Part shown: positions 1-64,000 of the stretch, one piece after another
Position numbering within the stretch: position 1 is the stretch's first letter
Layout of the letters: the number at the start of each line of letters is the position of its first letter
Source: an uncultured Phycisphaerales bacterium
GTDB taxonomy: Bacteria; Planctomycetota; Phycisphaerae; Sedimentisphaerales; Anaerohalosphaeraceae
DNA: 64,000 bases
NCBI GenBank assembly: GCA_937868095.1
Contig: CALMLO010000032.1
Span: 1 to 64,000 of the forward strand
Reading direction: 5' to 3'
The notes under the pieces: model-generated
Seen by the model: the letters and a program-made list of their open reading frames with translations, nothing else
What the model was told of the DNA's origin: nothing
Databases searched by the model: none
Program-made: the position numbers and the translations under genes

Positions 1-58
1 GTTCCCGCACCCCCGCCCCAAAGTAGAGAGCCGATCACTCAACGGAGGAACCAGACCA

Positions 59-709
59 ATGCAGGCAGCCGCCCACAACGGCAAATACGGCATTGTCCGT
101 CAGGCCGGCATGGAGCTGGTCAAAATCCATCACGACCTCGAAAACGAAAAGCAGCCCCAGCCGATGGCTCAAAAATCCGCGCCTCCATTAGATTATCAGC
201 AGTTCCCTTCAAAGCCCCTCTATTTCCCCCATTGTTTCCGGCTTTTCCCCTCCACTTCCTCTCCATTGCCCCCTCTCAGCCATTCCCGCCTGGCCCCCCA
301 ATCCGCCTCTCCATTGAATTACCAACCCCTGCCCCCAAATCCCCTCAACCCTTCCCCTCTGGCTCAAGAATCCCCGTCTCCATTGAATTATCACCAATTG
401 CTCCTCAATCCTTTCCAACTGGTTCAAAAATCTGCATCTCAATTGAATTCTCAGCAATTTCCCCCAAACCCCCTCAGCAGCCCTTTTCAACTGGCTCAAA
501 AATGCGCGCCGACGCCTCCGCAGGTCCAAAATCCGGCTTTAAAATGCGCACGGCCGTTTTTAAATGGCTTTAAAATGCGCGCCGCCTGCGCGCCGCGGTG
601 CGCAAATTTCCCCAAAAACCCCATTTCCAGCCCAAAAACCCACAAAACAGCAATTTTTGACAACACCCCCCCTCGATGGAGAACAAAAACATGGGCTCGA
701 ACTTTTTAA
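59..709 (+). CDS. Hypothetical proline-rich ORF running into a repeat element
   Basis: The frame is open from the left window edge to the stop at 709. An ATG at 59 has a good GGAGGA-type ribosome binding site about 9 bases upstream, so either a start here or a gene entering from the left is possible. The first 33 or so residues (MQAAAHNGKYGIVRQAG...) have ordinary coding character and GC-rich third positions. From about residue 50 onward the protein is translated from the pyrimidine-rich repeat and becomes a string of Pro/Leu/Asn/Ser-rich units of 20-24 residues. It ends convergently, one base before the stop of the GH76 gene. I recognise no domain. The repeat may have been inserted into, and so extended, the 3' end of a real gene; the repeat part may not be a meaningful protein. 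Confidence 0.3.
   Translation: MQAAAHNGKYGIVRQAGMELVKIHHDLENEKQPQPMAQKSAPPLDYQQFPSKPLYFPHCFRLFPSTSSPLPPLSHSRLAPQSASPLNYQPLPPNPLNPSPLAQESPSPLNYHQLLLNPFQLVQKSASQLNSQQFPPNPLSSPFQLAQKCAPTPPQVQNPALKCARPFLNGFKMRAACAPRCANFPKNPISSPKTHKTAIFDNTPPRWRTKTWARTF
211..672 (+). repeat. Long inverted repeat, left copy
   Basis: Pyrimidine-rich on the plus strand. It matches the reverse complement of 4481-4949. The part from about 491 to 672 is nearly identical between copies (about six mismatches by hand alignment) and carries three AAAATGCGC motifs plus a GCGC-rich block. The part before it consists of degenerate tandem units of 60-72 bp, each opening with CTGGCTCAA or a variant and containing CTCCATTGAATTA or a variant. 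It abuts the 3' end of the GH76 gene. Confidence 0.85.
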
Positions 710-710
710 C

Positions 711-3700
711 CTACCCCTCCAGCCATTCCCTGGCCAGAACACTCAAATCGTCGAGATTGACTTGGCAGTCGCAGGTAAGGTCGCCCTCGCAGGTCCGGCT
801 GTCCAGCCATGTTTCCCCAAAAATAGCCAAATCCTCAAGGTCAACAATGCCATCCTTCGTAAAATCACTGATTAAGGCGTGCCGGCGATACAGAGAAAAA
901 ATATCCTCATCACTCAGACTGCGGTCGTAAATGCGTACCTCGTCCAGATATCCCTCGAAGAAACCCGTGGTTGCGGCGGCGGCATTCTTAAAAGCGCCGA
1001 TCATCACGTTCTGCCCCGCTGCCGTATTGACAGTTTGTTCATTGCTCGAAAGGGCCGCTTGCAAAATGCCGTCAACATACAGCCGAATCTCACTGATATC
1101 CGGGCTTCCATCATTGGCGAAAACCGCCGCCGCATGGTGCCACCGGCCGTCATTAACAGTCGAGGTCGATGTTGTCCGAACGTACCCGCCCCAGACACCA
1201 ACGCTGACGGTTCCGTCAGCTTCTACACGGAAAAACCACTTTTGCCCGGAATTTTCGCTCCCCCAGCTGAGGATGCATACCTGCCGGGCCGCAGTGGTTT
1301 TGACCCAGGCGGTACAAGTACGGCTGGCAGGTCCAAGAACGCCTTTGTACCCGGCAACCTCCACATAGTCATCAACCCCATCAAAAAACAAACCGCCGCA
1401 TTGTTTGCCGGCAGTCCGCGCTGCAAAGTCCATATTAACCAGCACGCCGTTACGGCCGTTTCCAGAGGCATCAGCAGTCGTTGTTCCGGCGGCCTCATTA
1501 AACGACCAGTAAGCCGTCGGGCTGTCCACACCGCGGCCGTCAGCCACAGACCGTCCCGTCAAACCTCGTGCGTAAAGGCGGGCGATTTCAGCATTGGACA
1601 AGGGGCGGCTCCAAAGAGCCAAATCGTCCATGCTGCCGCGAAAATAAGCATCCCCCGACCAGTTGCTTTTGCCGATGTAATTTCGAGTACGGTTTACAAT
1701 GGGCGGCACGGCTGTCTTGCCGGCAGCAATCTCAGTTCCATTCTTGAACAGTTTTACATAACCGGAAGCATCCAGAACGGCGGTAAGCATTTGCCACTGA
1801 TTCAGCGCAATGGTCCCAGAAGCCGTCGCTTTCCCACCGCTGACCGAGCCGTTGTATGCTTCGAAGGATAAGGTGTTTGATGTGTCTTGCCGTGCAAAGA
1901 CAATATTGTTGCTGGCTGAACCGCAGCCCAAATCCAGAAAACGAGCCCAAAAGCCCGCCGCCGTGGGATACACCCAGACGTTGACGGTCATGCCGCCGGT
2001 AAAGTCGGCAAAGCCCTCCGGCAGCCGCACATAATCATCTACACCGTCAAAGCTCAGGGCATCCGCCATCAGTCCGGCAGTACTCACAGGGCCAACCAGC
2101 AACGCATGGTTCTGTGAGGGAGATGAATCCAGCAGAGTACTTCCGCTGATGAACGCGGAGTCCATCGGGTAATGAACAAACAGCCCCTGCGTTGGATAAG
2201 GGGCCGTAGTAAATGTCCAAAGACGACCAGGGGCAATATCCTGTTCGGCTGTTTCTTCATCCACCCGCCAATAATAGGCAGTGTCCTGCACGAGCGAGGG
2301 TCTGAAGAGCGTGCTGGTCTGGCGGCCTTTGTATTCCGGCGAAGCGGGTGCGGCATTCAGGACCGCGATTTGCTCCGTTCCCAGATAAAGAAGATGAGCA
2401 GCAGCCAGAGAGCCGGCCGTCCATTCAAGACTAATCACATCAGTAGTCCCCATGGTTTGGGTCGGCGGAGCAGGGTTTTCCGCCTGACCGCCCGTTCTGT
2501 ACAGCAGCTGCACTTCCTCAGGGGTAAGGGCATAATTACAGATTCTCACATCATCCAAGCGGCCTTCAAAATAGGCATCCGCCGACCAGTTGCTTCGACC
2601 TATGTAGTTGTTCACCCGCTGGATGTTGGAGGGCACAGCAGTAGTGCCGGATGCAATCTGCACACCGTCTTTGTAGAGAAGAACATTGCCGGAAGCATCC
2701 AAGGTAGCGGTGAACATTTGCCACTGGTGAAGTACAATCGCACCAGTTGCACGCACCTGGCCGCCGCTGGCGGTTCCGTCATATCCCTCAAAGAACAGGT
2801 CGTTGGAATTGCCATATCGGCCAAAAACAATATTGTTATTGTACTGGCCATTGCCAAAATCGAGGAAACGGGCCCAATTTTTGACCGCCGTAGGATAAGC
2901 CCAGACAGAGACAGTCATGCCCCCCCTGAAATTGGCAAATCCATCAGGCAAGTCGATATAATCATCAACACCATCGAACAGCAGTGCCCCATTCCATGGA
3001 CCTGCTGCGGCATTCTGCTCAAATGCAAAGGAATCTCCGCAAAGCGTGCCATGACAGCCGAAACCGCTGGAGTCAGCGGCGAGCGTCCCGCTGGTTTCAT
3101 CCAGCATCCACCGGCCTATGAGTCTTTCGGCGAACCACGTATGGGGGGTTGTGCCGCCGGGAGTGGAAGCCATTCTCCAATAGGCCAGTGCAACCGAAGC
3201 ATTGTCAATCATGTCGGCGGAACTGATGCGGCTGGTATCATTCCACACCGCCGGATACAATCCATTGGAAGGGTCTATGCAATTGACATACAGAAACTCC
3301 AGATAGCCGGCGGCCGTATCGAGCCAGCGGGAATTGCCGTCCGATTCGTACAAATCCGCATAGGCATTGGTCATATCATGGCCGCCCCATTTACCGTGCT
3401 GGGTGAGGGCCTGTGTTGTTCGGTTGATAAAGACATGTTCCATCGCGGCGGCCATACGTTCCGCCTCGGCAAGATAAGTTTCGCTGCCCGTGATCTGGTA
3501 AAGACGGACGGCGGCTTGGGTCATTACCGCCGTCTGATAGCCAAGGGCCCCCTGGTTGGTTTCATGGAAAAGGCCGGTGTCATACCGAAGGTTGGAGTTC
3601 ATAATCCAGGAATACAACCTCTGCCCATCCGTCTTGTAGTGCTCGATTGCGGTTTTCTGATACAGAATCAGGTTGGCCAGAATTGTCGGGGCTGTGGAGC

Positions 3701-4253
3701 ACACACTGGCTCCGCCGGTATCTGATTCATGCCAGCGAATCCCGCCGTTAGGGGAATCGGCGGGGTCATTTTCACCGCTCATACAGAAAACGACAGTCTC
3801 CTGTGCCCATCCGAGATACTTGGAGTTTCCAGTCAGTTCGTACAGGTCCAGCAAAGCCAGTGCAAGCCAGGCATTATCATCATAGTAGCGGTCACCACAG
3901 CCGCCGTAGGAGGAATTAAATCCGCTGGTTTGATTCTGCGTGCACCAGTAGTGCAGACGCAATTGCTCCACCAGCTGTTCGGCCCTCTGGAGATAGGCAG
4001 AATCAACCTTTGCAGCAGCAGCGAGGGCACGCAGTATAACGCCTTGACCCCACACATAATCAGGCCAGGTTGCGGTCAGGGAATTGCGGTAAAGGCCATC
4101 TCCCCGGCCATACCGGTTTTGAATTTGAGTAAGAATTTCCTGCCCCCACCGCTGGAATGTCGGACCAGTGATTCTATCGGCCCAAGTGTGCTGGGCAGCG
4201 AAAAATGACAAAAAAATCGATACAAAGAGGGATGCACGTGCGGTTTGATTCAT
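711..4253 (-). CDS. Secreted GH76-like glycoside hydrolase with LamG and dockerin domains
   Basis: Large secreted enzyme of 1180 residues with a signal peptide at about 1-25 (ends near HTWA-D). Residues about 27-365 look like a GH76 endo-alpha-1,6-mannanase catalytic domain, an (alpha/alpha)6 barrel, with the paired aspartates in YYDDNAWLALALLDL and a GGIRWHES segment. Three LamG/concanavalin-like domains follow (about 370-580, 690-895 and 905-1128), each with an FDGVDDY motif. An Fn3-like segment with YYWRVDE lies between the first two. The last 50 residues are a dockerin-like pair of Ca-binding loops (DFTKDGIVDLEDL and DLTCDCQVNLDDL). The expected role is extracellular attack on mannose-containing glycan, with LamG modules aiding binding and the dockerin anchoring or docking. 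AGGTGTGA precedes the ATG. The gene is flanked by inverted repeats. Exact glycan specificity is inference. Confidence 0.88.
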   Translation of the reverse strand: MNQTARASLFVSIFLSFFAAQHTWADRITGPTFQRWGQEILTQIQNRYGRGDGLYRNSLTATWPDYVWGQGVILRALAAAAKVDSAYLQRAEQLVEQLRLHYWCTQNQTSGFNSSYGGCGDRYYDDNAWLALALLDLYELTGNSKYLGWAQETVVFCMSGENDPADSPNGGIRWHESDTGGASVCSTAPTILANLILYQKTAIEHYKTDGQRLYSWIMNSNLRYDTGLFHETNQGALGYQTAVMTQAAVRLYQITGSETYLAEAERMAAAMEHVFINRTTQALTQHGKWGGHDMTNAYADLYESDGNSRWLDTAAGYLEFLYVNCIDPSNGLYPAVWNDTSRISSADMIDNASVALAYWRMASTPGGTTPHTWFAERLIGRWMLDETSGTLAADSSGFGCHGTLCGDSFAFEQNAAAGPWNGALLFDGVDDYIDLPDGFANFRGGMTVSVWAYPTAVKNWARFLDFGNGQYNNNIVFGRYGNSNDLFFEGYDGTASGGQVRATGAIVLHQWQMFTATLDASGNVLLYKDGVQIASGTTAVPSNIQRVNNYIGRSNWSADAYFEGRLDDVRICNYALTPEEVQLLYRTGGQAENPAPPTQTMGTTDVISLEWTAGSLAAAHLLYLGTEQIAVLNAAPASPEYKGRQTSTLFRPSLVQDTAYYWRVDEETAEQDIAPGRLWTFTTAPYPTQGLFVHYPMDSAFISGSTLLDSSPSQNHALLVGPVSTAGLMADALSFDGVDDYVRLPEGFADFTGGMTVNVWVYPTAAGFWARFLDLGCGSASNNIVFARQDTSNTLSFEAYNGSVSGGKATASGTIALNQWQMLTAVLDASGYVKLFKNGTEIAAGKTAVPPIVNRTRNYIGKSNWSGDAYFRGSMDDLALWSRPLSNAEIARLYARGLTGRSVADGRGVDSPTAYWSFNEAAGTTTADASGNGRNGVLVNMDFAARTAGKQCGGLFFDGVDDYVEVAGYKGVLGPASRTCTAWVKTTAARQVCILSWGSENSGQKWFFRVEADGTVSVGVWGGYVRTTSTSTVNDGRWHHAAAVFANDGSPDISEIRLYVDGILQAALSSNEQTVNTAAGQNVMIGAFKNAAAATTGFFEGYLDEVRIYDRSLSDEDIFSLYRRHALISDFTKDGIVDLEDLAIFGETWLDSRTCEGDLTCDCQVNLDDLSVLAREWLEG

Positions 4254-4480
4254 TCACACCTCGATCTTTACAAAATACATCTTTTTCGTTCAGATCAAAC
4301 AATTTGAGTCAGACAAACCAATGGTCCCCATCTGGATGGGGTTCATACCCCCAATAAAGAGCTAAAAATTTCACATAGGCCAAACTGTTCCCCACACACA
4401 TTTATTTTACAAAAGCCCCTTCCCCTTCGTCAAGAAATAACCGGCGGGCGGTCTTCGGAAGCGGGGAGTTGGGGGGGGCG

Positions 4481-4949
4481 GGGGGTGTTGTCAAAAATTG
4501 CTGTTTTGTTGGTTTTTGGGCTGAAAATGGGGTTTTTGGGGAAATTTGCGCACCGCGGCGCGCAGGCGGCGCGCATTTTAAAGCCACCTGAAAACGGCCG
4601 CGCGCATTTTAAAGCCGGATTTTGGACCTGCGGAGGCGTCGGCGCGCATTTTTGAGCCAGACAAAAAGGGCTGCTGAGGGGGTTTGGGGGGAATTGCTGA
4701 GAATTCAATGGAGACGGGGATTCTTGAGCCAGAGGGGAAGGGTTGAGGGGTTGTGGAGGCAGGGGTTGGTAATTCAATGGAGACGGGGATCCTTGAGCCA
4801 GAGGGAAAGGGTTGAGGGGTTGCGGGGGCAGGTGCGGAGAATTTAATTGAGAGGGGGATTTCTGAGTCAGAGAGGAAGGGCTGAGAGGGGGCAATGGAGA
4901 GGAAGTGGAGGGGGAAAGCCGGAAACGATGGGGGAAATGGAGGGAGTTT
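4481..4949 (-). repeat. Long inverted repeat, right copy
   Basis: Reverse-complement counterpart of 211-672, lying about 230 bp upstream of the GH76 start. On the minus strand it has three tandem units of 69, 69 and 72 bp and then the conserved GCGC-rich tail. On the plus strand it is strongly purine/G-rich. The unit lengths in both copies are multiples of three and all units stay in one reading frame. Confidence 0.85.
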
Positions 4950-5777
4950 GAGGCGGATAAGCGCTGTCGGGTTTTGCTCCTTCTGCTGCCCATTTTAATT
5001 CCTTTAGTTCCTATACCTTGCGGCTCCTTTGGGCCGGATGTCTGCTCCTTCGTCAGTCAAGCGGGTATTATACCATAAATGTTTTTGAAATCAAGGAAAT
5101 GTTTGGTAATTATCAAACTTTTTTGGCAGGCAGGCGGAGCCGCGGTTTTGGAAAGAATTAAGAGTAAAAAGGGGAATAGTCGAGGAAGCGGGTCTGGTTT
5201 TGGGTTTTGGATGAAAAGTAAGTAAAAAATGGGGGAAATGGCTTGCCGGAGGGGGTTGAGGTTGGGTATAATAGCGGCGAAACGGCTGCTTTGAAAAGAC
5301 ATCAAAAAATAGAAGGGAACAAATAAGATATTGTTACGGCAAAACGCCTATGGCAACATTCGAAGACTCATTACATTTGGCGAAAGAAAAAATGCTGGAC
5401 AATACCTTACAGCCGACTATCAAACAGAATACTATTGTTTGTCAGATGAAGCAGCGGCGATTCCAGATGACTCCGGTAGTAATTTCCGGGCGGTTTTTTG
5501 CATCCAGTCGGCATCGCCGAAGGGGCGGCCGGTGGAGCGGTCACCTGCGGCCCGAAAGGAAAGAATGCGTACGGCTGCCACAGAAAAAACAGTTTGCCAG
5601 CAGTTGAGCCGAAATGGCGGGAAACGACCGATTGACCCCTGTCAGCAAGTTCTGTAAAAATGTTCGTAAAGAAGCTTGGTTATACAGATACTCGCTACTT
5701 TTGCAGGCCGACCGTGCCAATGGTTGATCTTGGATAGGTAATGGAACGGGCGAGTGAGAGCACGTAATGGGATTTTC
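4950..5777. other. Gene-poor stretch, no gene recognised
   Basis: About 830 bp between the right repeat and the Mrr-N-like gene. Small open frames exist on the plus strand (for example from ATG 5350 and a TTG at 5331, about 85-108 codons), but neither translation looks like a protein. Frames on the minus strand at 5057-5305 are low-complexity. No tRNA, terminator or known RNA was recognised. A decayed gene cannot be excluded for 5331-5757. Confidence 0.5.
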
Positions 5778-6374
5778 TCAGGGATTGGCGCTGTCTTTTT
5801 TGCTTTGCAGAAATTGCCTTCCTTTTTCTGAAATTTCCCAAATGCCGCGAGGGCTGTCGTTTTTCAGGAGCCCTTCGCTCATCAGGCGATTTCGTGCCCA
5901 TTGGGCTGCGTTGCGCCAGCGAAGATTCCTTGGATCAGAGGTCAGCGGTTCAAAATCATACGGCTTGAGTATTTCTTGCATTTTTCTGCCGACGCAATCC
6001 AGTACCTCTGCTACTGGGCCGGAGCCGCCCATTTCGGTTAGGACCTCTAAAATCGGTATGCGATATGCTTCTTCGGGTGTGCGCATTCCCCTCTGGAGAC
6101 GGCCGTGATTTCGTCGCTGGATGCGGGCTGCCTCCATTTCCTCCTGATCCATTTCGATCTGGGTTAAGGATTCCCATTCCTTTTTCAGGGAAGAAATTTT
6201 GTCGCGGAAGGCGGTCAGTCTGCCAGCGTGTTCGAGGGTCTCTCGGGCGCGGTCATAATCGCGATTTTCAAAGGCCTTCGCGCCCACTGTATTGATAAAA
6301 TCAATCTCCGCTTCCATTTCTTCCAGCAACATCTCGAAGGCCGCACTGACATTGGTGGGATTGTTTTCGAGCAT
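5778..6374 (-). CDS. Mrr-N-like winged-helix DNA-binding protein
   Basis: 198 residues. The N-terminal half (about 1-90) is an acidic, coiled-coil-like helical region. Residues about 105-192 resemble the Mrr N-terminal winged-helix domain, with an IPILEVLTEMGGSG start, a WRNAAQWARNRLMSEGLL helix and a GIWEISEKGRQFL wing. The nuclease domain of Mrr restriction enzymes is absent, so this is probably a stand-alone DNA-binding or regulatory protein. A strong AGGAGG sits upstream of the ATG. Neighbours (WYL regulator, aminotransferase) do not reveal a pathway. Domain assignment is from pattern recognition; the biological role is unknown. Confidence 0.7.
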   Translation of the reverse strand: MLENNPTNVSAAFEMLLEEMEAEIDFINTVGAKAFENRDYDRARETLEHAGRLTAFRDKISSLKKEWESLTQIEMDQEEMEAARIQRRNHGRLQRGMRTPEEAYRIPILEVLTEMGGSGPVAEVLDCVGRKMQEILKPYDFEPLTSDPRNLRWRNAAQWARNRLMSEGLLKNDSPRGIWEISEKGRQFLQSKKDSANP

Positions 6375-6809
6375 AAAAACCTCCTTTCATCCTATTATTT
6401 TAAGGGAAATCATACACAATTTGGGTGATTTGGCAAGGGTTTTTGGGGGGTTTTGTTGGGGTAATGACGGTGCGGGGGTTTCGGCACCATGCCGGAATGC
6501 CCCCGCTGTGCAGAGAATCGGGGGCTTTTGGCTAAAAGCCCTTCTGCCGCATTTCTCCCCTCGATTGCCGGCTTTTCTCTGCACCCGTCTATTGCCCTCC
6601 TCCGCCTTGCCTTTTGTTTTTTCTGGCGGCGAACGAGTTTGGCCGCCGTACAAAAATAGTGTACGAGGGTGGTCTGACAGGGTTGGTCGTATCCTTAGGA
6701 CGGCGGAGGAGGGGCGGGGTCTGACAGGAGCGGTCAGGCGTACTATGTTTTGTATATCGGGCGGGGCGGGGAACCGAAGAATTGAGGGGGAGGAGGGTGA
6801 AAAAATTTT
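6375..6809. other. Intergenic region, no gene recognised
   Basis: 435 bp between the start of the Mrr-N-like gene and the 3' end of the WYL regulator gene. It is G-rich on the plus strand and has a short direct repeat (GTCTGACAGG, near 6672 and 6719). It should hold the promoter of the 5778-6374 gene. No convincing ORF, tRNA or terminator was seen. Confidence 0.5.
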
Positions 6810-7820
6810 TCAGTTTTTTTGTTTTTCTTGCCGGCGTTCGTACCTGTGTGTCATCTGTTTGATTTCATTTTTGACCTGGCGGATGAGGGAGGGCGGGGAA
6901 AGGACTTTGGCACGGCTGCCGAAGCTGAGGATCCAGCGGAGCAGTTCATCAGTGGGTGTTATTTCAAACTGGACGATGAGGGTATCGCCCGTGTCGCGGA
7001 TAATGGTTTGGGATGGATGTCGTCGTGTTTCGCGGACGTTGGCGGCGGCCCAGCCGTCGAGTTGGATTCGGATTTGGCGGGGGTTGGGGGGCTTTGAGAA
7101 GATGCCGAAACTGTCCTGTGTGTGACGAACGAGGGAGAAATCGGGGGGCCGCTGGAAAGTGTGTCCGGTTGGTTCTGCGGATAGGATTCTGCTGATTTTG
7201 AGGGTACGGATTTCTTCGTATCGTTCCATCCAGCCGATGCAGTATAAATCGCCGTCGAAAAAGACCATGCCGTAGGGGTGATAGAGGGTTTCGTAAGGTT
7301 CGCTGGAGCGGGTGGAGCGATAGCGAAGGCGGATGATGTGTGAATCCTGAACGGCGCGGGCGAGGAGGCGTATGATTTTGTCGTGGGCGGCGTAGGTGTT
7401 CAGTGCGGTGGTTTTGACGAGGAGGTGCTGTTCGAGGGTGGCGAAATAATCGAGGGTGCGTGGGGAGAGCATAGCTTTGATTTTGTCCATGAGGGTTGCT
7501 ATGCCTTCGCCGAAGAGAGTGCCGGAGAGGGGGGACAGGAGTTTCTGGCTGAGGTAGAGACTGATTAGTTCGGTGGGGGAGAAGAGCATTTGGCCGGTTT
7601 CGATGAAGCGGCTGTGGAGTTTCCAGAAACGTTTGCCAAAGAGGCGTTCTTCGAAGGTGATGGGGAAGCCGAGTTCACAAAGGATTTTGAGGTCGCGGAG
7701 TACCTGACGTTTGCTGCACTCGAGGCGGTGTGCCAGTTCGTCGGCGGAGATGCCGAAATGGAAGGACTGAAGGATTTTGAGGAGGTTCCACTGGCGTATC
7801 AGTGACTGGCCGCGAGACAT
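6810..7820 (-). CDS. WYL-domain transcriptional regulator (YafY/DeoR type)
   Basis: 336 residues. An N-terminal DeoR/HTH_11-type helix-turn-helix lies at about 1-65 (SADELAHRLECSKRQVLRDL). A WYL sensor domain covers about 140-215, with the family-like HPYGMVFFDGDLYCIGWME. A WCX-like C-terminal region follows at about 240-325, ending in a Lys/Arg-rich tail. Proteins of this build bind DNA and sense a ligand, often a nucleotide or nucleic acid, through WYL. No defence genes lie next to it, so a general regulatory role is as likely as a defence role. The ATG at 7820 begins MSRGQSLIRQW. It is transcribed away from the Mrr-N gene region and towards it at its 3' end. Confidence 0.88.
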   Translation of the reverse strand: MSRGQSLIRQWNLLKILQSFHFGISADELAHRLECSKRQVLRDLKILCELGFPITFEERLFGKRFWKLHSRFIETGQMLFSPTELISLYLSQKLLSPLSGTLFGEGIATLMDKIKAMLSPRTLDYFATLEQHLLVKTTALNTYAAHDKIIRLLARAVQDSHIIRLRYRSTRSSEPYETLYHPYGMVFFDGDLYCIGWMERYEEIRTLKISRILSAEPTGHTFQRPPDFSLVRHTQDSFGIFSKPPNPRQIRIQLDGWAAANVRETRRHPSQTIIRDTGDTLIVQFEITPTDELLRWILSFGSRAKVLSPPSLIRQVKNEIKQMTHRYERRQEKQKN

Positions 7821-7940
7821 GAGTGTTCCTTTCCGTCTGAATCCTTCTTTTTCAGTGTGTTTTCCAGCGGAGCCGTGTAAAAAGCCGGCCGGGTTAAGGC
7901 AAGTTTTTTTGCGATATGCGGCGGGCGGGGGGGTGAATGT

Positions 7941-8798
7941 TCAGGGGGTGGAGAGTCGGGCGAGTACGTACTCCTGAAACTTTTTGATGAGGGCAAGTGT
8001 GCAGGGGCCTGGGCGGCCGTTTCCGACGGGTCTGCCGTCAAACTGAATGATGGGCTGGATGTCTTTGGTGGTCAGGGCCATGAAGAGTTCATCCATCTGG
8101 GCGGCCTGCTGGGGGGTGAGGGCCTTTTCTACGGGGGTCAGGCCTGCATCGCGTGCGATTTGCAGGACGACGGAGCGTGTGATGGATGGGAGGATTTCCG
8201 GGCCGAGGGGGTGTGTGTGGAGGGTTTTTTCGCGGCCGTTGACGGCGAAGAAGGTCGAGCCGGCTCCTTCGGTGATGAGGTTTTTGTCGTTGACGAGGAT
8301 GGCTTCTTCGCAGCCTTTGCGGTCGGCTTCAATCCGTGCGAGGACGTTGGGCAGCAGGTTGAGGGATTTGATGTCGCAGCGTTTCCATCGCAAGTCGGGG
8401 TGAGTGCAGACGCGGACGCCGGCCAGTTTTTTCTGGGGGTTGTCCCGCAATTCCTGGACGGTGAGGAAGAACGAGGGTTTGAGGTTGGGGGCGGGGAGAT
8501 GGTCGCGGAGCTGGCAGCCGCGGGTGAGGTGGAAATAGATTTTGGCGTTTTGAAGGCCGGCCTGGCGGAAGGCGTCGAGGACGCGATTGCGTATTTGGGT
8601 GATATTGAGCGGGGAAAGTCGGATTTCGGCGGCACTTTTTTCGAATCTGGCTAAATGTTCTTCAAAGGCAAAGAGCCGTCCCTGATAACTTCGAAGCACT
8701 TCATAGACGCCGTCTCCGAAGAAAAGTCCGCGGTCGAGTTTGTCCAGCGGCACTTCGGTCAAAGGCAGCAGTTTTTCATTGATGACAGCAAGTTCCAT
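7941..8798 (-). CDS. PLP-dependent class IV aminotransferase, D-amino acid type
   Basis: 285 residues, the normal length for fold-type IV aminotransferases (D-alanine aminotransferase and branched-chain aminotransferase). N-terminal DRGLFFGDGVYEVLRSYQG is the family start. The PLP-binding lysine is in RCDIKSLNLLPNVLA, and the phosphate-site glutamate and glycines are in ITEGAGSTFFAV. These features fit D-amino-acid transaminase (Dat) or an IlvE-like enzyme. Dat would interconvert D-alanine and D-glutamate for peptidoglycan. CGGAG precedes the ATG. It sits alone upstream of the WYL gene with a 120-bp gap. The family is certain; D versus L specificity is not. Confidence 0.85.
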   Translation of the reverse strand: MELAVINEKLLPLTEVPLDKLDRGLFFGDGVYEVLRSYQGRLFAFEEHLARFEKSAAEIRLSPLNITQIRNRVLDAFRQAGLQNAKIYFHLTRGCQLRDHLPAPNLKPSFFLTVQELRDNPQKKLAGVRVCTHPDLRWKRCDIKSLNLLPNVLARIEADRKGCEEAILVNDKNLITEGAGSTFFAVNGREKTLHTHPLGPEILPSITRSVVLQIARDAGLTPVEKALTPQQAAQMDELFMALTTKDIQPIIQFDGRPVGNGRPGPCTLALIKKFQEYVLARLSTP

Positions 8799-8964
8799 TT
8801 TATTCTCCGGTTATAAACGTTGTTTTCCTTATCATAAGAATATCGTCAAAAAAAGCAATGCGAGATAAAAGCGAGGGAAAGAGAAGAGGGGACTGGGTGC
8901 TGGAGTGTTTCTAAGTGGTTAATTTATAAGGGGTTGTAATTTTGTTAAATCCGGCAAAAAAAAC

Positions 8965-8993
8965 TTTACAAATGGAGATGCAAGCCCTACAAT
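8965..8993 (+). promoter_or_regulatory. Promoter of rplU
   Basis: TTTACA (-35) and TACAAT (-10) separated by 17 bp, about 60 bp upstream of the rplU start. A sigma70-type match by eye. Confidence 0.6.
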
Positions 8994-9054
8994 ACTCGCC
9001 TCTTGAAGTGAATCCATGGAATTTGTTGAAATCTTAGCAGTGAGAAGGAAGACG

Positions 9055-9384
9055 ATGTACGCGATTATTGAACAAGGCGGCAAGCAGTATAAAGTGAGCG
9101 AAGGAGACGTTCTTCGCATCGAACTGACGGATGCGGCTCCTGATGCGCAGGAAATTGTGCTGGATAAGGTGCTGATGGTTCGTGATGAGAACTCGGTTCG
9201 ATTGGGCAACCCTTATTTGGAGGGTGCAAAAGTGACGGCTCGTTTCGATGGGACGGCGGAGGACTCTGTGGTTAAGGGGCCGAAACTGTACCCGATGTAT
9301 TTCCGGCGGCGGAAGAGTTCGAGCAAAAAGATTGGGCATCGACAGAAATATCTGCAAGTTATGATTGAGCGGATCGAAGGATAG
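9055..9384 (+). CDS. rplU: 50S ribosomal protein L21
   Basis: 109 residues starting MYAIIEQGGKQYKVSEGD, the classic L21 N terminus. The C-terminal KKIGHRQKYLQVMIERI is also typical. L21 binds 23S rRNA in the large subunit. The start is set at 9055, preceded by GAAGGAAGAC; an upstream in-frame ATG at 9016 would add 13 residues not seen in the family. It is followed at once by a terminator, so it is probably a one-gene unit. In most bacteria rplU is followed by rpmA (L27); here rpmA is about 48 kb away. Confidence 0.97.
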   Translation: MYAIIEQGGKQYKVSEGDVLRIELTDAAPDAQEIVLDKVLMVRDENSVRLGNPYLEGAKVTARFDGTAEDSVVKGPKLYPMYFRRRKSSSKKIGHRQKYLQVMIERIEG

Positions 9385-9417
9385 CATCAGACCTGGTGAA
9401 ATGAGGTCGAGGATTCC

Positions 9418-9450
9418 AACCTGCCTGCCGAAAGGGGGGCAGGTTTTTTT
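9418..9450 (+). terminator. Rho-independent terminator after rplU
   Basis: Arms AACCTGCC and GGCAGGTT around a 12-base loop, followed by a T tract. Confidence 0.85.
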
Positions 9451-9507
9451 ATAGGCCGAGAGAAAAAGCGGAGAAAAAGAGGGGCGGGAAATTGCGAAAG
9501 GGAGTGT

Positions 9508-10092
9508 ATGCGTGATTTCTGGATGGTGTTTGTTCCGTTATTTGTAGCGGTGGATGCGATAGGGACTTTGCCGATATTTCTGGGTCTTGTGGAGGGGGTT
9601 CCGAAGGATGTTCGCCGTCGTGTTGTTGAGCAGTCTTTTGCGACGGCTTTGTTTGTTGCGGTTGGTTTTATCTTTCTGGGCAAGAGCATCTTTCATTTTC
9701 TTGGGATTACGATATTTGATTTTATGGTTGCCGGCGGCGTTCTTCTGTTCATTATTGCGACGCTGGATATGACGACGGGGACGAAGTTTGCACGGCGTGT
9801 GGAAACGCTGGGTGCGGTTCCTTTGGGGGTTCCGCTGATTGTTGGGCCTGCGGTTCTGACGACGAGTCTGATGCTGGTGGATGTGCATGGTTTGACGGCG
9901 ACGCTGGCGGCGGTTGTGTTGAATCTGCTGCTGGCGGTTGGGATTCTGCTGTCGGCTGATTTCTGGAATCGGATTTTGGGGCAAACGGGGTCTCAGGCGA
10001 TATCGAAGGTGGCGAGTTTGATTCTGGCGGCTATTGGGGTGATGATGATTCGGCGCGGGATTTTCGGGATTATTGGAGGGGCTTCTTTGTAG
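9508..10092 (+). CDS. MarC/UPF0056 family inner-membrane protein
   Basis: 194 residues with about six hydrophobic segments, the usual MarC family size and topology. Family-like signatures are AIGTLPIFLGLVEG near the N terminus, FLGITIFDFMVAGG in the middle and PLIVGPAVLTT after the central loop. MarC proteins are integral membrane proteins with no firmly established function; the old link to multiple antibiotic resistance is not supported. GGGAGTGT precedes the ATG. It is flanked by the rplU terminator and a convergent E2 gene, so context does not help. Confidence 0.88.
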   Translation: MRDFWMVFVPLFVAVDAIGTLPIFLGLVEGVPKDVRRRVVEQSFATALFVAVGFIFLGKSIFHFLGITIFDFMVAGGVLLFIIATLDMTTGTKFARRVETLGAVPLGVPLIVGPAVLTTSLMLVDVHGLTATLAAVVLNLLLAVGILLSADFWNRILGQTGSQAISKVASLILAAIGVMMIRRGIFGIIGGASL

Positions 10093-10109
10093 GGACGGTG
10101 CGGCGGGGA

Positions 10110-11258
10110 TTAGGGGGTGTCTATCAGTTCGCTGGGGTGCTCGAGGAGTTTCTTGATGTGGTCGAGGAATTGGGCGGCCTCGGCGCCGTTGACAATACGG
10201 TGATCGACGGAAAGGGTGAGGGTCATTTTTTTCCGGATTTGGATTTGGGGGCCGTCGGGGACGCATTGTTCGCGGATGCAGCCGACACCGAGAATGGATG
10301 CCTGGCCTGGGATGACAATGGGGATGAAGGAGTCGATGCCGAATTTTCCGAGATTGGTGATGGTCATGCAGCCGCCTTCTAAATCGGCGGGGCCGAGGGC
10401 GTTTCGGGCGGCTCTGTCGAGCAAGTCCTGGACGGCGGCGGAAATCTGAAAAATCGTAAGGGTATCCACCTCGCGCAGGACGGGTGCGACAAGTCCGTGC
10501 CGGGCGGCCAGGGCCAACCCGATGTCGATTTGTTCGGCCAGTTCAATGGCGTCTGTTGTGAGTTGTCCGGTCAAAATGGGATAACGCCGCAGGGAGAGGG
10601 CGGCGGCCTTGAGAAGAAAGTCGTTGTAGGAGATGGTCCGGCTTCCCTGGCGGCTGAGGTTCTGACGTACCTGGGCCAGTTCGGTGACGTCGGCCTGGAG
10701 AATCAGATAAAAGCATGGGATTTGCCGTTTGGATGTGAGCATCTTCTGGGCGATGATTTTCTGCCAGCGGGTCAGGGGGATGCGTGCGCCGGGTTTGAAT
10801 TGGGAGGCAGGGACGGGTTGGGACGCTTGAAAGGCATCGAGTGCTTCCTGGGAGGTGGCGGGCATGGGATGGCTTTTCGAGCGGGTTTGGGTCGAGGGGG
10901 TGGTGCTGTCGGCGAGTGGGAGCGTATGGGCGGCCGGGGCGGTCAGTTCGAGGATGCTTTCGCGGGCGGCCTGAACCTGCTGTCTGAGCGTTTCGATGCG
11001 TTCGGGGTCGAGGGGCTGTCCGTCATCGAGGAGCACAAAGAGGGGGGTTTCGACGGGGAGTACATCTCCCTGTTCGGTCAGAATGGCGCCGATGATGCCG
11101 GCAGCCGGGGATTCGATCTGCATGGTCGCCTTGTCTGTTTCGAGGTCGGCCAGCACCTGTCCTTTGCGTACTTTTTGACCGACTTGTACATGGAGGGCCA
11201 CAATGACGGCTTGTTCCATGGTTCGTCCGAGTCTGGGCAGTATAATTTCTATCGCCAT
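10110..11258 (-). CDS. Lipoyl-E2 2-oxoacid dehydrogenase acyltransferase, orphan
   Basis: 382 residues from the ATG at 11258 (MAIEIILPRLGRTMEQ). A lipoyl domain spans about 1-78 with the lipoylated lysine in LETDKATM. A linker rich in Ser/Thr/Pro follows, then a CoA-dependent acyltransferase catalytic domain (about 165-380). Two things are odd. I see no clear peripheral subunit-binding domain in the linker. The catalytic HxxxDG motif reads HRIVNG, with Asn for Asp. No E1 or E3 gene is nearby. It follows cheB by 93 bp on the same strand but is unlikely to be a chemotaxis gene. It could serve a pyruvate, acetoin or branched-chain complex, or be a stand-alone acyltransferase. Confidence 0.85.
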   Translation of the reverse strand: MAIEIILPRLGRTMEQAVIVALHVQVGQKVRKGQVLADLETDKATMQIESPAAGIIGAILTEQGDVLPVETPLFVLLDDGQPLDPERIETLRQQVQAARESILELTAPAAHTLPLADSTTPSTQTRSKSHPMPATSQEALDAFQASQPVPASQFKPGARIPLTRWQKIIAQKMLTSKRQIPCFYLILQADVTELAQVRQNLSRQGSRTISYNDFLLKAAALSLRRYPILTGQLTTDAIELAEQIDIGLALAARHGLVAPVLREVDTLTIFQISAAVQDLLDRAARNALGPADLEGGCMTITNLGKFGIDSFIPIVIPGQASILGVGCIREQCVPDGPQIQIRKKMTLTLSVDHRIVNGAEAAQFLDHIKKLLEHPSELIDTP

Positions 11259-11351
11259 CGGCAGATTCCCGCGTATCGATTGCTTTTGCTGACTAATTCG
11301 GGATTTGTATATACCATTGCCCGAAAGGGTCTGCAAGTATATTTTGCGCGG

Positions 11352-12401
11352 TCAGCTGCGTGCGAACTGGATGAGTGCGGCGGAGATTTTTTCGAGGGGG
11401 ACAATCGCTTCCGCGGCGTTGAGCCGGATGGCTTCCCTGGGCATTCCGAAGACGACGCAGGTGGCTTCATCCTGTGCGATGGTGTGTGCGCCGGCTTCTT
11501 TGAGGGCCAGGAGTCCTTTGGCGCCGTCGTTGCCCATGCCGGTGAGAATGGCTCCGACGGCATTGGCGCCGGCGTATTTGGCGACGGAGTTGAAGAGGAC
11601 TTCGACGCTGGGTTTCTGGTGGCAGACGGCGGGGCCGTCTTTGATTGCGACGTAATAACTGGCTCCGGAGCGCTGGAGGACCATGTGATAGCCGCCGGGT
11701 GCGATGAGGACCCGTCCGGGGATGATGTGGTCGCCGTCGGCGGCTTCTTTGACCTGTACGGCACAGGTCTCATTGAGCCGTTCGGCAAAGGAGCGGGTGA
11801 ATTGTGCCGGCATGTGCTGGACGACGAGGGTTCCCGGTGAATCGGCCGGCAGAGAGGAGAGGACACAGGTAAGGGCCTGCACGCCTCCGGTGGATGCTCC
11901 GATGGCGATGATTTTGTGGGTTGTTTCGAGCAGATGGGCGGATTCGGCGGGTGCCGCCGGTGCTGCCGGTGCGCTGACGGGTTTTGGGAAAGACCCTTTG
12001 GGAATGGCCAGAATGGTCTGGCAGAGCTGTTTGCAGGCATCTCCGACGCTGTAGGAGGGGCCTGGTTTGGCCAGCACTTCTACGGCGCCTGAGGCAAGGG
12101 CTTCGACGGCGGTTTTGCTTCCCTGGGGGGTCAGGGAGCTGAAGATGATGACGGGCATGGGATGATATTTCATCAGTTTTTTCAGGAATGTGACGCCGTC
12201 CATTCGGGGCATTTCGACATCGAGAATCAGCACATCGGGATTAAGAGTTACGATTTTGTCGCGTGCGATGTAGGGGTCTGGTGCTGTGGCGATGACCTCG
12301 ATGGAGGGGTGGGCATCGAGCTGTTTGCTGAGAATCTTGCGAACGATGGCGGAGTCGTCCACGATGAGCACTTTGGTTGTTTTCTGTTCGGCTGCGAGCA
12401 T
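11352..12401 (-). CDS. cheB: Chemotaxis protein-glutamate methylesterase/deamidase CheB
   Basis: 349 residues. The receiver domain (about 8-125) has the acidic pair in VLIVDDSA and the phospho-acceptor D61 in LILDVEMP. The methylesterase domain (about 162-347) has the triad S170 (GASTGG), H196 (VVQHMP) and D292 (GMGNDGAKG). CheB-P removes methyl groups from receptors, giving adaptation opposite to CheR. The start at 12401 has AAGGAGA about seven bases upstream; the longer open frame upstream overlaps cheD and is not family-like. It is the last chemotaxis gene of the operon, 17 bp after cheD. Confidence 0.95.
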   Translation of the reverse strand: MLAAEQKTTKVLIVDDSAIVRKILSKQLDAHPSIEVIATAPDPYIARDKIVTLNPDVLILDVEMPRMDGVTFLKKLMKYHPMPVIIFSSLTPQGSKTAVEALASGAVEVLAKPGPSYSVGDACKQLCQTILAIPKGSFPKPVSAPAAPAAPAESAHLLETTHKIIAIGASTGGVQALTCVLSSLPADSPGTLVVQHMPAQFTRSFAERLNETCAVQVKEAADGDHIIPGRVLIAPGGYHMVLQRSGASYYVAIKDGPAVCHQKPSVEVLFNSVAKYAGANAVGAILTGMGNDGAKGLLALKEAGAHTIAQDEATCVVFGMPREAIRLNAAEAIVPLEKISAALIQFARS

Positions 12402-12417
12402 AGCAGTCTCCTTTGTC

Positions 12418-12921
12418 TCAGAGGACCTTTTCCACTCCGCCGGTTTTGACGATGGCGGTTCCGTCCCCCAAATAGAGGTAAAAGTTTCGCGGCTGGTCAC
12501 CGCCGACATCGTGGCCTTTGAGGAGAAGTCCGTGCTTCCAGAGGACTTTTCGGAGGGCGAGGAAATTGCGTTTTCCGATGTCAAATCCCTGGGGTCCGGT
12601 TTTCATGGCGGCTCCGCCGGCGACTTTGACTATCATTCTGTATTTGTCTGCTCCGTATCGGATTAGATTGGCTAATAGTGTCTCCATTCCGGTATCGCAG
12701 AACATAAAGGGTTCTGTCTGTGCGCGGATGGGGTCCATGGAAGATTCCGGCAGCTGATAATGAATCATGCCTCCGATGGTGACCGCCGGGTCATAGACGG
12801 CAACGGCCAGGCAGGAGCCGAGAGAATAGGTGACCAGAACAGAATCCGGGTCGGAAGAAATTTTCGCGTCGGAGACCTGCACAACAACGTGATTTTTTTT
12901 CAGGGAGGTCGGCATTCTCAT
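12418..12921 (-). CDS. cheD: Chemoreceptor glutamine deamidase CheD
   Basis: 167 residues. The catalytic Cys37 lies in YSLGSCLAV and His54 in GGMIHYQLP, the papain-like pair used for receptor deamidation. Further family signatures are KVAGGAAM and the DIGKRN segment. CheD deamidates receptor glutamines and, in many bacteria, partners with CheC to tune adaptation, which fits the CheC/CheX-type genes in this operon. The start codon overlaps the cheR stop (ATGA), indicating translational coupling. Confidence 0.95.
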   Translation of the reverse strand: MRMPTSLKKNHVVVQVSDAKISSDPDSVLVTYSLGSCLAVAVYDPAVTIGGMIHYQLPESSMDPIRAQTEPFMFCDTGMETLLANLIRYGADKYRMIVKVAGGAAMKTGPQGFDIGKRNFLALRKVLWKHGLLLKGHDVGGDQPRNFYLYLGDGTAIVKTGGVEKVL

Positions 12922-13772
12922 TTCCTGTAGATTGTCGGCTGGATGTATCGGAACGAATGGCGGATTCCTGTGAGCGATTCGGAATGGCCCGTAAAGAAAA
13001 GGCCTCCGTTGTCGAGTACGTCGTGGAATCTCTGGACAAGTTTTTCCTGAGTGGGCTTGTCGAAATAAATCATCACATTTCGGCAGAAGATAAAATCGAA
13101 TGGGCCTCGGAAGGGCCAAGGGTCCATGAGATTGAGGTATTTGAAAATAAGGATGCTGCGAAGGGCCGGGCTGACCTCGTAGAGGAGAGGAGTGGATTTG
13201 TCCTTTTTGGGTTTGAGATAGCGGCTCTTGAGTTCGGCGGAGAGGTTGGCGACCCGCTGCGGTTCATAAAGTCCTTCCTGGGCAATTCGGAGGATTCGTG
13301 TGGAGATATCGGATGCGAGGATTCGGATATCCCAGGATTGGGCAAGCGGGACGGCCTCGAGGAGGGTGATGGCGATGGAGTAGGGCTCTTCACCGGACGA
13401 ACAGCCGGCACTCCAGGCGCGGATGCGGAGTTGGCCGGTTTTCTGTTTTTTCTGAATTAAAGCAGGGAGGAATTGGCGTCGAAGGTATTCGAAATGTTTG
13501 GGTTCGCGGAAGAAACTGGTGAGGTTGGTGCTGATTTGGTCAATCATTTCGTAGAAGGTGGTCTGGGTGGGGTCGTCGAGAACGAAGTCGATGTACTGGT
13601 CATAGGTTTTGAAACGATATTTTCGAAGCATTTTGGCCAGGCGGGCGCGGACGAGTTCTTTTTTGCCCTCGTGAAGATTGATGCCGCAGTGCTCATAGAC
13701 CAGCCGGCAGATGCGCACGAACTGTTCATCGGTGAGGACGGGCTGCTCAATCTGGAGGGTTGGGAATTGCAT
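12918..13772 (-). CDS. cheR: Chemotaxis protein methyltransferase CheR
   Basis: 284 residues. The N-terminal helical CheR-N domain (about 12-75) is followed by the SAM-binding methyltransferase domain (about 80-280), with SFFREPKHFEYL, AWSAGCSSGEEPYSIA and FIFCRNVMIYFDKPTQ motifs. It methylates receptor glutamates using S-adenosylmethionine. TAGGAACGACT precedes the ATG. There are 8 bp between the cheA stop and this start, and the 3' end overlaps cheD, so the adaptation enzymes R, D and B form a tightly coupled set. Another enzyme of the same family is not in the window. Confidence 0.96.
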   Translation of the reverse strand: MQFPTLQIEQPVLTDEQFVRICRLVYEHCGINLHEGKKELVRARLAKMLRKYRFKTYDQYIDFVLDDPTQTTFYEMIDQISTNLTSFFREPKHFEYLRRQFLPALIQKKQKTGQLRIRAWSAGCSSGEEPYSIAITLLEAVPLAQSWDIRILASDISTRILRIAQEGLYEPQRVANLSAELKSRYLKPKKDKSTPLLYEVSPALRSILIFKYLNLMDPWPFRGPFDFIFCRNVMIYFDKPTQEKLVQRFHDVLDNGGLFFTGHSESLTGIRHSFRYIQPTIYRK

Positions 13773-13780
13773 AGTCGTTC

Positions 13781-15877
13781 CTATAGATAAGCGGCGGGGT
13801 CCTGTGCCAGTTCTATCAGGCCGGGTACATCGAGAATCAGACTGATGCGTCCGTCGCCCATGATGGCGCCGCCGGAGACCCCTTTGATTTTGCCTAATCC
13901 TCGAAGGGATTTGATGACGACCTGCTGCTGTCCGATGAGGTCATCGACCTGGAGGCAGCAGCGTTTGCTTCCTTCGCCGACAACGACGAGAAGGGCCTGG
14001 TCGGGCTCCTGGACGGCTCCGGCGATGCCGAACAGTTTGTAAAGCGGAATCAAAGGATGAAGTTGTCCGCGGATTATCACGACCTGGGAGTGATTCTGAA
14101 TGGTGGAAATCTGGTCTGGTGCGGGGCGCAGACTTTGGATGACGGCGTTGATGGGGATGATATATCGCTGGGAGCCGATGGTGATAATCTGTCCGTCGAT
14201 GATGGCGAGTGTCAAGGGCAGCCGGATTGAAATCTGGGTGCCCTTGTCGGGGGCGGAGCGGATTTCGATTTTTCCATTGAGGGATTCGATGTTTTTCTTG
14301 ACGACGTCCATTCCGACGCCCCTGCCGGAGATGTCAGTGACCTGGTCGGCGGTGGAGAAGCCCGGACGGAAAATCAATCCGAAGATTTCCTCTTCGCTGA
14401 GTTCCTGGTGTTCGGAAACAAGTCCTTTTTCGACGGCTTTTTTACGGATTTTTTCGCGGTTGAGGCCGCGGCCGTCGTCTTCGATTTCGATGACGATGCT
14501 GCCGGCCTGATGATAGGCGGCCAGTCGAATGCGTCCCTGGGGATTTTTCCCTTTCTGCGTCCGCTCCTGGGGGCTTTCAATTCCGTGGTCGATTGAGTTG
14601 CGGAGCATGTGGATAAGGGGGTCGGTGATTTTGTCCACGATGGTGCGGTCTAATTCCGTTTCTTCTCCGGCGGTCTGGAAGATGACGGGTTTGGCGGCTT
14701 TTTGAGATAAATCGCGGACCAGACGGGCCATTTTCTGGAACGCTCCCTGGATAGGAATCATCCGCATGGCCATGGAGAGTTCCTGGAGTTCGCGGACGAT
14801 TTTGGACTGGCCGGCGACTTTGCGGAAGAGGTCGCTGTCGGTGTGGCAGGTTTTGCTTACTTCTTCGGAAATCATCAGTTGGGCGACGGCCAGTTCGCCG
14901 GTCATATTGATCAAATCGTCGAGCCGTTTGGTGCTTACTTTGATGGTCTGGCGTGCGGCTCCGGCGGCGTCGGCGGAAACAGAGGCGGCCGGGGCGGTTC
15001 GGGCTGATGATTCGGGCTGGAGAATCGGTTCCAGTTTGACATCCTGCCGGACATCGGGCAGGGGTTCTTGTGTTTCAGGCGGGGTCTTGCCTTCGGCGCA
15101 GTCCTGGATGCGGCGGATGAGGTCTGTCAGGTCCGTCGGCGGAAGAACGGGCGTATTCTGGGTCAGTCCGGTCTGGAGGTCTTTGAGCATTGTTTTGAGC
15201 ATATCAATGGCTGCAAAGGCCAAATTGCCGGCAAGGCCGACCATGGTGAGGGTTCCTTTTCTGGCACGATCGAGCAGATTTTCTGCGACGTGGGCCAGGC
15301 GGTTTACGGCTGTGAGGTTCAGGAAGCCCGCCATTCCCTTGATGGTGTGGAATCCGCGGAAGATTTGGTTGAGGGTTTCTGTGCTGGTTGGGTCGCTTTC
15401 GAGCGTCAGCAGTGCGCTTTCCGCCGATTCGATATGTTCGCGGGATTCATTGATGAAGTCCTGAACGAGGGGTGCATCTTCCTGGACGATGGTGATGGGC
15501 TGAAACTCGTCGGCCGGAGCGGGGGTCGGCGTTGAGGCCGGGGCTGGGGCCGCTGTCGGTGTCGGGGCAGATTGGAAAAGGGACTGAGAAAGAGTTTGGA
15601 GGCGGCTGACGGCCTGGGTGAGTTCTTCGAGGATGCGGTCGGAGTTTTCTGTGTCGGCCTGGAGGAGTTTTTCAATCTGTTCGGCGCCGAGATGGGCGAG
15701 GGTTTCGCCCTGCAGGCGGCCGGCTTCTTCACAGCCGCTGAGCTCTTTGATGGCGGACTCGATTTGTTTGAAGACCTGGGCAATTTCCTGAAGGTCTTTG
15801 CTGTCCTGGGGGTCCAGGAGGGGGATTTTGCCGGCGGCCTGTTCAATCAGTTCTGTAAGATTTAAATTTTTATCCAT
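13781..15877 (-). CDS. cheA: Chemotaxis sensor histidine kinase CheA
   Basis: 698 residues. The HPt domain with the phospho-His177 (FRGFHTIKGMAGFL) lies at about 134-240, not at the N terminus. It is preceded by about 100 residues of acidic helical sequence and a Pro/Ala linker, an uncommon extension. A P3 dimerisation domain follows (STKRLDDLINMTGELAVAQ), then HATPase (LRNSIDHGIE, EDDGRGLN, GRGVGMDVVK) and a C-terminal CheW-like P5 domain. I do not see a clear separate P2 CheY-binding domain. The start at 15877 (MDKNLNLTELIEQ) is chosen over a longer frame that overlaps the upstream gene out of family character. Confidence 0.96.
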   Translation of the reverse strand: MDKNLNLTELIEQAAGKIPLLDPQDSKDLQEIAQVFKQIESAIKELSGCEEAGRLQGETLAHLGAEQIEKLLQADTENSDRILEELTQAVSRLQTLSQSLFQSAPTPTAAPAPASTPTPAPADEFQPITIVQEDAPLVQDFINESREHIESAESALLTLESDPTSTETLNQIFRGFHTIKGMAGFLNLTAVNRLAHVAENLLDRARKGTLTMVGLAGNLAFAAIDMLKTMLKDLQTGLTQNTPVLPPTDLTDLIRRIQDCAEGKTPPETQEPLPDVRQDVKLEPILQPESSARTAPAASVSADAAGAARQTIKVSTKRLDDLINMTGELAVAQLMISEEVSKTCHTDSDLFRKVAGQSKIVRELQELSMAMRMIPIQGAFQKMARLVRDLSQKAAKPVIFQTAGEETELDRTIVDKITDPLIHMLRNSIDHGIESPQERTQKGKNPQGRIRLAAYHQAGSIVIEIEDDGRGLNREKIRKKAVEKGLVSEHQELSEEEIFGLIFRPGFSTADQVTDISGRGVGMDVVKKNIESLNGKIEIRSAPDKGTQISIRLPLTLAIIDGQIITIGSQRYIIPINAVIQSLRPAPDQISTIQNHSQVVIIRGQLHPLIPLYKLFGIAGAVQEPDQALLVVVGEGSKRCCLQVDDLIGQQQVVIKSLRGLGKIKGVSGGAIMGDGRISLILDVPGLIELAQDPAAYL

Positions 15878-15899
15878 AGTTTCAGCTCGTTTTTCCGGG

Positions 15900-17210
15900 T
15901 CAGTCCGTTTTTTGGCTCTGCGTGTCGGCGGTTGGGGCAGCGGCGGTCGGCTGAAGCAGGGCATGAAAGATTTCCATAACGGTAATCAATCCGATCACGC
16001 TGCCGGCGGCATCCTGAACAGGCAGTGCCCGAATCTGATAGCGGTACATTGTGTCCATTACCTTCCAGAGCGGCGTGTCCGGTGTTATTGTTCGGACGGG
16101 GCGGCTCATAAACCATTTGATGCGAATCTGGAGCGAAGCATCGTCCAGCGGTCTGCGGTATTCTTCGAACGGGGTTCTTAAGTAGGGGCTGATGGCGGCA
16201 TTGATGTCTGACTGGGAGAGGATGCCGACCATCTGATCTTTTTCTTCAATGAGTGCGTATCGGGCGGCGTTCTGCCGCATTCGCTGGAGTGCCGTTTCGA
16301 CGGAGTCGTTGGGGGAAAGCCAGAGGGGCTTGGTATTCATAATGATTTGAGCAGGGCAGTTGAGGATAGCGACATCGAGCGGAGCGGCGGCCGGCTGAGA
16401 GTGTACGAGCTGCTGAATGGCGTTCCAGACCGGCTGCTGGTCGGCGGTGTTTGTCTGGGGAGCGTCTGCGGTCTGGGAGGGAGCAGGCGGCGTGTCTTGC
16501 GGAGCGGGCTGTGTGTCTTGTGCAGCGGGCTGCGGCTGGGCAGACTGGTCGGCGGGCTGCTCCTGCGGCTGGTCTGGAGTCGGCTGGGGCTGGTCGGCTT
16601 GCGGTTCTTCTTTGGGCGGTTCGAAAAGGGCTGCCGGAAAGATAGCGGCGGCGTGGAACGGCGGATAATCGCCGACGGTCATCTCCCATACCGTCAGCAG
16701 GCACAGGCCGTCGGCGGGGATTGGGAAGACTTCGGCGGGCTTTTCCCAGGGGTTGGTGATTTGGGTATTGGTCTGGAGCAGGTGCTTGTGGCCGGGCAGG
16801 TGTTCGCGGTATACGCGATCCCAGGCGCCGACAATCAGATTGCCGATTTCTTTGACGGTATCGGTTAACTTGACGGCTGCTTCGAGGGTGCCCTGTTTGC
16901 ATTGTTCCTTGATTTTGTCTTCGGGGAGCAGAACGAAGAGGCCGGCGAGCAGAAACAAGGCGGTTTTGTCGATGATGAGGTCAAACCGTCCGGATAAAAC
17001 TCCTTCTGACTGGACAGAATAGACGGCGGCGAGTTTCTGGAAAAAGGGCTTCAGTTTGTCTGGTGAAGCCGCTCCTGCCTGACAGAGGGCACATCCGATT
17101 GAAATTCCGAGCATTCCATTGATGTCTTCACAGAATGTCTGCATGGCGATGGTACTCGCCTGGGGCAGCTGAGTTTCGAGCGGAATGCTTTGGGCGGTTT
17201 GCGCTGTCAT
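15900..17210 (-). CDS. CheC/CheX-like domain fused to tandem CBS domains
   Basis: 436 residues from the ATG at 17210. Residues about 15-195 resemble the CheC/CheX/FliY phosphatase fold: TDTVKEIGNLIVGAW carries the E121-x2-N124 pattern used by CheY-P phosphatases. Residues about 200-262 are a Pro/Gln/Asp-rich linker. Residues about 285-420 form a CBS pair (PLWLSPNDSVETALQRM and RTITPDTPLWKVMDTMYR). CBS pairs often bind adenine nucleotides, so this could link phosphatase activity or localisation to energy state (inference). It lies between cheX and cheA on the same strand, 22 bp from the cheA start. I know of no standard Che protein with this build. Only one ExxN motif is visible, so it could also be an inactive adaptor. 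Confidence 0.75.
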   Translation of the reverse strand: MTAQTAQSIPLETQLPQASTIAMQTFCEDINGMLGISIGCALCQAGAASPDKLKPFFQKLAAVYSVQSEGVLSGRFDLIIDKTALFLLAGLFVLLPEDKIKEQCKQGTLEAAVKLTDTVKEIGNLIVGAWDRVYREHLPGHKHLLQTNTQITNPWEKPAEVFPIPADGLCLLTVWEMTVGDYPPFHAAAIFPAALFEPPKEEPQADQPQPTPDQPQEQPADQSAQPQPAAQDTQPAPQDTPPAPSQTADAPQTNTADQQPVWNAIQQLVHSQPAAAPLDVAILNCPAQIIMNTKPLWLSPNDSVETALQRMRQNAARYALIEEKDQMVGILSQSDINAAISPYLRTPFEEYRRPLDDASLQIRIKWFMSRPVRTITPDTPLWKVMDTMYRYQIRALPVQDAAGSVIGLITVMEIFHALLQPTAAAPTADTQSQKTD

Positions 17211-17236
17211 GGCCAATGGTTCCCTGGAAAGACTTC

Positions 17237-17713
17237 CTAATCTTTTTTGCGATAAAGGAGCGTAAAGACGGCGGTATATTCCTCGTTCAGACAGACTGGG
17301 ACGGCGACTTTTTCGGTTCCTTCGCCGAGGGAGCTGCTTAATTCTCTGCCGGAGATGACTGTTGGGATGGAAACGGCGATATCCGGGCAGGCGTCCTGGA
17401 GGCGGTGTTTGATGCTGCCCATGACCATGTTGGCGACTTCCCCTACGGCGTCGCAGACTTCCTGGTCGGAGACGGGGGAGTCGGGGTCGAGGGCCAGCAT
17501 GTTTCGTGCGATTGTCTTGGCGCAGGAGTCGGCGAGGGAGATGCCTAAGCATCCTTCCATATCCCCTTTGAAGGTGATTGTGCCCAGCAGGGAATGAGCC
17601 GTCCAATCGACGGCAGTCTCGGCGGCGGGTTCGATTTCCATGAAAATCATGGTTTCGAAGACTTCTTTGGCGGCGTCCAGTACGGTTTCGTGATAGGTTT
17701 TCTGTTCAATCAT
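17237..17713 (-). CDS. cheX: CheY-P phosphatase CheX
   Basis: 158 residues, the usual CheX size. The signature DAVGEVANMVMGSIK contains E92 and N95, which attack the phospho-aspartyl bond of CheY-P with water. GITF and LGISLAD strands match the CheX/CheC fold. It removes phosphate from CheY, replacing CheZ, which is absent here. It lies 31 bp after cheY and 26 bp before the CheC-like/CBS gene. GGGACATTCC precedes the ATG. Confidence 0.88.
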   Translation of the reverse strand: MIEQKTYHETVLDAAKEVFETMIFMEIEPAAETAVDWTAHSLLGTITFKGDMEGCLGISLADSCAKTIARNMLALDPDSPVSDQEVCDAVGEVANMVMGSIKHRLQDACPDIAVSIPTVISGRELSSSLGEGTEKVAVPVCLNEEYTAVFTLLYRKKD

Positions 17714-17744
17714 GGAATGTCCCTTTCTGTTTGCATCGGCTGGG

Positions 17745-18119
17745 TCAACTCATAAAAGGAGCGAGTTTTTCCTGGAACCTTTCGGGGGTGAAGGGTTTGG
17801 TGATATAGCCGTTGGCGCCGTCGGCCAAAATGCTGTCGATGAGCTCCTGTGAGCTTTCTGTGGAGACCATAATAATCTTGGTATCCTTGCAGTTTGGGAG
17901 CTGTCGCGCCTGCTTGACCATTTCCGTGCCGGACATTTCGGGCATGTTGATGTCGCAGAGGACGATATCGACGGGCGCTGTTTTGAGTTTTTCGATGGCC
18001 TCGACGCCATTGCCAGCTTCTTCGGTGCGGTCAAACTCGAGGCCGGACATGCGGACGGTACGCATAATGATTTTTCGCATGGTAGCGGAGTCATCGACAA
18101 TCATTAACGATTTCGGCAT
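17745..18119 (-). CDS. cheY: Chemotaxis response regulator CheY
   Basis: 124 residues, a single receiver domain. Acidic pocket residues are in MIVDDSATMRK (D9, D10), the phospho-acceptor is D56 in VLCDINMPEM, the switch Thr/Ser is in IIMVSTESS and the lysine is in GYITKPF. CheA phosphorylates it and it would act on the flagellar switch. The ATG at 18119 is preceded by AAGGAG; the longer open frame begins inside the mcp gene's 3' end. It lies 10 bp from the mcp stop. Confidence 0.95.
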   Translation of the reverse strand: MPKSLMIVDDSATMRKIIMRTVRMSGLEFDRTEEAGNGVEAIEKLKTAPVDIVLCDINMPEMSGTEMVKQARQLPNCKDTKIIMVSTESSQELIDSILADGANGYITKPFTPERFQEKLAPFMS

Positions 18120-18129
18120 GGGATACTCC

Positions 18130-20271
18130 TTATTTTCTGGCTGTCTGCTGTTTGTTTTTATCGAGAGAACGTTTTTCCGCCGGAGCATGCGGAGCAGGCT
18201 GCTGCGGCGCTGTCTGTGTGTCCCCTGCGATTTGATGATAAATCTGACTGGACAAGGGGAGGTTTGCTGCCGGTGTTTGTTTCATCGGGCCGGCCTGGTT
18301 TTGCGAGGCGTCCTGTCCGCGGATGATGGTTTGCAATTGGACAGCAACCTGCTTCATTGCCTGGGCCTGCAAAGCGAGTTCCTCGGCGGCGCTGGCGGAC
18401 TGTTCGGCCCCGGCGGCATTCTGCTGGGTAATTTTGTCCATCTGTGAAACAGCAGAATTAATCTGGTCGATGCCCTGGGCCTGTTCTTTGCAGGCCGCTG
18501 CAATTTCGTCCGCCAGTGCAGAGGTTTTGCTGATTCCGCTGACGATTTGGTCGAGAGCGGTTTTGACCTCCTGAGAAATCTGGACGCCGTTGTTGGCGTT
18601 TTTTACGGACAGTTCGATCAGTTCTGCTGTTTTTCCGGCGGCTTCTGCGGAGCGGATGGCAAGGTTTCGGACTTCCTCGGCTACGACGGCAAACCCTTTG
18701 CCTGCCTGGCCTGCTCGAGCGGCTTCTACAGCGGCATTGAGGGCCAGCAGATTGGTCTGGAATGCGATTTCATCAATGACTTTGATGATTTTGTCGGTTT
18801 GTTCCGAGCTTTTGTGGATTTCCTGAATGGCCTGCATCATTTTCTGCATGGCCTCTGCTCCGGTGTCGGCGGCCTGTCTGGCGCCGGCTGCGAGGGAAGC
18901 GGCCTGGGCTGCGTTGTCGGCGTTCTGCTTGGTAGCAGCGGCGGTCTCCTCCAGACTGGAGGATGTCTCCTGGATGGCGGCGGCCTGCTCGGTTGTTCCC
19001 TGGGCGAGATTCTGCGAGGCGGCGGCGACCTGTCCGGAGGCGTCGGAAACCTGCTGAGCTCCTGTAAAAATATGTTCGGCAATGGCTATGAGCCGGCTGG
19101 TGAGTTTTTGCGATGCCAGGAACCAGATGAGCATGGCCAGCACCGTGCACACGCTTGTGAGCAAAGTGATTTGAATCATAGAAAGCCGACCGATTGAACG
19201 GATGCGATCGGATGATTCATAAAATTCGTCTAAATAGGAGCTGGCACCGACAACCCAATCCCACGGTTTGAAGTAGATGACGCGGGCGATTTTTTCACGT
19301 GGGGCCGGTTCGCCCTGGTTCTGCCAGGGGTATCGCTGTTCGATGATTTCCGCCGGGCCGGCGCTGAGTGCTTTTTGACAGATTTGCTGAATGAAGAAAT
19401 TTTCGTCGGCATCTTTGGCCTGCCAGAGATTTTCGCCGTCTCGTTTTCCGTCTTTGGAGATAATGTAGTTTCCTTTGGAGTCGAGTACGAAGACATAGCC
19501 GGTTTTGCCGATGGCCGTTTTGAGGATGGCCTGTCGGATATTGGTGCATCGTTCCTGCGGGATTCCGACATAGAGGGCGCCGATGACTTTTTTGTCGACG
19601 TCCAGAATCGGCTCGTAGGCGGTGATATACCAGCGGTCCACCACAAAGGCCCGCCCTTCATACCGTTGTCCCTGGAGGAGGGCGGAGACCACCGGATTGG
19701 GTGTGCCGTCGGGCTGGATTTTTGGGATGTATGTGCCGATGGCCCGCTTGCCGTCCTTGGTTTGGACGTTGGTGCAGACGCGGAGCATATCTCCCTGTTC
19801 ATTCATTCGCTGAAAGATGGTGCAGGTAACGCCCATGAGGTCTTTGACGGTATCGACAATGGGAGAAGCGGTATGGATGGATGTGTTGGCGCCCAGCCAT
19901 GTTTGGCCGACCATCATTTTGGGCAGAGGGAGGGTCTGGGTGCTTTGGCTGAATTGATTGACGGCCTGCCATGTGACAGGGGGCTCCTCGAGATGAACGT
20001 CTCCGGTCTGACGAAGAACTTCGCGTGCAAGCCGGAGGGATTGATTAATGTTTTCCTGAATGGAAGTTTGCTCGACTTCGAGCATGTTGTAAATATGCTG
20101 GGCGGTATGGTCGAGGTCGGCATAAGCCATTTTTGTGCTTTCCTGCTCCGCCGCCTGAACCATTCGTCGGTTCTGGAAGAGGACGATAGCGACTGTGAGC
20201 AGCAGGGGCAGCAGGGTCAGGGATAATCCCTGCATCAGCAGTTTGATTTTTAAGTTCATTTTATTGTGCAT
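18130..20271 (-). CDS. Methyl-accepting chemotaxis protein with periplasmic Cache-type sensor
   Basis: 713 residues. TM1 is at about 10-32. A large periplasmic region (about 35-350) looks like a Cache-type sensor ([58 protein letters not shown]). TM2 is at about 365-392. The cytoplasmic MCP coiled coil follows, with the highly conserved hairpin tip [22 protein letters not shown] canonical HAMP domain is not evident between TM2 and the coiled coil. The tail is Gln/Pro-rich and lacks an obvious CheR-docking pentapeptide. It detects an unknown small molecule, possibly an organic acid, and is the only receptor in the window. Confidence 0.93.
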
Positions 20272-20339
20272 TCTTCGGTTTCCTCTGATGAATTCAGGGC
20301 CTGGCGCTAAGGCCGACTGCGGCCCTGTTGGCGTTTTCC

Positions 20340-20858
20340 TTAACTGGGTGTATTCTCCGATGCGGTTTCATTCAGATGAACGCCGCCGAGGACGCGGTCG
20401 ATGTCCAGCAGAATCTTGATGGATGAGCCGATCTTTCCGATGCCGAGGATAAAGTCGTTCTGTACGGCCGAGCCCAGATGAGAGGATTCTTCGATATCTT
20501 CGGCGTTGATGTCGAGGACTTCCTGGACGCGGTCCACAATGAGGCCGGCGTTGAATGTTTTTTCGTTCTGGTTGATTTCAGCAACGATGATGCAGGTCTG
20601 CTCGGTGATGTCGGCCGGCTCCATACCGAAACGAAGGCGCAGGTCTATTACGGGAATCACCTGTCCGCGAAGATTGATGACCCCCTTGACAAATGGGGGT
20701 GTGCGCGGGACGGCTGTGATGTTCATATAGCCGATAATTTCGCGTACTTTTAAGATCTCCAACCCATATTCTTCTTTGCCGAGGGCAAAGGTTAAAAACT
20801 TGCCCTCCTGGGCCGTGTTTTTTCTGGCCGCCGCCGGCGGCGTGACTGTCGTCGTCAT
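20340..20858 (-). CDS. cheW: Chemotaxis coupling protein CheW
   Basis: 172 residues. The CheW fold covers about 18-158 ([55 protein letters not shown]) with a short extra N terminus and a 15-residue acidic C-terminal tail. It couples the receptor to CheA. It is the first gene of the minus-strand chemotaxis operon, 68 bp ahead of mcp. GGAGTACGATT precedes the ATG. Confidence 0.95.
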
Positions 20859-21147
20859 AATCGTACTCCTGCTGCTGATTTTTGATTATCGGGCTTTGTC
20901 CGAGCCAGAGTCTTTTGACTTTGGCGGTAATCAATTCGGACAAAGAGAGGAAGGGCTTAAGGAAGAGGTTTTGCAAAAGCATGGATGGGGCTGATTTTGA
21001 GGGTCTGCGAAGGGCGAAAGGGCGTAAGAAAAGACTGAGAAGGCGGATTTTGAGGGGCTTTTTTTGTTTCGACTTTGCCAAAGAAGAAGATGGAATCGCC
21101 GGAGGTCTGATAACTGGAGGGCGCGGCGTGGTGATACACTGCGCAGC
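20859..21147. promoter_or_regulatory. Upstream region of the chemotaxis operon
   Basis: 289 bp between the cheW start and the terminator of the lipoprotein gene. It should hold the promoter of the nine-gene chemotaxis operon. A minus-strand CCCGATAA near 20890 resembles a sigma28 -10 element, but no matching -35 sits at the right distance. No clear promoter could be fixed. Confidence 0.35.
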
Positions 21148-21180
21148 AAAAAGGCCGGCGCTGCTTAAGACAGGCCGGCC
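21148..21180 (-). terminator. Rho-independent terminator after the lipoprotein gene
   Basis: On the minus strand, arms GGCCGGC and GCCGGCC are followed by TTTTT, 24 bp after the stop of the lipoprotein gene. Confidence 0.8.
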
Positions 21181-21203
21181 CTGGATTGCTGAAAATGGTT
21201 TTA

Positions 21204-21572
21204 TTATGGGTTGGCAGGTGCTGCGGCGGGCTCCAATTTTTTCCGGAGTTCGGCTATCTGCGTTTGGAGTTCCTGAATTTGCTTTTGCAATTCCTGAATC
21301 TGCTTTTCTTTTTCAGTGGATTCATTTTTGAATTTGGTGGACTTTTCCATCAAGGTGCGCGTAATTTCGAGGGCCTTCTGATTGACTTCTTCATACTTTT
21401 TCTGAAGCGAGGCCAGTTTGGTGTTTTGCTCTTCGATGGTCTTCTGAGCGGCGGTCAGTTCGTCCTGGAGGGTCTGTTTTTCATTTTGGCAGGTTACCAG
21501 TTCCGGATTGGACTTGCAGCCAAGCAGGAGAGCGGCTGCGGCCAGAGCGACACATGCAAGTACTTTTTTCAT
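21204..21572 (-). CDS. Small coiled-coil lipoprotein
   Basis: 122 residues. A lipoprotein signal with lipobox LLLGC places the lipidated cysteine at residue 19. The rest is almost entirely heptad-like helix (QNEKQTLQDELTAAQKTIEE, then KEKQIQELQKQIQELQTQ) ending in an Ala/Pro tail. It should be a membrane-anchored periplasmic coiled coil, possibly trimeric in the style of Lpp/OprI (inference). AAAGGA precedes the ATG and a strong terminator follows, so it is its own transcription unit. It has no visible link to its neighbours. Confidence 0.8.
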   Translation of the reverse strand: MKKVLACVALAAAALLLGCKSNPELVTCQNEKQTLQDELTAAQKTIEEQNTKLASLQKKYEEVNQKALEITRTLMEKSTKFKNESTEKEKQIQELQKQIQELQTQIAELRKKLEPAAAPANP

Positions 21573-21682
21573 AGGCCATTCCTTTCTTTTTGCCGTTGCT
21601 GTTTTCTATCCCTATGTTCGGAATCTTATCCGTGGGGGGTTCTGAAGGCAAGAAAATCCGGCTGAGTTTTTTGGGGTGCTGT

Positions 21683-22891
21683 TCAGAAGGGAGAGATTGT
21701 GTTTTGAAAGAGTGCGGCGGCAGCTCCCTGAATGAGTGCCCCTTTGCCGGCACGGGCGGGCAGGATTTCGATATGGCGGGATGCGAAATCGTACACATGG
21801 TCGGGAAAGTACTCATAGAGCCGCTGGGTGAAATAATCTGCAAAGGGCTGATTTACATAGCCGGCCAGAATGAGGACGTCAGGGTCAAAAAGGTTGACAG
21901 CGGCTGCTGCGGCATAGCAAAGATGATCGGCGATGAAGTTGCGGACGGAGAGGGCGTAGGGATTCCGGCTGCGGACGGCTTCGGCCAGTTCTTCGAGGGC
22001 TTGTTCGGGAGAGCGGACGGCGGCAAGTCGCCGGCGGAAATCGGTTTCTCCGAGGTCGGCTGTTTCGAGCAGCATTTTTTTGAGAAGTGCGGGGCCTGAA
22101 ATGAGGGCTTCCAGGCAGCCGCGATGTCCGCAGCCGCATTGAGGGCCGTTGGGCAGAATAGTTATGTGGCCGATTTCGCCGCTGCGTCGTGTGGCTCCTG
22201 AAATGAGGCGTCCGTCGATAAGAAAGGTCGAGCCGACGCCGTCGGCGATGTTAAAATAGATAATGTTTTTGGATTGAAGAGAGGGCTGAGAGCGGATTTC
22301 GGCGAGGAGGCGGACTTTGGTTGAGTAGAGTTCGATGGGCCAATCGAGTCTTTCTTCGAGGAGGCGGCGGAGGGGGACCATTTTCCAGCCGAGGGGGCTG
22401 GAGAGTTCGACGATGCCGTCGGGGGTAATGGAGCCGCTTAAGGTAACGCCGATGCCGAGGATTTTGTCCGGCTGGATATCGGCTTTGCTGACTAAACCGC
22501 GGATGTTGATTTCGAGGAGGCGGAGGACGTTTTCAACGGAATGGTTTGTGCCGATGGGGATGGAGATCTGGTCGGTCAGTTCGCAGTGGAAATTAAAGAG
22601 GCCGATGCGGACGGTGTGTGGGTTGATTTCGACGGCGACGAGGTGGCCGCCCTGCGGGTTGAGGCGGATTAGGACGGGTTTGGCTCCGCGTCTGCCGCTG
22701 GGAAGGGGGGTTTCCTGAATCCATTGTTTTTCGCGAAGGCGGCTGACAATGGTACTGACGGTCGAGCTGCCGAGGTTGGTCATTTCGCAGATTCTGCTTT
22801 GGGAGAGTGGGCCGTGGCCGGCGAGGAGGGAAAGCACAATTTTTTCGTTCCGGCGTCCGGCCGTCCTCGAATTAATAGCCGTTTTGTCCAT
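21683..22891 (-). CDS. ROK-family transcriptional repressor (NagC/XylR type)
   Basis: 402 residues. The N-terminal winged helix-turn-helix lies at about 14-75 (GPLSQSRICEMTNLGSSTVSTIVSRL), followed by a ROK sugar-kinase-fold domain (about 85-395). The ROK zinc/cysteine motif CGCGHRGCLEAL is present. These repressors bind a sugar or sugar acid and release operators when induced. It is divergent from the uronate operon starting at 23196, which strongly suggests it controls that operon. The 304-bp region between them holds paired palindromes. AAGGATA precedes the ATG at 22891. Confidence 0.9.
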   Translation of the reverse strand: MDKTAINSRTAGRRNEKIVLSLLAGHGPLSQSRICEMTNLGSSTVSTIVSRLREKQWIQETPLPSGRRGAKPVLIRLNPQGGHLVAVEINPHTVRIGLFNFHCELTDQISIPIGTNHSVENVLRLLEINIRGLVSKADIQPDKILGIGVTLSGSITPDGIVELSSPLGWKMVPLRRLLEERLDWPIELYSTKVRLLAEIRSQPSLQSKNIIYFNIADGVGSTFLIDGRLISGATRRSGEIGHITILPNGPQCGCGHRGCLEALISGPALLKKMLLETADLGETDFRRRLAAVRSPEQALEELAEAVRSRNPYALSVRNFIADHLCYAAAAAVNLFDPDVLILAGYVNQPFADYFTQRLYEYFPDHVYDFASRHIEILPARAGKGALIQGAAAALFQNTISPF

Positions 22892-22989
22892 TATCCTTGT
22901 TTCAGCGTTTCCAATGCTCGATTGGGGCTTTTTTGCCGCGTTTTGAGTCTGCCGGCTGTCCGCTTTCTTTCTTCAGAAAGAAATATTAT

Positions 22990-23002
22990 CTCAAATCCTG
23001 AG
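22990..23002. promoter_or_regulatory. Candidate operator 1, CTCA-N5-TGAG
   Basis: CTCAAATCCTGAG. With its two preceding bases it matches operator 2 (23121-23133) at 12 of 15 positions. Confidence 0.5.
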
Positions 23003-23004
23003 TT

Positions 23005-23018
23005 TTTTCAAGTGAAAA
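23005..23018. promoter_or_regulatory. Perfect palindrome TTTTCA-AG-TGAAAA
   Basis: A 14-bp perfect inverted repeat, three bases after candidate operator 1. It may be part of the same protein-binding site. Confidence 0.4.
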
Positions 23019-23086
23019 GGCCTTCTTTTGAGGGGAGAAGTTTAAGTCGTTTGCTAATAAGGAGATACAAAATAATAATAAAAAAC

Positions 23087-23115
23087 TTGAATCTTCAGAC
23101 GGTGGGTGTTATAAA
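23087..23115 (+). promoter_or_regulatory. Promoter of the uronate operon
   Basis: TTGAAT (-35) and TATAAA (-10) with exactly 17 bp between them. The expected transcription start lies near 23122, inside candidate operator 2. Confidence 0.6.
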
Positions 23116-23120
23116 ATAAT

Positions 23121-23133
23121 CTCAAGTTATGAG
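23121..23133. promoter_or_regulatory. Candidate operator 2, CTCA-N5-TGAG
   Basis: CTCAAGTTATGAG, located just after the -10 element, where a bound repressor would block initiation. Paired with the copy 131 bp upstream, which would permit looping by a multimeric ROK protein. Confidence 0.5.
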
Positions 23134-23158
23134 CATAAAAAATTGTTTGCTCCAATAC

Positions 23159-23177
23159 TTTTGAAAACCCTTCAAAA
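23159..23177 (+). promoter_or_regulatory. Inverted repeat before the uxuB ribosome binding site
   Basis: TTTTGAA-AACCC-TTCAAAA, arms of 7 bp, ending 4 bases before the AAGGAG of the first gene. It could be a further operator or a leader hairpin. Confidence 0.4.
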
Positions 23178-23195
23178 ACATAAGGAGAACGGCCG

Positions 23196-24014
23196 ATGGT
23201 CGAGTGGTTTGATGTAAGCGGCAAGTGTGTGGTAGTTACAGGCGGCGCGGGGGTTTTGTGCGGGGCGATTGCGGAAGATTTGGCGAGCGGGGGAGCAAAA
23301 GTCTGTATTGCAGACTATGACCTTGGGCGGGCGGAAGATTTGGCCCGAAAGATTGAGTCGAAAGGGGGTTTTGCGCTGCCGGTTCGGGTGAATGTTCTGG
23401 ATAAAAAGGATATTCAGGGGCTGTTTTTGCGTGTTAAGGAGTCGCTGGGTCGGATTGATGTGCTGATTAATGGGGCTGGGGGGAATAAAAAGGATGCGAC
23501 GACATCTGAGCGGCTGCCGTTTTTTGAACTTCCGGAAGAGGCGAGCCGGTCGGTTTTTGAGTTGAATTTTATGGGGACCTTTCTTCCTTGTCAGGTTTTT
23601 GGGAAGTATTTTGCGCAGGAGAAGAAGGGGATTATTCTGAATATTTCGAGTATGAATGCGTTCCGGCCTTTGACGAATGTTGTGAGTTATTCGGCGGCGA
23701 AGGCGGCAGTGAGCAATTTTACGCAGTGGCTGGCGGTTCATATGTGTCAGCATTACTCTCCTGAGATTCGTGTGAATGCGATTGCGCCGGGGTTTTTCCT
23801 GACGCATCAGAATCGTTTTTTGCTGACGGATGAAAAGACGGGGGAATTGACGGCTCGCGGTCGGACGATTCTGGCTCATACGCCGATGGGGCGTTTTGGC
23901 ACTCCGGAGGATTTGTGCGGGACGGTTCGGTGGCTGCTGAGTGATGGTTCGCGATTTGTAACGGGGGTGGTTGTGCCTATTGACGGCGGATTCAGCGCCT
24001 TCAGCGGTGTGTGA
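23196..24014 (+). CDS. uxuB: D-mannonate oxidoreductase, SDR type (fructuronate reductase)
   Basis: 272 residues, a classical short-chain dehydrogenase. The cofactor motif is TGGAGVLCG (15-23), NAG-type INGAG is at 91-95, the catalytic Ser is near 151 and the pair is Y165-x3-K169. The segment GFFLTHQNR and the overall pattern match the SDR D-mannonate oxidoreductases found in Gram-positive uronate clusters (YjmF type), which reduce D-fructuronate to D-mannonate with NAD(P)H. It is the first gene of the operon and has a strong AAGGAG. The uronate isomerase four genes downstream supplies its substrate. A different sugar-acid specificity is possible, but the context supports mannonate. Confidence 0.82.
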   Translation: MVEWFDVSGKCVVVTGGAGVLCGAIAEDLASGGAKVCIADYDLGRAEDLARKIESKGGFALPVRVNVLDKKDIQGLFLRVKESLGRIDVLINGAGGNKKDATTSERLPFFELPEEASRSVFELNFMGTFLPCQVFGKYFAQEKKGIILNISSMNAFRPLTNVVSYSAAKAAVSNFTQWLAVHMCQHYSPEIRVNAIAPGFFLTHQNRFLLTDEKTGELTARGRTILAHTPMGRFGTPEDLCGTVRWLLSDGSRFVTGVVVPIDGGFSAFSGV

Positions 24015-24061
24015 GAAGTTTTGTTTTTGGTTCAGCGAATCGGCAAACGTCGGAGAAGATT

Positions 24062-25333
24062 ATGCTTTATTTTGCACGCGGAAATCCGACAGAGGCAATT
24101 TCGGAAGAAGGTCTTCGAGAGGGACTGACGGCGGCTCTTGAGCGGCTGGGCCCTCGCCGAAGGGTGCTGGCTGTCGGGCCGGATATTACTCGTCTTCATT
24201 CGCAGGCGGGTCTGCTGACGCAGATGGCGTGGTCGTATTACGGGGCGGCGCTGCGGGATGTGCTGCCGGCGATTGGGACGCATCGTCCTATGACGCCGGA
24301 TGAAATCAAACGGATGTATGGGGAGATTCCGCTGCCGCTGTTTCGGGTGCATGACTGGCGAAACGGGATTGTTACGCGGGGGGAGGTGCCGGCTTCTTTT
24401 GTGCAGGAGGTGAGTGAGGGGAAGGTGGATTATGCGTGGCCTGCTCAGGTGGACCGGCTGCTGGTCGAAGGGGGGTATGACCTGATTTTGTCGATTGGAC
24501 AGGTGGTGCCCCACGAGGTGACGGGGATGGCCAACTACAACAAGAATATTCTTGTGGGGACCGGCGGGCAGGAAGGCATCAACAAGAGCCATTTTCTTGG
24601 GGCGGTCTATGGAATGGAGCGGATGATGGGCCGTGCGGATACGCCGGTGCGTCGGGTGCTGAATTATGCAAGCGAGCATTTTCTGAAGGACCTGCCGATT
24701 GTGTATGTGCTGACGGTTGTGGACGGCGGGGGCGGACGGCCGCAGGTGCGGGGGCTGTTTATCGGGGATGACCAGGAGTGCTTTCTTCGGGCGGCGGCAC
24801 TGTCTTTGGAGGTTAATTTTACGATGCTTGAGCGGCCGCTGCAGAAGGCGGTGGTGTATCTGGACCCGGAGGAGTACAAGAGCACCTGGCTGGGCAACAA
24901 GAGTATTTACCGTACGCGGATGGCGATGGCTGACGGGGGTGAACTGATTGTGCTGGCGCCGGGGCTGAGGGAGTTTGGGGAGGATGCGGAGATTGACCGG
25001 CTGATTCGAAAGTACGGGTATGTGGGGACGGAGCGGGTGCTTGCGCTGGTGGCGGAGAATGAAGATTTGCGGGCCAACCTGAGTGCGGCGGCTCATCTGA
25101 TTCACGGCTCTTCGGAAGGGCGTTTTCTGGTGAGGTATTGTCCCGGAGGTCTGAGCCGGCGGGAGATTGAGGGAGTGGGGTTTGCGTGGGGGGATTTGGA
25201 TGAGATGATGAAGCATTATCAGCCCGCCGGACGGAAGGACGGCTTTCATGTGATTGACGGTGAGGAGGTTTTTTTCATCTCCAATCCGGGTCTGGGGCTT
25301 TGGGCATTTCGTGAGCGTTTTCGGGAAACCTAA
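24062..25333 (+). CDS. LarA-family nickel-dependent racemase, predicted mannonate/gluconate 2-epimerase
   Basis: 423 residues from the ATG at 24062 with GGAGA upstream; a GTG at 24011 would add 17 residues overlapping uxuB. It is a LarA/DUF2088 protein. GTHRPM gives H74. H151 (VVPHEVTG), K161 (NYNKN) and H177 (NKSHF) are spaced +10 and +16, as are H174, K184 and H200 of Lactobacillus LarA, where the lysine holds the nickel-pincer cofactor. The family racemises or epimerises 2-hydroxy acids at C2, and a D-gluconate 2-epimerase is known in the superfamily. Between mannonate oxidoreductase and 6-phosphogluconate dehydrogenase, conversion of D-mannonate to D-gluconate is the natural prediction (inference). 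LarB, LarC and LarE genes are not in the window. Confidence 0.85.
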   Translation: MLYFARGNPTEAISEEGLREGLTAALERLGPRRRVLAVGPDITRLHSQAGLLTQMAWSYYGAALRDVLPAIGTHRPMTPDEIKRMYGEIPLPLFRVHDWRNGIVTRGEVPASFVQEVSEGKVDYAWPAQVDRLLVEGGYDLILSIGQVVPHEVTGMANYNKNILVGTGGQEGINKSHFLGAVYGMERMMGRADTPVRRVLNYASEHFLKDLPIVYVLTVVDGGGGRPQVRGLFIGDDQECFLRAAALSLEVNFTMLERPLQKAVVYLDPEEYKSTWLGNKSIYRTRMAMADGGELIVLAPGLREFGEDAEIDRLIRKYGYVGTERVLALVAENEDLRANLSAAAHLIHGSSEGRFLVRYCPGGLSRREIEGVGFAWGDLDEMMKHYQPAGRKDGFHVIDGEEVFFISNPGLGLWAFRERFRET

Positions 25334-25360
25334 AAACCTTTGAGTATGAGGAGTTCGGAT

Positions 25361-26812
25361 ATGGCACAGGCAGATATCGGCGTGATTGGGTTGGCGGTGA
25401 TGGGGGAGAATCTGATTTTGAATATGGAAAGCAAGGGTTTTACAGTGGCTTGCTATAACCGGACGGTTGAAAAGGTGGATGCGTTTCTGGCGGGCCGGGC
25501 AAAGGGGAAGAAAATTATCGGGTGTCATTCGCCTGAGGAACTGGTTCGGGTTCTGAAAAAGCCCCGCAAGATTATGCTGATGGTCAAGGCCGGCAAGCCG
25601 GTTGATGATTTTATTGAGCAGCTGCTGCCTCTCCTGGATGATGGCGATATTATCATTGACGGCGGCAACAGCAATTTTCAGGATACGATGCGCCGCACGG
25701 CGTATGTGGAGAGCAAGGGCAAACTTTATATCGGCACGGGTGTGTCGGGAGGAGAAGAGGGGGCTTTGCGCGGGCCTTCGATTATGCCGGGCGGCTCGGC
25801 GGCGGCCTGGCCGCATGTGAAGCCGATTTTTCAGAAAATTGCTGCTAAAACCGACCGTGGCGAGCCGTGCTGCGAGTGGGTGGGGGAAAACGGAGCCGGC
25901 CATTTCGTCAAGATGGTTCACAACGGGATTGAATACGGCGATATGCAGATGATTTGCGAGACTTATCATCTGATGAAGAGCGGGCTGGGGATGAGCAATG
26001 AGCAGATGCATCAGGTTTTTGCTCAGTGGAACGAGGGGGAGTTAAATTCCTATCTGATTGAAATTACGCGGAATATTCTGGCGTACAAGGACAAAGAGGG
26101 CAACTATGTGGTTGATTTGATTCTGGACGCTGCCGGTCAGAAGGGTACGGGGAAATGGACGGTGATTGCTGCTCTGGACAGCGGGCAGCCGCTGACGCTG
26201 ATTGCGGAGGCGGTTTTTGCGCGGTGTCTTTCGGCACTGAAGGAAGAACGGGTGGCGGCTTCGAAGGTTCTGAAGGGGCCGCAGGGGGGTGTTGCCGGCA
26301 ATCGGCAGCAGCTGGTTGATGATTTGCGGCAGGCGCTGTATGCGTCCAAGATTGTCAGTTATGCGCAGGGGTATCAGCTGATGCGTGCGGCGGCGGCGGA
26401 ATACAAATGGAATCTCAACTACGGGGGGATTGCACTGATGTGGCGCGGCGGATGCATTATCCGTTCGATCTTTCTGGGGAAGATTAAAGAGGCCTTTGAC
26501 CGCAATCCCAATCTGACCAATCTGCTTTTGGATCCTTTCTTTTCGGATGCGGTTCAGAAGGCCCAGGCGAGCTGGCGGCGCGTTGTGACAGCGGCTGTTC
26601 AGATGGGAATCCCGGTTCCTGCGATGAGTGCGGCGCTGTCGTTTTATGACGGCTACCGGTGCGAGCGTCTGCCGGCTAATCTGCTGCAGGCGCAGCGGGA
26701 TTATTTCGGTGCTCATACGTATGAACGGGTGGATCGGCCTCGGGGAGAGTTTTATCATACGGACTGGACGGGTCTGGGAGGACAGACCTCTTCTTCGTCG
26801 TATGTCGTCTGA
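25361..26812 (+). CDS. gnd: 6-phosphogluconate dehydrogenase, decarboxylating
   Basis: 483 residues, the length of the long NADP-type enzyme. The N-terminal dinucleotide motif is GVIGLAVMGENLILNM. The substrate-site signature is GVSGGEEGALRGPSIMPGG, and the catalytic lysine region is HFVKMVHNGIEYGD. The C-terminal all-helical domain is present, ending LGGQTSSSSYVV. It oxidises 6-phosphogluconate to ribulose 5-phosphate, CO2 and NADPH. The ATG at 25361 has GAGGAG nearby; an upstream TTG is less likely. Its place in a uronate operon is unusual because classical uronate breakdown does not pass through 6-phosphogluconate. Confidence 0.95.
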   Translation: MAQADIGVIGLAVMGENLILNMESKGFTVACYNRTVEKVDAFLAGRAKGKKIIGCHSPEELVRVLKKPRKIMLMVKAGKPVDDFIEQLLPLLDDGDIIIDGGNSNFQDTMRRTAYVESKGKLYIGTGVSGGEEGALRGPSIMPGGSAAAWPHVKPIFQKIAAKTDRGEPCCEWVGENGAGHFVKMVHNGIEYGDMQMICETYHLMKSGLGMSNEQMHQVFAQWNEGELNSYLIEITRNILAYKDKEGNYVVDLILDAAGQKGTGKWTVIAALDSGQPLTLIAEAVFARCLSALKEERVAASKVLKGPQGGVAGNRQQLVDDLRQALYASKIVSYAQGYQLMRAAAAEYKWNLNYGGIALMWRGGCIIRSIFLGKIKEAFDRNPNLTNLLLDPFFSDAVQKAQASWRRVVTAAVQMGIPVPAMSAALSFYDGYRCERLPANLLQAQRDYFGAHTYERVDRPRGEFYHTDWTGLGGQTSSSSYVV

Positions 26813-26832
26813 AGACGGGAAAGGAACAGGGG

Positions 26833-28245
26833 ATGAGACCATTTATTCACGAGGATTTTCTGCTGGAGAGCAAGACGGCTTCGCGGCTGTATCATGAATA
26901 TGCCGAGCTGATGCCGATTTATGATTATCACTGTCATCTGCCGGTCAAACAGATTGCCGAAGACAGCTGCTTTGACAATCTGACGGCGGCGTGGCTGAGG
27001 GGAGACCATTACAAATGGCGTGCGATGCGGACCAACGGCATTCCGGAAGAGCGGATTACGGGGTCGGCTTCGGATTATGAAAAGTTTGCGGCGTGGGCTC
27101 AGACGGTGCCGTACACCCTTCGCAATCCTCTCTATCACTGGACGCATCTGGAGTTGAAGCGGTATTTCGGGATTGATATGCTGCTGGGGCCGAGTACGGG
27201 GGAGCGGATTTATGAGGCGTGCAGCGAGCTGCTGAAAACGCCGGAGTTCAGCGTCCGCAATCTGCTTCGGAAGATGAATGTTCGGCTGGTTTGCACGACA
27301 GAGGACCCTGTGGACTCGCTGGAGATGCATCAGCAGATTCGGCGGGATGGTTTTGAAATTTTTGTTCATACGGCGTGGCGGCCGGATAAGGCGCTGCAGG
27401 CAGAAAATCCTGCTTTTCTGAATTCGTGGCTGGACCGGCTTGAGGCGGCGGCGGGGATGTCGATTCGTTCCTATTCTGATTTGCTTGAGGCGCTGCAGAA
27501 GCGGCATGATGAGTTTGCTGCGAACGGCTGCCGGCTTTCGGATTACGGGCTGGAGACGGTGTATGCGGCGGAGTGCACTCCGTCGCAGGCGGAGGCGGCT
27601 TTTGCCAAACTGCGGGCGGGGCAGCCGCTGACGCAAAGCGAATGTCTCCAGTACAAGTCGGCGCTGCTGTATGAGCTGGCGGCGATGGATGCGCGGGCGG
27701 GGTGGGTGCTTCAGCTGCATCTGGGGGCGCTTCGGAACACCAACAGCAAGATTCTTAAGCAGTTGGGGGCGGACAGCGGCTGCGATTCAATCGGGGATTT
27801 TGATATGGCTCGTCCGCTGGCGGCTTTTCTGGATCGGCTGAACCGGCAGGACCTGCTGCCTAAGACGATTTTGTATAATCTGAATCCGCGGGATAATGAG
27901 CTGATGGCAACGATGATCGGGAATTTTCAGGACGGCTCCTATCCGGGCAAACTGCAGTATGGTGCGGCGTGGTGGTTTCTTGACCAGAAAGACGGGATTG
28001 AACGGCAGCTGGAGGCCCTTTCAAATATGGGGCTTATGAGCCGGTTTGTGGGGATGCTTACTGATTCGCGGAGTTTTTTATCCTTTCCCCGGCACGAATA
28101 TTTTCGTAGAATCCTCTGCAATGTAATTGCGGCGGATGTGGAGCAGGGGCTGCTGCCGCCGGATTTTGACTGGCTGGGCCAGGTTATTGGGGATATTTGT
28201 TTTCACAATGCGTGCCGTTATTTTGGGATGGAGTGTTCCATCTGA
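26833..28245 (+). CDS. uxaC: Glucuronate/galacturonate isomerase UxaC
   Basis: 470 residues, full length for the UxaC family of amidohydrolase-fold isomerases. The metal-binding HxH lies in IYDYHCHLPV, with FEIFVHTAWRPDKAL, GWVLQLHLGALRN and GMLTDSRSFLSFPRHEYFRR as further family motifs. It converts D-glucuronate to D-fructuronate and D-galacturonate to D-tagaturonate in the cytoplasm. It lies 20 bp after gnd and 15 bp before dctP, so uptake and first step are co-transcribed. Galacturonate use would need a tagaturonate reductase, which is not seen here. Confidence 0.96.
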   Translation: MRPFIHEDFLLESKTASRLYHEYAELMPIYDYHCHLPVKQIAEDSCFDNLTAAWLRGDHYKWRAMRTNGIPEERITGSASDYEKFAAWAQTVPYTLRNPLYHWTHLELKRYFGIDMLLGPSTGERIYEACSELLKTPEFSVRNLLRKMNVRLVCTTEDPVDSLEMHQQIRRDGFEIFVHTAWRPDKALQAENPAFLNSWLDRLEAAAGMSIRSYSDLLEALQKRHDEFAANGCRLSDYGLETVYAAECTPSQAEAAFAKLRAGQPLTQSECLQYKSALLYELAAMDARAGWVLQLHLGALRNTNSKILKQLGADSGCDSIGDFDMARPLAAFLDRLNRQDLLPKTILYNLNPRDNELMATMIGNFQDGSYPGKLQYGAAWWFLDQKDGIERQLEALSNMGLMSRFVGMLTDSRSFLSFPRHEYFRRILCNVIAADVEQGLLPPDFDWLGQVIGDICFHNACRYFGMECSI

Positions 28246-28260
28246 CGAGGTGAAGATACG

Positions 28261-29250
28261 ATGAAGAAAGGGCTTTTGGTTTTTACGAGTCTTTCGCTGG
28301 TTTATCTGACGGTCGTTTACGTGATTTCGGCTTGTCAGGAGGAACGAGATGTTCGGGTTCTTCGGCTGGCTCACAGTCTGAATCTTCGTCATCCGGTTCA
28401 TCTTACGCTGGAGTATCTGGCTGAGCGTGTTCGGGAGAAATCGGACGGGCATCTGATTGTGGAGGTTTTTCCCAATGAGCAGCTGGGCACGGAGAAAGAA
28501 CAGATTGAAGCCCTTCAAATCGGCTATATGGCGATGACGAAGACGTCCACGGCGCCGATGGAAAGTTTTGTGCCGGAGTTGAAAATCTTCGGGATTCCTT
28601 ATTTGTTTCGCGATTCGGAGCATTTCTGGAAGGTGGTGCAGGGGCCGATCGGCAAAAAACTTCTCGAGGCGGGTGTGGACAAAGGCCTGAAGGGGCTGTG
28701 CTATTATGATGCAGGGGCGCGGAGTTTTTATGCGAAGAAGCCCATTACCAGCCCGGACGACCTGAAGGGGCTGAAAGTGCGTGTGATGCAGAGCATTATG
28801 GCGATGGAGATGATTGAGACGATGGGTGCCTCGCCGACTCCGATTCCGTGGGGGGAACTGTACACGGCGCTGGATCAGGGGACTGTGGATGCGGCGGAGA
28901 ACAACCCGCCGTCGTTTGAGACCTCGCGGCATTTTGAAGTGTGCAAATATTACATCCTTGACGAACATGTGCGTGTGCCGGATATGCTGGTTATCAGCAC
29001 GGAGGTGTGGAATCATCTTTCGCCGCAGGAGCAGGCGATTCTGCAGGAGGCGGTTGAGGAATCGGTGGTTTACAACCGGAAGGCCTGGGCGGAAGCGGAA
29101 GTCGCGTCGCTGAATGCGGTGAAGGCCGCCGGCGTGACGGTGATTGAGCCGGATAAGACGCTTTTTCAGCAGGCCGTTAGGCCGATGTGGGAACGCTACA
29201 AAAATACGGAACTGGGCGATTTGATTCGACAGATTCAGGAGGTACGCTAA
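28261..29250 (+). CDS. dctP: TRAP transporter solute-binding protein DctP
   Basis: 329 residues. An N-terminal hydrophobic signal covers about 5-24, with a cysteine in VISACQEE that suggests a lipoprotein. The DctP fold follows: VLRLAHSLNLRHPVH, FPNEQLGTEKEQIEALQIG, LKVRVMQSIMAMEMIETMGA with the substrate-carboxylate arginine, and ELYTALDQGTVDAAENNPPS. TRAP binding proteins of the UxuT/YiaO kind take sugar acids, and the operon suggests uronates or their oligomer products (inference). The stop overlaps the start of the Q subunit (TAATG). Confidence 0.92.
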   Translation: MKKGLLVFTSLSLVYLTVVYVISACQEERDVRVLRLAHSLNLRHPVHLTLEYLAERVREKSDGHLIVEVFPNEQLGTEKEQIEALQIGYMAMTKTSTAPMESFVPELKIFGIPYLFRDSEHFWKVVQGPIGKKLLEAGVDKGLKGLCYYDAGARSFYAKKPITSPDDLKGLKVRVMQSIMAMEMIETMGASPTPIPWGELYTALDQGTVDAAENNPPSFETSRHFEVCKYYILDEHVRVPDMLVISTEVWNHLSPQEQAILQEAVEESVVYNRKAWAEAEVASLNAVKAAGVTVIEPDKTLFQQAVRPMWERYKNTELGDLIRQIQEVR

Positions 29251-29807
29251 TGGCCCAATGGATTAAGAAAATTCTCGACTGCTGTCTGGAGGTTCTTGTG
29301 ATGGTGGTCACAGGCGTGCTGGTGATTGATGTTCTCTGGCAGGTGTTTACGCGGTATGTGCTTGAGAATCCGAGCAAGTGGACGGAAGAGTTGGCGATTT
29401 TTCTGCTGGTTTGGGTTGCGCTGCTGGGGGCTGCTGTGGCGACGGGCCGGGGGGCACATCTTGGGATTGATTATTTTGTTCAGAAACTGCCGCGTCGGGG
29501 TCAGATTGCGGCGGAGATATTTGCCTTTTTGTGCATTGTTCTGTTTGCGATATTTGTGATGATTGCAGGCGGAGCAGAGCTGGTGCGGATGACCCTGCAT
29601 TTGCAGCAGAAGTCGCCGGCACTGGGGGTAGAGATGGGGTATGTGTATCTGGCGGTGCCTATCAGCGGCTTCTTTATGCTTTTGTACGGTGCCATTGGGC
29701 TTTACGAACGGATTAGAGCGTATTTGATGAGCCAGTCTGAAGCGGCCGAAGGCCCTTCGGATGCGGCGGGGCGGCCTGAGGGCCTGCCGGGAAGGGAGGA
29801 TTTATGA
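29250..29807 (+). CDS. dctQ: TRAP transporter small membrane subunit DctQ
   Basis: 185 residues with four hydrophobic segments, as in DctQ. The signature WTEELAIFLLVWVALLGAAVA lies near the second helix. The start at 29250 overlaps the dctP stop by one base; a longer frame begins inside dctP. The last 25 residues are a soluble, acidic Gly/Pro-rich tail. It pairs with the large M subunit to form the sodium-driven transporter. Confidence 0.92.
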   Translation: MAQWIKKILDCCLEVLVMVVTGVLVIDVLWQVFTRYVLENPSKWTEELAIFLLVWVALLGAAVATGRGAHLGIDYFVQKLPRRGQIAAEIFAFLCIVLFAIFVMIAGGAELVRMTLHLQQKSPALGVEMGYVYLAVPISGFFMLLYGAIGLYERIRAYLMSQSEAAEGPSDAAGRPEGLPGREDL

Positions 29808-31105
29808 ATTTTCCGGTTCAGGTTCTGGTTGTGAGTTTTGTACTGCTGCTGGTTTTTAATGTGCCGGTGGCTTTTTCGATGGGGATTGCATCGGTGCTGG
29901 CGATGCTGGCGATGGGTGATTTGCCGGCATTGGTTGCGGTTGCTCATAAGATGATAACAGGCATTGACGAATTTTCGCTTCTGGCTATTCCCTTTTTTAT
30001 TTTGTCGGGTTTGTTTATGGGGCACGGGGGGATTGCGCGGCGGCTGATTGATTTTGCCAATGTCCTGGTGGGGCGTTTTCGCGGGGGGCTTGCGCTGGTG
30101 AATATTCTTACGTGCATGCTGTTTGGTGCGATTTCGGGGTCGGCGACGGCGGCGGTTTCGAGTGTGGGCGGCTTTATGATTCCGCTGATGAATAAGAGGG
30201 GGTATGACCGTGAGTTTAATGCGTCGGTGACGATTACGGCCGCGACGACCGGCTTGCTGATTCCGCCGAGCAATGTGATGATTGTGTATTCACTGGCGGC
30301 GGGCGGTGCGGTTTCGATTGCTGCGATTTTTATGGCGGGGGTGATTCCGGGGATTCTGGTGGGGCTGGCGCTGATGGTTGCCAGCACTCTTATTTCGTGG
30401 AGGCGGAATTACGGGAAGGGAGAAACTGTTCGGCTGAGTGAGACCTGGAAGCGTTTCTTTAAGGCCATTCCGGCGCTGCTGCTGATTGTGATTGTGATGG
30501 GGGGAATTTTGGGGGGTGTGTTTACGGCGACGGAGGCGTCGGCGGTGGCTGTGCTGTATTCGTTTTTGCTGGCGGTTGTTTTTTATAAGGAAGTGAAGTG
30601 GCGGGAAATCCCCGGGATTCTGCTGCAGGGGGGTGTGATGACGTCTGTGGTGTTTCTGCTGATTGCTGCGAGTATGGCGATGAGCTGGGTGCTTGCGGCG
30701 GAGCGGATTCCGCAGGATATCAGTGCGGCACTGCTGGGGCTGACGCACAATAAGATTCTGGTTCTGCTGATTATCAATCTGATTCTGCTGGCGGTGGGGA
30801 CATTTATGGATATGACGCCGGCTGTTCTGATTTTTACGCCTATTTTTCTGCCGGTGGTGGATACGTTCGGGATTCATCCGCTTCATTTCGGGATTATCAT
30901 GATTATGAATTTGTGCATCGGTCTTTGTACGCCGCCGGTGGGGACTTGCCTTTTCCTTGGGTGCGGGATTGCCGAAACGACGGTTACGAAGGTGATGAGG
31001 CAGATTCTGCCTTTTTATGCGGCGATGATTATCGTGCTGTTCATATGCTCGTATATACCTGCGCTGTCGATGTGGCTGCCGGAGCAGCTGGGCTTATTGA
31101 AATAA
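29804..31105 (+). CDS. dctM: TRAP transporter large permease DctM
   Basis: 433 residues, about 12 membrane segments. Family motifs are IPFFILSGLFMGHGGIARR, MLFGAISGSATAAVSSVG, TAATTGLLIPPSNVMIVYS and LCIGLCTPPVGTCLFLG. It overlaps dctQ by 4 bp (ATGA). It is the last gene of the operon. The converging glycyl radical enzyme gene ends 38 bp away with no clear terminator between them. Confidence 0.95.
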   Translation: MNFPVQVLVVSFVLLLVFNVPVAFSMGIASVLAMLAMGDLPALVAVAHKMITGIDEFSLLAIPFFILSGLFMGHGGIARRLIDFANVLVGRFRGGLALVNILTCMLFGAISGSATAAVSSVGGFMIPLMNKRGYDREFNASVTITAATTGLLIPPSNVMIVYSLAAGGAVSIAAIFMAGVIPGILVGLALMVASTLISWRRNYGKGETVRLSETWKRFFKAIPALLLIVIVMGGILGGVFTATEASAVAVLYSFLLAVVFYKEVKWREIPGILLQGGVMTSVVFLLIAASMAMSWVLAAERIPQDISAALLGLTHNKILVLLIINLILLAVGTFMDMTPAVLIFTPIFLPVVDTFGIHPLHFGIIMIMNLCIGLCTPPVGTCLFLGCGIAETTVTKVMRQILPFYAAMIIVLFICSYIPALSMWLPEQLGLLK

Positions 31106-31143
31106 TCAGCCGGTATGCGGAGCAGGCGGCGAAAAGAAATTGA

Positions 31144-33504
31144 TTAGAGCACCGTCTGTTCTGTTCGGGCGATGATTTCGTTTTGGAGTCCTTCTCCCAG
31201 TTCGACAAAATAGTCGCTGTATCCGGCGACCCGTACAATCAGATGACGGTACTGCTGGGGATTTTTCTGGGCCTCCAGCAGGGTTTGGCGATTGATGACA
31301 TTGAACTGGACGTGGTGTCCGTCGAGGCGGAAATAACTTCGGACGAGTTGAACGAGTTTGTCGAGTCCTTCGCCTTCGAGCACCTGGGGGTTGAATTTCA
31401 TATTCAGGAGTGTGCCGCCTGTTCGGGCGTGGTCGAGTTTTCCTGCGGATTTGAGGACGGCGGTTGGGCCTTCGGTATCGGCTCCCTGGCTGGGTGAGAT
31501 TCCTTCGGAGACAGGCAGTCCGGCTTTTCGGCCGTTGGGCAGGGCGCCGGTGACTTCTCCGAAGTAGATATGAACAGTGGTGGGGAGCAGGTTGATTCGA
31601 TATTTGTCGCCTTTGGTGTTGGGTCTGCCGTTGACGGCCTCGTAATAGAGGTTGAAGACATCGACGGCGATGGAGTCGGCATAGTCGTCGTCGTTGCCGT
31701 AGCGCGGACTTTGGGTTAACTGCTTTTGAAGTGTTTCCATACCGCCGAAGTTGGCTTTTAAGGCGTTTAAGAGGGTTTGCATGGTCATGGTTTTGCGGTC
31801 GAATACGTGGTATTTGACTGCCGCCATGGCGTCGGTAAGTGTGCCGATGCCGACACCCTGGATATAAGTTGTGTTGTAGCGCGGGCCGCCGTCGTGATAA
31901 TCTTTGCCCCGCTGAATGCAGTCGTCAACGAGTACGGACATGAAGGGGGATGGCATCCACTCGGCGTAGAGGCGTTCGATAATCTGATTGCCGCGGATTT
32001 TGATATTGATGAAGTGATTGAGTTGGGTTTTGTAGGCGTCGAGGAGCTGCTCGAAGGAGGTAAAGGTTTCGGGCCGGCCGGTTTTGGGTCCGAGCTGGAG
32101 GCCGGTTCGTGGGTCTTGTCCGTTGTGGAGGGCCAGTTCAAAGATTTTGGGCCAGTTGCAATAGCCGGTGAGGGTGCAGCTTTCTTTTCCAAAGGCGCTG
32201 ATTTCGACGCAGCCGCTGGGGCCTCCGCTGCGGGCGTCGAAGAGGGTTTTTCCGTCGTGGAGCATTTCCCGAATGATGACATCCGTATTGAAAATGGAGG
32301 GCTGGCCGAGTCCGGTGCGAATGACCTGGCAGGCGCGTTTGAGGAAGCGGTCGGGATTTTTTGCGCTGACTTGAATGCAGCAGCTGGGCTGAACGAGCTG
32401 CATTTCTTCGACGACGTCAAGAATGAGATAGGATACATCGTTTACGGCATCCTGTCCGGTTTTGGGGTCTACGCCGCCGATGTTGATGAGGGCGAAATCG
32501 GTATAGGTTCCGCTTTGTTCTTCGGTAATGCCGACTTTGGGGGGCGCGGGCTGGTTGTTGAATTTAATCCAGAAGCACTGGAGGAATTCGCGTGCCTGCT
32601 GGGGGGTGAGTGTGCCGGCTTCGAGTTCTTTTTTGTAAAACGGGTACAGATGCTGATCGAGACGGCCCGGGTTGTAGGAATCCCAGACGTTCAGGTCTGT
32701 GACTACGCCGAGATGGACAAACCAGTAGGCCTGGAGGGCTTCCCGGAATGTTCTGGGGGGATAGGCGGGCACGTGCCGGCAGACGGCGGCGATTTCTTCC
32801 AGTTCCTTCTTGCGGATGGGGTCGGTCTGCCGGGCGGCCAGCTGTTCGGCTTTTTCGGCGTAGCGGCGAGCGAGGGTCAGGACGGCGTCAATGGCTAGTT
32901 TCATTCCCTGGAGTTCCTGCTGTTTGCGGAAGGCCTGGGGGTCGTTCAGGAAGTCCAGTTTGCGCATGGATTCTGCGATGTCATCCTGAAAGTCGAGCAG
33001 GCCTTTGCGGTAGATTTTGTCATCGAGGATGGCGTGTCCGGGTGCCCGCTGCTCCATAAACTCGGTAAAGACTCCGGCTTCGAAGGCGCGATGCCAGTCT
33101 TCGCTCATGGCGGCGAAGAGCTTCTCCCGCATGGTTTTGCCCTTCCAGAAGGGGATGATTCTATCCGTATAAATTTTTTTGACTTCGTCGCTGACGTCGA
33201 AGGAGGTTTTGCTGCGGCGTGCCATGATTTCAAAATCTTCGAGGGTGTGGCAGCACAATTCGGGGTAAGTATAGGTTGCTTTGGGTGCGGGGCCTCTTTC
33301 GCCGACAATGAGTTCTCCGTCGTTGATGCAGATGTATTTGCGGCTCATGATGTATTGAAGGGCCAGCCCGCGGACGATGGGTGCGGACTGCTCCATGGCG
33401 ATGCCGCTTTGATAGAAGTCTGTAATCAGTTCAGCCCTTTCGGCGCTGATATAGGGTTTGGTGTTGACGCTTTGTGCCCGCAGTTTTGCAACTCGTTCGT
33501 TCAT
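31144..33504 (-). CDS. hypD: HypD-like glycyl radical enzyme (trans-4-hydroxyproline dehydratase candidate)
   Basis: 786 residues, full-length glycyl radical enzyme. The thiyl cysteine C432 and base E434 lie in SGCVEIS, and the radical glycine is G761 in VRVAGYSDYF. Compared from memory with trans-4-hydroxy-L-proline dehydratase HypD, the substrate contacts appear kept with an offset of two to three: D275, S331, D336 and F337 (SGTYTDF), Y448 (LTGY) and T642/643 (LPTTVHIYFGE). HypD dehydrates hydroxyproline to pyrroline-5-carboxylate under anaerobic conditions, which ProC then reduces to proline. The partner activase gene lies 4 bp upstream. Databases may name it only formate acetyltransferase or glycerol dehydratase family. 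Family membership is certain; substrate is moderately supported. The symbol is the GRE hypD, not the hydrogenase gene. Confidence 0.85.
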   Translation of the reverse strand: MNERVAKLRAQSVNTKPYISAERAELITDFYQSGIAMEQSAPIVRGLALQYIMSRKYICINDGELIVGERGPAPKATYTYPELCCHTLEDFEIMARRSKTSFDVSDEVKKIYTDRIIPFWKGKTMREKLFAAMSEDWHRAFEAGVFTEFMEQRAPGHAILDDKIYRKGLLDFQDDIAESMRKLDFLNDPQAFRKQQELQGMKLAIDAVLTLARRYAEKAEQLAARQTDPIRKKELEEIAAVCRHVPAYPPRTFREALQAYWFVHLGVVTDLNVWDSYNPGRLDQHLYPFYKKELEAGTLTPQQAREFLQCFWIKFNNQPAPPKVGITEEQSGTYTDFALINIGGVDPKTGQDAVNDVSYLILDVVEEMQLVQPSCCIQVSAKNPDRFLKRACQVIRTGLGQPSIFNTDVIIREMLHDGKTLFDARSGGPSGCVEISAFGKESCTLTGYCNWPKIFELALHNGQDPRTGLQLGPKTGRPETFTSFEQLLDAYKTQLNHFINIKIRGNQIIERLYAEWMPSPFMSVLVDDCIQRGKDYHDGGPRYNTTYIQGVGIGTLTDAMAAVKYHVFDRKTMTMQTLLNALKANFGGMETLQKQLTQSPRYGNDDDYADSIAVDVFNLYYEAVNGRPNTKGDKYRINLLPTTVHIYFGEVTGALPNGRKAGLPVSEGISPSQGADTEGPTAVLKSAGKLDHARTGGTLLNMKFNPQVLEGEGLDKLVQLVRSYFRLDGHHVQFNVINRQTLLEAQKNPQQYRHLIVRVAGYSDYFVELGEGLQNEIIARTEQTVL

Positions 33505-33508
33505 TTTT

Positions 33509-34426
33509 TCACCCGCCGATTTTTACGGTAAATCCCATTTGCTGCAGCTGGTTTGCAAATTCTTTCATCTGTTCGTCTGAGGGTCGCCTGGCATTGAATA
33601 TTTTGCCGGTTTTGCCGAGGCGCTCGGCTTTGGCAAGCCCTCCACTATTATACGGCAGCAAGTCGATTTGTTTTACAGTTTTTAGATTTTGTACGAAACG
33701 GCCGAGGGCTTCGATGGTCTCCGGCTGGTCGTTGAATCCGCCGATAATGGGCATTCGGATTATGACGTGCCTGGCATTTTGGCTTAACCACCTAATATTA
33801 TCCAGAATCAGGTGATTGTCCACGCCTGTAAATTGGCGATGTTTTGCGGAATCGAGATGTTTGATGTCGCACAAAAACAGAGATGCTACGTCTGCAATTG
33901 ATTCTATTATTTGACGGCTTGCAAAACAGGAGGTATCGACAGCGGTGTGCAAATCGATGGTTTTGCAGGCGGTCAGCAGGGCTTTCAGGAAGTTGGGCTG
34001 CATGAGGGGTTCGCCGCCGGAAAAGGTTACGCCGCCGCCTGACTGGTCGTAAAAAACAGAATCTTTCTCGATTTCTTTCAAAATCTCGCGGACAGATACC
34101 TTTCTGCCGACTCGTTCCATTGCCTGGGAGGGGCAGGGGTCGATGCACGTTCCGCAGACGGTACAGCGGCTTATATCTCGATGTATTCTATCGCCTACCC
34201 GCTTTAGGGCGTTGTTTGGGCAGATTTGGAGGCATCGGCCGCACAGGATGCAGCGGACGTTGCGATGAATCATTTCTATGCCGACTTCCCAGCTTTCGGG
34301 GTTATGGCACCAGGCGCAGCGAAGGGGGCAGCCCTTGAAAAACACGGTTGTCCGGATGCCTGGGCCGTCGTGAATGGCGTATTTTTTGATGTCAAAAATC
34401 GTACCGGTTATCTGACTGTTGTCCAT
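33509..34426 (-). CDS. Glycyl radical enzyme activase (radical SAM)
   Basis: 305 residues. The radical SAM cluster motif is CPLRCAWC (C-x3-C-x2-C). A two-[4Fe-4S] ferredoxin insert follows (CILCGRCLQICP and CTVCGTCIDPCP), typical of activases for non-PFL glycyl radical enzymes. TFSGGEPLMQ binds SAM and CDIKHLDSAKHRQFTG is the downstream family motif. It makes the radical on G761 of the partner enzyme. It is the first gene of the two-gene operon, with a promoter just upstream. The product requires anoxic conditions. Confidence 0.93.
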   Translation of the reverse strand: MDNSQITGTIFDIKKYAIHDGPGIRTTVFFKGCPLRCAWCHNPESWEVGIEMIHRNVRCILCGRCLQICPNNALKRVGDRIHRDISRCTVCGTCIDPCPSQAMERVGRKVSVREILKEIEKDSVFYDQSGGGVTFSGGEPLMQPNFLKALLTACKTIDLHTAVDTSCFASRQIIESIADVASLFLCDIKHLDSAKHRQFTGVDNHLILDNIRWLSQNARHVIIRMPIIGGFNDQPETIEALGRFVQNLKTVKQIDLLPYNSGGLAKAERLGKTGKIFNARRPSDEQMKEFANQLQQMGFTVKIGG

Positions 34427-34456
34427 CTGATTTTCTCGTTTGTCTGAATCTGTTTT

Positions 34457-34485
34457 ATGATACTTGAAAGGCGGCCTTTTTTCAA
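34457..34485 (-). promoter_or_regulatory. Promoter of the glycyl radical enzyme operon
   Basis: On the minus strand TTGAAA and TATCAT are 17 bp apart, 31 bp upstream of the activase start. The -35 box is one arm of an inverted repeat TTGAAA...TTTCAA that fills the spacer, so a repressor could act there. Confidence 0.5.
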
Positions 34486-34635
34486 TCCATTTGGAGATAG
34501 GCGGGTCTCGGTTTCGGTGTTTTGTTGTCGGGATTTTTCCATTCCTTTCTCTTTTTTTGCGAAATCTTGACTGAAAAGGGGGGAGTTGGTAGTGTGGGGG
34601 TTTTTAAGGGAACTGATTTTCAGGAGATTTGCGCC

Positions 34636-35607
34636 GTGAGGATACTGTCGGGGATACAGCCGTCGGGAAAACTTCATATTGGAAATTATTTTGGTGCGAT
34701 GCGTCAGCATTTGGCCCTTCAGGAAGAACATGAAGCGTTCTATTTTATTGCGGATTATCACGCTCTTACTTCTAATCCGGAGCCGGAGGCCCTGCGTGAG
34801 CGGACGTTTGCGGTGGCGATGGATTATCTGGCACTGGGTCTGAATCCGGAAAAGACGGTTTTCTGGCGTCAGTCGGATGTGCCGGCGGTAACGGAACTGC
34901 AATGGATTCTTTCGTGCATTACTCCGATGGGGCTTCTGCATCGGTGCACGAGTTATAAAGAAAAGGTTTCGCAGGGGCTCAGTCCCAATCATGGTTTGTT
35001 TGCTTATCCGGTGCTTCAGGCGGCGGATATTCTGATTTTTGACAGCCAATTGGTGCCTGTGGGGGCCGACCAGAAGCAGCATATTGAGGTAACGCGGGAT
35101 ATCGCCATCAAATTCAATAATACCTACGGGGATGTTTTTGTCATTCCGGAAGAGTATATTGTTGAATCGGTGGCGGTTGTGCCCGGTTTGGACGGGCGGA
35201 AGATGTCCAAAAGTTATGATAATACGATTGAGATTTTTGAGGAGGAAAGCAGCATCCGGAAGAAGGTGATGCGGATTGTGACGGATTCGACACCAGTGGA
35301 AGAACCGAAAGACCCTCAGCGGTGCAATCTTTTTGCTCTTCTTCGGCTGGCTGCCGAGCCGGCGGAGCTGAAAGAGTGGGAGGAAAGGTACCGGAAGGGG
35401 GGGCTGGGGTATGGGACTGTCAAGCAGCGGATTGCGGAGCTGCTGGTTGAGTATTTTCGTCCCTATCGGACGAAACGGGAGGAGTTGGAGAAGAACCGGG
35501 ATTATGTGGAAAAAGTGCTGATGGAGGGAGCAGCTAAGGCCGGTGCGGCGGCCCGCAAGACGCTTGACCGCGTTCGGCGTGCGGTGGGGCTGAAGGGGAT
35601 TCTGTGA
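34636..35607 (+). CDS. trpS: Tryptophan--tRNA ligase
   Basis: 323 residues, class I aminoacyl-tRNA synthetase. The HIGH-type motif is KLHIGNYFGAM near the N terminus and the KMSKS loop is GRKMSKSYDNT. Tryptophan-pocket segments such as YPVLQAADILIF and VGADQKQHIE are present. The start is the GTG at 34636 with AGGAG upstream, giving the family N terminus RILSGIQPSGKLH; the longer upstream frame is not family-like. It charges tRNA-Trp. Its stop overlaps the start of the next gene. Confidence 0.97.
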   Translation: MRILSGIQPSGKLHIGNYFGAMRQHLALQEEHEAFYFIADYHALTSNPEPEALRERTFAVAMDYLALGLNPEKTVFWRQSDVPAVTELQWILSCITPMGLLHRCTSYKEKVSQGLSPNHGLFAYPVLQAADILIFDSQLVPVGADQKQHIEVTRDIAIKFNNTYGDVFVIPEEYIVESVAVVPGLDGRKMSKSYDNTIEIFEEESSIRKKVMRIVTDSTPVEEPKDPQRCNLFALLRLAAEPAELKEWEERYRKGGLGYGTVKQRIAELLVEYFRPYRTKREELEKNRDYVEKVLMEGAAKAGAAARKTLDRVRRAVGLKGIL

Positions 35608-35855
35608 ACGAAGAGCAAAAACTGGTAACGGTTGGGCGGTATGCGTCCGAGATGGAAGCACACCTGGCCCAAATGGTGCTTGAAGAGGCGGGGATTCGCT
35701 CGGTTATTCTTGGAGAGCCGATCAGCAGCGGGCTGTATCCTGTTTTTGAGCCGTTTCTTGCGGTGCAGGTTTTTGAAGAGGATGCGGCGCGGGCGTCGGC
35801 TTTGCTGGAGGAAAAGGAGAGGGCGGGTGATTTGAACGGCGAGGGGGACTTGTGA
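35604..35855 (+). CDS. DUF2007-like small protein
   Basis: 83 residues with a GTG start overlapping the trpS stop (GTGA). It has the DUF2007 'putative signal-transducing protein' pattern: VTVGRYASEMEAHLAQMVLE, an EEAGIRSVILGEP turn and the FLAVQVFEEDAARA strand-helix. Function of the family is unknown. It overlaps scpA by 4 bp, so trpS, this gene and scpA are translationally coupled. Confidence 0.75.
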   Translation: MNEEQKLVTVGRYASEMEAHLAQMVLEEAGIRSVILGEPISSGLYPVFEPFLAVQVFEEDAARASALLEEKERAGDLNGEGDL

Positions 35856-36895
35856 GTGAATATCGGGTTCATCTGGATGTTTTTGCCGGTCCGCTGGACC
35901 TGCTTCTGTATCTGGTTCGCAAGGAAGAGCTGGATATCTATGATATTCCCATTGCGCGGATTACCGAGCAGTATCTTGAGTATATTGAGATGCTCAAGGT
36001 GCTCGATATGGATGTGGCGGCGGAGTTCCTTGTGATGGCGGCTACGCTGCTGGAGATTAAATCGGCGATGCTTCTGCCGAAGGCGGAAACGGAGGATGCT
36101 TCGGACGAAAATCCGTCAGACCCTCGGTCTGTGCTGATCGGCCAGCTGCTGGAGTACAAACGTTATAAAGATGCGGCCAATCAGCTGGCGGCGGCGGCGG
36201 AGGAACGGCAGCTCCGCTTTACGCGTCCGGATTCGATTCTTTCATCGCTGGCAAAGAAGGAAGAGCCGGAAATTGATCTGGAGCAGGTGAGCGTGTGGAC
36301 GCTGCTGGAGGCCTTCGGGAGGATTTTGAAGGCGACGGGCCAGGTGAGTTCTTATGAGCGGATTCGCGATGATACGCCGATTGATTTCTATCAGATTGAA
36401 ATTCTTCATCGTTTGCAGACGGAAGGGGCTATGGCGATGGAGTCGATTTTTGAAGGGCGCAAGAACCGGCTGGTTTTGATCGGGCTTTTTCTGGCGCTTC
36501 TGGAGTTGATTCGCAATCGGCTGGTGTGGGCTGAGCAGGCCGAGCCAAACAGTCCGATTTATCTGAAGCCCTTGACCCGTGTTCCTGCTGAAGAAGCGGT
36601 GCGGAAAGCGATTTTGTCGGAGCGGGAGGTGGAAGGCCATTCTTCGCAGGCGCAGAATCAGAGCGACGGGGAGTCTGTACAGCCGCAGGCGGTGATGGAC
36701 CGGCGGCCGACAGAGACGGAAGAGACGGAGGAGATGGAGGAGGATTTATTCGAAACAGACAGACCTTCCGCCAAGCGGGGCGGCATTCCCATTCAGGAGA
36801 TTCACCCTGAGGGGGGCGGTTCTCCCACTTCCCCACTTTCTGGGACAGGCCAGACCGGTTCGGCTGAGGAGGCACCGGAAGACGGGAAGGGGTGA
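35852..36895 (+). CDS. scpA: Segregation and condensation protein A
   Basis: 347 residues with a GTG start. The ScpA (kleisin) domain covers about 1-250. Its N-terminal helix-turn-helix is VHLDVFAGPLDLLLYLVRKE, followed by DIYDIPIARITEQYLEYI and FLVMAATLLEIKSAMLLP. The C-terminal winged-helix part includes TVWTLLEAFGRILKA. About 95 extra residues at the end are acidic, low-complexity and Gly/Pro-rich, longer than usual. ScpA bridges SMC heads and ScpB in chromosome condensation; scpB and smc are not in the window. Confidence 0.93.
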   Translation: MSEYRVHLDVFAGPLDLLLYLVRKEELDIYDIPIARITEQYLEYIEMLKVLDMDVAAEFLVMAATLLEIKSAMLLPKAETEDASDENPSDPRSVLIGQLLEYKRYKDAANQLAAAAEERQLRFTRPDSILSSLAKKEEPEIDLEQVSVWTLLEAFGRILKATGQVSSYERIRDDTPIDFYQIEILHRLQTEGAMAMESIFEGRKNRLVLIGLFLALLELIRNRLVWAEQAEPNSPIYLKPLTRVPAEEAVRKAILSEREVEGHSSQAQNQSDGESVQPQAVMDRRPTETEETEEMEEDLFETDRPSAKRGGIPIQEIHPEGGGSPTSPLSGTGQTGSAEEAPEDGKG

Positions 36896-36988
36896 ATTCC
36901 TGTTTGACAGGTTTTGCGGTCGGGGGTAGAATCGGGCTGTGAAGTGCGAAAACAGGACGGGAAGATTGCTGACGGGAAAGGGCCGTTT

Positions 36989-37315
36989 ATGGCAGGAAAT
37001 GTGATAGAATTAACCGATGCGGAATTTGACTCGACTATTCAGGGGACAGATAAGCCGGTGCTGGTTGATTTCTGGGCGCCGTGGTGCGGGCCTTGCAGGA
37101 TGCTTGCGCCTGTTCTTGAGGAGATTGCCGATGAATATGCCGGCAAGGTCCTGATTTGCAAGGTCGATACCAATCAGGAACGCCAGGCCGCTATTGCCCA
37201 CGGCATTACGGCTATCCCGACCCTGATTTTGTTCAAAGATGGAGAGGTGAAGAAGAAATGGGTTGGGCTGGTGAGTAAAAATACAATTACAGAAGCTCTT
37301 GACGAACTGCTGTAG
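36989..37315 (+). CDS. trxA: Thioredoxin
   Basis: 108 residues, normal thioredoxin length. The redox site is WAPWCGPCRM and the cis-proline region is GITAIPTLILFKDG. It reduces protein disulfides in the cytoplasm. The ATG at 36989 gives MAGNVIELTD; the longer open frame upstream is not family-like. A strong terminator follows, ending the trpS-scpA-trxA stretch. Confidence 0.96.
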   Translation: MAGNVIELTDAEFDSTIQGTDKPVLVDFWAPWCGPCRMLAPVLEEIADEYAGKVLICKVDTNQERQAAIAHGITAIPTLILFKDGEVKKKWVGLVSKNTITEALDELL

Positions 37316-37341
37316 TTCTTATGAGGTGTTCAGGACAATTG

Positions 37342-37372
37342 ACGGGATACGGCGGGTATCCCGTTTTTTTTT
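37342..37372 (+). terminator. Rho-independent terminator after trxA
   Basis: Arms ACGGGATAC and GTATCCCGT with a 5-base loop and a run of T. Confidence 0.9.
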
Positions 37373-37392
37373 GGCGGATGAAGACAGAAATC

Positions 37393-37421
37393 TTGACGTC
37401 TCCGTGGTGTTTTCTTAGGAT
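37393..37421 (+). promoter_or_regulatory. Promoter of the rml operon
   Basis: TTGACG and TAGGAT separated by 17 bp, about 27 bp upstream of the rmlA start. Confidence 0.55.
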
Positions 37422-37447
37422 TTGGTTTACGGATTAAGGAAGCAACG

Positions 37448-38329
37448 ATGGCACGCAAAGGCATTCTGTTAGCGGGGGGAAGCGGCAGCCGGCTCTATCC
37501 GATTACGCAAGCCGTCAGCAAGCAATTGCTTGCGATTTATGACAAGCCGATGATTTATTATCCGCTTTCGGTTCTGATGCTGGCCGGCATTCGGGAAATT
37601 CTGGTGATTTCGACTCCGGCGGATTTGCCGCTGTTTGAGCGTTTGCTCGGCAATGGTCGGCAGTGGGGTCTTCAGATTGAGTACGCCTGTCAGCCGAAGC
37701 CGGAAGGAATAGCGCAGGCCTTTCTGATTGGCCGGGATTTTCTGAGGGGCCAGCCGGCTTGTCTGATTCTCGGCGACAATATTTTTTACGGGCACGGCCT
37801 GACGCAGGTGCTTGCTGAGGCCGGCGCGCAGGAAGAAGGAGCGGTGATTTTCGGCTATTGGGTACGTGAGCCCGAGCGGTACGGAGTGATTGAGTTTGAT
37901 CGGAAAGGGCGTGTGCTCAGTCTGGAAGAAAAGCCCAGACATCCTAAATCCCATTATGCGGCGGTGGGGCTTTATTTTTATGATTCTCAGGTGGTTGAAT
38001 TGGCTTGCCGAGTTCGTCCGTCGGCGCGGGGGGAATTGGAAATTACAGATTTGAATAATCTTTATCTGAAGAAAAACCGGCTTTGCGTGAAACTGCTTGG
38101 GCGAGGGCTGGCGTGGCTGGATACAGGAACGATGGATGCGATGATTCAGGCGTCTTTGTTTGTGCAGACGGTTCAGCAGCGGCAGGGGCTGATGATTTGC
38201 TGTCCGGAAGAAATTGCGTATCGGCAGGGGTGGATTGATGCTGAACAGGTCCTGCGGCTGGCGGCGACGCTGCAGAAGAATCACTACGGCGACTACCTGA
38301 AGCAAATGATTGAGGAAGCGAGGCGATGA
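37448..38329 (+). CDS. rmlA: Glucose-1-phosphate thymidylyltransferase
   Basis: 293 residues, standard RmlA length. The nucleotide-binding loop is [21 protein letters not shown], with [17 protein letters not shown] and [11 protein letters not shown] as family motifs, and [13 protein letters not shown] near the C terminus. It makes dTDP-glucose from glucose 1-phosphate and dTTP, the first step to dTDP-L-rhamnose. AGGAAG precedes the ATG. It overlaps rmlC by 4 bp. Confidence 0.96.
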
Positions 38330-38889
38330 AGGTTCAGCCGATGCCGATTCGCGATGTTCTTTTGATTGAGCCGACTGTGTCCGGCGACAGCCGGGGGTGG
38401 TTTCTGGAGAGCTGGCAGCAGAAGCGTTATGAAGAAATCGGGCTGCCTGCTTTTGTTCAGGACAATGTGTCGTTTTCTCAGCAGGGCGTTCTTCGGGGGC
38501 TTCACTATCAGTATCCTCACGGGCAGGGGAAACTTGTTCAGGTTCTTGAGGGGAGGGTGTATGATGCGGCGGTAGATATCCGGCGGGGTTCGCCGACGTT
38601 CGGTCATTATACGGCTGCGGAACTTTCTTCGGAGAATCACCATCAGCTGTATATTCCGCCTGGGTTTGCTCATGGGTTTTGTGTGCTGAGTCCGACGGCT
38701 TTGTTTGCTTATAAGTGCACGGACTTTTATCATCCGGAGTGTGAAGGGGGCGTTTGCTGGAATGATTCGGATATCGGGATTGTCTGGCCTGTGAAGGAGC
38801 CGATTCTTTCTGCCAAAGACAAGCGGTGGTGTCCGCTTCGGGAGATTCCTGTTTGCCGTTTGCCGGTTTATGAAGGAGCTGTGCCGTGA
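38326..38889 (+). CDS. rmlC: dTDP-4-dehydrorhamnose 3,5-epimerase
   Basis: 187 residues, a cupin-fold epimerase. Catalytic His is in [15 protein letters not shown] and the lower lid is [30 protein letters not shown]-like sequence reads [16 protein letters not shown] here. It epimerises C3 and C5 of dTDP-4-keto-6-deoxyglucose. ATGA overlaps couple it to rmlA upstream and rmlD downstream. Confidence 0.96.
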
Positions 38890-39737
38890 GGGGCAGGGGG
38901 CCGGTTGCGATTTTGGGGGCGCGAGGAATGCTGGGGACGGATGTGACGGCGCTGCTCCGTCGGCGGAATTTGGAGGTTCGGGCGTATGATTTGCCGGAGT
39001 TGGATATTCGCAGGGAGGAGGATTTACGAAGGGCGATAAGCGGCTGTTCGGTTGTGATTAACTGCGCTGCCTATACGAATGTCGAAGGGGCTGAAAAGGA
39101 GGAAGAAGCGGCGATGGAAATCAACGGGCGTGCGGCGGGGCTGGTGGGGCGGGCTGCCGCGGAGGCGGGGGCTTCGGTTATCCACATCAGTACGGATTTT
39201 GTTTTTGACGGTATGCTTGAGCGTCCCTATGCGGAGACGGATTTGCCCCATCCGATTAGTGCCTATGGGCGGAGTAAATTGGAGGGGGAAAAGGAGTTGG
39301 CCTTGTCGGGCTGCCGATATTGTATTGTGCGGGTGGAATGGACGTACGGGCGAGCGGGGATTCATTTTCCGGGGAAGATTCTTGCGGCCGCCCGGTCTGG
39401 TCGAGTGCTTCGGGTTGTGGAGGATCAGGTGGGTTCGCCGACAGCCACGACGGAGATTGCGGAGGTACTTGCTGATTTGCTGGAACTGCCGAAGTTTCCG
39501 GAGGGGATTTTTCATGCGGCGGCGGCGGGTTATACCTCGCGTTATGAGATGGCCTGCTTTGTCTGCGAAGTGAAGGGGTTGCGGGTTCCGATAGAGCCGT
39601 GCAGGAGCGAAGGATTTCCTTCGGCGGCGAAAAGACCTCTCAATAGTCGGTTTGATTGCCGCAAACTTGAATCTTTACTGGGACGGGCGATGAGACCGTG
39701 GCAGGAACCGTTGAAGGACTTTCTGGAGCAATTATGA
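38886..39737 (+). CDS. rmlD: dTDP-4-dehydrorhamnose reductase
   Basis: 283 residues with a GTG start overlapping rmlC. It is an extended SDR with GARGMLGTDV as the nucleotide motif, NCAAYTNVEGAEKEEE, STDFVFDG and a YGRSKLEGE (Y-x3-K) catalytic segment. It reduces dTDP-4-keto-rhamnose to dTDP-L-rhamnose with NAD(P)H. It overlaps rmlB by 4 bp (ATGA). Confidence 0.95.
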   Translation: MRGRGPVAILGARGMLGTDVTALLRRRNLEVRAYDLPELDIRREEDLRRAISGCSVVINCAAYTNVEGAEKEEEAAMEINGRAAGLVGRAAAEAGASVIHISTDFVFDGMLERPYAETDLPHPISAYGRSKLEGEKELALSGCRYCIVRVEWTYGRAGIHFPGKILAAARSGRVLRVVEDQVGSPTATTEIAEVLADLLELPKFPEGIFHAAAAGYTSRYEMACFVCEVKGLRVPIEPCRSEGFPSAAKRPLNSRFDCRKLESLLGRAMRPWQEPLKDFLEQL

Positions 39738-40747
39738 GGACAATTCTGGTTACGGGCGGCGCTGGTTTCATCGGCAGTAATTTTGTCCGGATGGTGCTGG
39801 AGGAACATCCGGATGTGCGGGTCGTGAATCTGGACAAGTTGACCTATGCGGGCAATCTGGAGAATCTGGGGGAGTACAAGGACCATCCCAACCATGTATT
39901 TGTGAAGGGGGATATTTGCGATGCGGCTCTTGTTGAGGAATTGGTAGGGAAATATGGAATTGATGCTATTATCAATTTTGCTGCCGAAAGTCATGTGGAC
40001 CGCTCGCTCGAAGAGCCCGGGATTTTTCTGGAGACCAATGTCAAGGGGACGCTTGCGCTGCTTAAGATTGCGCTTGAGAAAAAACTGGAGCGTTTTATCC
40101 AGATTTCTACGGATGAAGTATACGGTTCTTTAGGGCCGGAAGGCAAATTTACGGAAAGTTCGCCGCTTCGTCCCAATTCGCCTTATTCGGCCAGCAAGGC
40201 GGCGGCGGATATGCTGGTTCAGAGTTTTGGGCACAGTTGGGGGCTTCGATACAATATTACGCGGTGTTCGAATAATTACGGGCCGTATCAGTTTCCGGAA
40301 AAGATGATTCCGCTGATGATTCACAATGCCCTTGAGGATAAGCCGCTGCCGGTTTATGGAGATGGTCTGCATGTTCGGGACTGGCTTTATGTGTATGATC
40401 ATTGTACGGCGGTGTGGAAGGTTCTGACGGAGGCCAAGCCCGGGACTGTCTATAATATCGGGGGCAATTATGAAAAGAAGAATATTGATGTAGTTCGTCT
40501 GATTTTGCGTACTCTCGGCAAGCCCGAATCGCTGATTACGTTTGTCAAGGACCGTCCGGGTCATGATCGGCGGTATGCGATTGATTCCTCCCGGATTATG
40601 TCGGAGTTGAAGTGGAGGCCGTCTGTCTCGTTTGAAGAGGGGCTTTCGCGTACGATTCGGTGGTATCTTGACCATTCGGAGTGGCTCCGTCATGTTGTAT
40701 CGGGTCAATATCAGGAGTATTATAAGCGGATGTACTCCAACCGTTGA
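39734..40747 (+). CDS. rmlB: dTDP-glucose 4,6-dehydratase
   Basis: 337 residues. The NAD motif is GGAGFIGSNFVR; STDEVYGSLG, YSASKAAADMLV (Y-x3-K) and TRCSNNYGPYQFPEK are the RmlB hallmarks. It converts dTDP-glucose to dTDP-4-keto-6-deoxyglucose. The start at 39734 is chosen from the ATGA overlap with rmlD; a longer frame begins inside rmlD. The gene order A-C-D-B gives a complete dTDP-rhamnose pathway, and the following transferases probably use the product. Confidence 0.97.
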   Translation: MRTILVTGGAGFIGSNFVRMVLEEHPDVRVVNLDKLTYAGNLENLGEYKDHPNHVFVKGDICDAALVEELVGKYGIDAIINFAAESHVDRSLEEPGIFLETNVKGTLALLKIALEKKLERFIQISTDEVYGSLGPEGKFTESSPLRPNSPYSASKAAADMLVQSFGHSWGLRYNITRCSNNYGPYQFPEKMIPLMIHNALEDKPLPVYGDGLHVRDWLYVYDHCTAVWKVLTEAKPGTVYNIGGNYEKKNIDVVRLILRTLGKPESLITFVKDRPGHDRRYAIDSSRIMSELKWRPSVSFEEGLSRTIRWYLDHSEWLRHVVSGQYQEYYKRMYSNR

Positions 40748-40762
40748 GTGGGGTAATCGTGC

Positions 40763-40791
40763 TTGACCTTGTTTTTCACCTGTGTTAACCT
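40763..40791 (+). promoter_or_regulatory. Possible promoter before the ABC exporter gene
   Basis: TTGACC and TAACCT separated by 17 bp, 30 bp upstream of the start. A moderate match, so read-through from rmlB is equally possible. Confidence 0.4.
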
Positions 40792-40820
40792 GCCGATTTT
40801 GTATCCATTGGAGAAAATGA

Positions 40821-42992
40821 ATGAGCAAGACAAAGGGACTGTCTGCTTTTTGGCGTATCTGGGAATATGTCTGGCCGCAGTGGCCTCAGCTGGTGAAGCT
40901 GATTTTCTGGTCAGTGGTGATTGCGCTGATGGTTTCCGTCAGTTTTGCGACGGTTATCCCTCTTCTGAAGGTGATGATGAGCGAGGAGGGGCTTCATGGA
41001 TGGGTGGACCGGAAGATTTGCAACTGGCGGTACGGGATGGATTTTTATCTGCCGGACCGGACGGATTTTCTGGAGGAAGAGGGGCATTCGCTGCTGTATT
41101 ATCTGCTGATTACTCGCGTTCATTCCGGCTCGTGGGCTGAGAAAAACGGCCTTCATCTTCAGGACCGGATTGTGGGGGTGAGCCCTTATCTTGTGGAGGA
41201 AGGGCAGCGTGTTTATTCGGGGAAACTGCTGGAGGCACTTGCGACGTGTCCGCCGGAGGAGCCGCTTACGATTCAGGTTCTTTCATCGGCGGCTTCTGTT
41301 CCGACGGTGAAGCGTGTGGAGGTGATTGCGCCGGAGAAGCCGTTTTTTGCCGATTGGGCACAGTGGCCTGTGAGTTTTCTGCCGCGTGAGGAAACCAAAG
41401 AAACCAAATTGCAGGCCATTGTTTTGATTATTGTCGGGATGGCGGTGATTACGATTCTTCGGTGTATGGCGCGGTTTTATCAGCAGTATTTGGGTGAACG
41501 GATTGTGCTGGTGGCCAATACGCGGCTGCGTGAGAGGGTTTTTGCCCATGCGATGTATATGCCGGTAGGGTTTTTTTCCAGCCGGGGGACCAGCGATACC
41601 ACCAGCCGGATTTTTAATGATGTTTCGCAAAGCTGCCGGGGCATTAAGGTTTTGCTTGGGAAGACACTTCGTGAGCCGCTGACGGCGGCGGCGTGCATTG
41701 TGGGTGCTTTTTGGCTTAACTGGAAACTGACGGCTATTTTTCTGATGGCGGCGCCGCTGGTTTTGTGGCTGTTTGCGGCGCTGGGGCGAAAGATTAAGAA
41801 GGCGACTAAAAAAACTTTGGTTATTTCTGCACAGCTGCTGGGACGGATTCAGGAGGCGATGCGCGGGGTGCGGGTTGTGAAGGTGTATAACCGGCAGGAG
41901 TATGAGGTTGAGCTTTATGAAAGGACCAATCAGTCGCTTCTCAAGCAGCTGCTTCGGATTGCGCAGGTTGAGGCGATGACCAACCCGCTGCTGGATGTGC
42001 TGGGGATGATTGCGGGCTCGGCGGCGCTTCTGGTGGGGGCGGCGTGGGTTATTAAGCAGTATGAGGGGATGCAGCCGACGACATTTTTCGGACTGCTGAT
42101 TTTTCTGGGGACGGCAGCGGAGTCTATCCGGAAGGTAAGCGATGTCTGGAATGAGGTGCAGCGGGCGAATGCGGCGGCGGAGCGTGTTTTTGCCGTGCTG
42201 GATGAGCCGCTGGAACGGGAAGAGCCGGATGCGGTGGAATTGGGACCAATGCGGGAGAAGATGGTTTTTGAGGATGTGGTCTTTACCTATCCGGGTTCGT
42301 CGGTGCCGGCGCTGAACGGGATCGGTCTGGAGGTGCCTGCCGGCCAGACAGTGGCTATCGTGGGGCCTAACGGGTCGGGCAAATCGACGCTGGTTAATCT
42401 GATAGCCCGCTTTTACGATCCGGACAGCGGGCGGATTCTGATTGACGGCTGCGATATCCGCAAAGCGACACTGCGAAGTCTTCGGGGGCAGATTGGTCTT
42501 GTGACGCAGGATATTGTGACCTTTCGGGATACGATTGCCAACAATATCGGGTATGGGAAGATCGGCGCTTCGCGGGAGGAGATAATCGCGGCCGCCCGCA
42601 AGGCCTATGCGCATGAGTTTATTGAGCAGCTGCCGGAGGGGTATGATACGATGATCGGCGAGCACAGCAGCGGGCTGAGCGGGGGACAGCTGCAGCGGAT
42701 TGCGATTGCGCGGGCGATTCTGAAGGATCCGGCGATTTTGATTTTTGATGAGGCGATGAGCCAGATTGATGCGGACAGCGAGGCCAAGATTCATGCGGCT
42801 CTGGAGGGGCTGATGAAGGGGCGGACGTGTTTTCTGATTGCTCACCGGTTCAGTACGATCATCTCGGCGGACCGGATTGTGGTTCTGGAGGGGGGCCGTA
42901 TTGTGGGGCAGGGCACCCATCAGCAACTGGTTGGGAGCTGTCAGACGTATAGGAATCTGTATGAGACTCAGCTGATTGTACCGCAGCGATGA
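40821..42992 (+). CDS. MsbA-like ABC exporter with a PDZ-like periplasmic insertion
   Basis: 723 residues, a fused permease and ATPase. TM1 is at about 27-50 and TM2 at about 197-214. Between them lies about 145 residues instead of a short loop. Positions about 95-165 of the insert resemble a PDZ domain (VHSGSWAEKNGLHLQDRIVG, then LLEALATCPPEEPLTIQVL). The ATPase has Walker A GPNGSGKST, Q-loop LVTQD, signature LSGGQLQR, Walker B ILIFDEAMSQ and H-loop IAHRFS. The family flips lipids or lipid-linked glycans. In this cluster it may export the lipid-linked product of the transferases (inference). TTGGAGA precedes the ATG. The stop overlaps the start of the broken transferase gene. Confidence 0.9.
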   Translation: MSKTKGLSAFWRIWEYVWPQWPQLVKLIFWSVVIALMVSVSFATVIPLLKVMMSEEGLHGWVDRKICNWRYGMDFYLPDRTDFLEEEGHSLLYYLLITRVHSGSWAEKNGLHLQDRIVGVSPYLVEEGQRVYSGKLLEALATCPPEEPLTIQVLSSAASVPTVKRVEVIAPEKPFFADWAQWPVSFLPREETKETKLQAIVLIIVGMAVITILRCMARFYQQYLGERIVLVANTRLRERVFAHAMYMPVGFFSSRGTSDTTSRIFNDVSQSCRGIKVLLGKTLREPLTAAACIVGAFWLNWKLTAIFLMAAPLVLWLFAALGRKIKKATKKTLVISAQLLGRIQEAMRGVRVVKVYNRQEYEVELYERTNQSLLKQLLRIAQVEAMTNPLLDVLGMIAGSAALLVGAAWVIKQYEGMQPTTFFGLLIFLGTAAESIRKVSDVWNEVQRANAAAERVFAVLDEPLEREEPDAVELGPMREKMVFEDVVFTYPGSSVPALNGIGLEVPAGQTVAIVGPNGSGKSTLVNLIARFYDPDSGRILIDGCDIRKATLRSLRGQIGLVTQDIVTFRDTIANNIGYGKIGASREEIIAAARKAYAHEFIEQLPEGYDTMIGEHSSGLSGGQLQRIAIARAILKDPAILIFDEAMSQIDADSEAKIHAALEGLMKGRTCFLIAHRFSTIISADRIVVLEGGRIVGQGTHQQLVGSCQTYRNLYETQLIVPQR

Positions 42993-43355
42993 ACGAGGCG
43001 AAGCCCAACGGCGATGTTACGATTTGCGTGGTCCATTACAGGACACCGGAGCTGGTTTGTCGGGATTGTTTCTCGGAGAGAGATATTGAAAAGGGAAAAT
43101 CTTTCGTTTTTAATGGAGCGGGAAAAGGGACGGTCGGTCGGCAAGAAACTGTATTTTGAACTGGTTGACCGCGGCTGTCAAACGGTCGAATTGCCGGATT
43201 CCGTCCTGGGAAGATATGTGTGGCATCTGGCCCATACGACACGAGTGCTGAATGCGGAGATGTACAACCTGCGGCGCAGGAGCCGAAGGAAGAGAAAAAA
43301 GTGTATCGAAAAAAATCTGGAAAATGCCGCAGGTGCAGTCGATTCTGCGGGATGA
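42989..43355 (+). pseudogene. Broken family 2 glycosyltransferase, N and C ends only
   Basis: An ATG overlapping the exporter stop (ATGA) opens a frame reading DVTICVVHYRTPELV, the first strand of a GT2 enzyme, but it stops near 43156. In another frame, 43014-43355 ends with GKKLYFELVDRGCQTVELP and VLGRYVWHLAHTTRVL, which look like a GT2 C terminus. The middle of a normal GT2 gene, including its DxD region, is missing. This fits an internal deletion plus frameshift. The retained start overlap indicates that the gene was once part of the operon. The family reading is by eye. Confidence 0.6.
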
Positions 43356-43370
43356 TTCATTGGATCAGTA

Positions 43371-44309
43371 ATGACTGCTGTTTTGAGCACCATTGTGTTT
43401 ACGAAAAACCGACCGATGCAGCTGCACGGTTATTTGGAGAGTTTGTTTCGATATTTTCCAAAAGATAAAATTCAGACGCTGATTGTCTGGAAAGAAGAGA
43501 AGTTTCGTGAACAATATCATTCTTTGTTCCGGGAATTTCCGGATTGCAGGGTGATCCGAGAGGGGGATTTTCATACGGATTTGCTGCAAATTCTTCGGGA
43601 GGTACAGACGCCGTATTTACTATTCGGGGTTGATGATGTCGTTTTTTTTGATGGGGTGGATTTGGGGTTGATTGAAAAAGCATTTTTGAGCCAAGCGAAG
43701 GATTTATTTGGCTTTTCGCTTCGGCTGGGTCCGGATATGGCAAAGGAGGAGCTGGAAGCCGGCGCGGCGCAGAAGCAGAGGGTCGATGAGCAGGAATTCT
43801 ACTTATTGGATTGGAGACGAGGCAAAAGTTCCCATACTTGTTATCCTTTTGAGTTGTGCGCTACGGTCTATCCGACAGAGCGGGTGCGGCATCTTGTGGA
43901 GTGCAGGGTAAATCGAAGCAAACTGTGGAGTGTGCTGTTCCGGCCGAACAGCGGGCTGATGAAAAAGGCGGGTGCATTTCTGCCAAGACGAAAGATTTAT
44001 AAGCGATTCGGGTATTTTTTTAATCCGAACACATTTGAATCCTGGGCTTGCCGGTGGTGCAAGCAGCATCCGGATGAAGTGGGACCCCTCCTGGCCTTTC
44101 AGAAGTCCTGTGCGACGGCGATTCAGGTTAATCTGGTTAATACCTCGACGCGGAATGAGTGGGATGATTGTGCAGAACTGACTGTTGAAGCTCTTGCGGA
44201 GAAGTACCGTGCCGGCTGGCGGATTGATATTGAGGCCATCGCCCGGCAGCGGCCGACTCAAACCCATAGCGGCCGGGAGTTCTTCCGTTTGAAAAGGTCC
44301 AATCCATGA
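43371..44309 (+). CDS. Putative glycosyltransferase, GT-A-like
   Basis: 312 residues with no signal or membrane segment. The N terminus STIVFTKNRPMQLHGYLESL resembles a GT-A start, and VQTPYLLFGVDDVVFFDG has an acidic DD pair where a DxD metal site would be expected. The C-terminal half (RFGYFFNPNTFESWA) is unlike the usual GT2 proteins. It lies 15 bp after the broken GT2 gene. I do not recognise a named family; a sugar transferase acting on the surface glycan is the likely role from context. Confidence 0.6.
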   Translation: MTAVLSTIVFTKNRPMQLHGYLESLFRYFPKDKIQTLIVWKEEKFREQYHSLFREFPDCRVIREGDFHTDLLQILREVQTPYLLFGVDDVVFFDGVDLGLIEKAFLSQAKDLFGFSLRLGPDMAKEELEAGAAQKQRVDEQEFYLLDWRRGKSSHTCYPFELCATVYPTERVRHLVECRVNRSKLWSVLFRPNSGLMKKAGAFLPRRKIYKRFGYFFNPNTFESWACRWCKQHPDEVGPLLAFQKSCATAIQVNLVNTSTRNEWDDCAELTVEALAEKYRAGWRIDIEAIARQRPTQTHSGREFFRLKRSNP

Positions 44310-44447
44310 GTTTCCAGTGTCTCAATCTGTGGAGAAAAATCATTGCTGATAGGTTTGTTTTCTAATGATGGAGATGTTTGCAACAGAAAGCAAGAACGAA
44401 GGATATGGTATTTGAACCCGTGATTCAACGAAGACTTTGGTGAGACA

Positions 44448-45290
44448 ATGCCCGTCATAAAAGAGCATTTTAAGATGCGCGCCAAGCATACGTGGTACTC
44501 TAAACTTCAGAGAAAATGGTATAAACTCAGAAGAAGCCAATTTCTGCCGGAACGATGCATTCCGGATTCACAAATCGCCGAATCTGCTGAGAAATCAGGG
44601 CGATTGGTTATCCAGGTGATCTACGGCGGTCTGGGAGATCATTTGGTTTATTCGGCTCTGCCAGAACTGCTGCGGAAACAAAAGCAAATCCGGGTATTCC
44701 TTTCTACCAAATCGATCTTTCGGAATCAGGAAATTTGGGATTTTATCTGGAAACAGAATCCTTATGTGGAATTTACGGATGAATACGGATGGTTTATCAA
44801 TGAGCCCCTTTCGTGGTATTCTGAATGCAGGACCCTTAACGAATATCTTGTTCGGCTTTTCGGGCTTGAGGGGGGTGATGCACCTCGCCTTTATTATTCA
44901 CCCCGCCTGAGAGAAACGCTGCGAGACTGCACAGTAGCGGATCTCTCTTTCGGCCCATCGGGTAAAGCCAACGGGTATTATGAGAAGGAGTTTCAGAAAC
45001 GATGTGTTTCTTATCTTTACCAGATAGGAGATTTTTGTTTTGTGAATTATCCGTATTTTAAGAAGAATCCGTTGCAGCAAAAAGTTGTAAAAGAGTTTTG
45101 TCCCAAGACTGTCGATGTGTGTTCGCTGGAGGATTTGTGTAATGTTCTGGCTTCTGCCGGCAGGCGTTATCTGATGTATTCAGGCAGTGCCTCTTTGGCC
45201 GCCGCCCTTAACCTGCCGAGCACGGTTTTCTGTAACAAACGGGCCTGTGAAAATTTTCAGTATACTGTGAATGAATATCTGGACTTATGA
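44448..45290 (+). CDS. GT9-like heptosyltransferase-fold protein
   Basis: 280 residues. LVIQVIYGGLGDHLVYSALPE is the N-terminal GT9/heptosyltransferase-type nucleotide-sugar loop (GGLGD), after an unusual 50-residue basic N-terminal stretch. The C-terminal part keeps a second Rossmann element (LCNVLASAGRRYLMYSGSAS, then LNLPSTVFCN). It is shorter than classical WaaC/WaaF. It lacks the full donor site I would expect for a heptosyltransferase, so the sugar is unknown. It is more AT-rich than the genes before it. The stop overlaps a possible start of the next gene. Confidence 0.6.
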   Translation: MPVIKEHFKMRAKHTWYSKLQRKWYKLRRSQFLPERCIPDSQIAESAEKSGRLVIQVIYGGLGDHLVYSALPELLRKQKQIRVFLSTKSIFRNQEIWDFIWKQNPYVEFTDEYGWFINEPLSWYSECRTLNEYLVRLFGLEGGDAPRLYYSPRLRETLRDCTVADLSFGPSGKANGYYEKEFQKRCVSYLYQIGDFCFVNYPYFKKNPLQQKVVKEFCPKTVDVCSLEDLCNVLASAGRRYLMYSGSASLAAALNLPSTVFCNKRACENFQYTVNEYLDL

Positions 45291-45313
45291 TTCTCTTTGA
45301 GCAGGAGAAATCT

Positions 45314-46012
45314 ATGGGGCAAAAGATCCCTGAAATCAAACCGAAACGAACAGCAATTCCACGTCTTTTAAGATATCAGGGGTGGTACGCCCATATAATC
45401 AGCAGGAACCTACAAAAAGTTTTGACCATAGAAGAACTTGAAGATTTGATGCAGGTTGAAGGACATTTGAGCGAAAAGGAACTTCTTACGCTTTTTTACT
45501 ATGCTTTTTTTCAGAAGAAAAGCGGTATCATTGTTGAGATTGGCTCCTTTAAGGGTAAATCTGCTGTATGTATGGCAACGGCCCTCAAAAAGGCAGGTCG
45601 TCCGGAAAAGGTTATTGCTATTGATCCGCATATTAATACACACCAGCCCGATGTTGTGCCAGCGTACCAAGAGAATGAAAGCTATCAGTCATTTTTGAAG
45701 AATCTTTTTGAACACCAAGTTAGAGAGTATGTTGAACCAATCCGGGCTACCTCTCAAAATGCCGCCAATGGCTGGAATCGGCCTATTCGTCTTTTATTTA
45801 TTGATGGTTCACACCGATATGAGGATGTTTTACTAGATATCCAATTGTGGGAACGCTGGTTGATTCGTGGGGGTATTCTCATTTTCCATGATACAGGGAG
45901 CGGACGATTTCCGGGAGTTACTCGGGCCATTCAGGAGACGATCGTACCCTCCAATCGTTTTCATACAATACTGCGTTTGAGCAATATGACTGTATTTGAA
46001 AAAAGAAGGTAA
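45314..46012 (+). CDS. Class I SAM-dependent methyltransferase (Methyltransf_24 type)
   Basis: 232 residues from the ATG at 45314, which has CAGGAG six bases upstream; an ATG at 45287 would add nine residues and overlap the previous gene. The SAM-binding motif I is GIIVEIGSFKGKSAVCMATAL, VIAIDPH is motif II, and RPIRLLFIDGSHRYEDVLLDI is the acidic motif of the Methyltransf_24 group. GGILIFHDTG follows. It probably methylates a sugar or sugar acid in the surface glycan (inference). Codon use is markedly more AT-rich than in the rml genes. Confidence 0.82.
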   Translation: MGQKIPEIKPKRTAIPRLLRYQGWYAHIISRNLQKVLTIEELEDLMQVEGHLSEKELLTLFYYAFFQKKSGIIVEIGSFKGKSAVCMATALKKAGRPEKVIAIDPHINTHQPDVVPAYQENESYQSFLKNLFEHQVREYVEPIRATSQNAANGWNRPIRLLFIDGSHRYEDVLLDIQLWERWLIRGGILIFHDTGSGRFPGVTRAIQETIVPSNRFHTILRLSNMTVFEKRR

Positions 46013-46016
46013 ATGG

Positions 46017-46979
46017 ATGGAAAATTCAACAATCAGCGTAATTGTTCCCACCTACAATCGTGCCTCTTTGCTATCTCGAACCATCCGAAGTGTATTGCAG
46101 CAAACCTATCCAGACTGGGAACTTTTGGTTGTTGACGATGGTTCTACAGACAATACCGCCGAGTTTATCCGTTCCTTGAATGACAAGCGAATCCATTATT
46201 ACTATAAAAAGAACGGCGGGGTATCCAGTGCGCGAAACCTTGGCCTTGCTAAAGCCAAAGGGGAATACGTTGCTTTCTTAGACAGTGATGACGAGTGGCC
46301 CGCAGCGTATTTAAATACTCTCTATCAAGCATTGCGTCAGCATCCAACCTTTGGATGTGCTTATTGCAACCGTAAAGAAGTGTATCTCGATGGAACGATC
46401 GAGGATGCTTTTGGTCCTGAACGTTTTTTGAGTGGTGACCTGGCAATCAATTACTTTATAAAGGTTCCTGGAGTTCATCCGTCTGCATCCCTTTTTCATA
46501 AAACAGCCTTGGAAAGCATGTGGTGGGACGAGAAACTAAAAACTTTTGAAGATATTGATATGTTTCTTCGGCTGTCTATGAAGATTCGATTTTTATTTGT
46601 TAAAGACATCTATGCTATCCGAAATCACACCGAAAGCAGCCTGATATATCAAAAAGACAAGAATAAGTCTGCTAATCCGATATTGGTCTATGAACGTTTT
46701 TATCATTGCCTTGGCGGGGATCGTCTGATTCCGCGGCGGATCGCCCATAAAAAGATCAGTCGGGAATATCGAGGGTTGGCTCGGCAATATGCCAAGGACG
46801 GCTATCGTGCGGCGGCCTTGAAACTGATTCGGAAAGCGATTGCCTATTATCCGTCTGACTGGCATTATTACCGGGAGTATGTAAAATACTTTTTGCTGTC
46901 GAAAGCCATGGATCCGGAACCCGGCTGGCAGATGCCTGCTCCGCTGCCGACAGAAATTACGGTTTCTGCTGCTCTATGA
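46017..46979 (+). CDS. Family 2 glycosyltransferase
   Basis: 320 residues. The GT2 domain (about 1-200) starts STISVIVPTYNRASLLSRTI and has LLVVDDGSTDNTAEFI, the GGVSSARNLGLAKAKGEY helix and the DxD metal site FLDSDDEW. The C-terminal 100 residues are basic and helical with no membrane segment. It adds one sugar from an NDP-donor to a lipid-linked glycan in the cytoplasm; donor unknown. The ATG at 46017 lies 4 bp after the methyltransferase stop. It shares the AT-richer composition of its neighbours. Confidence 0.9.
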   Translation: MENSTISVIVPTYNRASLLSRTIRSVLQQTYPDWELLVVDDGSTDNTAEFIRSLNDKRIHYYYKKNGGVSSARNLGLAKAKGEYVAFLDSDDEWPAAYLNTLYQALRQHPTFGCAYCNRKEVYLDGTIEDAFGPERFLSGDLAINYFIKVPGVHPSASLFHKTALESMWWDEKLKTFEDIDMFLRLSMKIRFLFVKDIYAIRNHTESSLIYQKDKNKSANPILVYERFYHCLGGDRLIPRRIAHKKISREYRGLARQYAKDGYRAAALKLIRKAIAYYPSDWHYYREYVKYFLLSKAMDPEPGWQMPAPLPTEITVSAAL

Positions 46980-46992
46980 AAGGATAACTCAG

Positions 46993-48033
46993 TTGGGAGT
47001 CAAGCGAATCTTTGTGATTGCAGACTTCAAGGATGAATCGCCCAAATCCATCCATGTTTCCCAGCGTATGTGGGTGAAAGGGCTGCTTCGGGCCGGCTGC
47101 GATGTTCAGCGGTTCAGTTATCGGATGATGCTCAGCCGGATGGACCCTGTTTCCGCGATTCGCTTACGTCGGTACCTGCCTGGTCTGGTCCGGCGCCGCA
47201 CCGATCGGCTTCTGGCGGAACAGATTCGTGCTTATCAGCCGGATTTAATTTTCATCCTGAGTATGAAGTACCTGACGGATGAAACCGTGCGGCAAATCCG
47301 GCAGGCGGCGCCGGGTGTTTACCTTGTGGGGCGTGATGAAGATCCGCATCCGGAACGGAATCCAGAGCGTTTGGCGATAGGCAGGGAGTGCGATATGGTA
47401 GTTAATACCAGCGCCGGGCGGTTTTTGCAGACATATAAAGATGCCAGCGTGCCTGTTTGTGCTTTCCTGCCGAATCTTTGCGATCCAGACATTCAGTATC
47501 GTTATTCAGTGGACAGCCGGTGGAAGACAGACCTGATTTTTACCGGTAAAGCTACTCATCGGCGGCTGGGTGAAAGAGGGGATCGGTATGATCTGATCAA
47601 GCGGATCTCCGAAATGCCGGGCGGACGAGTTTATGGGGCCTTTGGAATCCCGCGAGTGGAGGGGCTGGATTATTTTTATGCCCTCAGCGGGGCCAAAATT
47701 GCCCTGAGCATCAATATTGTTAATGATGTTCCTTTGTACCATTCCGACCGGCTGATTAATTGCCTTTCCTGCGGGACGTTTGTGCTGGCCAAGCGAGTGC
47801 CGCAGACTGATTTGCTCCACGAGGACGGCAAACACCTGCGGTACTTTGATACGGAAGAGGAATTTTTTGAGCTGGCCGACTGGTATTTGAAACATGATGC
47901 GGAACGGGAAAAAATCGCCCAGGCGGGGATGGAGCATGCGCATCGGGAATATAACTGTACAAAGATGGCAAAGCACTTGCTGGATTTAATCGAAACATGT
48001 GATTACGATGCTCCCTGGAAAGTGATCCTTTAA
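46993..48033 (+). CDS. CgeB-like glycosyltransferase (GT-B)
   Basis: 346 residues with a TTG start preceded by AAAGGAT. It has a GT-B layout. The N-terminal Rossmann part (KRIFVIADFKDESPKSI, AYQPDLIFILSMKYLTDE) is followed by a C-terminal part (TDLIFTGKATHRRLGERGDR, AKIALSINIVNDVPLYHSDR, INCLSCGTFVLAKRV) like CgeB/DUF3880 glycosyltransferases. The donor and acceptor are unknown. It lies 13 bp from the GT2 gene stop, so it is in the same operon. Base composition returns to the window average within this gene. Confidence 0.75.
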   Translation: MGVKRIFVIADFKDESPKSIHVSQRMWVKGLLRAGCDVQRFSYRMMLSRMDPVSAIRLRRYLPGLVRRRTDRLLAEQIRAYQPDLIFILSMKYLTDETVRQIRQAAPGVYLVGRDEDPHPERNPERLAIGRECDMVVNTSAGRFLQTYKDASVPVCAFLPNLCDPDIQYRYSVDSRWKTDLIFTGKATHRRLGERGDRYDLIKRISEMPGGRVYGAFGIPRVEGLDYFYALSGAKIALSINIVNDVPLYHSDRLINCLSCGTFVLAKRVPQTDLLHEDGKHLRYFDTEEEFFELADWYLKHDAEREKIAQAGMEHAHREYNCTKMAKHLLDLIETCDYDAPWKVIL

Positions 48034-48114
48034 CTCTTTTCCAAAAGGTCTTTGCGCAGACTGTGGGATTCGAGAGACATCTGGACAACTATGTTTGAAA
48101 GGAAAGATGAACGA

Positions 48115-49101
48115 GTGAATCTGCTGATTCTTTCCAACAATCCGAGTCGGGCCAGTTTTCGTCAGCGAATCGGGCTTTATTTGCCTTATCTGTCATCTGC
48201 GGGGATATCCTGGAAGGTGGAGAAGCTGCCGGCGGGGTATCTGCAGCGTTCCCGTTTGTTTCAAAAGGCCAGGGAGTATGATGAGGTTTTGCTTCATAAA
48301 AAGACACTGAATGTCTTGGATGCATTTCTTTTGGGTCATTATGCCCGCACGGTTCTTTATGATTTTGACGATGCGGTGATGTACGGTCCCTCTGAAGTCG
48401 AAAAACACTTCAATTCTCATATCCGGCCGTTTCGGCGCACGGTGCGTCTGGCTAAAATGGTCTTTGCAGGAAACGAGTATCTGGCCGACCATGCACGGCC
48501 GTTCTGCCGGGATGTTCGGGTTGTCCCTACGGGCCTGGATGTGAAGGCGTTTGACGGCCTTCAGAAAACCAAATCAAAGCCGCTTGTTCGTCTGGTTTGG
48601 ATTGGCAGCCGAAGTACGCTTTCCTATCTTGAGCGGATTTCTCCTGTGCTGGAGAGGATCGGCCGGCGATATTCCAATACGATTCTTCGTATCATTGCTG
48701 ATGCTTTTATTGATCTGAATTCGATGCGGGTTGAAAAATGCTTCTGGACAGAGGAACTTCAGAATCAGCAGCTTATCGACGCTGATATCGGGCTGGCTCC
48801 GCTGCCAGAGAATCGGTTTACAAAAGGGAAATGCGGGTTTAAGATTCTTCAGTATTTTGCGGCAGGGCTGCCGGTTGCGGCCTCACCAGTCGGCGTCAAC
48901 AGTGATCTGCTGCGGCAAAGCGGAGCCGGTGTGCCGGCCTCCACGGATGCACAGTGGGAAGAGGCCCTTCAGCAGCTCATAGAGAACAAATCTTTGCGGG
49001 AATCTTACGGTCAAAAAGGAAAAGTTTTTGTCAAACAATATGATCGTGAGGTTATTGGGAAGCAGTTCTGCAGCCTGATTTTAGATGCAATGCGTTCCTA
49101 A
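48115..49101 (+). CDS. Family 4-like glycosyltransferase (GT-B)
   Basis: 328 residues from the GTG at 48115, giving VNLLILSNNPSRASFRQRIG with AAGGAA upstream; an ATG at 48091 would add eight residues. The C-terminal donor domain has RLVWIGSRSTLSYLERI, IGLAPLPENRFTKGKCGFK (with the glutamate/lysine pattern of GT4) and FAAGLPVAASPVGVN. Its acceptor and sugar are unknown. It is the last plus-strand gene of the cassette. Its last 50 bp overlap, tail to tail, the kinase gene on the other strand. Confidence 0.85.
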   Translation: MNLLILSNNPSRASFRQRIGLYLPYLSSAGISWKVEKLPAGYLQRSRLFQKAREYDEVLLHKKTLNVLDAFLLGHYARTVLYDFDDAVMYGPSEVEKHFNSHIRPFRRTVRLAKMVFAGNEYLADHARPFCRDVRVVPTGLDVKAFDGLQKTKSKPLVRLVWIGSRSTLSYLERISPVLERIGRRYSNTILRIIADAFIDLNSMRVEKCFWTEELQNQQLIDADIGLAPLPENRFTKGKCGFKILQYFAAGLPVAASPVGVNSDLLRQSGAGVPASTDAQWEEALQQLIENKSLRESYGQKGKVFVKQYDREVIGKQFCSLILDAMRS

Positions 49102-50461
49102 CATTGTTTATCTTCTGGACAAACCGTTTTTCCATTCTGTTCTTCTGGATTTGCAGAAGGGGTTTGCATCTGTGTATGCGGATTGAGTCCAGGTCAATCA
49201 TAAGGGGCTGATTTTGAGGGGTGAGGAGGAAATTGGATGGTTTCGGATCGCCGTAAGTCATTCTGTTTTGGGTCAGGCGGCTGAAAAGGGTTTCCATTTG
49301 CTCCAACAGTTTTTGTTTCTCTTCAAAAGAAGCGGGTGATTTTAGAAATTTATCCAGACTTGCCCCTTCGACGAATGCGGAAAGGAAATAGGACTGGCGG
49401 AGGATGCCCCGCGTTCGCTGTTCGATGAAGGCGAGGGGGCGGACGGAGGGGATGTTCCTCTGCTGGAGGCGGTGTGCGGTCAGCCAGCATCGTCGGGCGC
49501 GGGAGCCCTTGAGGGTATGGCGAAGGGAATGGAGCCATCCTTTGTGATTGTAGCGTTTGACGGCGATGTCGAGGGTGCCGAAGCGGACGCGACTGACAAA
49601 ACAGGTGTTGCCGCGTTTGAGAATCTGTCCTTCTTCCATCAGTTGATCGAGGCGGCGGACGAGTTGGCGGGCTGTTTCTTCCGTCCAGTCTTTGCGGGTG
49701 AACATTCCCTGCATCGGGCCTTCGCGCAGGGCGAAATAGCGTTTGCTGGTGCGCAGGGTTTTTTTCAGGGTGCGTCGAAGCGACTGGAGCCGGGCTTTTT
49801 CGATAAGCCGCTGAAGGCGGGCCAATTGCTTTTCGCCGGCGGGGCAGTTTCTTTTCTGACAATATCTGTCCAAAAGGGGCTTCGGGTCTGCCTGATAGGT
49901 CTCCGGCAGCGTACTAATCAGCTGGGCCAGCTGCCGCAGGCCTGTTCGGATGGGTATGGGGTGTCGGCGGAAACGCATCATGCCGACATCGAGGGCGAAG
50001 AGCGTTTGTCCGTTCCAGAGGAAATTTCCTTGATGGAGGTCTTTCTGAAGGATGCCCTTTTGATGCATTGCGGCGAGTAAATCAACCCATTTGGGGCCGA
50101 TTTCTGAAATAATGGCTTCGCAGGTGTCTTCGGCAAAAAGTTCAGCCAGATTGACTGCCGGTGTGATTTTCTCGAAGACGACGACGAAGCTGCCCGCTGC
50201 GTCCCTGCCTTCCAATAAAACCTGGGGGGCGGGTATGCCTCGCTGGCGAAGCAGAGAAAAGCCCTTGATTTCCTGTCGACGATGGAAAGGTCCGCGAAGC
50301 CGGCTGGTAAAGACCTTGACGATGACCGGCCGGTTTTCCCAGAGGCCGTCGCAGGTGCGCCGTTTGCCGAGCAACTCCCGAAGGAGAGCGGTGCAGCGAA
50401 CGGTAATGCTCCTGCCGGATGCGGGATTTTTTATCTGAATGTCAAAAGGCATTGATTCCAT
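49052..50461 (-). CDS. Tandem WaaP/Kdo-kinase-like protein with two kinase domains
   Basis: 469 residues. The first kinase-like domain (about 20-230) has K49 (VIVKVF), D141 and N146 (KDLHQGNFLW) and D158 (ALDVG). The second (about 270-445) has K302 (IAVKRY), D405 and N410 (GDPKPSNFLL) and D423 (MIDLDS). Both keep the lysine, catalytic aspartate, asparagine and metal aspartate of the eukaryotic-like small-molecule kinases WaaP/KdkA that phosphorylate lipopolysaccharide sugars. Having two in one chain is unusual. It sits among glycosyltransferases, so phosphorylation of a surface-glycan or lipid A core sugar is likely (inference). Confidence 0.8.
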   Translation of the reverse strand: MESMPFDIQIKNPASGRSITVRCTALLRELLGKRRTCDGLWENRPVIVKVFTSRLRGPFHRRQEIKGFSLLRQRGIPAPQVLLEGRDAAGSFVVVFEKITPAVNLAELFAEDTCEAIISEIGPKWVDLLAAMHQKGILQKDLHQGNFLWNGQTLFALDVGMMRFRRHPIPIRTGLRQLAQLISTLPETYQADPKPLLDRYCQKRNCPAGEKQLARLQRLIEKARLQSLRRTLKKTLRTSKRYFALREGPMQGMFTRKDWTEETARQLVRRLDQLMEEGQILKRGNTCFVSRVRFGTLDIAVKRYNHKGWLHSLRHTLKGSRARRCWLTAHRLQQRNIPSVRPLAFIEQRTRGILRQSYFLSAFVEGASLDKFLKSPASFEEKQKLLEQMETLFSRLTQNRMTYGDPKPSNFLLTPQNQPLMIDLDSIRIHRCKPLLQIQKNRMEKRFVQKINNVRNALHLKSGCRTASQ

Positions 50462-50565
50462 GTTTTTCCGATACTTAACAATTGCTATTTTCAGGGGTTA
50501 GTGTACCATAATCTCGCTGAAATGGAGACGAAAATTCCTGATAAAACTGACAAGGGTGCAGCGGA

Positions 50566-51774
50566 ATGAGCGGGTTGGAAGTTCTGGCGGTGATTTTGAT
50601 GGCTGCCCAGGTGGTTTTTACCATTCAGGTCTGGAGCAACATCCGCTATGCCCTTCAAAAATACAAACGGGTTCGGCAGTATTCTCCTGAGACGGCGCTG
50701 ATAGTTCCCTGTCGTGGGCTGGATGATGCGTTTGAGGAGAATATCCGTTCTTTTTTGATGCAGGATTACGAGCCGTATACGGTTCTGTTTGTTGTGGAAG
50801 ATGAATCGGATGCGGCGTATGGGGTTCTTCGGCGTGTTATTGAGGAGTATCGGCCGCAGACGCGGGCCCGCAAGGTTTGTGTTCTGGCGGCGGGGAAGGC
50901 GGCCGGCTGCAGTCAGAAACTTCACAATCTTGTTTATGCCTGCCGGGCGGTCGATGAAAGCACGGATGTACTTGCTTTCGCTGATTCCGATGCCTGCATC
51001 GGCCCGCAGTGGCTGCGTCATCTGGTGCATCCGCTGCGGGAGAGCCAGACGGCTAAAAACGGGGCGGCAACCGGCTATCGATGGTTTGTGCCGAAAACAA
51101 ATAATTGGGCGACGCTGGCCTTGTCGGGTATGAATGCCAAGATTGCGCAGCTGCTCGGCAATACCCGTTTCAATCTGGCCTGGGGCGGCTCGATGGCGAT
51201 TCGCAGGGAGCTTTTTTATCAACTTCAGCTGGAGCAGATTTGGTCGTCTGCGCTGAGCGATGACCTTTCTTTGAGTGCTGCGGTTTCAAAGGCCGGATTG
51301 AAGATTGTGTTTGTTCCGGCGTGCATGTCGGCTTCGTATGAGTCGGTCAGCTGGAAGGAATTGTGGGAGTTCGGACGTCGGCAGTTTCTGATTACTCGTG
51401 TTTATCGACCCAAGATGTGGTTTTTTGGGTTGTTCAGTTCGCTTTTTTCGGTTTTGGGGCTGTGGGGGGGAGCGGCGGCGGCTGTTTGGACGCTTTGCGG
51501 GCCGCAGCCGTCGTGGATTTTGATTGCGTGGCCGCTGGTGTTTGCTTTCTGTCAATGGCTGCGTGCGTTTCTTCGGCAGCGGATGATTGGGCGGCTGCTC
51601 GAGAAAGACCGGCCTTTGCTTCGGGCGGCCAGTCGGGCTGATTTGATGCTGTTTTGGTTTTTTTCGATTCTTCTGCTGGGGGTGGTGGCCAGTTCAGCGG
51701 TGGGTACTACGTTGTGCTGGCGGGGTATTCGCTACCGGCTTCGCGGACCGACGCAAGTTGAGGTGCTGCCGTAG
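50566..51774 (+). CDS. Membrane-bound family 2 glycosyltransferase (ceramide glucosyltransferase-like)
   Basis: 402 residues. An N-terminal membrane segment (about 3-25) is followed by a GT2 domain (TALIVPCRGLDDAFEENIRS, FADSDACIGPQWLRHLV as the DxD site, LAWGGSMAIRRELFY, ALSDDLSLSAAV and the QxxRW-like FGRRQFLITRV). Two to three C-terminal membrane segments follow (about 285-315 and 350-385). The layout is that of ceramide glucosyltransferase/HpnI-type enzymes that glycosylate a lipid at the membrane face. The substrate could be a lipid or hopanoid carrier. It is divergent from the kinase gene by 104 bp. Confidence 0.85.
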   Translation: MSGLEVLAVILMAAQVVFTIQVWSNIRYALQKYKRVRQYSPETALIVPCRGLDDAFEENIRSFLMQDYEPYTVLFVVEDESDAAYGVLRRVIEEYRPQTRARKVCVLAAGKAAGCSQKLHNLVYACRAVDESTDVLAFADSDACIGPQWLRHLVHPLRESQTAKNGAATGYRWFVPKTNNWATLALSGMNAKIAQLLGNTRFNLAWGGSMAIRRELFYQLQLEQIWSSALSDDLSLSAAVSKAGLKIVFVPACMSASYESVSWKELWEFGRRQFLITRVYRPKMWFFGLFSSLFSVLGLWGGAAAAVWTLCGPQPSWILIAWPLVFAFCQWLRAFLRQRMIGRLLEKDRPLLRAASRADLMLFWFFSILLLGVVASSAVGTTLCWRGIRYRLRGPTQVEVLP

Positions 51775-51797
51775 GGGAGGGGAATTTGCTTTGGTTT

Positions 51798-52451
51798 TCA
51801 GCGGGGCTGGGGGCCGCGGTGCTGGAGGAAATCCTCGAGAAGAACCTTGAAATTGCGGACGGCCTGTGCGCGGTGGGAGATGCGGTTTTTTTCGTGCGGG
51901 GGCAGCTGGGCAACGGTCTTTTTTAAGGAGGGTATCCAGAAAATGGGGTCGTAGCCGAAGCCGTTTTCGCCGATTGGTTTGTCGATAATCCGCCCTTCGA
52001 GGGTTCCTTCGGCCTCGAGCAGGACCTGCTTGTCATCGGCAAGGCAGAGGCAGCAGACAAAACGGGCGGTTCGTTTTTCGGGGGGGACGGTTTGGAGGAG
52101 GCGGAGGACTTTTTCGCAGTTGAGCCGGTCGATTGTTTTGCGGTCGGCATTGGGAGGGATTTGTTCGGCGAAACGGGCACTTCGCACGCCGGGCCGGCCG
52201 GCGAGGGCATCGATAACAAGGCCGGAGTCGTCGGCCAGGGTTAGCAGTCCTGCGGCCTGGGCATAACCGAGGGCCTTTTTTCGGGCATTGTGGGCGAAGG
52301 TGCTGCCGTCTTCGGGGATGGGCGGCAGGTGTGGAAAATCGGCCAGCGTTTTCCAGTGAATCTGTTCGGCCAGTTCCCCAAGCATTGCCGTCAGTTCGGC
52401 CATCTTTCCCGGATTGGTCGTGGCCAGAAGGATCGTTTTTGGGGGGTGCAT
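51798..52451 (-). CDS. rdgB: Non-canonical purine NTP pyrophosphatase, RdgB/HAM1
   Basis: 217 residues. The N terminus ILLATTNPGKMAELTAML and the acidic loop LADDSGLVIDAL are the RdgB signatures, and GENGFGYDPIFWIP and EKNRISHRAQAVR complete the family pattern. It hydrolyses ITP, XTP and dITP to monophosphates, keeping damaged purines out of DNA and RNA. The ATG at 52451 has GAGGAC upstream; an ATG at 52475 would overlap the previous gene more. It lies close downstream of a small unknown gene. Confidence 0.95.
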   Translation of the reverse strand: MHPPKTILLATTNPGKMAELTAMLGELAEQIHWKTLADFPHLPPIPEDGSTFAHNARKKALGYAQAAGLLTLADDSGLVIDALAGRPGVRSARFAEQIPPNADRKTIDRLNCEKVLRLLQTVPPEKRTARFVCCLCLADDKQVLLEAEGTLEGRIIDKPIGENGFGYDPIFWIPSLKKTVAQLPPHEKNRISHRAQAVRNFKVLLEDFLQHRGPQPR

Positions 52452-52464
52452 TTTAAGTCCTCGG

Positions 52465-52743
52465 TCACTCCGCATTGGTGATTCTCTTTATCTGCTCTTC
52501 CAGATAAAGATTCAGAAGATCCGGCGCTAGGCCGGAATCGGCGTCCATCTGCAGATAATAGTCATTGTCAAATCTTTCCTGGATCACCAAAAGACTTAAT
52601 GCGCAATTGTACAATATCATATCTTTTGCCTCTTCATGGTCGTATCCATCGGACAATAAACGTTTGAACAGATAGTCAAAAGTGAATCTGTCGAAGACTT
52701 GGGGATGCGTTTTAATATAATCTGGAGGATATTCATCGTCCAT
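52465..52743 (-). CDS. Small hypothetical protein, acidic and helical
   Basis: 92 residues, Asp/Glu- and Tyr-rich, predicted soluble, with no cysteine pair or repeat. MDDEYPPDYIKTHPQVFDRF begins it and a long helical part follows (DHEEAKDMILYNCALSLLVI). I do not recognise the family. It lies between argF (79 bp away) and rdgB (its stop is 14 bp from the rdgB start). The codon use looks coding and the ATG has a plausible upstream purine tract. Confidence 0.6.
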   Translation of the reverse strand: MDDEYPPDYIKTHPQVFDRFTFDYLFKRLLSDGYDHEEAKDMILYNCALSLLVIQERFDNDYYLQMDADSGLAPDLLNLYLEEQIKRITNAE

Positions 52744-52821
52744 TATGTATTCTCAAACTTATTGAACTATTATCCTAACACTCTAAACGTACAAGTTCTT
52801 TTGCTTATAAATAAAATCGAG

Positions 52822-53748
52822 TTATTTGTCGGCTGGGTTTGAGAGCAGTTTTTTGAGGAGAGCGCGCTGGAAGTGGAGTCTGTTTTCGGCCTGGTCGAAG
52901 ATGATGGAGTTTTTCGATTCGGCGACGTCGTCGGTAATTTCAAAACCGCGGTAGGCAGGCAGGCAGTGCATAATCCTGGCGTGGGGAGGGGCCTTGGCCA
53001 GCAGGTCGGCATTGACCTGAAAGCCCTGGAAATCGGCGATGCGTTTTTCCCTTTCGGCTTCCTGTCCCATGCTGATCCATGTGTCCGTATAGATGACGTC
53101 GGCATTGCGGACGGCCTGGAGGGGGTCGTTTGTTAGAAAAACGGTGCCCGGGCGGGTTTGTTCCACCTCGGAAATGGTTTTCTCGTCGAGCATATATCCC
53201 TTGGGGGAGGCAATCTGGAAACGGAGGCCGAATTTGGCACAGGCCTCGGCCAGGGAGCGTGCGACATTGTTGCCGTCGCCGACATAGGCGAGCGTGAGCC
53301 CTTTCAGGCGTCCGAAGTGCTCAAGAATCGTCATCATATCCGCCATGGCCTGGCAGGGATGCGACCAATCACTGAGTGCGTTGATGACCGGCACGGTTGC
53401 CCATTTCGCCAGTTCGAGGAGGGTTTCGTGGGAGAAGGTTCGTGCCATAATGCCGTCCACATAGCGGGAGAATACCCTTGCCATGTCCTTGGCCGGTTCT
53501 CGCTTGCCGATGATGCCGATGTCTTCGGGCTTGAGGTAAAGGGCTGTGCCGCCCAAATCGGACATGGCCACCTGAAAACTGACGCGGGTGCGCAGACTGA
53601 CCTTTTCGAAGAGCATCGCCAGCGCCTTGCCTGCAAGGCATAAATCCCTTCCGCCGGATTTGTAAAGTTTTTTGAGCTGGATGCTTAAATCGAGCAGTTC
53701 CTGCAATTGTTCTGTTGAAAAATCCTGAAGGGAAAGGAAATTTTTCAT
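52822..53748 (-). CDS. argF: Ornithine carbamoyltransferase
   Basis: 308 residues. The carbamoyl-phosphate motif is EKVSLRTRVSFQVAM (STRT variant SLRTR), SDWSHPCQAMADMMT is the HPxQ motif and MHCLPAYRG is the ornithine-side HCLP motif. It makes citrulline from ornithine and carbamoyl phosphate. The ATG at 53748 overlaps the argD stop (ATGA), so the enzymes are translationally coupled; the longer upstream frame is not family-like. Part of the argB-argD-argF cluster. Confidence 0.96.
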   Translation of the reverse strand: MKNFLSLQDFSTEQLQELLDLSIQLKKLYKSGGRDLCLAGKALAMLFEKVSLRTRVSFQVAMSDLGGTALYLKPEDIGIIGKREPAKDMARVFSRYVDGIMARTFSHETLLELAKWATVPVINALSDWSHPCQAMADMMTILEHFGRLKGLTLAYVGDGNNVARSLAEACAKFGLRFQIASPKGYMLDEKTISEVEQTRPGTVFLTNDPLQAVRNADVIYTDTWISMGQEAEREKRIADFQGFQVNADLLAKAPPHARIMHCLPAYRGFEITDDVAESKNSIIFDQAENRLHFQRALLKKLLSNPADK

Positions 53749-54932
53749 TTTTTGGTCTCCTCGGCTAAGACGTCTGCGAGAATGGCAAAGGCCTGGTCCA
53801 GTTCTTCGGCGGTGATGGTCATGGAGGGCATAATGCGCAGGACTGTTTCCTGTGTGCAGTTGATTCGGAGGCCTTTTTCGAGGCATCGGCTGACGATGGC
53901 TGCGCCGGGGATGTTCAGCTGAACACCGAGCATCAGTCCGATGCCGCGGATGCTGTCGATGATGGGGAACTTGTTCTTCAGTTCATTGAGTTTCTGTTGG
54001 GCGTATTCGCCCATTTTCTGTGTGTTTTCGAGGAGGTGTTCCTCTTCGATGGCCTCAATGACGGCGATGCCGGCTGCGCAGGCGAGTGGATTTCCGCCGA
54101 AGGTTGAGGCATGGCTGCCGGGGACGAGTGCGGCGGCGACTTCGGGCTTGGCGATGATGGCTCCGATGGCTGTTCCCCCACCGAGGGCCTTGGCCAGGGT
54201 GATGATGTCGGGGATGACATCGATGTGCTGATAGGCAAACCATCGGCCTGTTCGGCCCATGCCGGTCTGCACTTCATCGAGAATCATGACGGCGCCAAAT
54301 TCATCGCAGAGATTCCGAATGGTGTGGAGATATTCCGCGGAGGCCGGATTGATGCCGCCTTCTCCCTGAATGGGTTCAACGAGGACGGCGGCTGTTTCGT
54401 CGCTGAAGGCCTCGGTGAGGGCGTCGATGTCGTTGAAGGGGACATATTCAAAGCCAGGGACGAGGGGGAGAAAGCCGTCGTGGTATTTCGGCTGTGCGGT
54501 TGCGGTCAGGGCTCCGAATGTGCGGCCGTGAAAGCTTTTTTCGGTTGTAATGAATTTGTATTTGCCCTTGGCGGTGTACTTTCGGGCCAGTTTGAGTGCG
54601 GCTTCGTTGGCTTCGGCTCCGCTGTTGCAGAAGAAGCATTTTCCGCCGAAGGAGCGTTCGGAGAGGAGTTTGGCCAGCTGCCCCTGGGGCAGTGTGTAAA
54701 AGGTGTTGTCCATGTGAATCAGCTGGGCGGCCTGCTTCTGGATGGCTTCTACGACGCGGGGATGGCAATGGCCGATGCCGCTGACGGCCCAGCCGGGAAA
54801 TAAATCGAGGATTTTATTGCCGTCCATGTCTACGATCCAATTGCCCTTTCCCCGGACGATGACTTTGGGCAGCCGTCCATAATTGCCGATGACATACTGA
54901 TTGTAGAGTTCGATAACTTCCTGCGTATTCAT
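53745..54932 (-). CDS. argD: Acetylornithine aminotransferase
   Basis: 395 residues, class III PLP aminotransferase. FCNSGAEANEAALKLARKY binds PLP phosphate, VMILDEVQTGMGRTGRWFAYQ carries the conserved aspartate and TLAKALGGGTAIGAI contains the Schiff-base lysine. It makes N-acetylornithine, with possible dual use as succinyldiaminopimelate transaminase. It lies 20 bp after argB and overlaps argF. Confidence 0.95.
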   Translation of the reverse strand: MNTQEVIELYNQYVIGNYGRLPKVIVRGKGNWIVDMDGNKILDLFPGWAVSGIGHCHPRVVEAIQKQAAQLIHMDNTFYTLPQGQLAKLLSERSFGGKCFFCNSGAEANEAALKLARKYTAKGKYKFITTEKSFHGRTFGALTATAQPKYHDGFLPLVPGFEYVPFNDIDALTEAFSDETAAVLVEPIQGEGGINPASAEYLHTIRNLCDEFGAVMILDEVQTGMGRTGRWFAYQHIDVIPDIITLAKALGGGTAIGAIIAKPEVAAALVPGSHASTFGGNPLACAAGIAVIEAIEEEHLLENTQKMGEYAQQKLNELKNKFPIIDSIRGIGLMLGVQLNIPGAAIVSRCLEKGLRINCTQETVLRIMPSMTITAEELDQAFAILADVLAEETKK

Positions 54933-54952
54933 GACTGTCTCCGAGTGAGCGG

Positions 54953-55828
54953 TTATTTCACAATTTGCGTGCCGACGCCTTTATCCGTATAAATTTCCAG
55001 CAGGAGCGAGTGCTCGAATCTGCCGTTGATGATGTGGGCCTTTTTTGTGCCTCCCTCAATGGCGGTCAGGCAGGCCTCGACTTTGGGCAGCATGCCGCTT
55101 GTAATGGTGCCGTCCTTGATCATCTGGGCGATTTCTTTTTCGGTGAGGGTAGAGATACAGCTGTTGGGGTCGTCTTTGTTGGTTCGAATGCCGTGGGTAT
55201 CGCTGAGTACGACAAGTTTTTCGGCTTTGACGGCGGCGGCGATTTTTCCGGCTACACTGTCGGCGTTGGCGTTCAGTTTGACTCCGGTGCGGCTCATGGC
55301 TATCGGAGCAATGACGGGGATGACTTCTGCCTGGCAGAGCATGGAGAGAAGTTCGGCGTTGACATCGGTAACCTTGCCGACCAGTCCGAGGTCGATTTTT
55401 CGGCCGTCTCCATTTTCCAGCCGGAGGGGTTCGGCGAATACTACACAGCTGCCGAGGGAATGAAGGCCCATAGCCCGGCAGCCGAGTGAGCGGATTGTGT
55501 TGCAGATGGGCGTGTTGATTTTGTGCACGAGGATATGTTCGGCGATGGCCAGAGTTCGTTCATCGGTATAGCGGCGTCCCTGGACCCACTGGGGCTCCAA
55601 GCCGGCCTCGTTCATTGCCTGTGTGATGGCTTTGCCGCCGCCGTGAACCAGAATCGGGCGCATCCCTACGGTAGCCATAAACACGATGTCCAGGAGCAAC
55701 TTGTGCTGGAGTTCCATATCGTCAAGAATGCTGCCGCCCAGTTTGACAACAACAATCCGGTCCCGAAAACGGCGGATATACCCCATTGCTTCAATCAAAG
55801 CATTGGCTTTTTCGATGGCCTGTTCCAT
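54953..55828 (-). CDS. argB: Acetylglutamate kinase
   Basis: 291 residues, amino-acid kinase fold. VVVKLGGSILDD, LVHGGGKAITQAMNEAG and SDTHGIRTNKDDPNS are the ATP and substrate motifs, and the C-terminal AHIINGRFEHSLLLEI is typical. It phosphorylates N-acetylglutamate, the committed step to arginine. The ATG at 55828 has GGAG nine bases upstream; a TTG at 55843 would add five residues. A C-terminal region resembling arginine-sensitive ArgB proteins suggests feedback control, but I did not verify this. Confidence 0.95.
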   Translation of the reverse strand: MEQAIEKANALIEAMGYIRRFRDRIVVVKLGGSILDDMELQHKLLLDIVFMATVGMRPILVHGGGKAITQAMNEAGLEPQWVQGRRYTDERTLAIAEHILVHKINTPICNTIRSLGCRAMGLHSLGSCVVFAEPLRLENGDGRKIDLGLVGKVTDVNAELLSMLCQAEVIPVIAPIAMSRTGVKLNANADSVAGKIAAAVKAEKLVVLSDTHGIRTNKDDPNSCISTLTEKEIAQMIKDGTITSGMLPKVEACLTAIEGGTKKAHIINGRFEHSLLLEIYTDKGVGTQIVK

Positions 55829-55868
55829 CTTTTCGGTCTCCAAATCATCTCATCCAAAAATAGAAAAA

Positions 55869-55940
55869 AGCCAACGGCGGGACTTGAACCCACAACCGCC
55901 GGTTTACAAAACCGGTGCTCTACCGTTGAGCTACGTTGGC
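55869..55940 (-). tRNA. tRNA-Thr (UGU)
   Basis: A 72-base cloverleaf read on the minus strand. The acceptor stem is GCCAACG with CGTTGGC, the T-loop is GGTTCAAGTCC and the anticodon loop is TTTGTAA (anticodon TGT). It lies 40 bp upstream of argB on the same strand. Confidence 0.93.
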
Positions 55941-56107
55941 ACAGTCTAATCGGGAAACGGCCGGAAGCCCGCTTTTACTGCGGGGAGCAAGCCGTTTTCC
56001 GGCTGCTGTTTTTCTATACTGCCGGAAAAGGGGGATTCTACTGCTTTTGGTGGGGCATTGCAAGGGATTTTGTCCATTTTCCGGCTGTCGGTATGGGGCA
56101 TCAGCCG

Positions 56108-57415
56108 TCAGATGGGTTTGTCAGGCAGTCGGCTGTTCATCTGCCGGCATAGTTCTTTGAAATAATTGACTTTTTCTTTGCCGAGCAGGCGGATCGGAAA
56201 AGCGGTTTTGTTGTGGTTTAGGGGTTCGGAAAGATCTGTATATTGTCGGCAAAGTTCACCGTCCGGCGTTCCGGGGATGGGGGAAAAGTCGGCCAGCATA
56301 ATCCGGATGCCGAGGGAATGGACAAAGTGCATGGACTGTTCGACCTGCTGAAGGTCGCCTTTGGGATGGCCGAGGAGGATATAAGCGGTGATTTGGCTGG
56401 TGCGGATGCCTGCGCGGGTGAGGGCGCGGACGGCCTCGGCCAGGTCTGCCGAAAGGACTTTTCCGCCGGTTTCCTTCTGAAAGGCATCGCTGGAACTTTC
56501 AAAGCCGAGGTAAAAAGTCTGAAAGCCGGCGCGAGCCATCTTTTCCGCAATCTGAGGGGTCAGGAGTCGGGCGTGGAGGGCGTTGGGTGTGTGGAAGGCG
56601 ATTCCGTAAGGGCGGCTGATTCCATAATCTAAAAAGGGGAGCAGTGTCTCCTCAGGTCGGACCAGCAGGGCATCGTCGTAAAAGGCAATGTTTTTCACCC
56701 CTAAGCGGGCTAAATGTTCGTAATCGGCAATGCAGTCGCGGAGAGGACGGGGGCGGAAGGGTTTGCCGGTGAGCGGCTGGTAGCAGTAGCTGCATTGGAA
56801 AGGGCAGCCCTCTGTGAGGGTCATGATGCCTTTTTCCGGTTGAGGATAGCCCTGCCAGTAAGGAGGGTGGTATTCTTCGGGCGGCGGAAAGCCGAGGATT
56901 TGCCATAACTGGTCCAGGTTGTTGTTTGAGATAACAAGATCGGCTCCGAGGGTTTGGGCGTGCTGCTGACAGCAGGCAGCATAGAAACCGCCGAGGATGA
57001 TTTGGGTGTGCGGGGTGTGTTTGCGAAGCGTTTGGATTACTTCTTGTACACCCGGGTACCAATAGGTGAGGGATGTTTGAATCAGAGCGAAGTGAAAAGG
57101 GCCGTGTTTGTCGAGAAACTTCAGAAACGAGTCTTGATTTATCCCAAAACGGTTATAGTATCTCGGAATATCCTTCAGAGGGGCGGGCTTTTCGATTCGG
57201 CGGGAGGGAAACTGTCCGCGTCCCCATTTGTCTTCTTTCAGCGAGGCACCGGCGGCAAAATCGGGATTTCTGCGGTCAAGAAAGTCAAATAAGTACAGGT
57301 CAGAAAAGGGGTTAAGTTTGCCGGCGACACGCAGCATGCCGTAGGGTTTCAGCCAGAAATCGTAGGCGGCAAAGTCATAAATCGGCGGATTGACCAGCAG
57401 TATTTTCGGTTTCAT
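56108..57415 (-). CDS. B12-binding-like radical SAM protein
   Basis: 435 residues. The N-terminal 150 residues form a Rossmann-like, cobalamin-binding-type domain (KILLVNPPIYDFAAYDF, then QIILGGFYAACCQQHAQTLG) without an obvious DxHxxG histidine motif. The radical SAM core starts with GCPFQCSYCYQP (C-x3-C-x2-C) and continues with FYDDALLVRPEE and FYLGFESSSDAFQKETGG. The family includes methylthiotransferase-like, BchE-like and hopanoid-modifying enzymes. The substrate cannot be read from sequence. It is alone between tRNA-Thr and rpmA. Confidence 0.8.
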   Translation of the reverse strand: MKPKILLVNPPIYDFAAYDFWLKPYGMLRVAGKLNPFSDLYLFDFLDRRNPDFAAGASLKEDKWGRGQFPSRRIEKPAPLKDIPRYYNRFGINQDSFLKFLDKHGPFHFALIQTSLTYWYPGVQEVIQTLRKHTPHTQIILGGFYAACCQQHAQTLGADLVISNNNLDQLWQILGFPPPEEYHPPYWQGYPQPEKGIMTLTEGCPFQCSYCYQPLTGKPFRPRPLRDCIADYEHLARLGVKNIAFYDDALLVRPEETLLPFLDYGISRPYGIAFHTPNALHARLLTPQIAEKMARAGFQTFYLGFESSSDAFQKETGGKVLSADLAEAVRALTRAGIRTSQITAYILLGHPKGDLQQVEQSMHFVHSLGIRIMLADFSPIPGTPDGELCRQYTDLSEPLNHNKTAFPIRLLGKEKVNYFKELCRQMNSRLPDKPI

Positions 57416-57478
57416 ATAGAGACTATCTTATCAGGGCTTTGGGCTGTCGAAAAGAAGGGACAGAAAAAGTTTTTTCTC

Positions 57479-57507
57479 TTTACAAGTTTTCAAGACTATG
57501 TTAATTT
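57479..57507 (+). promoter_or_regulatory. Promoter of rpmA
   Basis: TTTACA and TAATTT with 17 bp between them, about 50 bp upstream of the rpmA start. It has the same TTTACA -35 element as the rplU promoter. Confidence 0.45.
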
Positions 57508-57555
57508 ACCCTGCTTTGAGAAAAAGCGGAAAATCATAATTACAAAGGTGAGATT

Positions 57556-57795
57556 ATGGCACATAAAAAGGGACAAGGTTCTTCGAGAAACGGTCGAGAC
57601 AGTAATCCGAAGTTTCTTGGTGTTAAGCGCTTTGGCGGAGAGACGGTTACGGCCGGCGGCATTATCCTTCGCCAGCGAGGCACGCAGTTTTTCCCCGGGT
57701 TTAATGTGGGAATGGGACGTGATCACACGCTGTTTGCACAGTGTGAAGGCGTGGTGCGATTTCGCGGGCGAAAGGTTGATGTGGTTACCGGTTAG
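57556..57795 (+). CDS. rpmA: 50S ribosomal protein L27
   Basis: 79 residues, standard L27. [20 protein letters not shown] is the canonical N terminus and [13 protein letters not shown]-like sequence reads [15 protein letters not shown]27's N-terminal tail reaches the peptidyl-transferase centre. It has its own promoter and terminator, and is about 48 kb from rplU, its usual neighbour. Confidence 0.96.
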
Positions 57796-57823
57796 CGTTT
57801 TCTGTCGGGATTGAGCATTTGAG

Positions 57824-57850
57824 AGCCGTTCGCAAGAACGGCTTTTTTTT
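57824..57850 (+). terminator. Rho-independent terminator after rpmA
   Basis: Arms AGCCGTTC and GAACGGCT with a GCAA tetraloop and a run of T. Confidence 0.92.
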
Positions 57851-57876
57851 GTATTATTATTGTTCATGAGGCGTGT

Positions 57877-58545
57877 ATGGACTTGAAAACAAACGGTTTG
57901 CCGCGGGGGATTTTGTTTGACATGGATGGTGTGCTGGTGAACTCGGAAGAGTTTCTGGCAGAGGCGGCCTGCCGGATGTTTGCTGAACACGGGCTGTCTG
58001 TTCGGCCGGAGGATTTTGTGCCGTTTATCGGGACGGGTGAGAGCCGTTATCTGGGCGGGGTGGCGGAAAAATACGGGCTTGCTCTGGATATTGCTCAAGC
58101 CAAAGAGCGCACCTATGATATTTATCTGGAGAGGATTCGCGGCGTGCTGAAGCCCTTGCCTGGGGTTCATTCTTTTCTTGAGCGATGCAGGCGGGCGGGG
58201 AAAAAGATGGCGCTGGTTTCCAGTGCCGATCGAAGGAAGGTGGAGGGCAATCTGAGGGAAATCGGGGTGGGGCTTGAGACCTTTGATGCGGTGCTGACGG
58301 GTGAGGATGCTGTCCGCAAGAAGCCGGCTCCTGATTTGTTTCTGGCGGCCGCCGGGCGGCTTGGGCTTGCGCCGCAGAGTTGTCTGGTCATTGAAGATGC
58401 GGTCAACGGAGTGCGGGCAGCGAAGGCGGCGGGGATGCGGTGTCTGGCGCTGACTACTTCTTTCCCGGCGGAGGCGCTGGGGGAAGCAGATTATTTGGCC
58501 CGTGATTTAACGGATGTGCCTCCCGAGGCGCTTCATTGGGACTGA
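57877..58545 (+). CDS. HAD-superfamily phosphatase, beta-phosphoglucomutase-like
   Basis: 222 residues. Motif I is LFDMDGVLVNSEE (catalytic DxD), the cap region is helical (subfamily IA), motif II is ALVSSADRRK, and motifs III and IV are KKPAPDLFLAAA and CLVIEDAVNGVRAA. Family members are phosphatases or phosphoglucomutases for phosphosugars. No pathway neighbour fixes the substrate. It ends 5 bp from the tRNA-Leu gene on the other strand. Confidence 0.88.
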   Translation: MDLKTNGLPRGILFDMDGVLVNSEEFLAEAACRMFAEHGLSVRPEDFVPFIGTGESRYLGGVAEKYGLALDIAQAKERTYDIYLERIRGVLKPLPGVHSFLERCRRAGKKMALVSSADRRKVEGNLREIGVGLETFDAVLTGEDAVRKKPAPDLFLAAAGRLGLAPQSCLVIEDAVNGVRAAKAAGMRCLALTTSFPAEALGEADYLARDLTDVPPEALHWD

Positions 58546-58550
58546 AGCAC

Positions 58551-58635
58551 TGCCGGAGGTGGGAGTCGAACCCACACCCGGGGTGAACCGGAAAGGATTT
58601 TGAGTCCTTCGCGTCTGCCATTCCGCCACTCCGGC
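58551..58635 (-). tRNA. tRNA-Leu (CAA)
   Basis: 85 bases on the minus strand, with the long variable arm of class II tRNAs. The acceptor stem is GCCGGAG/CTCCGGC. The anticodon loop CTCAAAA gives CAA. The T-loop is GGTTCGACTCC. Confidence 0.93.
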
Positions 58636-58674
58636 AAGAGGCGGGGTCAAGCATAGAAGGAAGGGGGCTGTTCG

Positions 58675-59823
58675 TCAAGGGAATTTCCGGGTCTGTTTGG
58701 GGGTGTTTTTGTCTGTTTGGCTGCCATCGAGAAAAACAATATCTTCGGGGACAACCGCCACATCGCGGTGTTCAGGGCCGAGAATCTTGCGGATTTGGCT
58801 TGAATGCTTTCCGGCGACCTGCTGGAGTTCAGCGGAGTTCAAACTGGTGACGGCTTTGGCCTCCTGATTGATCATTACGACGGCGCCGGCGTCGAAGGTG
58901 CCTTCAATGGCGGTAATGCCTTTGGGGAGAAGACTTTTGTTTTTCCGCAAGGCGGCCATTGCGCCGGCATCGATATAAATCGTTCCTTCCGGTCGGCTGT
59001 GGAGTATCCATCGTTTTCGATTGGGGAGTTTGTGGGATTTAGGCAGAAATAATGTTCCGATTTCCTCGCCGGCCAGGATTCTTGGGAGGACGTTTTCGCG
59101 GCGTCCGTGGGCGAGAATGACGCGGCAGCCGGCTGTGAAAGCGATTCGCACGGCATCGATTTTGGTTTTCATTCCGCCGGTGGACAATGGCGAGCCCTTT
59201 TTGCCGGCGGCGCGAGTGATTTCGTCGGTGATTTCTTCCACCAGGCGGATGGGTTTGGCGTCCGGGTGTTCGCGCGGGTTTTTGTCGTACAGGGCATCAA
59301 TATCCGTCAGGAGGATAAGCAGGTCTGCATCCATTTTGCTGGCGACCAAGGCGCTGAGCCGGTCATTGTCGCCGAAGGCCGTGCCGATTTCGGCGGTGGA
59401 GATGCTGTCGTTTTCATTGAGAATCGGTATGACGCCGAGGTTCAGGAGGGTTTCGAGTGCCCTGCGAAGATTTAAATAACTTTTGCGTTTGCTGAGGACT
59501 TCGGCGGTGAGGAGGACCTGGGAGACGCTGAGTCCTTCTTTGGAAAATGCCTGATGATATTCGTGCATGAGCAGGGGCTGTCCGACGGCGGCACAGGCCT
59601 GACGCAGGGGCAGTTCGGTGATGGGGCCTTTGAGTTTGAGGGTGCCGACACCCATGCCTATGGCGCCGCTGGTTACCAGCAAGACCTGGCGGTCCTGTTG
59701 GTGCAGCTGGGCAACCTGATGAGCAATGTTCTGGACATAGTCTGTGTCGACGCCGCCGTTTTTGCTGAGGGTGGCGGTGCCGATTTTGACAACAAGCCGT
59801 TTGATGCTGCTTAAATCACGCAT
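58675..59823 (-). CDS. proB: Glutamate 5-kinase
   Basis: 382 residues. The amino-acid kinase domain covers about 1-265 (VVKIGTATLSKNGGVD, LLVTSGAIGMG, ILNENDSISTAEIG, LTDIDALYDKNP and GGMKTKIDAVRIA). A C-terminal PUA domain follows (about 285-370; GTIYIDAGAMAALRKNKSLLPKG). It phosphorylates glutamate in proline synthesis. The ATG at 59823 overlaps the proA stop by one base (TAATG). The C-terminal 15 residues are Lys/Thr-rich. Confidence 0.96.
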   Translation of the reverse strand: MRDLSSIKRLVVKIGTATLSKNGGVDTDYVQNIAHQVAQLHQQDRQVLLVTSGAIGMGVGTLKLKGPITELPLRQACAAVGQPLLMHEYHQAFSKEGLSVSQVLLTAEVLSKRKSYLNLRRALETLLNLGVIPILNENDSISTAEIGTAFGDNDRLSALVASKMDADLLILLTDIDALYDKNPREHPDAKPIRLVEEITDEITRAAGKKGSPLSTGGMKTKIDAVRIAFTAGCRVILAHGRRENVLPRILAGEEIGTLFLPKSHKLPNRKRWILHSRPEGTIYIDAGAMAALRKNKSLLPKGITAIEGTFDAGAVVMINQEAKAVTSLNSAELQQVAGKHSSQIRKILGPEHRDVAVVPEDIVFLDGSQTDKNTPKQTRKFP

Positions 59824-61121
59824 TATACCGGATTCCATCGTTTCGAAAGAGGTCTGTGAGTAAATTGTTTCTGTCCGGCGGCATATTCGGCGACGATATG
59901 GCCGCGGCCGAGCAGCTGCCATTTATAAATTAACAGGCCGTCCAGGCCGACAGGCCCGCGGGCATGGATTTTGCCGGTGCTGATGCCGACTTCGGCTCCG
60001 AGTCCGTATCGATAGCCGTCGGAAAATCGGGTGCTGCAGTTCCAGAAGACATCAGCCGAATCGACATGGTCTAAGAAGTATAGGGCGGCCTGGCGGTTGG
60101 CGGTAACGATTGCATCAGTATGGCCGGAGCCGTAGGTGTTGATGTGCCGGACGGCTTCCTTGAGACTGTCCACCACGCGGATGGAAAGAATTAAATCGAG
60201 GTATTCGCTCTTCCAGTCTTCTTCCGAGGCGGGGGCGATTGGGATGTATTGGCGCGTCTTTTCACAGCCGCGCAGCTGGACTTTCTGTTCTTCGAGGGCT
60301 TTGCGGGCAAGCGGCAGAAACTGCCGGGCAATCTCCGAATGGACCAGCAGGGTTTCCGCTGCGTTGCAGACGGCCGGATACTGGCATTTGGAGTCCAGCG
60401 TGATTCGGACGGCCATCTCGATGTCGGCGTCTTTGTCCACATAGACATGACAGATTCCGTCGGCGTGGCCGAGCACGGGGATGGTGGTATGGTTTAGAAT
60501 GTGCCGTACAAATTCATTGCTGCCGCGGGGGATAATCAGGTCGATATAGTCGTCCAGGGCCAGCATGGCGGCTACATCCTGTCGTGTTTCGAGCAGTGCC
60601 AGCCAGCCGGCGGGCAGCCCTGCTTCCAGCGAGGCCTTGTAAATTACATCGGCGAGGATGCGGTTGGTTCTTGCCGCTTCGGAGCCGCCTTTGAGGAGAA
60701 CGGCATTGCCGCTTTTGAGGCAGAGGGTGGAAATTTGCACCAATGCATCCGGGCGGGATTCAAAGATGACACCAATTACGCCGATCGGGCAGGTGACTTT
60801 ATAAAGTTCAAGGCCTTTGTCCAGTTCGGTGGCACTGAGCGTGGTTCCGACGGGGTCCGGCAGGGCAATGAGACTGTCGATGCCTTTGCAAACTTCCTGA
60901 ATTTTGCTCTGGTCAAACTTCAGGCGTTTCATGAGCGGCAGGGGCAGATTTTCCCGGCCGGCTTTTTGGAGGTCGAGTTGATTTTCCTGAATAATGGTTT
61001 CGGCCTTTTCCTGCAGGGCGTTTCGAATGCAAGCCAGCGAGTGGTTTTTCTCCGCTGAAGGCATTGAGGCAAGTTCAATGGAGGCCCCCGCGGCCCTGGA
61101 AGCGAGCGTTTCAATTGTCAT
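59823..61121 (-). CDS. proA: Glutamate-5-semialdehyde dehydrogenase (gamma-glutamyl phosphate reductase)
   Basis: 432 residues, aldehyde-dehydrogenase superfamily. The NADPH-site sequences GVIGVIFESRPDALVQIS and LKGGSEAARTNRIL and the cysteine in YPAVCNAAETLLVH are typical of ProA. The C-terminal STRFSDGYRYGLGAEVGIST is the strongly conserved family end. It reduces gamma-glutamyl phosphate to glutamate semialdehyde. proA is first in the operon and is coupled to proB. proC is not in the window. Confidence 0.96.
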   Translation of the reverse strand: MTIETLASRAAGASIELASMPSAEKNHSLACIRNALQEKAETIIQENQLDLQKAGRENLPLPLMKRLKFDQSKIQEVCKGIDSLIALPDPVGTTLSATELDKGLELYKVTCPIGVIGVIFESRPDALVQISTLCLKSGNAVLLKGGSEAARTNRILADVIYKASLEAGLPAGWLALLETRQDVAAMLALDDYIDLIIPRGSNEFVRHILNHTTIPVLGHADGICHVYVDKDADIEMAVRITLDSKCQYPAVCNAAETLLVHSEIARQFLPLARKALEEQKVQLRGCEKTRQYIPIAPASEEDWKSEYLDLILSIRVVDSLKEAVRHINTYGSGHTDAIVTANRQAALYFLDHVDSADVFWNCSTRFSDGYRYGLGAEVGISTGKIHARGPVGLDGLLIYKWQLLGRGHIVAEYAAGQKQFTHRPLSKRWNPV

Positions 61122-61439
61122 ATAGACCCCTTCCTAATCGCTAACTAATGATAATCAAGTATGTTATCGGCTTATCAGGATACTGTGTACCGATTGCAAA
61201 ATACAGCGGAAAATTGCGAAAAGAAAGAGTCCTATAAAAGCAAGGTATATCTTTTTAGGTTAAAATGTTTGGTCTGGGCAAAACAGGAGGAGTGTAGCGA
61301 GGATTCAGAAGATATTAGGTATAGTTAAACAGGGTTTTCGGTGGATTTTCTTGTAAATTGTCTATTTTGAAAAACTCTCTTTAAGCGTTTTCCGATTTCT
61401 GACGATTTCCCAGTTAGATGTTAATCTGGGAGATTTCTT
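61122..61439. other. Intergenic region between proA and the metalloprotease gene
   Basis: 318 bp, AT-rich relative to its flanks, between two divergent genes. It should carry both promoters; none could be fixed with confidence. It ends with a hairpin annotated separately. Confidence 0.5.
61408..61431 (+). promoter_or_regulatory. Hairpin covering the ribosome binding site
   Basis: Arms TCCCAG and CTGGGA with a 12-base loop. The second arm contains most of the GGGAG ribosome binding site, seven bases before the ATG of the metalloprotease gene. Translation could be controlled by this structure (inference). Confidence 0.4.
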
Positions 61440-62222
61440 ATGTTTCACTTGAAAGAGAGTGTGTGTTTGCTCTGCCTTTTTCTTTTTGAATCGGCTTTTG
61501 GGGGGATTGACCTTTCGTCCGGCCAAACGGATGAGTCATTTTTGAGGCAGATGCAAATCGGCAATCTGCGTTTTTCCAGCGGCTATACCTATACCTTTCG
61601 GAATGGGTCGCGGTGTATTTCTGACGGCAGCGATTATCAGGCCGTTCAAAGTGCCTTTCAAACGTGGCTTCAAGAGCCGAGTTCGTCCCTTTGGGCCGTG
61701 GAAACTTCCGCCAGGAGGGGATTTACGCCCGGCCGAATGAATGGACAGAATGACATATCCTGGATAAGCCCTACCGAAAAGAATCCAAATCCGTGGAAAA
61801 CTGTTTTAAATCTGCCGGAGCGGATGCTGGCGGCGGTGATGATGTGGGTTAATCCGAGCACGGGCTGCGTTCTTGAGCGGGATTTGTATTTTAACGATGT
61901 TTCGGTGGACTGGCGAACTGCCAGTGACGGTCTTTCAGCGGGCGGGTATTGGGTGGAACGGATTGCGCTGCATGAAATCGGGCACTTGTTTGGTTTGCGG
62001 GATATTTATAATTCGGGGCAAAAGGGGTGGGAATCCTGGATGGGGGATGGCAATGAGGGGCTAGCTATGTACGGGTATTCCTGCTGGCAGGATGAGTCGG
62101 CTGGGCTTCAGTGGGCTGATATTGCGGCGATGGCCCTGGCCCATCCTGCGGTGCCCGAGCCGCGTTCGATGCCGATATTTGCGCTGGGGGCGGCGGTGTT
62201 TTTCATTACCCGAAAAGTGTAA
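61440..62222 (+). CDS. PEP-CTERM-type zinc metalloprotease
   Basis: 260 residues. A signal peptide covers about 5-22. The zinc site is HEIGHLFGLRD at 178-188 (HExxHxxGxxD, metzincin-like, with Asp as third ligand). An earlier cysteine (C60) and a later one (C215) may form a disulfide. The C terminus is VPEPRSMPIFALGAAVFFITRKV-like: a PEP motif, a hydrophobic segment and a basic end, the PEP-CTERM/exosortase sorting signal. It should be a surface-anchored or sorted secreted protease. Start chosen at the ATG preceded by GGGAG. The exosortase gene is not in the window. Confidence 0.78.
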   Translation: MFHLKESVCLLCLFLFESAFGGIDLSSGQTDESFLRQMQIGNLRFSSGYTYTFRNGSRCISDGSDYQAVQSAFQTWLQEPSSSLWAVETSARRGFTPGRMNGQNDISWISPTEKNPNPWKTVLNLPERMLAAVMMWVNPSTGCVLERDLYFNDVSVDWRTASDGLSAGGYWVERIALHEIGHLFGLRDIYNSGQKGWESWMGDGNEGLAMYGYSCWQDESAGLQWADIAAMALAHPAVPEPRSMPIFALGAAVFFITRKV

Positions 62223-62292
62223 ACAGTCCTTTTTTGACAGACCCTTGACAAGAAAAAGCGGATCCCGTAGTCTTTGAGCTGGATTTGCCTTT

Positions 62293-62363
62293 GCGGGCGT
62301 AGCTTAATGGTAAAGCCCCAGCCTTCCAAGCTGGTTATGCGGGTTCGATTCCCGCCGCCCGCT
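62293..62363 (+). tRNA. tRNA-Gly (UCC)
   Basis: 71 bases. The acceptor stem is GCGGGCG/CGCCCGC, the anticodon loop CTTCCAA gives TCC and the T-loop is GGTTCGATTCC. A T-rich stretch follows immediately. Confidence 0.93.
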
Positions 62364-62402
62364 CTTTTTTGTTTTTGTACATTTCCGATGGAGAGCCCTT
62401 CG

Positions 62403-63437
62403 ATGAAAGTGCAGTTTCTTACCGGCATTGAGCGGATTGAGATGGGGACCCTTCCCAAGCCGACTATTAAAGCCCCCAATGAAGTTCTGCTGCGGGTGAA
62501 GGCGGTGGGGGTCTGCGGGAGCGATGTCCATTACTATGAAACAGGCCGCATCGGCTCGCAGGTGGTGGAGTTTCCTTTTATTGTCGGTCACGAATGTGCC
62601 GGCGTTGTGGAAGAGGTGGGTTCCGGCGTCCGTCGAGTGCGTCCGGGAGATGAGGTGGCGGTGGATCCCTTGCTGACGTGCGGACGCTGCGATCAGTGCC
62701 GAATGGGACGGCTGAACACCTGCCGCAACCAGAAGTTTTTGGGCTGTCCCGGTCAGATAGCCGGCTGTCTTTGTGAGTATATTGTTCTGCCGGAAGCGTG
62801 CTGTTTTCCGACGGAGGGGCGAATTACCCTTGAGCAGGCGGTGCTTTGCGAGCCGCTGGCGATCGGCATTTATGCTGTTCAGCAGGCGCATTTGTCGCCG
62901 ACGGCACGGATTGCGATTCTGGGTACAGGGCCTATCGGCTTATCGGTTCTGGAGGCCGCCAAGGCGGTGGGGATTGAGAGGATTTATGCAACGGATAAAC
63001 TCAGCGAGCGAATGGAAGCGGCCCGACGTGCCGGGGCTATTTGGGTGGGCAATCCGCTCTTTCAGGATGTGACGGCTGAAATTCTCAAACATGAACCGCT
63101 GGGGCTGGATGCGGTTTTTGAATGTGCCGGTCAGCAGCAGACACTTGACCAGGGGGTGGATGTGCTTGCGCCGGGAGGAAAGATGATGCTGATCGGCATT
63201 CCGCGGGAAGAGCGGGTCAGTTTCATTCCGGATCGGATGCGGCGCAAAGAATTGACGCTGATTAATGTTCGCCGCCAGAATCACTGCACTCAAAAGGCGA
63301 TTGACTGGGTGGCCGAGGGGAAGGTGAATGTGGATTTTATGCTTACCCATCGGTTTACGTTTGAGCAGACGCCGTCGGCTTTTGAATTGGCGGCTCAGTA
63401 CCGCGACGGCGTTATTAAGGCAATCATAGAAATATAG
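62403..63437 (+). CDS. Zinc-dependent alcohol dehydrogenase, sorbitol/xylitol dehydrogenase type
   Basis: 344 residues. The catalytic zinc ligands are in VGVCGSDVHYYE and FIVGHECAGVVEE; the structural-zinc cysteines are in LLTCGRCDQCRMGRLNTC. The NAD-binding motif is ILGTGPIGLSVLEAAKAVG. The best match is the polyol dehydrogenases (sorbitol, xylitol, L-iditol), which oxidise sugar alcohols to ketoses. The start is the ATG at 62403; the longer frame runs through the tRNA gene. It follows tRNA-Gly by 40 bp. Confidence 0.88.
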   Translation: MKVQFLTGIERIEMGTLPKPTIKAPNEVLLRVKAVGVCGSDVHYYETGRIGSQVVEFPFIVGHECAGVVEEVGSGVRRVRPGDEVAVDPLLTCGRCDQCRMGRLNTCRNQKFLGCPGQIAGCLCEYIVLPEACCFPTEGRITLEQAVLCEPLAIGIYAVQQAHLSPTARIAILGTGPIGLSVLEAAKAVGIERIYATDKLSERMEAARRAGAIWVGNPLFQDVTAEILKHEPLGLDAVFECAGQQQTLDQGVDVLAPGGKMMLIGIPREERVSFIPDRMRRKELTLINVRRQNHCTQKAIDWVAEGKVNVDFMLTHRFTFEQTPSAFELAAQYRDGVIKAIIEI

Positions 63438-63479
63438 GGGTTTTGGGAACTGGGGTTTTGGTCGGGTCGTAAAAGAGAA

Positions 63480-64000
63480 ATGAAAACGGTTTCTATTGCC
63501 GCTGTCGGAGATGAACTGCTGAACGGACAGCGGGTCGATACAAATTCTTCCTGGCTGCAAGGGCGGCTTCTGGGGCTGGGTTTTCAGACCCGTCAGGTTG
63601 TGCTGGTGCCGGATGAAGTGGAATTAATTGCCGCTGCTCTCCATCAGATTTCATCTATCAGCGATGTTGTGATTGTGACCGGCGGTCTTGGTCCGACCGA
63701 AGATGATTTGACTCGGCATGCTCTGGCTCAAATTTTGGGGGAGCCGCTGGAGTTTCGTGAGGATCTTTGGCAAGTCATTGAGGAGTATTTCAGGCGGCAG
63801 GGCTTGCCGGCTGCTTTGACTAATCAGGTGCAAGCGCGGCTTCCGCGCGGTACGCGGGCTATTCCCAACAGCAGGGGCACGGCGTTTGGGATTGCTGCGG
63901 AAAAAGAGGGAAAGCGTTATTTCTGTCTGCCGGGGGTTCCCCGCGAGATGATGGTGATGTTTGATGACTATGTTGCTCCGGAACTGGCTGCCGGCGGGGC
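63480..64000 (+). CDS. cinA: CinA-like protein, 5' part (runs off the window)
   Basis: The ATG at 63480 opens a frame that continues past the right edge. The 173 visible residues show the MoaB/MogA-like CinA N domain: VSIAAVGDELLNGQRVDTNS, IVTGGLGPTEDDLTR, IPNSRGTAFGIA and CLPGVPREMMVMF. The complete protein usually adds a C-terminal nicotinamide-nucleotide amidase domain, which cannot be seen here. It acts in pyridine-nucleotide recycling and is also called competence/damage-inducible protein. Confidence 0.9.
   Translation, partial: MKTVSIAAVGDELLNGQRVDTNSSWLQGRLLGLGFQTRQVVLVPDEVELIAAALHQISSISDVVIVTGGLGPTEDDLTRHALAQILGEPLEFREDLWQVIEEYFRRQGLPAALTNQVQARLPRGTRAIPNSRGTAFGIAAEKEGKRYFCLPGVPREMMVMFDDYVAPELAAGG

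What the first reader, a model, noticed from the sequence alone, without database searches (positions are those of the whole stretch)
211..4949. GH76/LamG/dockerin gene bracketed by 460-bp inverted repeats
Copies at 211-672 (+) and 4481-4949 (-) match across their whole length, and the last about 180 bp differ at only about six positions. They could allow inversion of the enclosed 3.8 kb by recombination, or mark a mobile cassette for surface-enzyme genes. I recognise no transposase and no known element.
Basis: seen in the sequence. Interest (0 to 1): 0.6.

Follow-up and report, generated by a model that had tools for sequence, protein, structure and literature searches.

The report
Scattered mosaic repeats bordering defence genes
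The two inverted copies around this sugar-enzyme gene belong to a repeat family scattered over the whole genome, often beside anti-virus and toxin genes, so the enzyme gene probably just sits between two copies and is not a flippable or mobile cassette.

Summary
The inverted repeats are real: 209-671(+) and 4480-4951(-), 87% identical overall, 6 differences in the last 180 bp. They are not private to this gene. The core gave 23 matches in this genome; all modules together make 44 segments on 26 contigs, in both orientations. Copy 2 really runs to 5327. Neither copy is the other's closest relative. GH76 relatives in two congeners lack the repeat and have different neighbours. A dedicated inversion or GH76 cassette is therefore not supported. 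The family looks like a bidirectional promoter/leader segment: the nearest 5'-side ORF points away in 20 of 23 copies, the nearest 3'-side ORF is co-directional in 14 of 17. Segments sit beside restriction-modification, Gabija, SIR2-Argonaute, PD-T4-3, AbiD and Rhs-tip genes; 5 of 10 methylase loci lie within 2.5 kb of a segment (5.0% of the genome, P 6e-5). A congener with 24 motif copies shows no such association. Best reading: recombination-shuffled border repeats of accessory DNA.

The parts
1..672 (+). Repeat copy 1, cut at its 5' side by the contig start. Mosaic: 1 to about 215 resembles 'type B' copies (ORF start at 59, end of a terminase-small-like gene), 209-630 resembles copy C65 ('type A').
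   Evidence: 2-371 to C62b 91.7%, 2-220 to C62a 93.6%, 209-630 to C65 98.8%; ORF 59-709
209..671 (+). Position 209 is the mosaic junction, not an element end.
611..639 (+). 3' motif CCCAAAAACCNNNTTTNCAGCCCAAAAAC, copy 1
711..4253 (-). GH76 / three LamG-like stretches / weak dockerin-like C-terminus, 1180 aa; not part of the repeat family
4441..5327 (-). Repeat copy 2, 'type A': 5' module, divergent promoter-like sites, C-rich ORF with 60/69-bp units, 156-nt core, 3' motif, shared tail
4512..4540 (-). 3' motif, copy 2
4430..4993 (-). Leader-like ORF of copy 2 (MGSRRSKTRQ..., 187 aa); no stop codon inside the element, ends in flanking DNA
5067..5094 (-). Promoter-like site TTGATT-16-TATAAT facing the leader ORF and GH76
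   Evidence: consensus match only
5243..5272 (+). Promoter-like site TTGCCG-18-TATAAT facing outward, away from GH76
   Evidence: consensus match only; this region is 86% identical in G005 beside Rhs cores
5325..5470 (+). Fragment homologous to G001 C79 (78%), abutting the element exactly; resembles the 3' end of an IS481-type transposase (family name recalled, no database hit)
   Evidence: no NCBIfam hit
5778..6374 (-). Protein with Mrr N-terminal domain on the 5' side of copy 2
   Evidence: PF14338 E 6.5e-15; no PADLOC hit

Best explanation
The two inverted copies are members of a dispersed, mosaic, multi-module repeat family of this planctomycete genome. A complete unit is a bidirectional upstream segment. 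One end (5' module) carries a promoter-like site facing outward toward accessory DNA such as restriction-modification genes, Rhs tips, other defence genes or IS remnants. The other end carries a promoter-like site and a C-rich stop-less leader ORF of 60/69-bp units, or alternatively a terminase-small-like gene fused in frame to the same units, and ends in a conserved 29-nt motif next to a usually co-directional gene. Copies spread and are reshuffled by homologous recombination or gene conversion together with their accessory neighbours, so they mark borders of variable segments and synteny breaks. GH76 lies between two such borders because both 3' ends happen to face it. Shown: dispersal, mosaicism, modules, orientation bias, association with defence genes in this genome. 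Inferred: recombination as the spreading mechanism and the promoter/leader role.
For: Dispersal: 23 core matches, 10 leader matches, 36 matches to the 5' module and its extension. Sharp alternative 5' edges. Copy 1 is a type B/type A chimera with its junction at 209-221, and C65 is 98.8% identical to it over 422 nt despite a different 5' end. Relatives of one non-repeat ORF (LFFFISVGVC...) lie in two repeat loci, C62 and C32. Orientation: nearest 5'-side ORF outward in 20 of 23 (21 copies of this genome and 2 of G005; P 2e-4), nearest 3'-side ORF co-directional in 14 of 17 (P 0.006). Promoter-like sites 7 against 1.0 +/- 1.0 in shuffles. PADLOC hits beside copies: type I M/S/R, type II, type IIG, GajA/GajB, SIR2-pAgo, PD-T4-3, AbiD. 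PF02384: 3 of 3 genes within 1.3 kb; PF02384 and PF01555 loci together: 5 of 10 within 2.5 kb against 5.0% coverage, P 6e-5. Rhs core ends in the 5' flank at C34, C13, C10 and twice in G005. Synteny break at C36: its two flanking core blocks lie on different contigs in G002-G004.
Against: G001, same genus with 24 motif copies, shows mostly ordinary genes on both sides in the 7 stretches read, and its single PF02384 gene over the cut-off (C201) is on a contig without a listed copy; the defence link is shown for one genome only. Five of 10 methylase loci are not near a segment at 2.5 kb; two of them (C19, C39) look like prophage. At the window the only accessory neighbours are an Mrr_N protein without PADLOC hit and an IS-like remnant. 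In C29 Gabija lies on the 3' side and the outward gene is a glycosidase-like ORF; in C33 hsdM points inward. Position bias could be passive: repeats and defence genes may both collect in variable intergenic DNA. Promoters are consensus matches only, and the orientation test used a mechanical ORF caller with some shadow ORFs. The assembly has 69 contigs and may be chimeric at repeats.
Confidence: 0.6

Rival explanations
1. Invertible segment or mobile GH76 cassette: the two copies are paired ends that recombine to flip or move the enclosed gene.
For: Perfect bracketing geometry; 93% identity over 269 nt would allow RecA recombination.
Against: Copies are not nearest relatives; dozens of other places; GH76 relatives elsewhere without repeats; the C60 pair brackets unrelated genes. 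With 44 segments in 3 Mb one close pair is unremarkable (inference, no pair statistic was run).
Confidence: 0.07
2. Non-autonomous transposon (MITE-like or retro-like) moved in trans, with a fixed 3' end and variable 5' truncation.
For: Many copies share the 3' motif end while 5' edges vary; sharp junctions.
Against: No terminal inverted repeats or target duplications seen by eye at the printed ends; the 3' end also has alternative tails; internal modules are exchanged between subfamilies; no match in plasmids, phages or viral contigs.
Confidence: 0.2
3. A rapidly evolving protein family (terminase-small-like domain plus C-terminal repeats) duplicated over the genome, the repeats being coding sequence under selection.
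For: 15 of 15 copies examined are open in the same frame from start to the motif; unit lengths are multiples of 3; full genes in C41 and C60; a G001 paralogue matches phage terminase small subunits (PHROG E 2.3e-6).
Against: Synonymous share 6 of 24 changes against 28% expected in the 156-nt core; no stop codon inside, 15 different C-termini; the motif lies in another frame in G001 L027; C-rich composition lowers stop frequency.
Confidence: 0.13

Closest known systems
Orphan Rhs / polymorphic-toxin tip cassettes (PMC3482391, seen as search listing and abstract start only)
   Same: Some copies sit directly upstream of detached Rhs core ends and tips, here and in G005; recombination with standalone cassettes is described in that abstract.
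   Different: The repeat is also found with no Rhs nearby (this window, C36, C62a, C33) and carries its own modules on the other side.
Defence islands / integration hotspots (recalled; search listings)
   Same: R-M, Gabija, Argonaute and Abi genes in variable segments.
   Different: Here segments are bordered by a shared multi-module repeat; no common integrase or tRNA site was recognised. One short conserved stretch beside C36 may be a tRNA; not checked.
REP/BIME and RAYT systems (recalled)
   Same: Dispersed intergenic repeats, possibly tied to one gene family.
   Different: Units of about 0.8-1.3 kb, no palindromic fold (z 0.05), no transposase.
MITEs / IS-derived repeats (recalled)
   Same: Multi-copy, no own transposase.
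   Different: No terminal inverted repeats or target duplications recognised; modules are exchanged.

Membership tests
Inverted-repeat-bounded invertible or mobile cassette | The two ends are a matched pair, each other's closest relatives | tested here: not met
   copy 1 closest to C65 (98.8% over 422 nt) and C60; copy 2 core closest to C60_2 (95.8%); between copies 1 and 2 93%
Inverted-repeat-bounded invertible or mobile cassette | Gene travels with the repeats | tested here: not met
   GH76 in G002 and G003 without repeats, different neighbours
Inverted-repeat-bounded invertible or mobile cassette | Both orientations present in a population | not testable with these tools
   no reads available
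MITE / transposable element | Terminal inverted repeats and target-site duplication | tested here: inconclusive
   none seen by eye at the ends printed; no formal search, no clean empty site
MITE / transposable element | Recombinase gene in or next to the copies | tested here: inconclusive
   none in the element ORFs; IS-like remnant at 5325-5470 and an integrase-like ORF at C53 only read by eye
REP/BIME | Conserved palindromic stem | tested here: not met
   z-score 0.05 for one copy; no Rfam match
Orphan Rhs tip cassette | Rhs core end joined to the unit | tested here: inconclusive
   met at C34, C13, C10 and G005 x2, not at the window copies
Border repeat of defence/toxin segments | Enrichment of defence genes beside copies | tested here: met
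   (P 6e-5) in G000; not reproduced in G001

The most novel reading that the evidence does not exclude
A portable docking module for defence and toxin genes: a bidirectional promoter/leader repeat, with a terminase-small-like DNA-binding protein encoded by some copies that may recognise the repeat arrays, which captures, expresses and exchanges R-M, Gabija, Argonaute and Rhs cassettes at dispersed sites, while a C-rich (Rho-type) leader insulates the neighbouring core gene.
Probability: 0.1. Interest if true: 0.75.

Novelty: new variant of a known kind. Interest (0 to 1): 0.45.

Why it matters
How unrelated defence and toxin systems keep landing in the same places is an open question. A repeat family that sits between accessory segments and core genes, with an outward promoter-like site on the accessory side, would be a concrete and testable route (homology plus ready-made expression) that needs no integrase. 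It also warns that inverted repeats around a single gene may only be two members of a genome-wide family.

Tried and rejected
GH76 cassette or inversion: rejected after the genome-wide copy count and the congeners. Protein-level selection on the core: no signal. Structured RNA: fold z 0.05, no Rfam match. Presence on phages, plasmids or viral contigs: none found. Exact core pattern in GTDB contigs: none (the own genome may be left out there). Other genera: the 29-nt motif alone turns up in 8 of the other 57 genomes besides G000 and G001, in mixed contexts; I do not count those as relatives. Terminase-small-like gene: no Pfam or NCBIfam hit for the G000 protein, PHROG hit only for a G001 paralogue. 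PADLOC on all 148 mechanical ORFs >=150 aa within 5 kb of a segment on the contigs that I held (list): 15 scanned singly, 14 with a hit at 1e-15; the other 133 as alignments gave two more type II methylases and several matches that I take as unspecific (helicase, WYL, RT/DnaG-like and others; only 25 of 48 families are shown). Control: 1 of 46 window ORFs. The control is small, so I rest the association on the methylase count. Literature: three searches, listings and abstract starts only, nothing describing this repeat; no paper was opened.

Full report
OBSERVATION. The inverted pair is real: 403-671/4480-4748 (269 nt, 93%) and 209-393/4767-4951 (185 nt, 85%); 20 mismatches in the 269 nt, 6 in the last 180. 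Between the arms lies one long gene, 711-4253(-), with GH76 and three Laminin_G_3 stretches. The window starts at the start of a contig (C32:1-64000), so copy 1 is cut off.

NOT A PRIVATE PAIR. The 269-nt core gives 23 matches in the own genome, some of them secondary or weak; the leader of type A gives 10 and the 5' module with its extension 36. Merged, I count 44 segments on 26 contigs (list), in both orientations, many at contig ends. Copy 1 is closest to C65 (98.8% over 422 nt) and not to copy 2 (86.9% over 472 columns). Copy 2 extends to 5327, a base at which its homology to C14a, C32b, C34, C36, C57 and C62b begins.

ANATOMY. Several of those other copies share still more sequence on the 5' side, with edges about 90, 200 and 418 bp further out. 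After the 5' module come alternative parts. Type A: promoter-like TTGATT-16-TATAAT and the ORF MTKEQ.../MGSRRS...; eight strong leader matches. Type B: a terminase-small-like gene, complete in C41 and C60 with two such domains, shortened elsewhere. Type C: a short piece also found in G005. Types A and B share the 60/69-bp units, the core and the 3' motif. All 15 copies examined are open in one frame through the motif but hold no stop codon of their own and end in 15 different tails. The 156-nt core has no length differences, and synonymous changes are 6 of 24 against 28% expected, so I see no protein-level selection. In G001 the motif is in another frame (L027). RNA folding of copy 2 is unremarkable (z 0.05) and Rfam finds nothing. 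The ORF part is C-rich and G-poor: 74 of 138 windows have strong C over G skew, against 265 of 21308 on the whole minus strand, which includes the element. That composition resembles Rho-loading RNA (from general knowledge, untested).

RELATIVES. The 29-nt motif with up to 3 mismatches occurs 17 times in G000 (reversed-pattern control 5), 24 times in the same-genus G001 (control 0), 0 times in G002-G005, and one to three times in 8 of the other 53 genomes (59 searched). In G001 the 10 copies printed carry different upstream repeats. G005 has two copies of the 5' module, each beside a detached Rhs core. Nothing was found in plasmids, phages or viral contigs. The six named relatives of the GH76 domain are five Planctomycetota/Phycisphaerae records and one Reinekea.

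NEIGHBOURS. The nearest 5'-side ORF points away from the element in 20 of 23 (21 copies of G000, 2 of G005), and the nearest 3'-side ORF is co-directional in 14 of 17 (mechanical ORFs, some probably shadows). Beside copies PADLOC names type I M, S and R (C33), type II REase/MTase (C36), type IIG (C62a, C53), MTase (C14a), REase (C57), AbiD (C14b), GajA/GajB (C29), SIR2-pAgo and an S fragment (C21), and PD-T4-3 (C43). Independent of my choice of neighbours, all three PF02384 genes lie within 1.3 kb of a segment. Of ten PF02384/PF01555 loci, 5 lie within 2.5 kb (coverage 5.0%, P 6e-5) and 6 within 5.5 kb (9.1%, P 8e-5). The radii were set after seeing the distances; at 2.0 kb it is 4 of 10, P 6e-4. 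Rhs core ends adjoin C34, C13 and C10. Against this, G001 shows mostly ordinary genes on both sides in the seven stretches read, and its one PF02384 gene over the cut-off is not on a contig with a listed copy.

REARRANGEMENT. In G002 and G003 the GH76 gene has different neighbours, no repeat, and lies on another contig than the block matching window 6500-14000. At C36 the two core blocks that flank element plus R-M lie on different contigs in G002-G004. Copies thus sit at synteny breaks, as expected if they recombine, though contigs of draft assemblies can also break or misjoin there.

MECHANISM. Most likely (0.6): border repeats reshuffled by homologous recombination, with outward and inward promoter-like sites; GH76 is a short segment between two borders whose 3' ends face it. 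Transposition in trans (0.2), a selected protein family (0.13) and a dedicated inversion/cassette (0.07) are less likely for the reasons given in the rivals.

NOVELTY. Each ingredient is known in kind (dispersed repeats, Rhs cassettes, defence islands). I found no description of this combination in three full-text searches read as listings, which is a thin search. I call it a new variant of a known kind.

Noticed in passing
window 5325-5470: Fragment ending exactly at the element, homologous to G001 C79; both break off at the same AAGATATTGTTA point. Looks like the 3' end of an IS481-type transposase (recalled).
   Followed up: partly
L219:2544-5630 (G000 C21): SIR2-PNTD long prokaryotic Argonaute (PADLOC 1330 bits) directly beside a repeat segment and a type I specificity fragment.
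   Followed up: partly
L218:3-2715 (G000 C29): GajA/GajB (Gabija) pair beside a repeat segment.
   Followed up: partly
L189 6900-9000 (G005 C317): Tandem near-identical Rhs core/tip blocks, each preceded by the 5' module of this repeat.
   Followed up: partly
L098:5587-6161 (G005 C48): Terminase-small-like gene split between two frames, with AQ-GAP repeats whose 3' end resembles the repeat core.
   Followed up: no
G001, 24 places: Congener with the same 3' motif but different upstream repeats (GGACAAAAAACGGACAAAAC...).
   Followed up: partly
L211 (C39) and L212 (C19): ParB-like plus methylase and terminase-like genes: probable prophages.
   Followed up: no

Follow-up and report, generated by a model that had tools for sequence, protein, structure and literature searches.

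Accounts of energy and metabolic taxis generally invoke receptors or inputs to CheA. CBS repeats with the motif G-h-h-S/T-x-x-D/N are carried on or in regulated enzymes such as CBS-PPase, IMPDH and AMPK gamma, and to our knowledge no phosphatase of a response regulator is controlled by any of them. The closest described relatives of the protein analysed here belong to the CheC/CheX/FliY group, where an Asn positions the water for attack while an acidic residue forms a pair with the Lys of the receiver (PMC3035606). CheX (PF13690; Thermotoga maritima, Borrelia) has a single D-x3-E-x2-N signature, CheC (PF04509) of the same superfamily has two in a pseudo-symmetric protein, and FliY or CheC-FliN fusions (PDB 4hyn) end in FliN.

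In the window, the whole 64,000-nucleotide stretch of DNA that was analysed, a chemotaxis operon encodes a protein, hereafter XC, that shares the single signature and the vicinity of cheY and cheA with CheX, to which it is related at profile level, but differs in carrying a fused CBS pair while a normal cheX adjoins it. From CheC it differs in having one signature and an added CBS pair, and from FliY in ending in a CBS pair rather than FliN. The first-pass annotation knew of no such standard Che protein, and no CheX/CheC-CBS fusion was found described in a literature search that covered few subscription papers. In its own order the protein is widespread. The families that make up XC are known; their combination, the conservation of this combination across the order and the exchange of tails have, so far as this could be checked, not been described. 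We propose, with a probability of about 0.5, that XC is a second CheY-P phosphatase whose activity would be set by a CBS-bound adenosine-type ligand; we infer the activity, the ligand and the regulation alike. A variant of this reading would make XC a CheY-P/CheD-binding regulator under the same ligand control.

Gene organization and genomic context

XC is a complete gene (ATG at 17210, stop at 15900-15902) and fills exactly the interval first marked out for it. The compact minus-strand operon runs cheW-mcp-cheY-cheX-XC-cheA-cheR-cheD-cheB (Table 1). The slot between cheX and cheA that had been read from the sequence is borne out by neighbours identified with Pfam, with the end of cheX 26 bases upstream of XC and the likely cheA start (ATG at 15877) 22 bases downstream. 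The linker is rich in Pro and Gln up to residue 262, as the first-pass annotation had it, with 17 Pro and 16 Gln among the 65 residues 198-262. Among XC homologues its length ranges from 43 to 354 residues with an average composition rich in E, A and P, and this variation argues for a flexible tethering of the CBS pair.

Table 1. Features of XC and of the surrounding chemotaxis operon (positions in the window)
Feature	Position	Strand	Basis
XC gene (CheX-like domain, linker and CBS pair, 436 aa)	15900..17210	-	ORF, homology
XC N-terminal CheX/CheC-like domain, residues 1-197	16620..17210	-	homologue Pfam matches, hhalign to CheX
D117-x3-E121-x2-N124, CheC/CheX/FliY catalytic signature	16839..16862	-	homologue conservation
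XC low-complexity linker, residues 198-280	16371..16619	-	composition
XC CBS pair (Bateman module), residues 281-425	15936..16370	-	PF00571, family alignment
CBS1 ribose-phosphate motif GILSQSD, residues 329-335	16206..16226	-	motif G-h-h-S/T-x-x-D/N, PMC11172384
Order-specific signature SPYLRTPFEEYRRPLDDASLQIRIKW between CBS1 and CBS2, residues 341-366	16113..16190	-	alignment
CBS2 motif GLITVME, residues 407-413	15972..15992	-	alignment
cheW	20340..20858	-	Pfam
Methyl-accepting chemotaxis protein, Cache3-Cache2	18130..20271	-	Pfam
cheY, likely start 18119	17745..18119	-	PF00072 E 3.3e-26
cheX	17237..17713	-	PF13690 E 1.2e-19
cheA (Hpt, H-kinase_dim, HATPase, CheW), likely start 15877	13781..15877	-	Pfam
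cheR	12918..13772	-	Pfam
cheD, likely start 12915	12418..12915	-	PF03975 E 5.9e-24
cheB, likely start 12401	11352..12401	-	Pfam

The Planctomycetota assembly that carries XC measures 3.04 Mb, and the two close relatives that bear a name are MAGs, with the labels Planctomycetota and Phycisphaerae. A Pfam search of the genome found one CheX and neither CheC nor CheZ; a c-di-AMP synthase (DAC) domain is present, and FliM/FliN-type genes lie on the same contig as XC. Besides, a small coiled-coil lipoprotein gene (window 21204-21572, minus strand) just upstream of cheW recurs at the same place in the two closest named relatives with 77-79% identity and is possibly part of the che operon.

Relation of the N-terminal domain to CheX and CheC

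As a single sequence, residues 1-197 gave no match in Pfam, NCBIfam or PDB searches. When 49 homologues of the domain were scanned separately, 22 matched PF13690 CheX (best 1e-5) and eight matched PF04509 CheC weakly, and no other Pfam family was matched by more than three. The hhalign comparison of the domain profile with CheX proteins of the same loci gave E of about 1.4e-4 to 2.2e-4, which became 6.8e-6 (score 40.2) with distant homologues on both sides. The best of 100 column shuffles reached E 0.02 and score 19.6 (gappy columns were removed for the shuffles, as shuffled end gaps gave E 1e-21 over 14 columns in one of 30), and among 12 control families from the same loci nothing was comparable (top score 21.3). 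The match spans about 57 columns centred on the catalytic signature, of which the domain, about 200 residues long, has one; its positions are conserved among 50 homologues at.90 (D117),.94 (E121) and.94 (N124). The best solved structure by profile was the CheC/FliN fusion 4hyn (E 0.0037), and AlphaFold, run on three input sequences only, gave pLDDT 32-33 for whole XC and for the N-terminal domain.

Judged on these profiles, the domain is clearly CheX/CheC-like as a family, by a relation that is undetectable from the single protein. The CheC/CheX-like N-terminus claimed at the outset is thus upheld, and the profile-HMM check proposed along with it came out negative for XC alone and positive for its family. 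The domain departs from CheX in staying below the Pfam threshold and in a longer conserved, family-specific stretch after the signature, W-D-R-x-F-R-E-x-x-x-G-H-x-H.

Distribution and conservation of the fusion

The N-terminal domain was found in 66 of 148 related genomes, and across 397 genomes sampled from the class all its matches fell within the own order. The slot cheY-cheX-XC-cheA-cheR-cheD-cheB is conserved, with XC usually between cheX and cheA. By the sequences compared, the CheX-like and CBS fusion is the usual form in the order and not a one-off. Neither a chance fusion nor a gene-calling error would account for the conservation of XC in dozens of genomes and the correlated divergence of its halves (Mantel r 0.76, against at most 0.26 in 2000 permutations), and we reject both; the correlated divergence is consistent with one protein inherited as a unit.

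XC does not accompany CheX in every relative: in one family of the order (f5), CheX sits in clusters of another arrangement and XC is absent. In the relative G030, whose genome is 77% complete, cheA comes straight after cheX and the place normally taken by XC is empty (L140:1151-1772).

A strong CheX is present in 56 of the 66 XC genomes (odds ratio 33), and CheD in 53 of them (odds ratio 10). XC could be a functional CheC stand-in, whose CheX-like domain would bind CheD (and CheY-P) and control the access of CheD to receptors while CheX does the bulk of CheY-P removal and the CBS ligand biases adaptation instead of acting directly on CheY-P removal. The cheD gene in the operon and the association with CheD fit such a role, as does the finding that only two of the 148 genomes have a two-motif CheC (G048, with two PF04509 matches, and G096, both of the own order), neither of them with XC. 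However, XC carries a single active-site signature against the two of CheC, its association with CheX is the stronger, and many genomes have CheD without XC. We consider this role unlikely, while the least so of the alternatives weighed here.

Retention of the catalytic signature

D, E and N of the signature are all kept in the 51 of 51 che-linked XC copies that cover it, and the signature is altered in five of ten copies outside chemotaxis operons (four of ten counting E and N only), with L122 counted as non-che despite a nearby Hpt domain and kinase and several of the non-che copies lying near contig ends. The difference gives Fisher p 4e-5 ignoring relatedness, and is indicative only because the sequences are related. 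In genome G066, which has both kinds, the che copy (L032) is intact and the other (L051) reads S-x3-D-x2-N. Some non-che copies retain the signature, which counts against our proposal.

Full retention in che-linked copies would be superfluous for pure CheD binding and so speaks further against a CheC stand-in. It bears as well on whether XC is a decoy or sink, its E-x2-N face binding CheY-P with little hydrolysis so that the signal is buffered. A dedicated phosphatase, CheX, is already in the operon, which would leave room for a decoy, but the Asn on which activation of the water depends is kept by all che-linked copies, and we regard such a role as very improbable. Active hydrolysis by XC, the reading we prefer, may by the same token be redundant, since the operon already has cheX.

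The CBS pair

The C-terminus matches PF00571 (E 8.6e-22) in two stretches, so that the CBS pair first called there is certain as two tandem repeats. CBS1 has the canonical ribose-phosphate motif G-h-h-S/T-x-x-D/N (PMC11172384), with G in 61/61, S/T in 59/61 and D/N in 57/61 family members. In CBS2 the motif is mostly kept (G 61/61, T 59/61), with D in 43, E in 9 and N in 4 at the last position (D/N 47/61), and the own genus has E in place of the usual D/N. The CBS part, in which the first-pass annotation anticipated a ligand site, thus retains the nucleotide-site motif, and on this count the refuting outcome named there, a CBS part that does not fold as such a site, did not appear.

What sets the pair apart from those of CBS-PPase, IMPDH and AMPK gamma is the order-specific segment between the repeats, with the consensus SxYLxxxFxxWRRPxDDATLxIxxKW (A358 61/61, D356 60/61, W366 57/61), the most conserved stretch of the pair. 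The same CBS pair also stands at the end of long proteins, of low complexity or coiled-coil, that are encoded away from che loci, and in a tree of CBS pairs the majority of them are placed within the XC branch, where many forks are weak. Both observations would suit a pair that serves for oligomerisation or docking without metabolite sensing, placing the CheX-like domain at, for example, the receptor array or the motor with the inter-repeat segment as docking surface. Against this, the ribose-phosphate motif is also kept, in 57-61 of 61 members per position in CBS1 and mostly in CBS2. We find a docking function doubtful, close to the CheC stand-in in plausibility, and favour ligand sensing by the CBS pair.

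Exchange of the C-terminal tail

In the phylum sample no CBS pair of comparable score was found outside the own order. Five distant homologues of the N-terminal domain were found there in other Planctomycetota, preceded in four of five loci by a CheX-profile gene. Their tails vary. In L117 the tail is a receiver domain (PF00072 E 2.7e-23) followed by cheA; those of L115 and L116 are receiver-like (pseudo-receiver), with no Pfam match and hhalign to CheY at E 5e-5, where other controls gave at least 0.035. The XC-type N-terminus of L118 is joined to FliN (PF01052 E 2e-13), as in the FliY type of fusion, with no cheX seen nearby, and L119 has the N-terminal domain alone without a C-terminal domain. 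The varied tails imply that the CheX-like domain is the constant part and the CBS pair the own order's version, and the receiver-type tails that the tail behaves as a regulatory module. This swappable tail on one conserved domain offers a natural series for comparing how control of a phosphatase evolves.

Proposed function

XC would act beside the separate CheX in a flagellar chemotaxis pathway that has neither CheC nor CheZ. Its N-terminal domain would place E121 and N124 in the active site of the receiver and thereby position the water for hydrolysis, in the manner of CheX, while the CBS pair, tethered flexibly by its long linker, would make XC a dimer and bind its ligand, with AMP/ADP/ATP, S-adenosylmethionine (the CheR methyl donor) and c-di-AMP, whose synthase domain is present, as possible candidates. 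The ligand may raise or lower the phosphatase activity, so that motor bias would track the internal metabolic state. What the sequences establish are the identities of the domains, their conservation, the link between an intact signature and the che operon, the gene slot, and that CheC and CheZ are absent.

The proposal is favoured by the CheX relation, the 51/51 signature, the slot, the co-occurrence with CheX, the absence of CheC and CheZ and the presence of FliM/FliN, the CBS motifs, the joint divergence of the halves, the receiver-type tails elsewhere and the c-di-AMP synthase domain. Against it we count the lack of a single-protein profile match, the alignment of about 57 columns, the low pLDDT of the AlphaFold models, the E in CBS2 and the relative G030 without XC.

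On this evidence, a module for metabolite binding seems to be attached to the very step that ends the signal, encoded in the core operon and conserved across the order. If ligand control holds, a route bypassing the receptors would lead from the energy or nucleotide status of the cell to motor bias through CheY-P lifetime, and the findings suggest that steering in the own order may respond directly to the cell's internal state. More tentatively, a chemotaxis phosphatase may be gated directly by an intracellular adenosine ligand through CBS repeats, with the control domain (receiver, pseudo-receiver, FliN or CBS) swapped from lineage to lineage.

Related arrangements in the order

The long proteins ending in the CBS pair have 609-1512 aa (L034:8494-10986, L035:4435-7377, L038:2271-5063, L040:2310-5195, L043:4865-7513, L044:391-2541, L046:3278-5107 and L048:454-4992), and one of them adjoins a non-che XC that has lost the phosphatase signature. 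In larger operons of the order, cheD and cheB are separated by an additional block, which encodes another CheY, joined at some loci to a second CheX or lying next to one, as well as a small Hpt-like protein (L124:2354-3190, L039:12-863, L073:1819-2685, L069:7086-8351, L060:1144-2370). At L141:770-1999, after cheX, an XC-type CBS pair is preceded by a low-complexity repeat that replaces the CheX-like domain, and no cheA follows it on that contig. Apart from these, an Hpt domain is fused to a CBS pair in a protein of 295 aa flanked by a non-che XC on one side and a hybrid kinase on the other (L122:5109-5996), hinting at a CBS-controlled phosphorelay.
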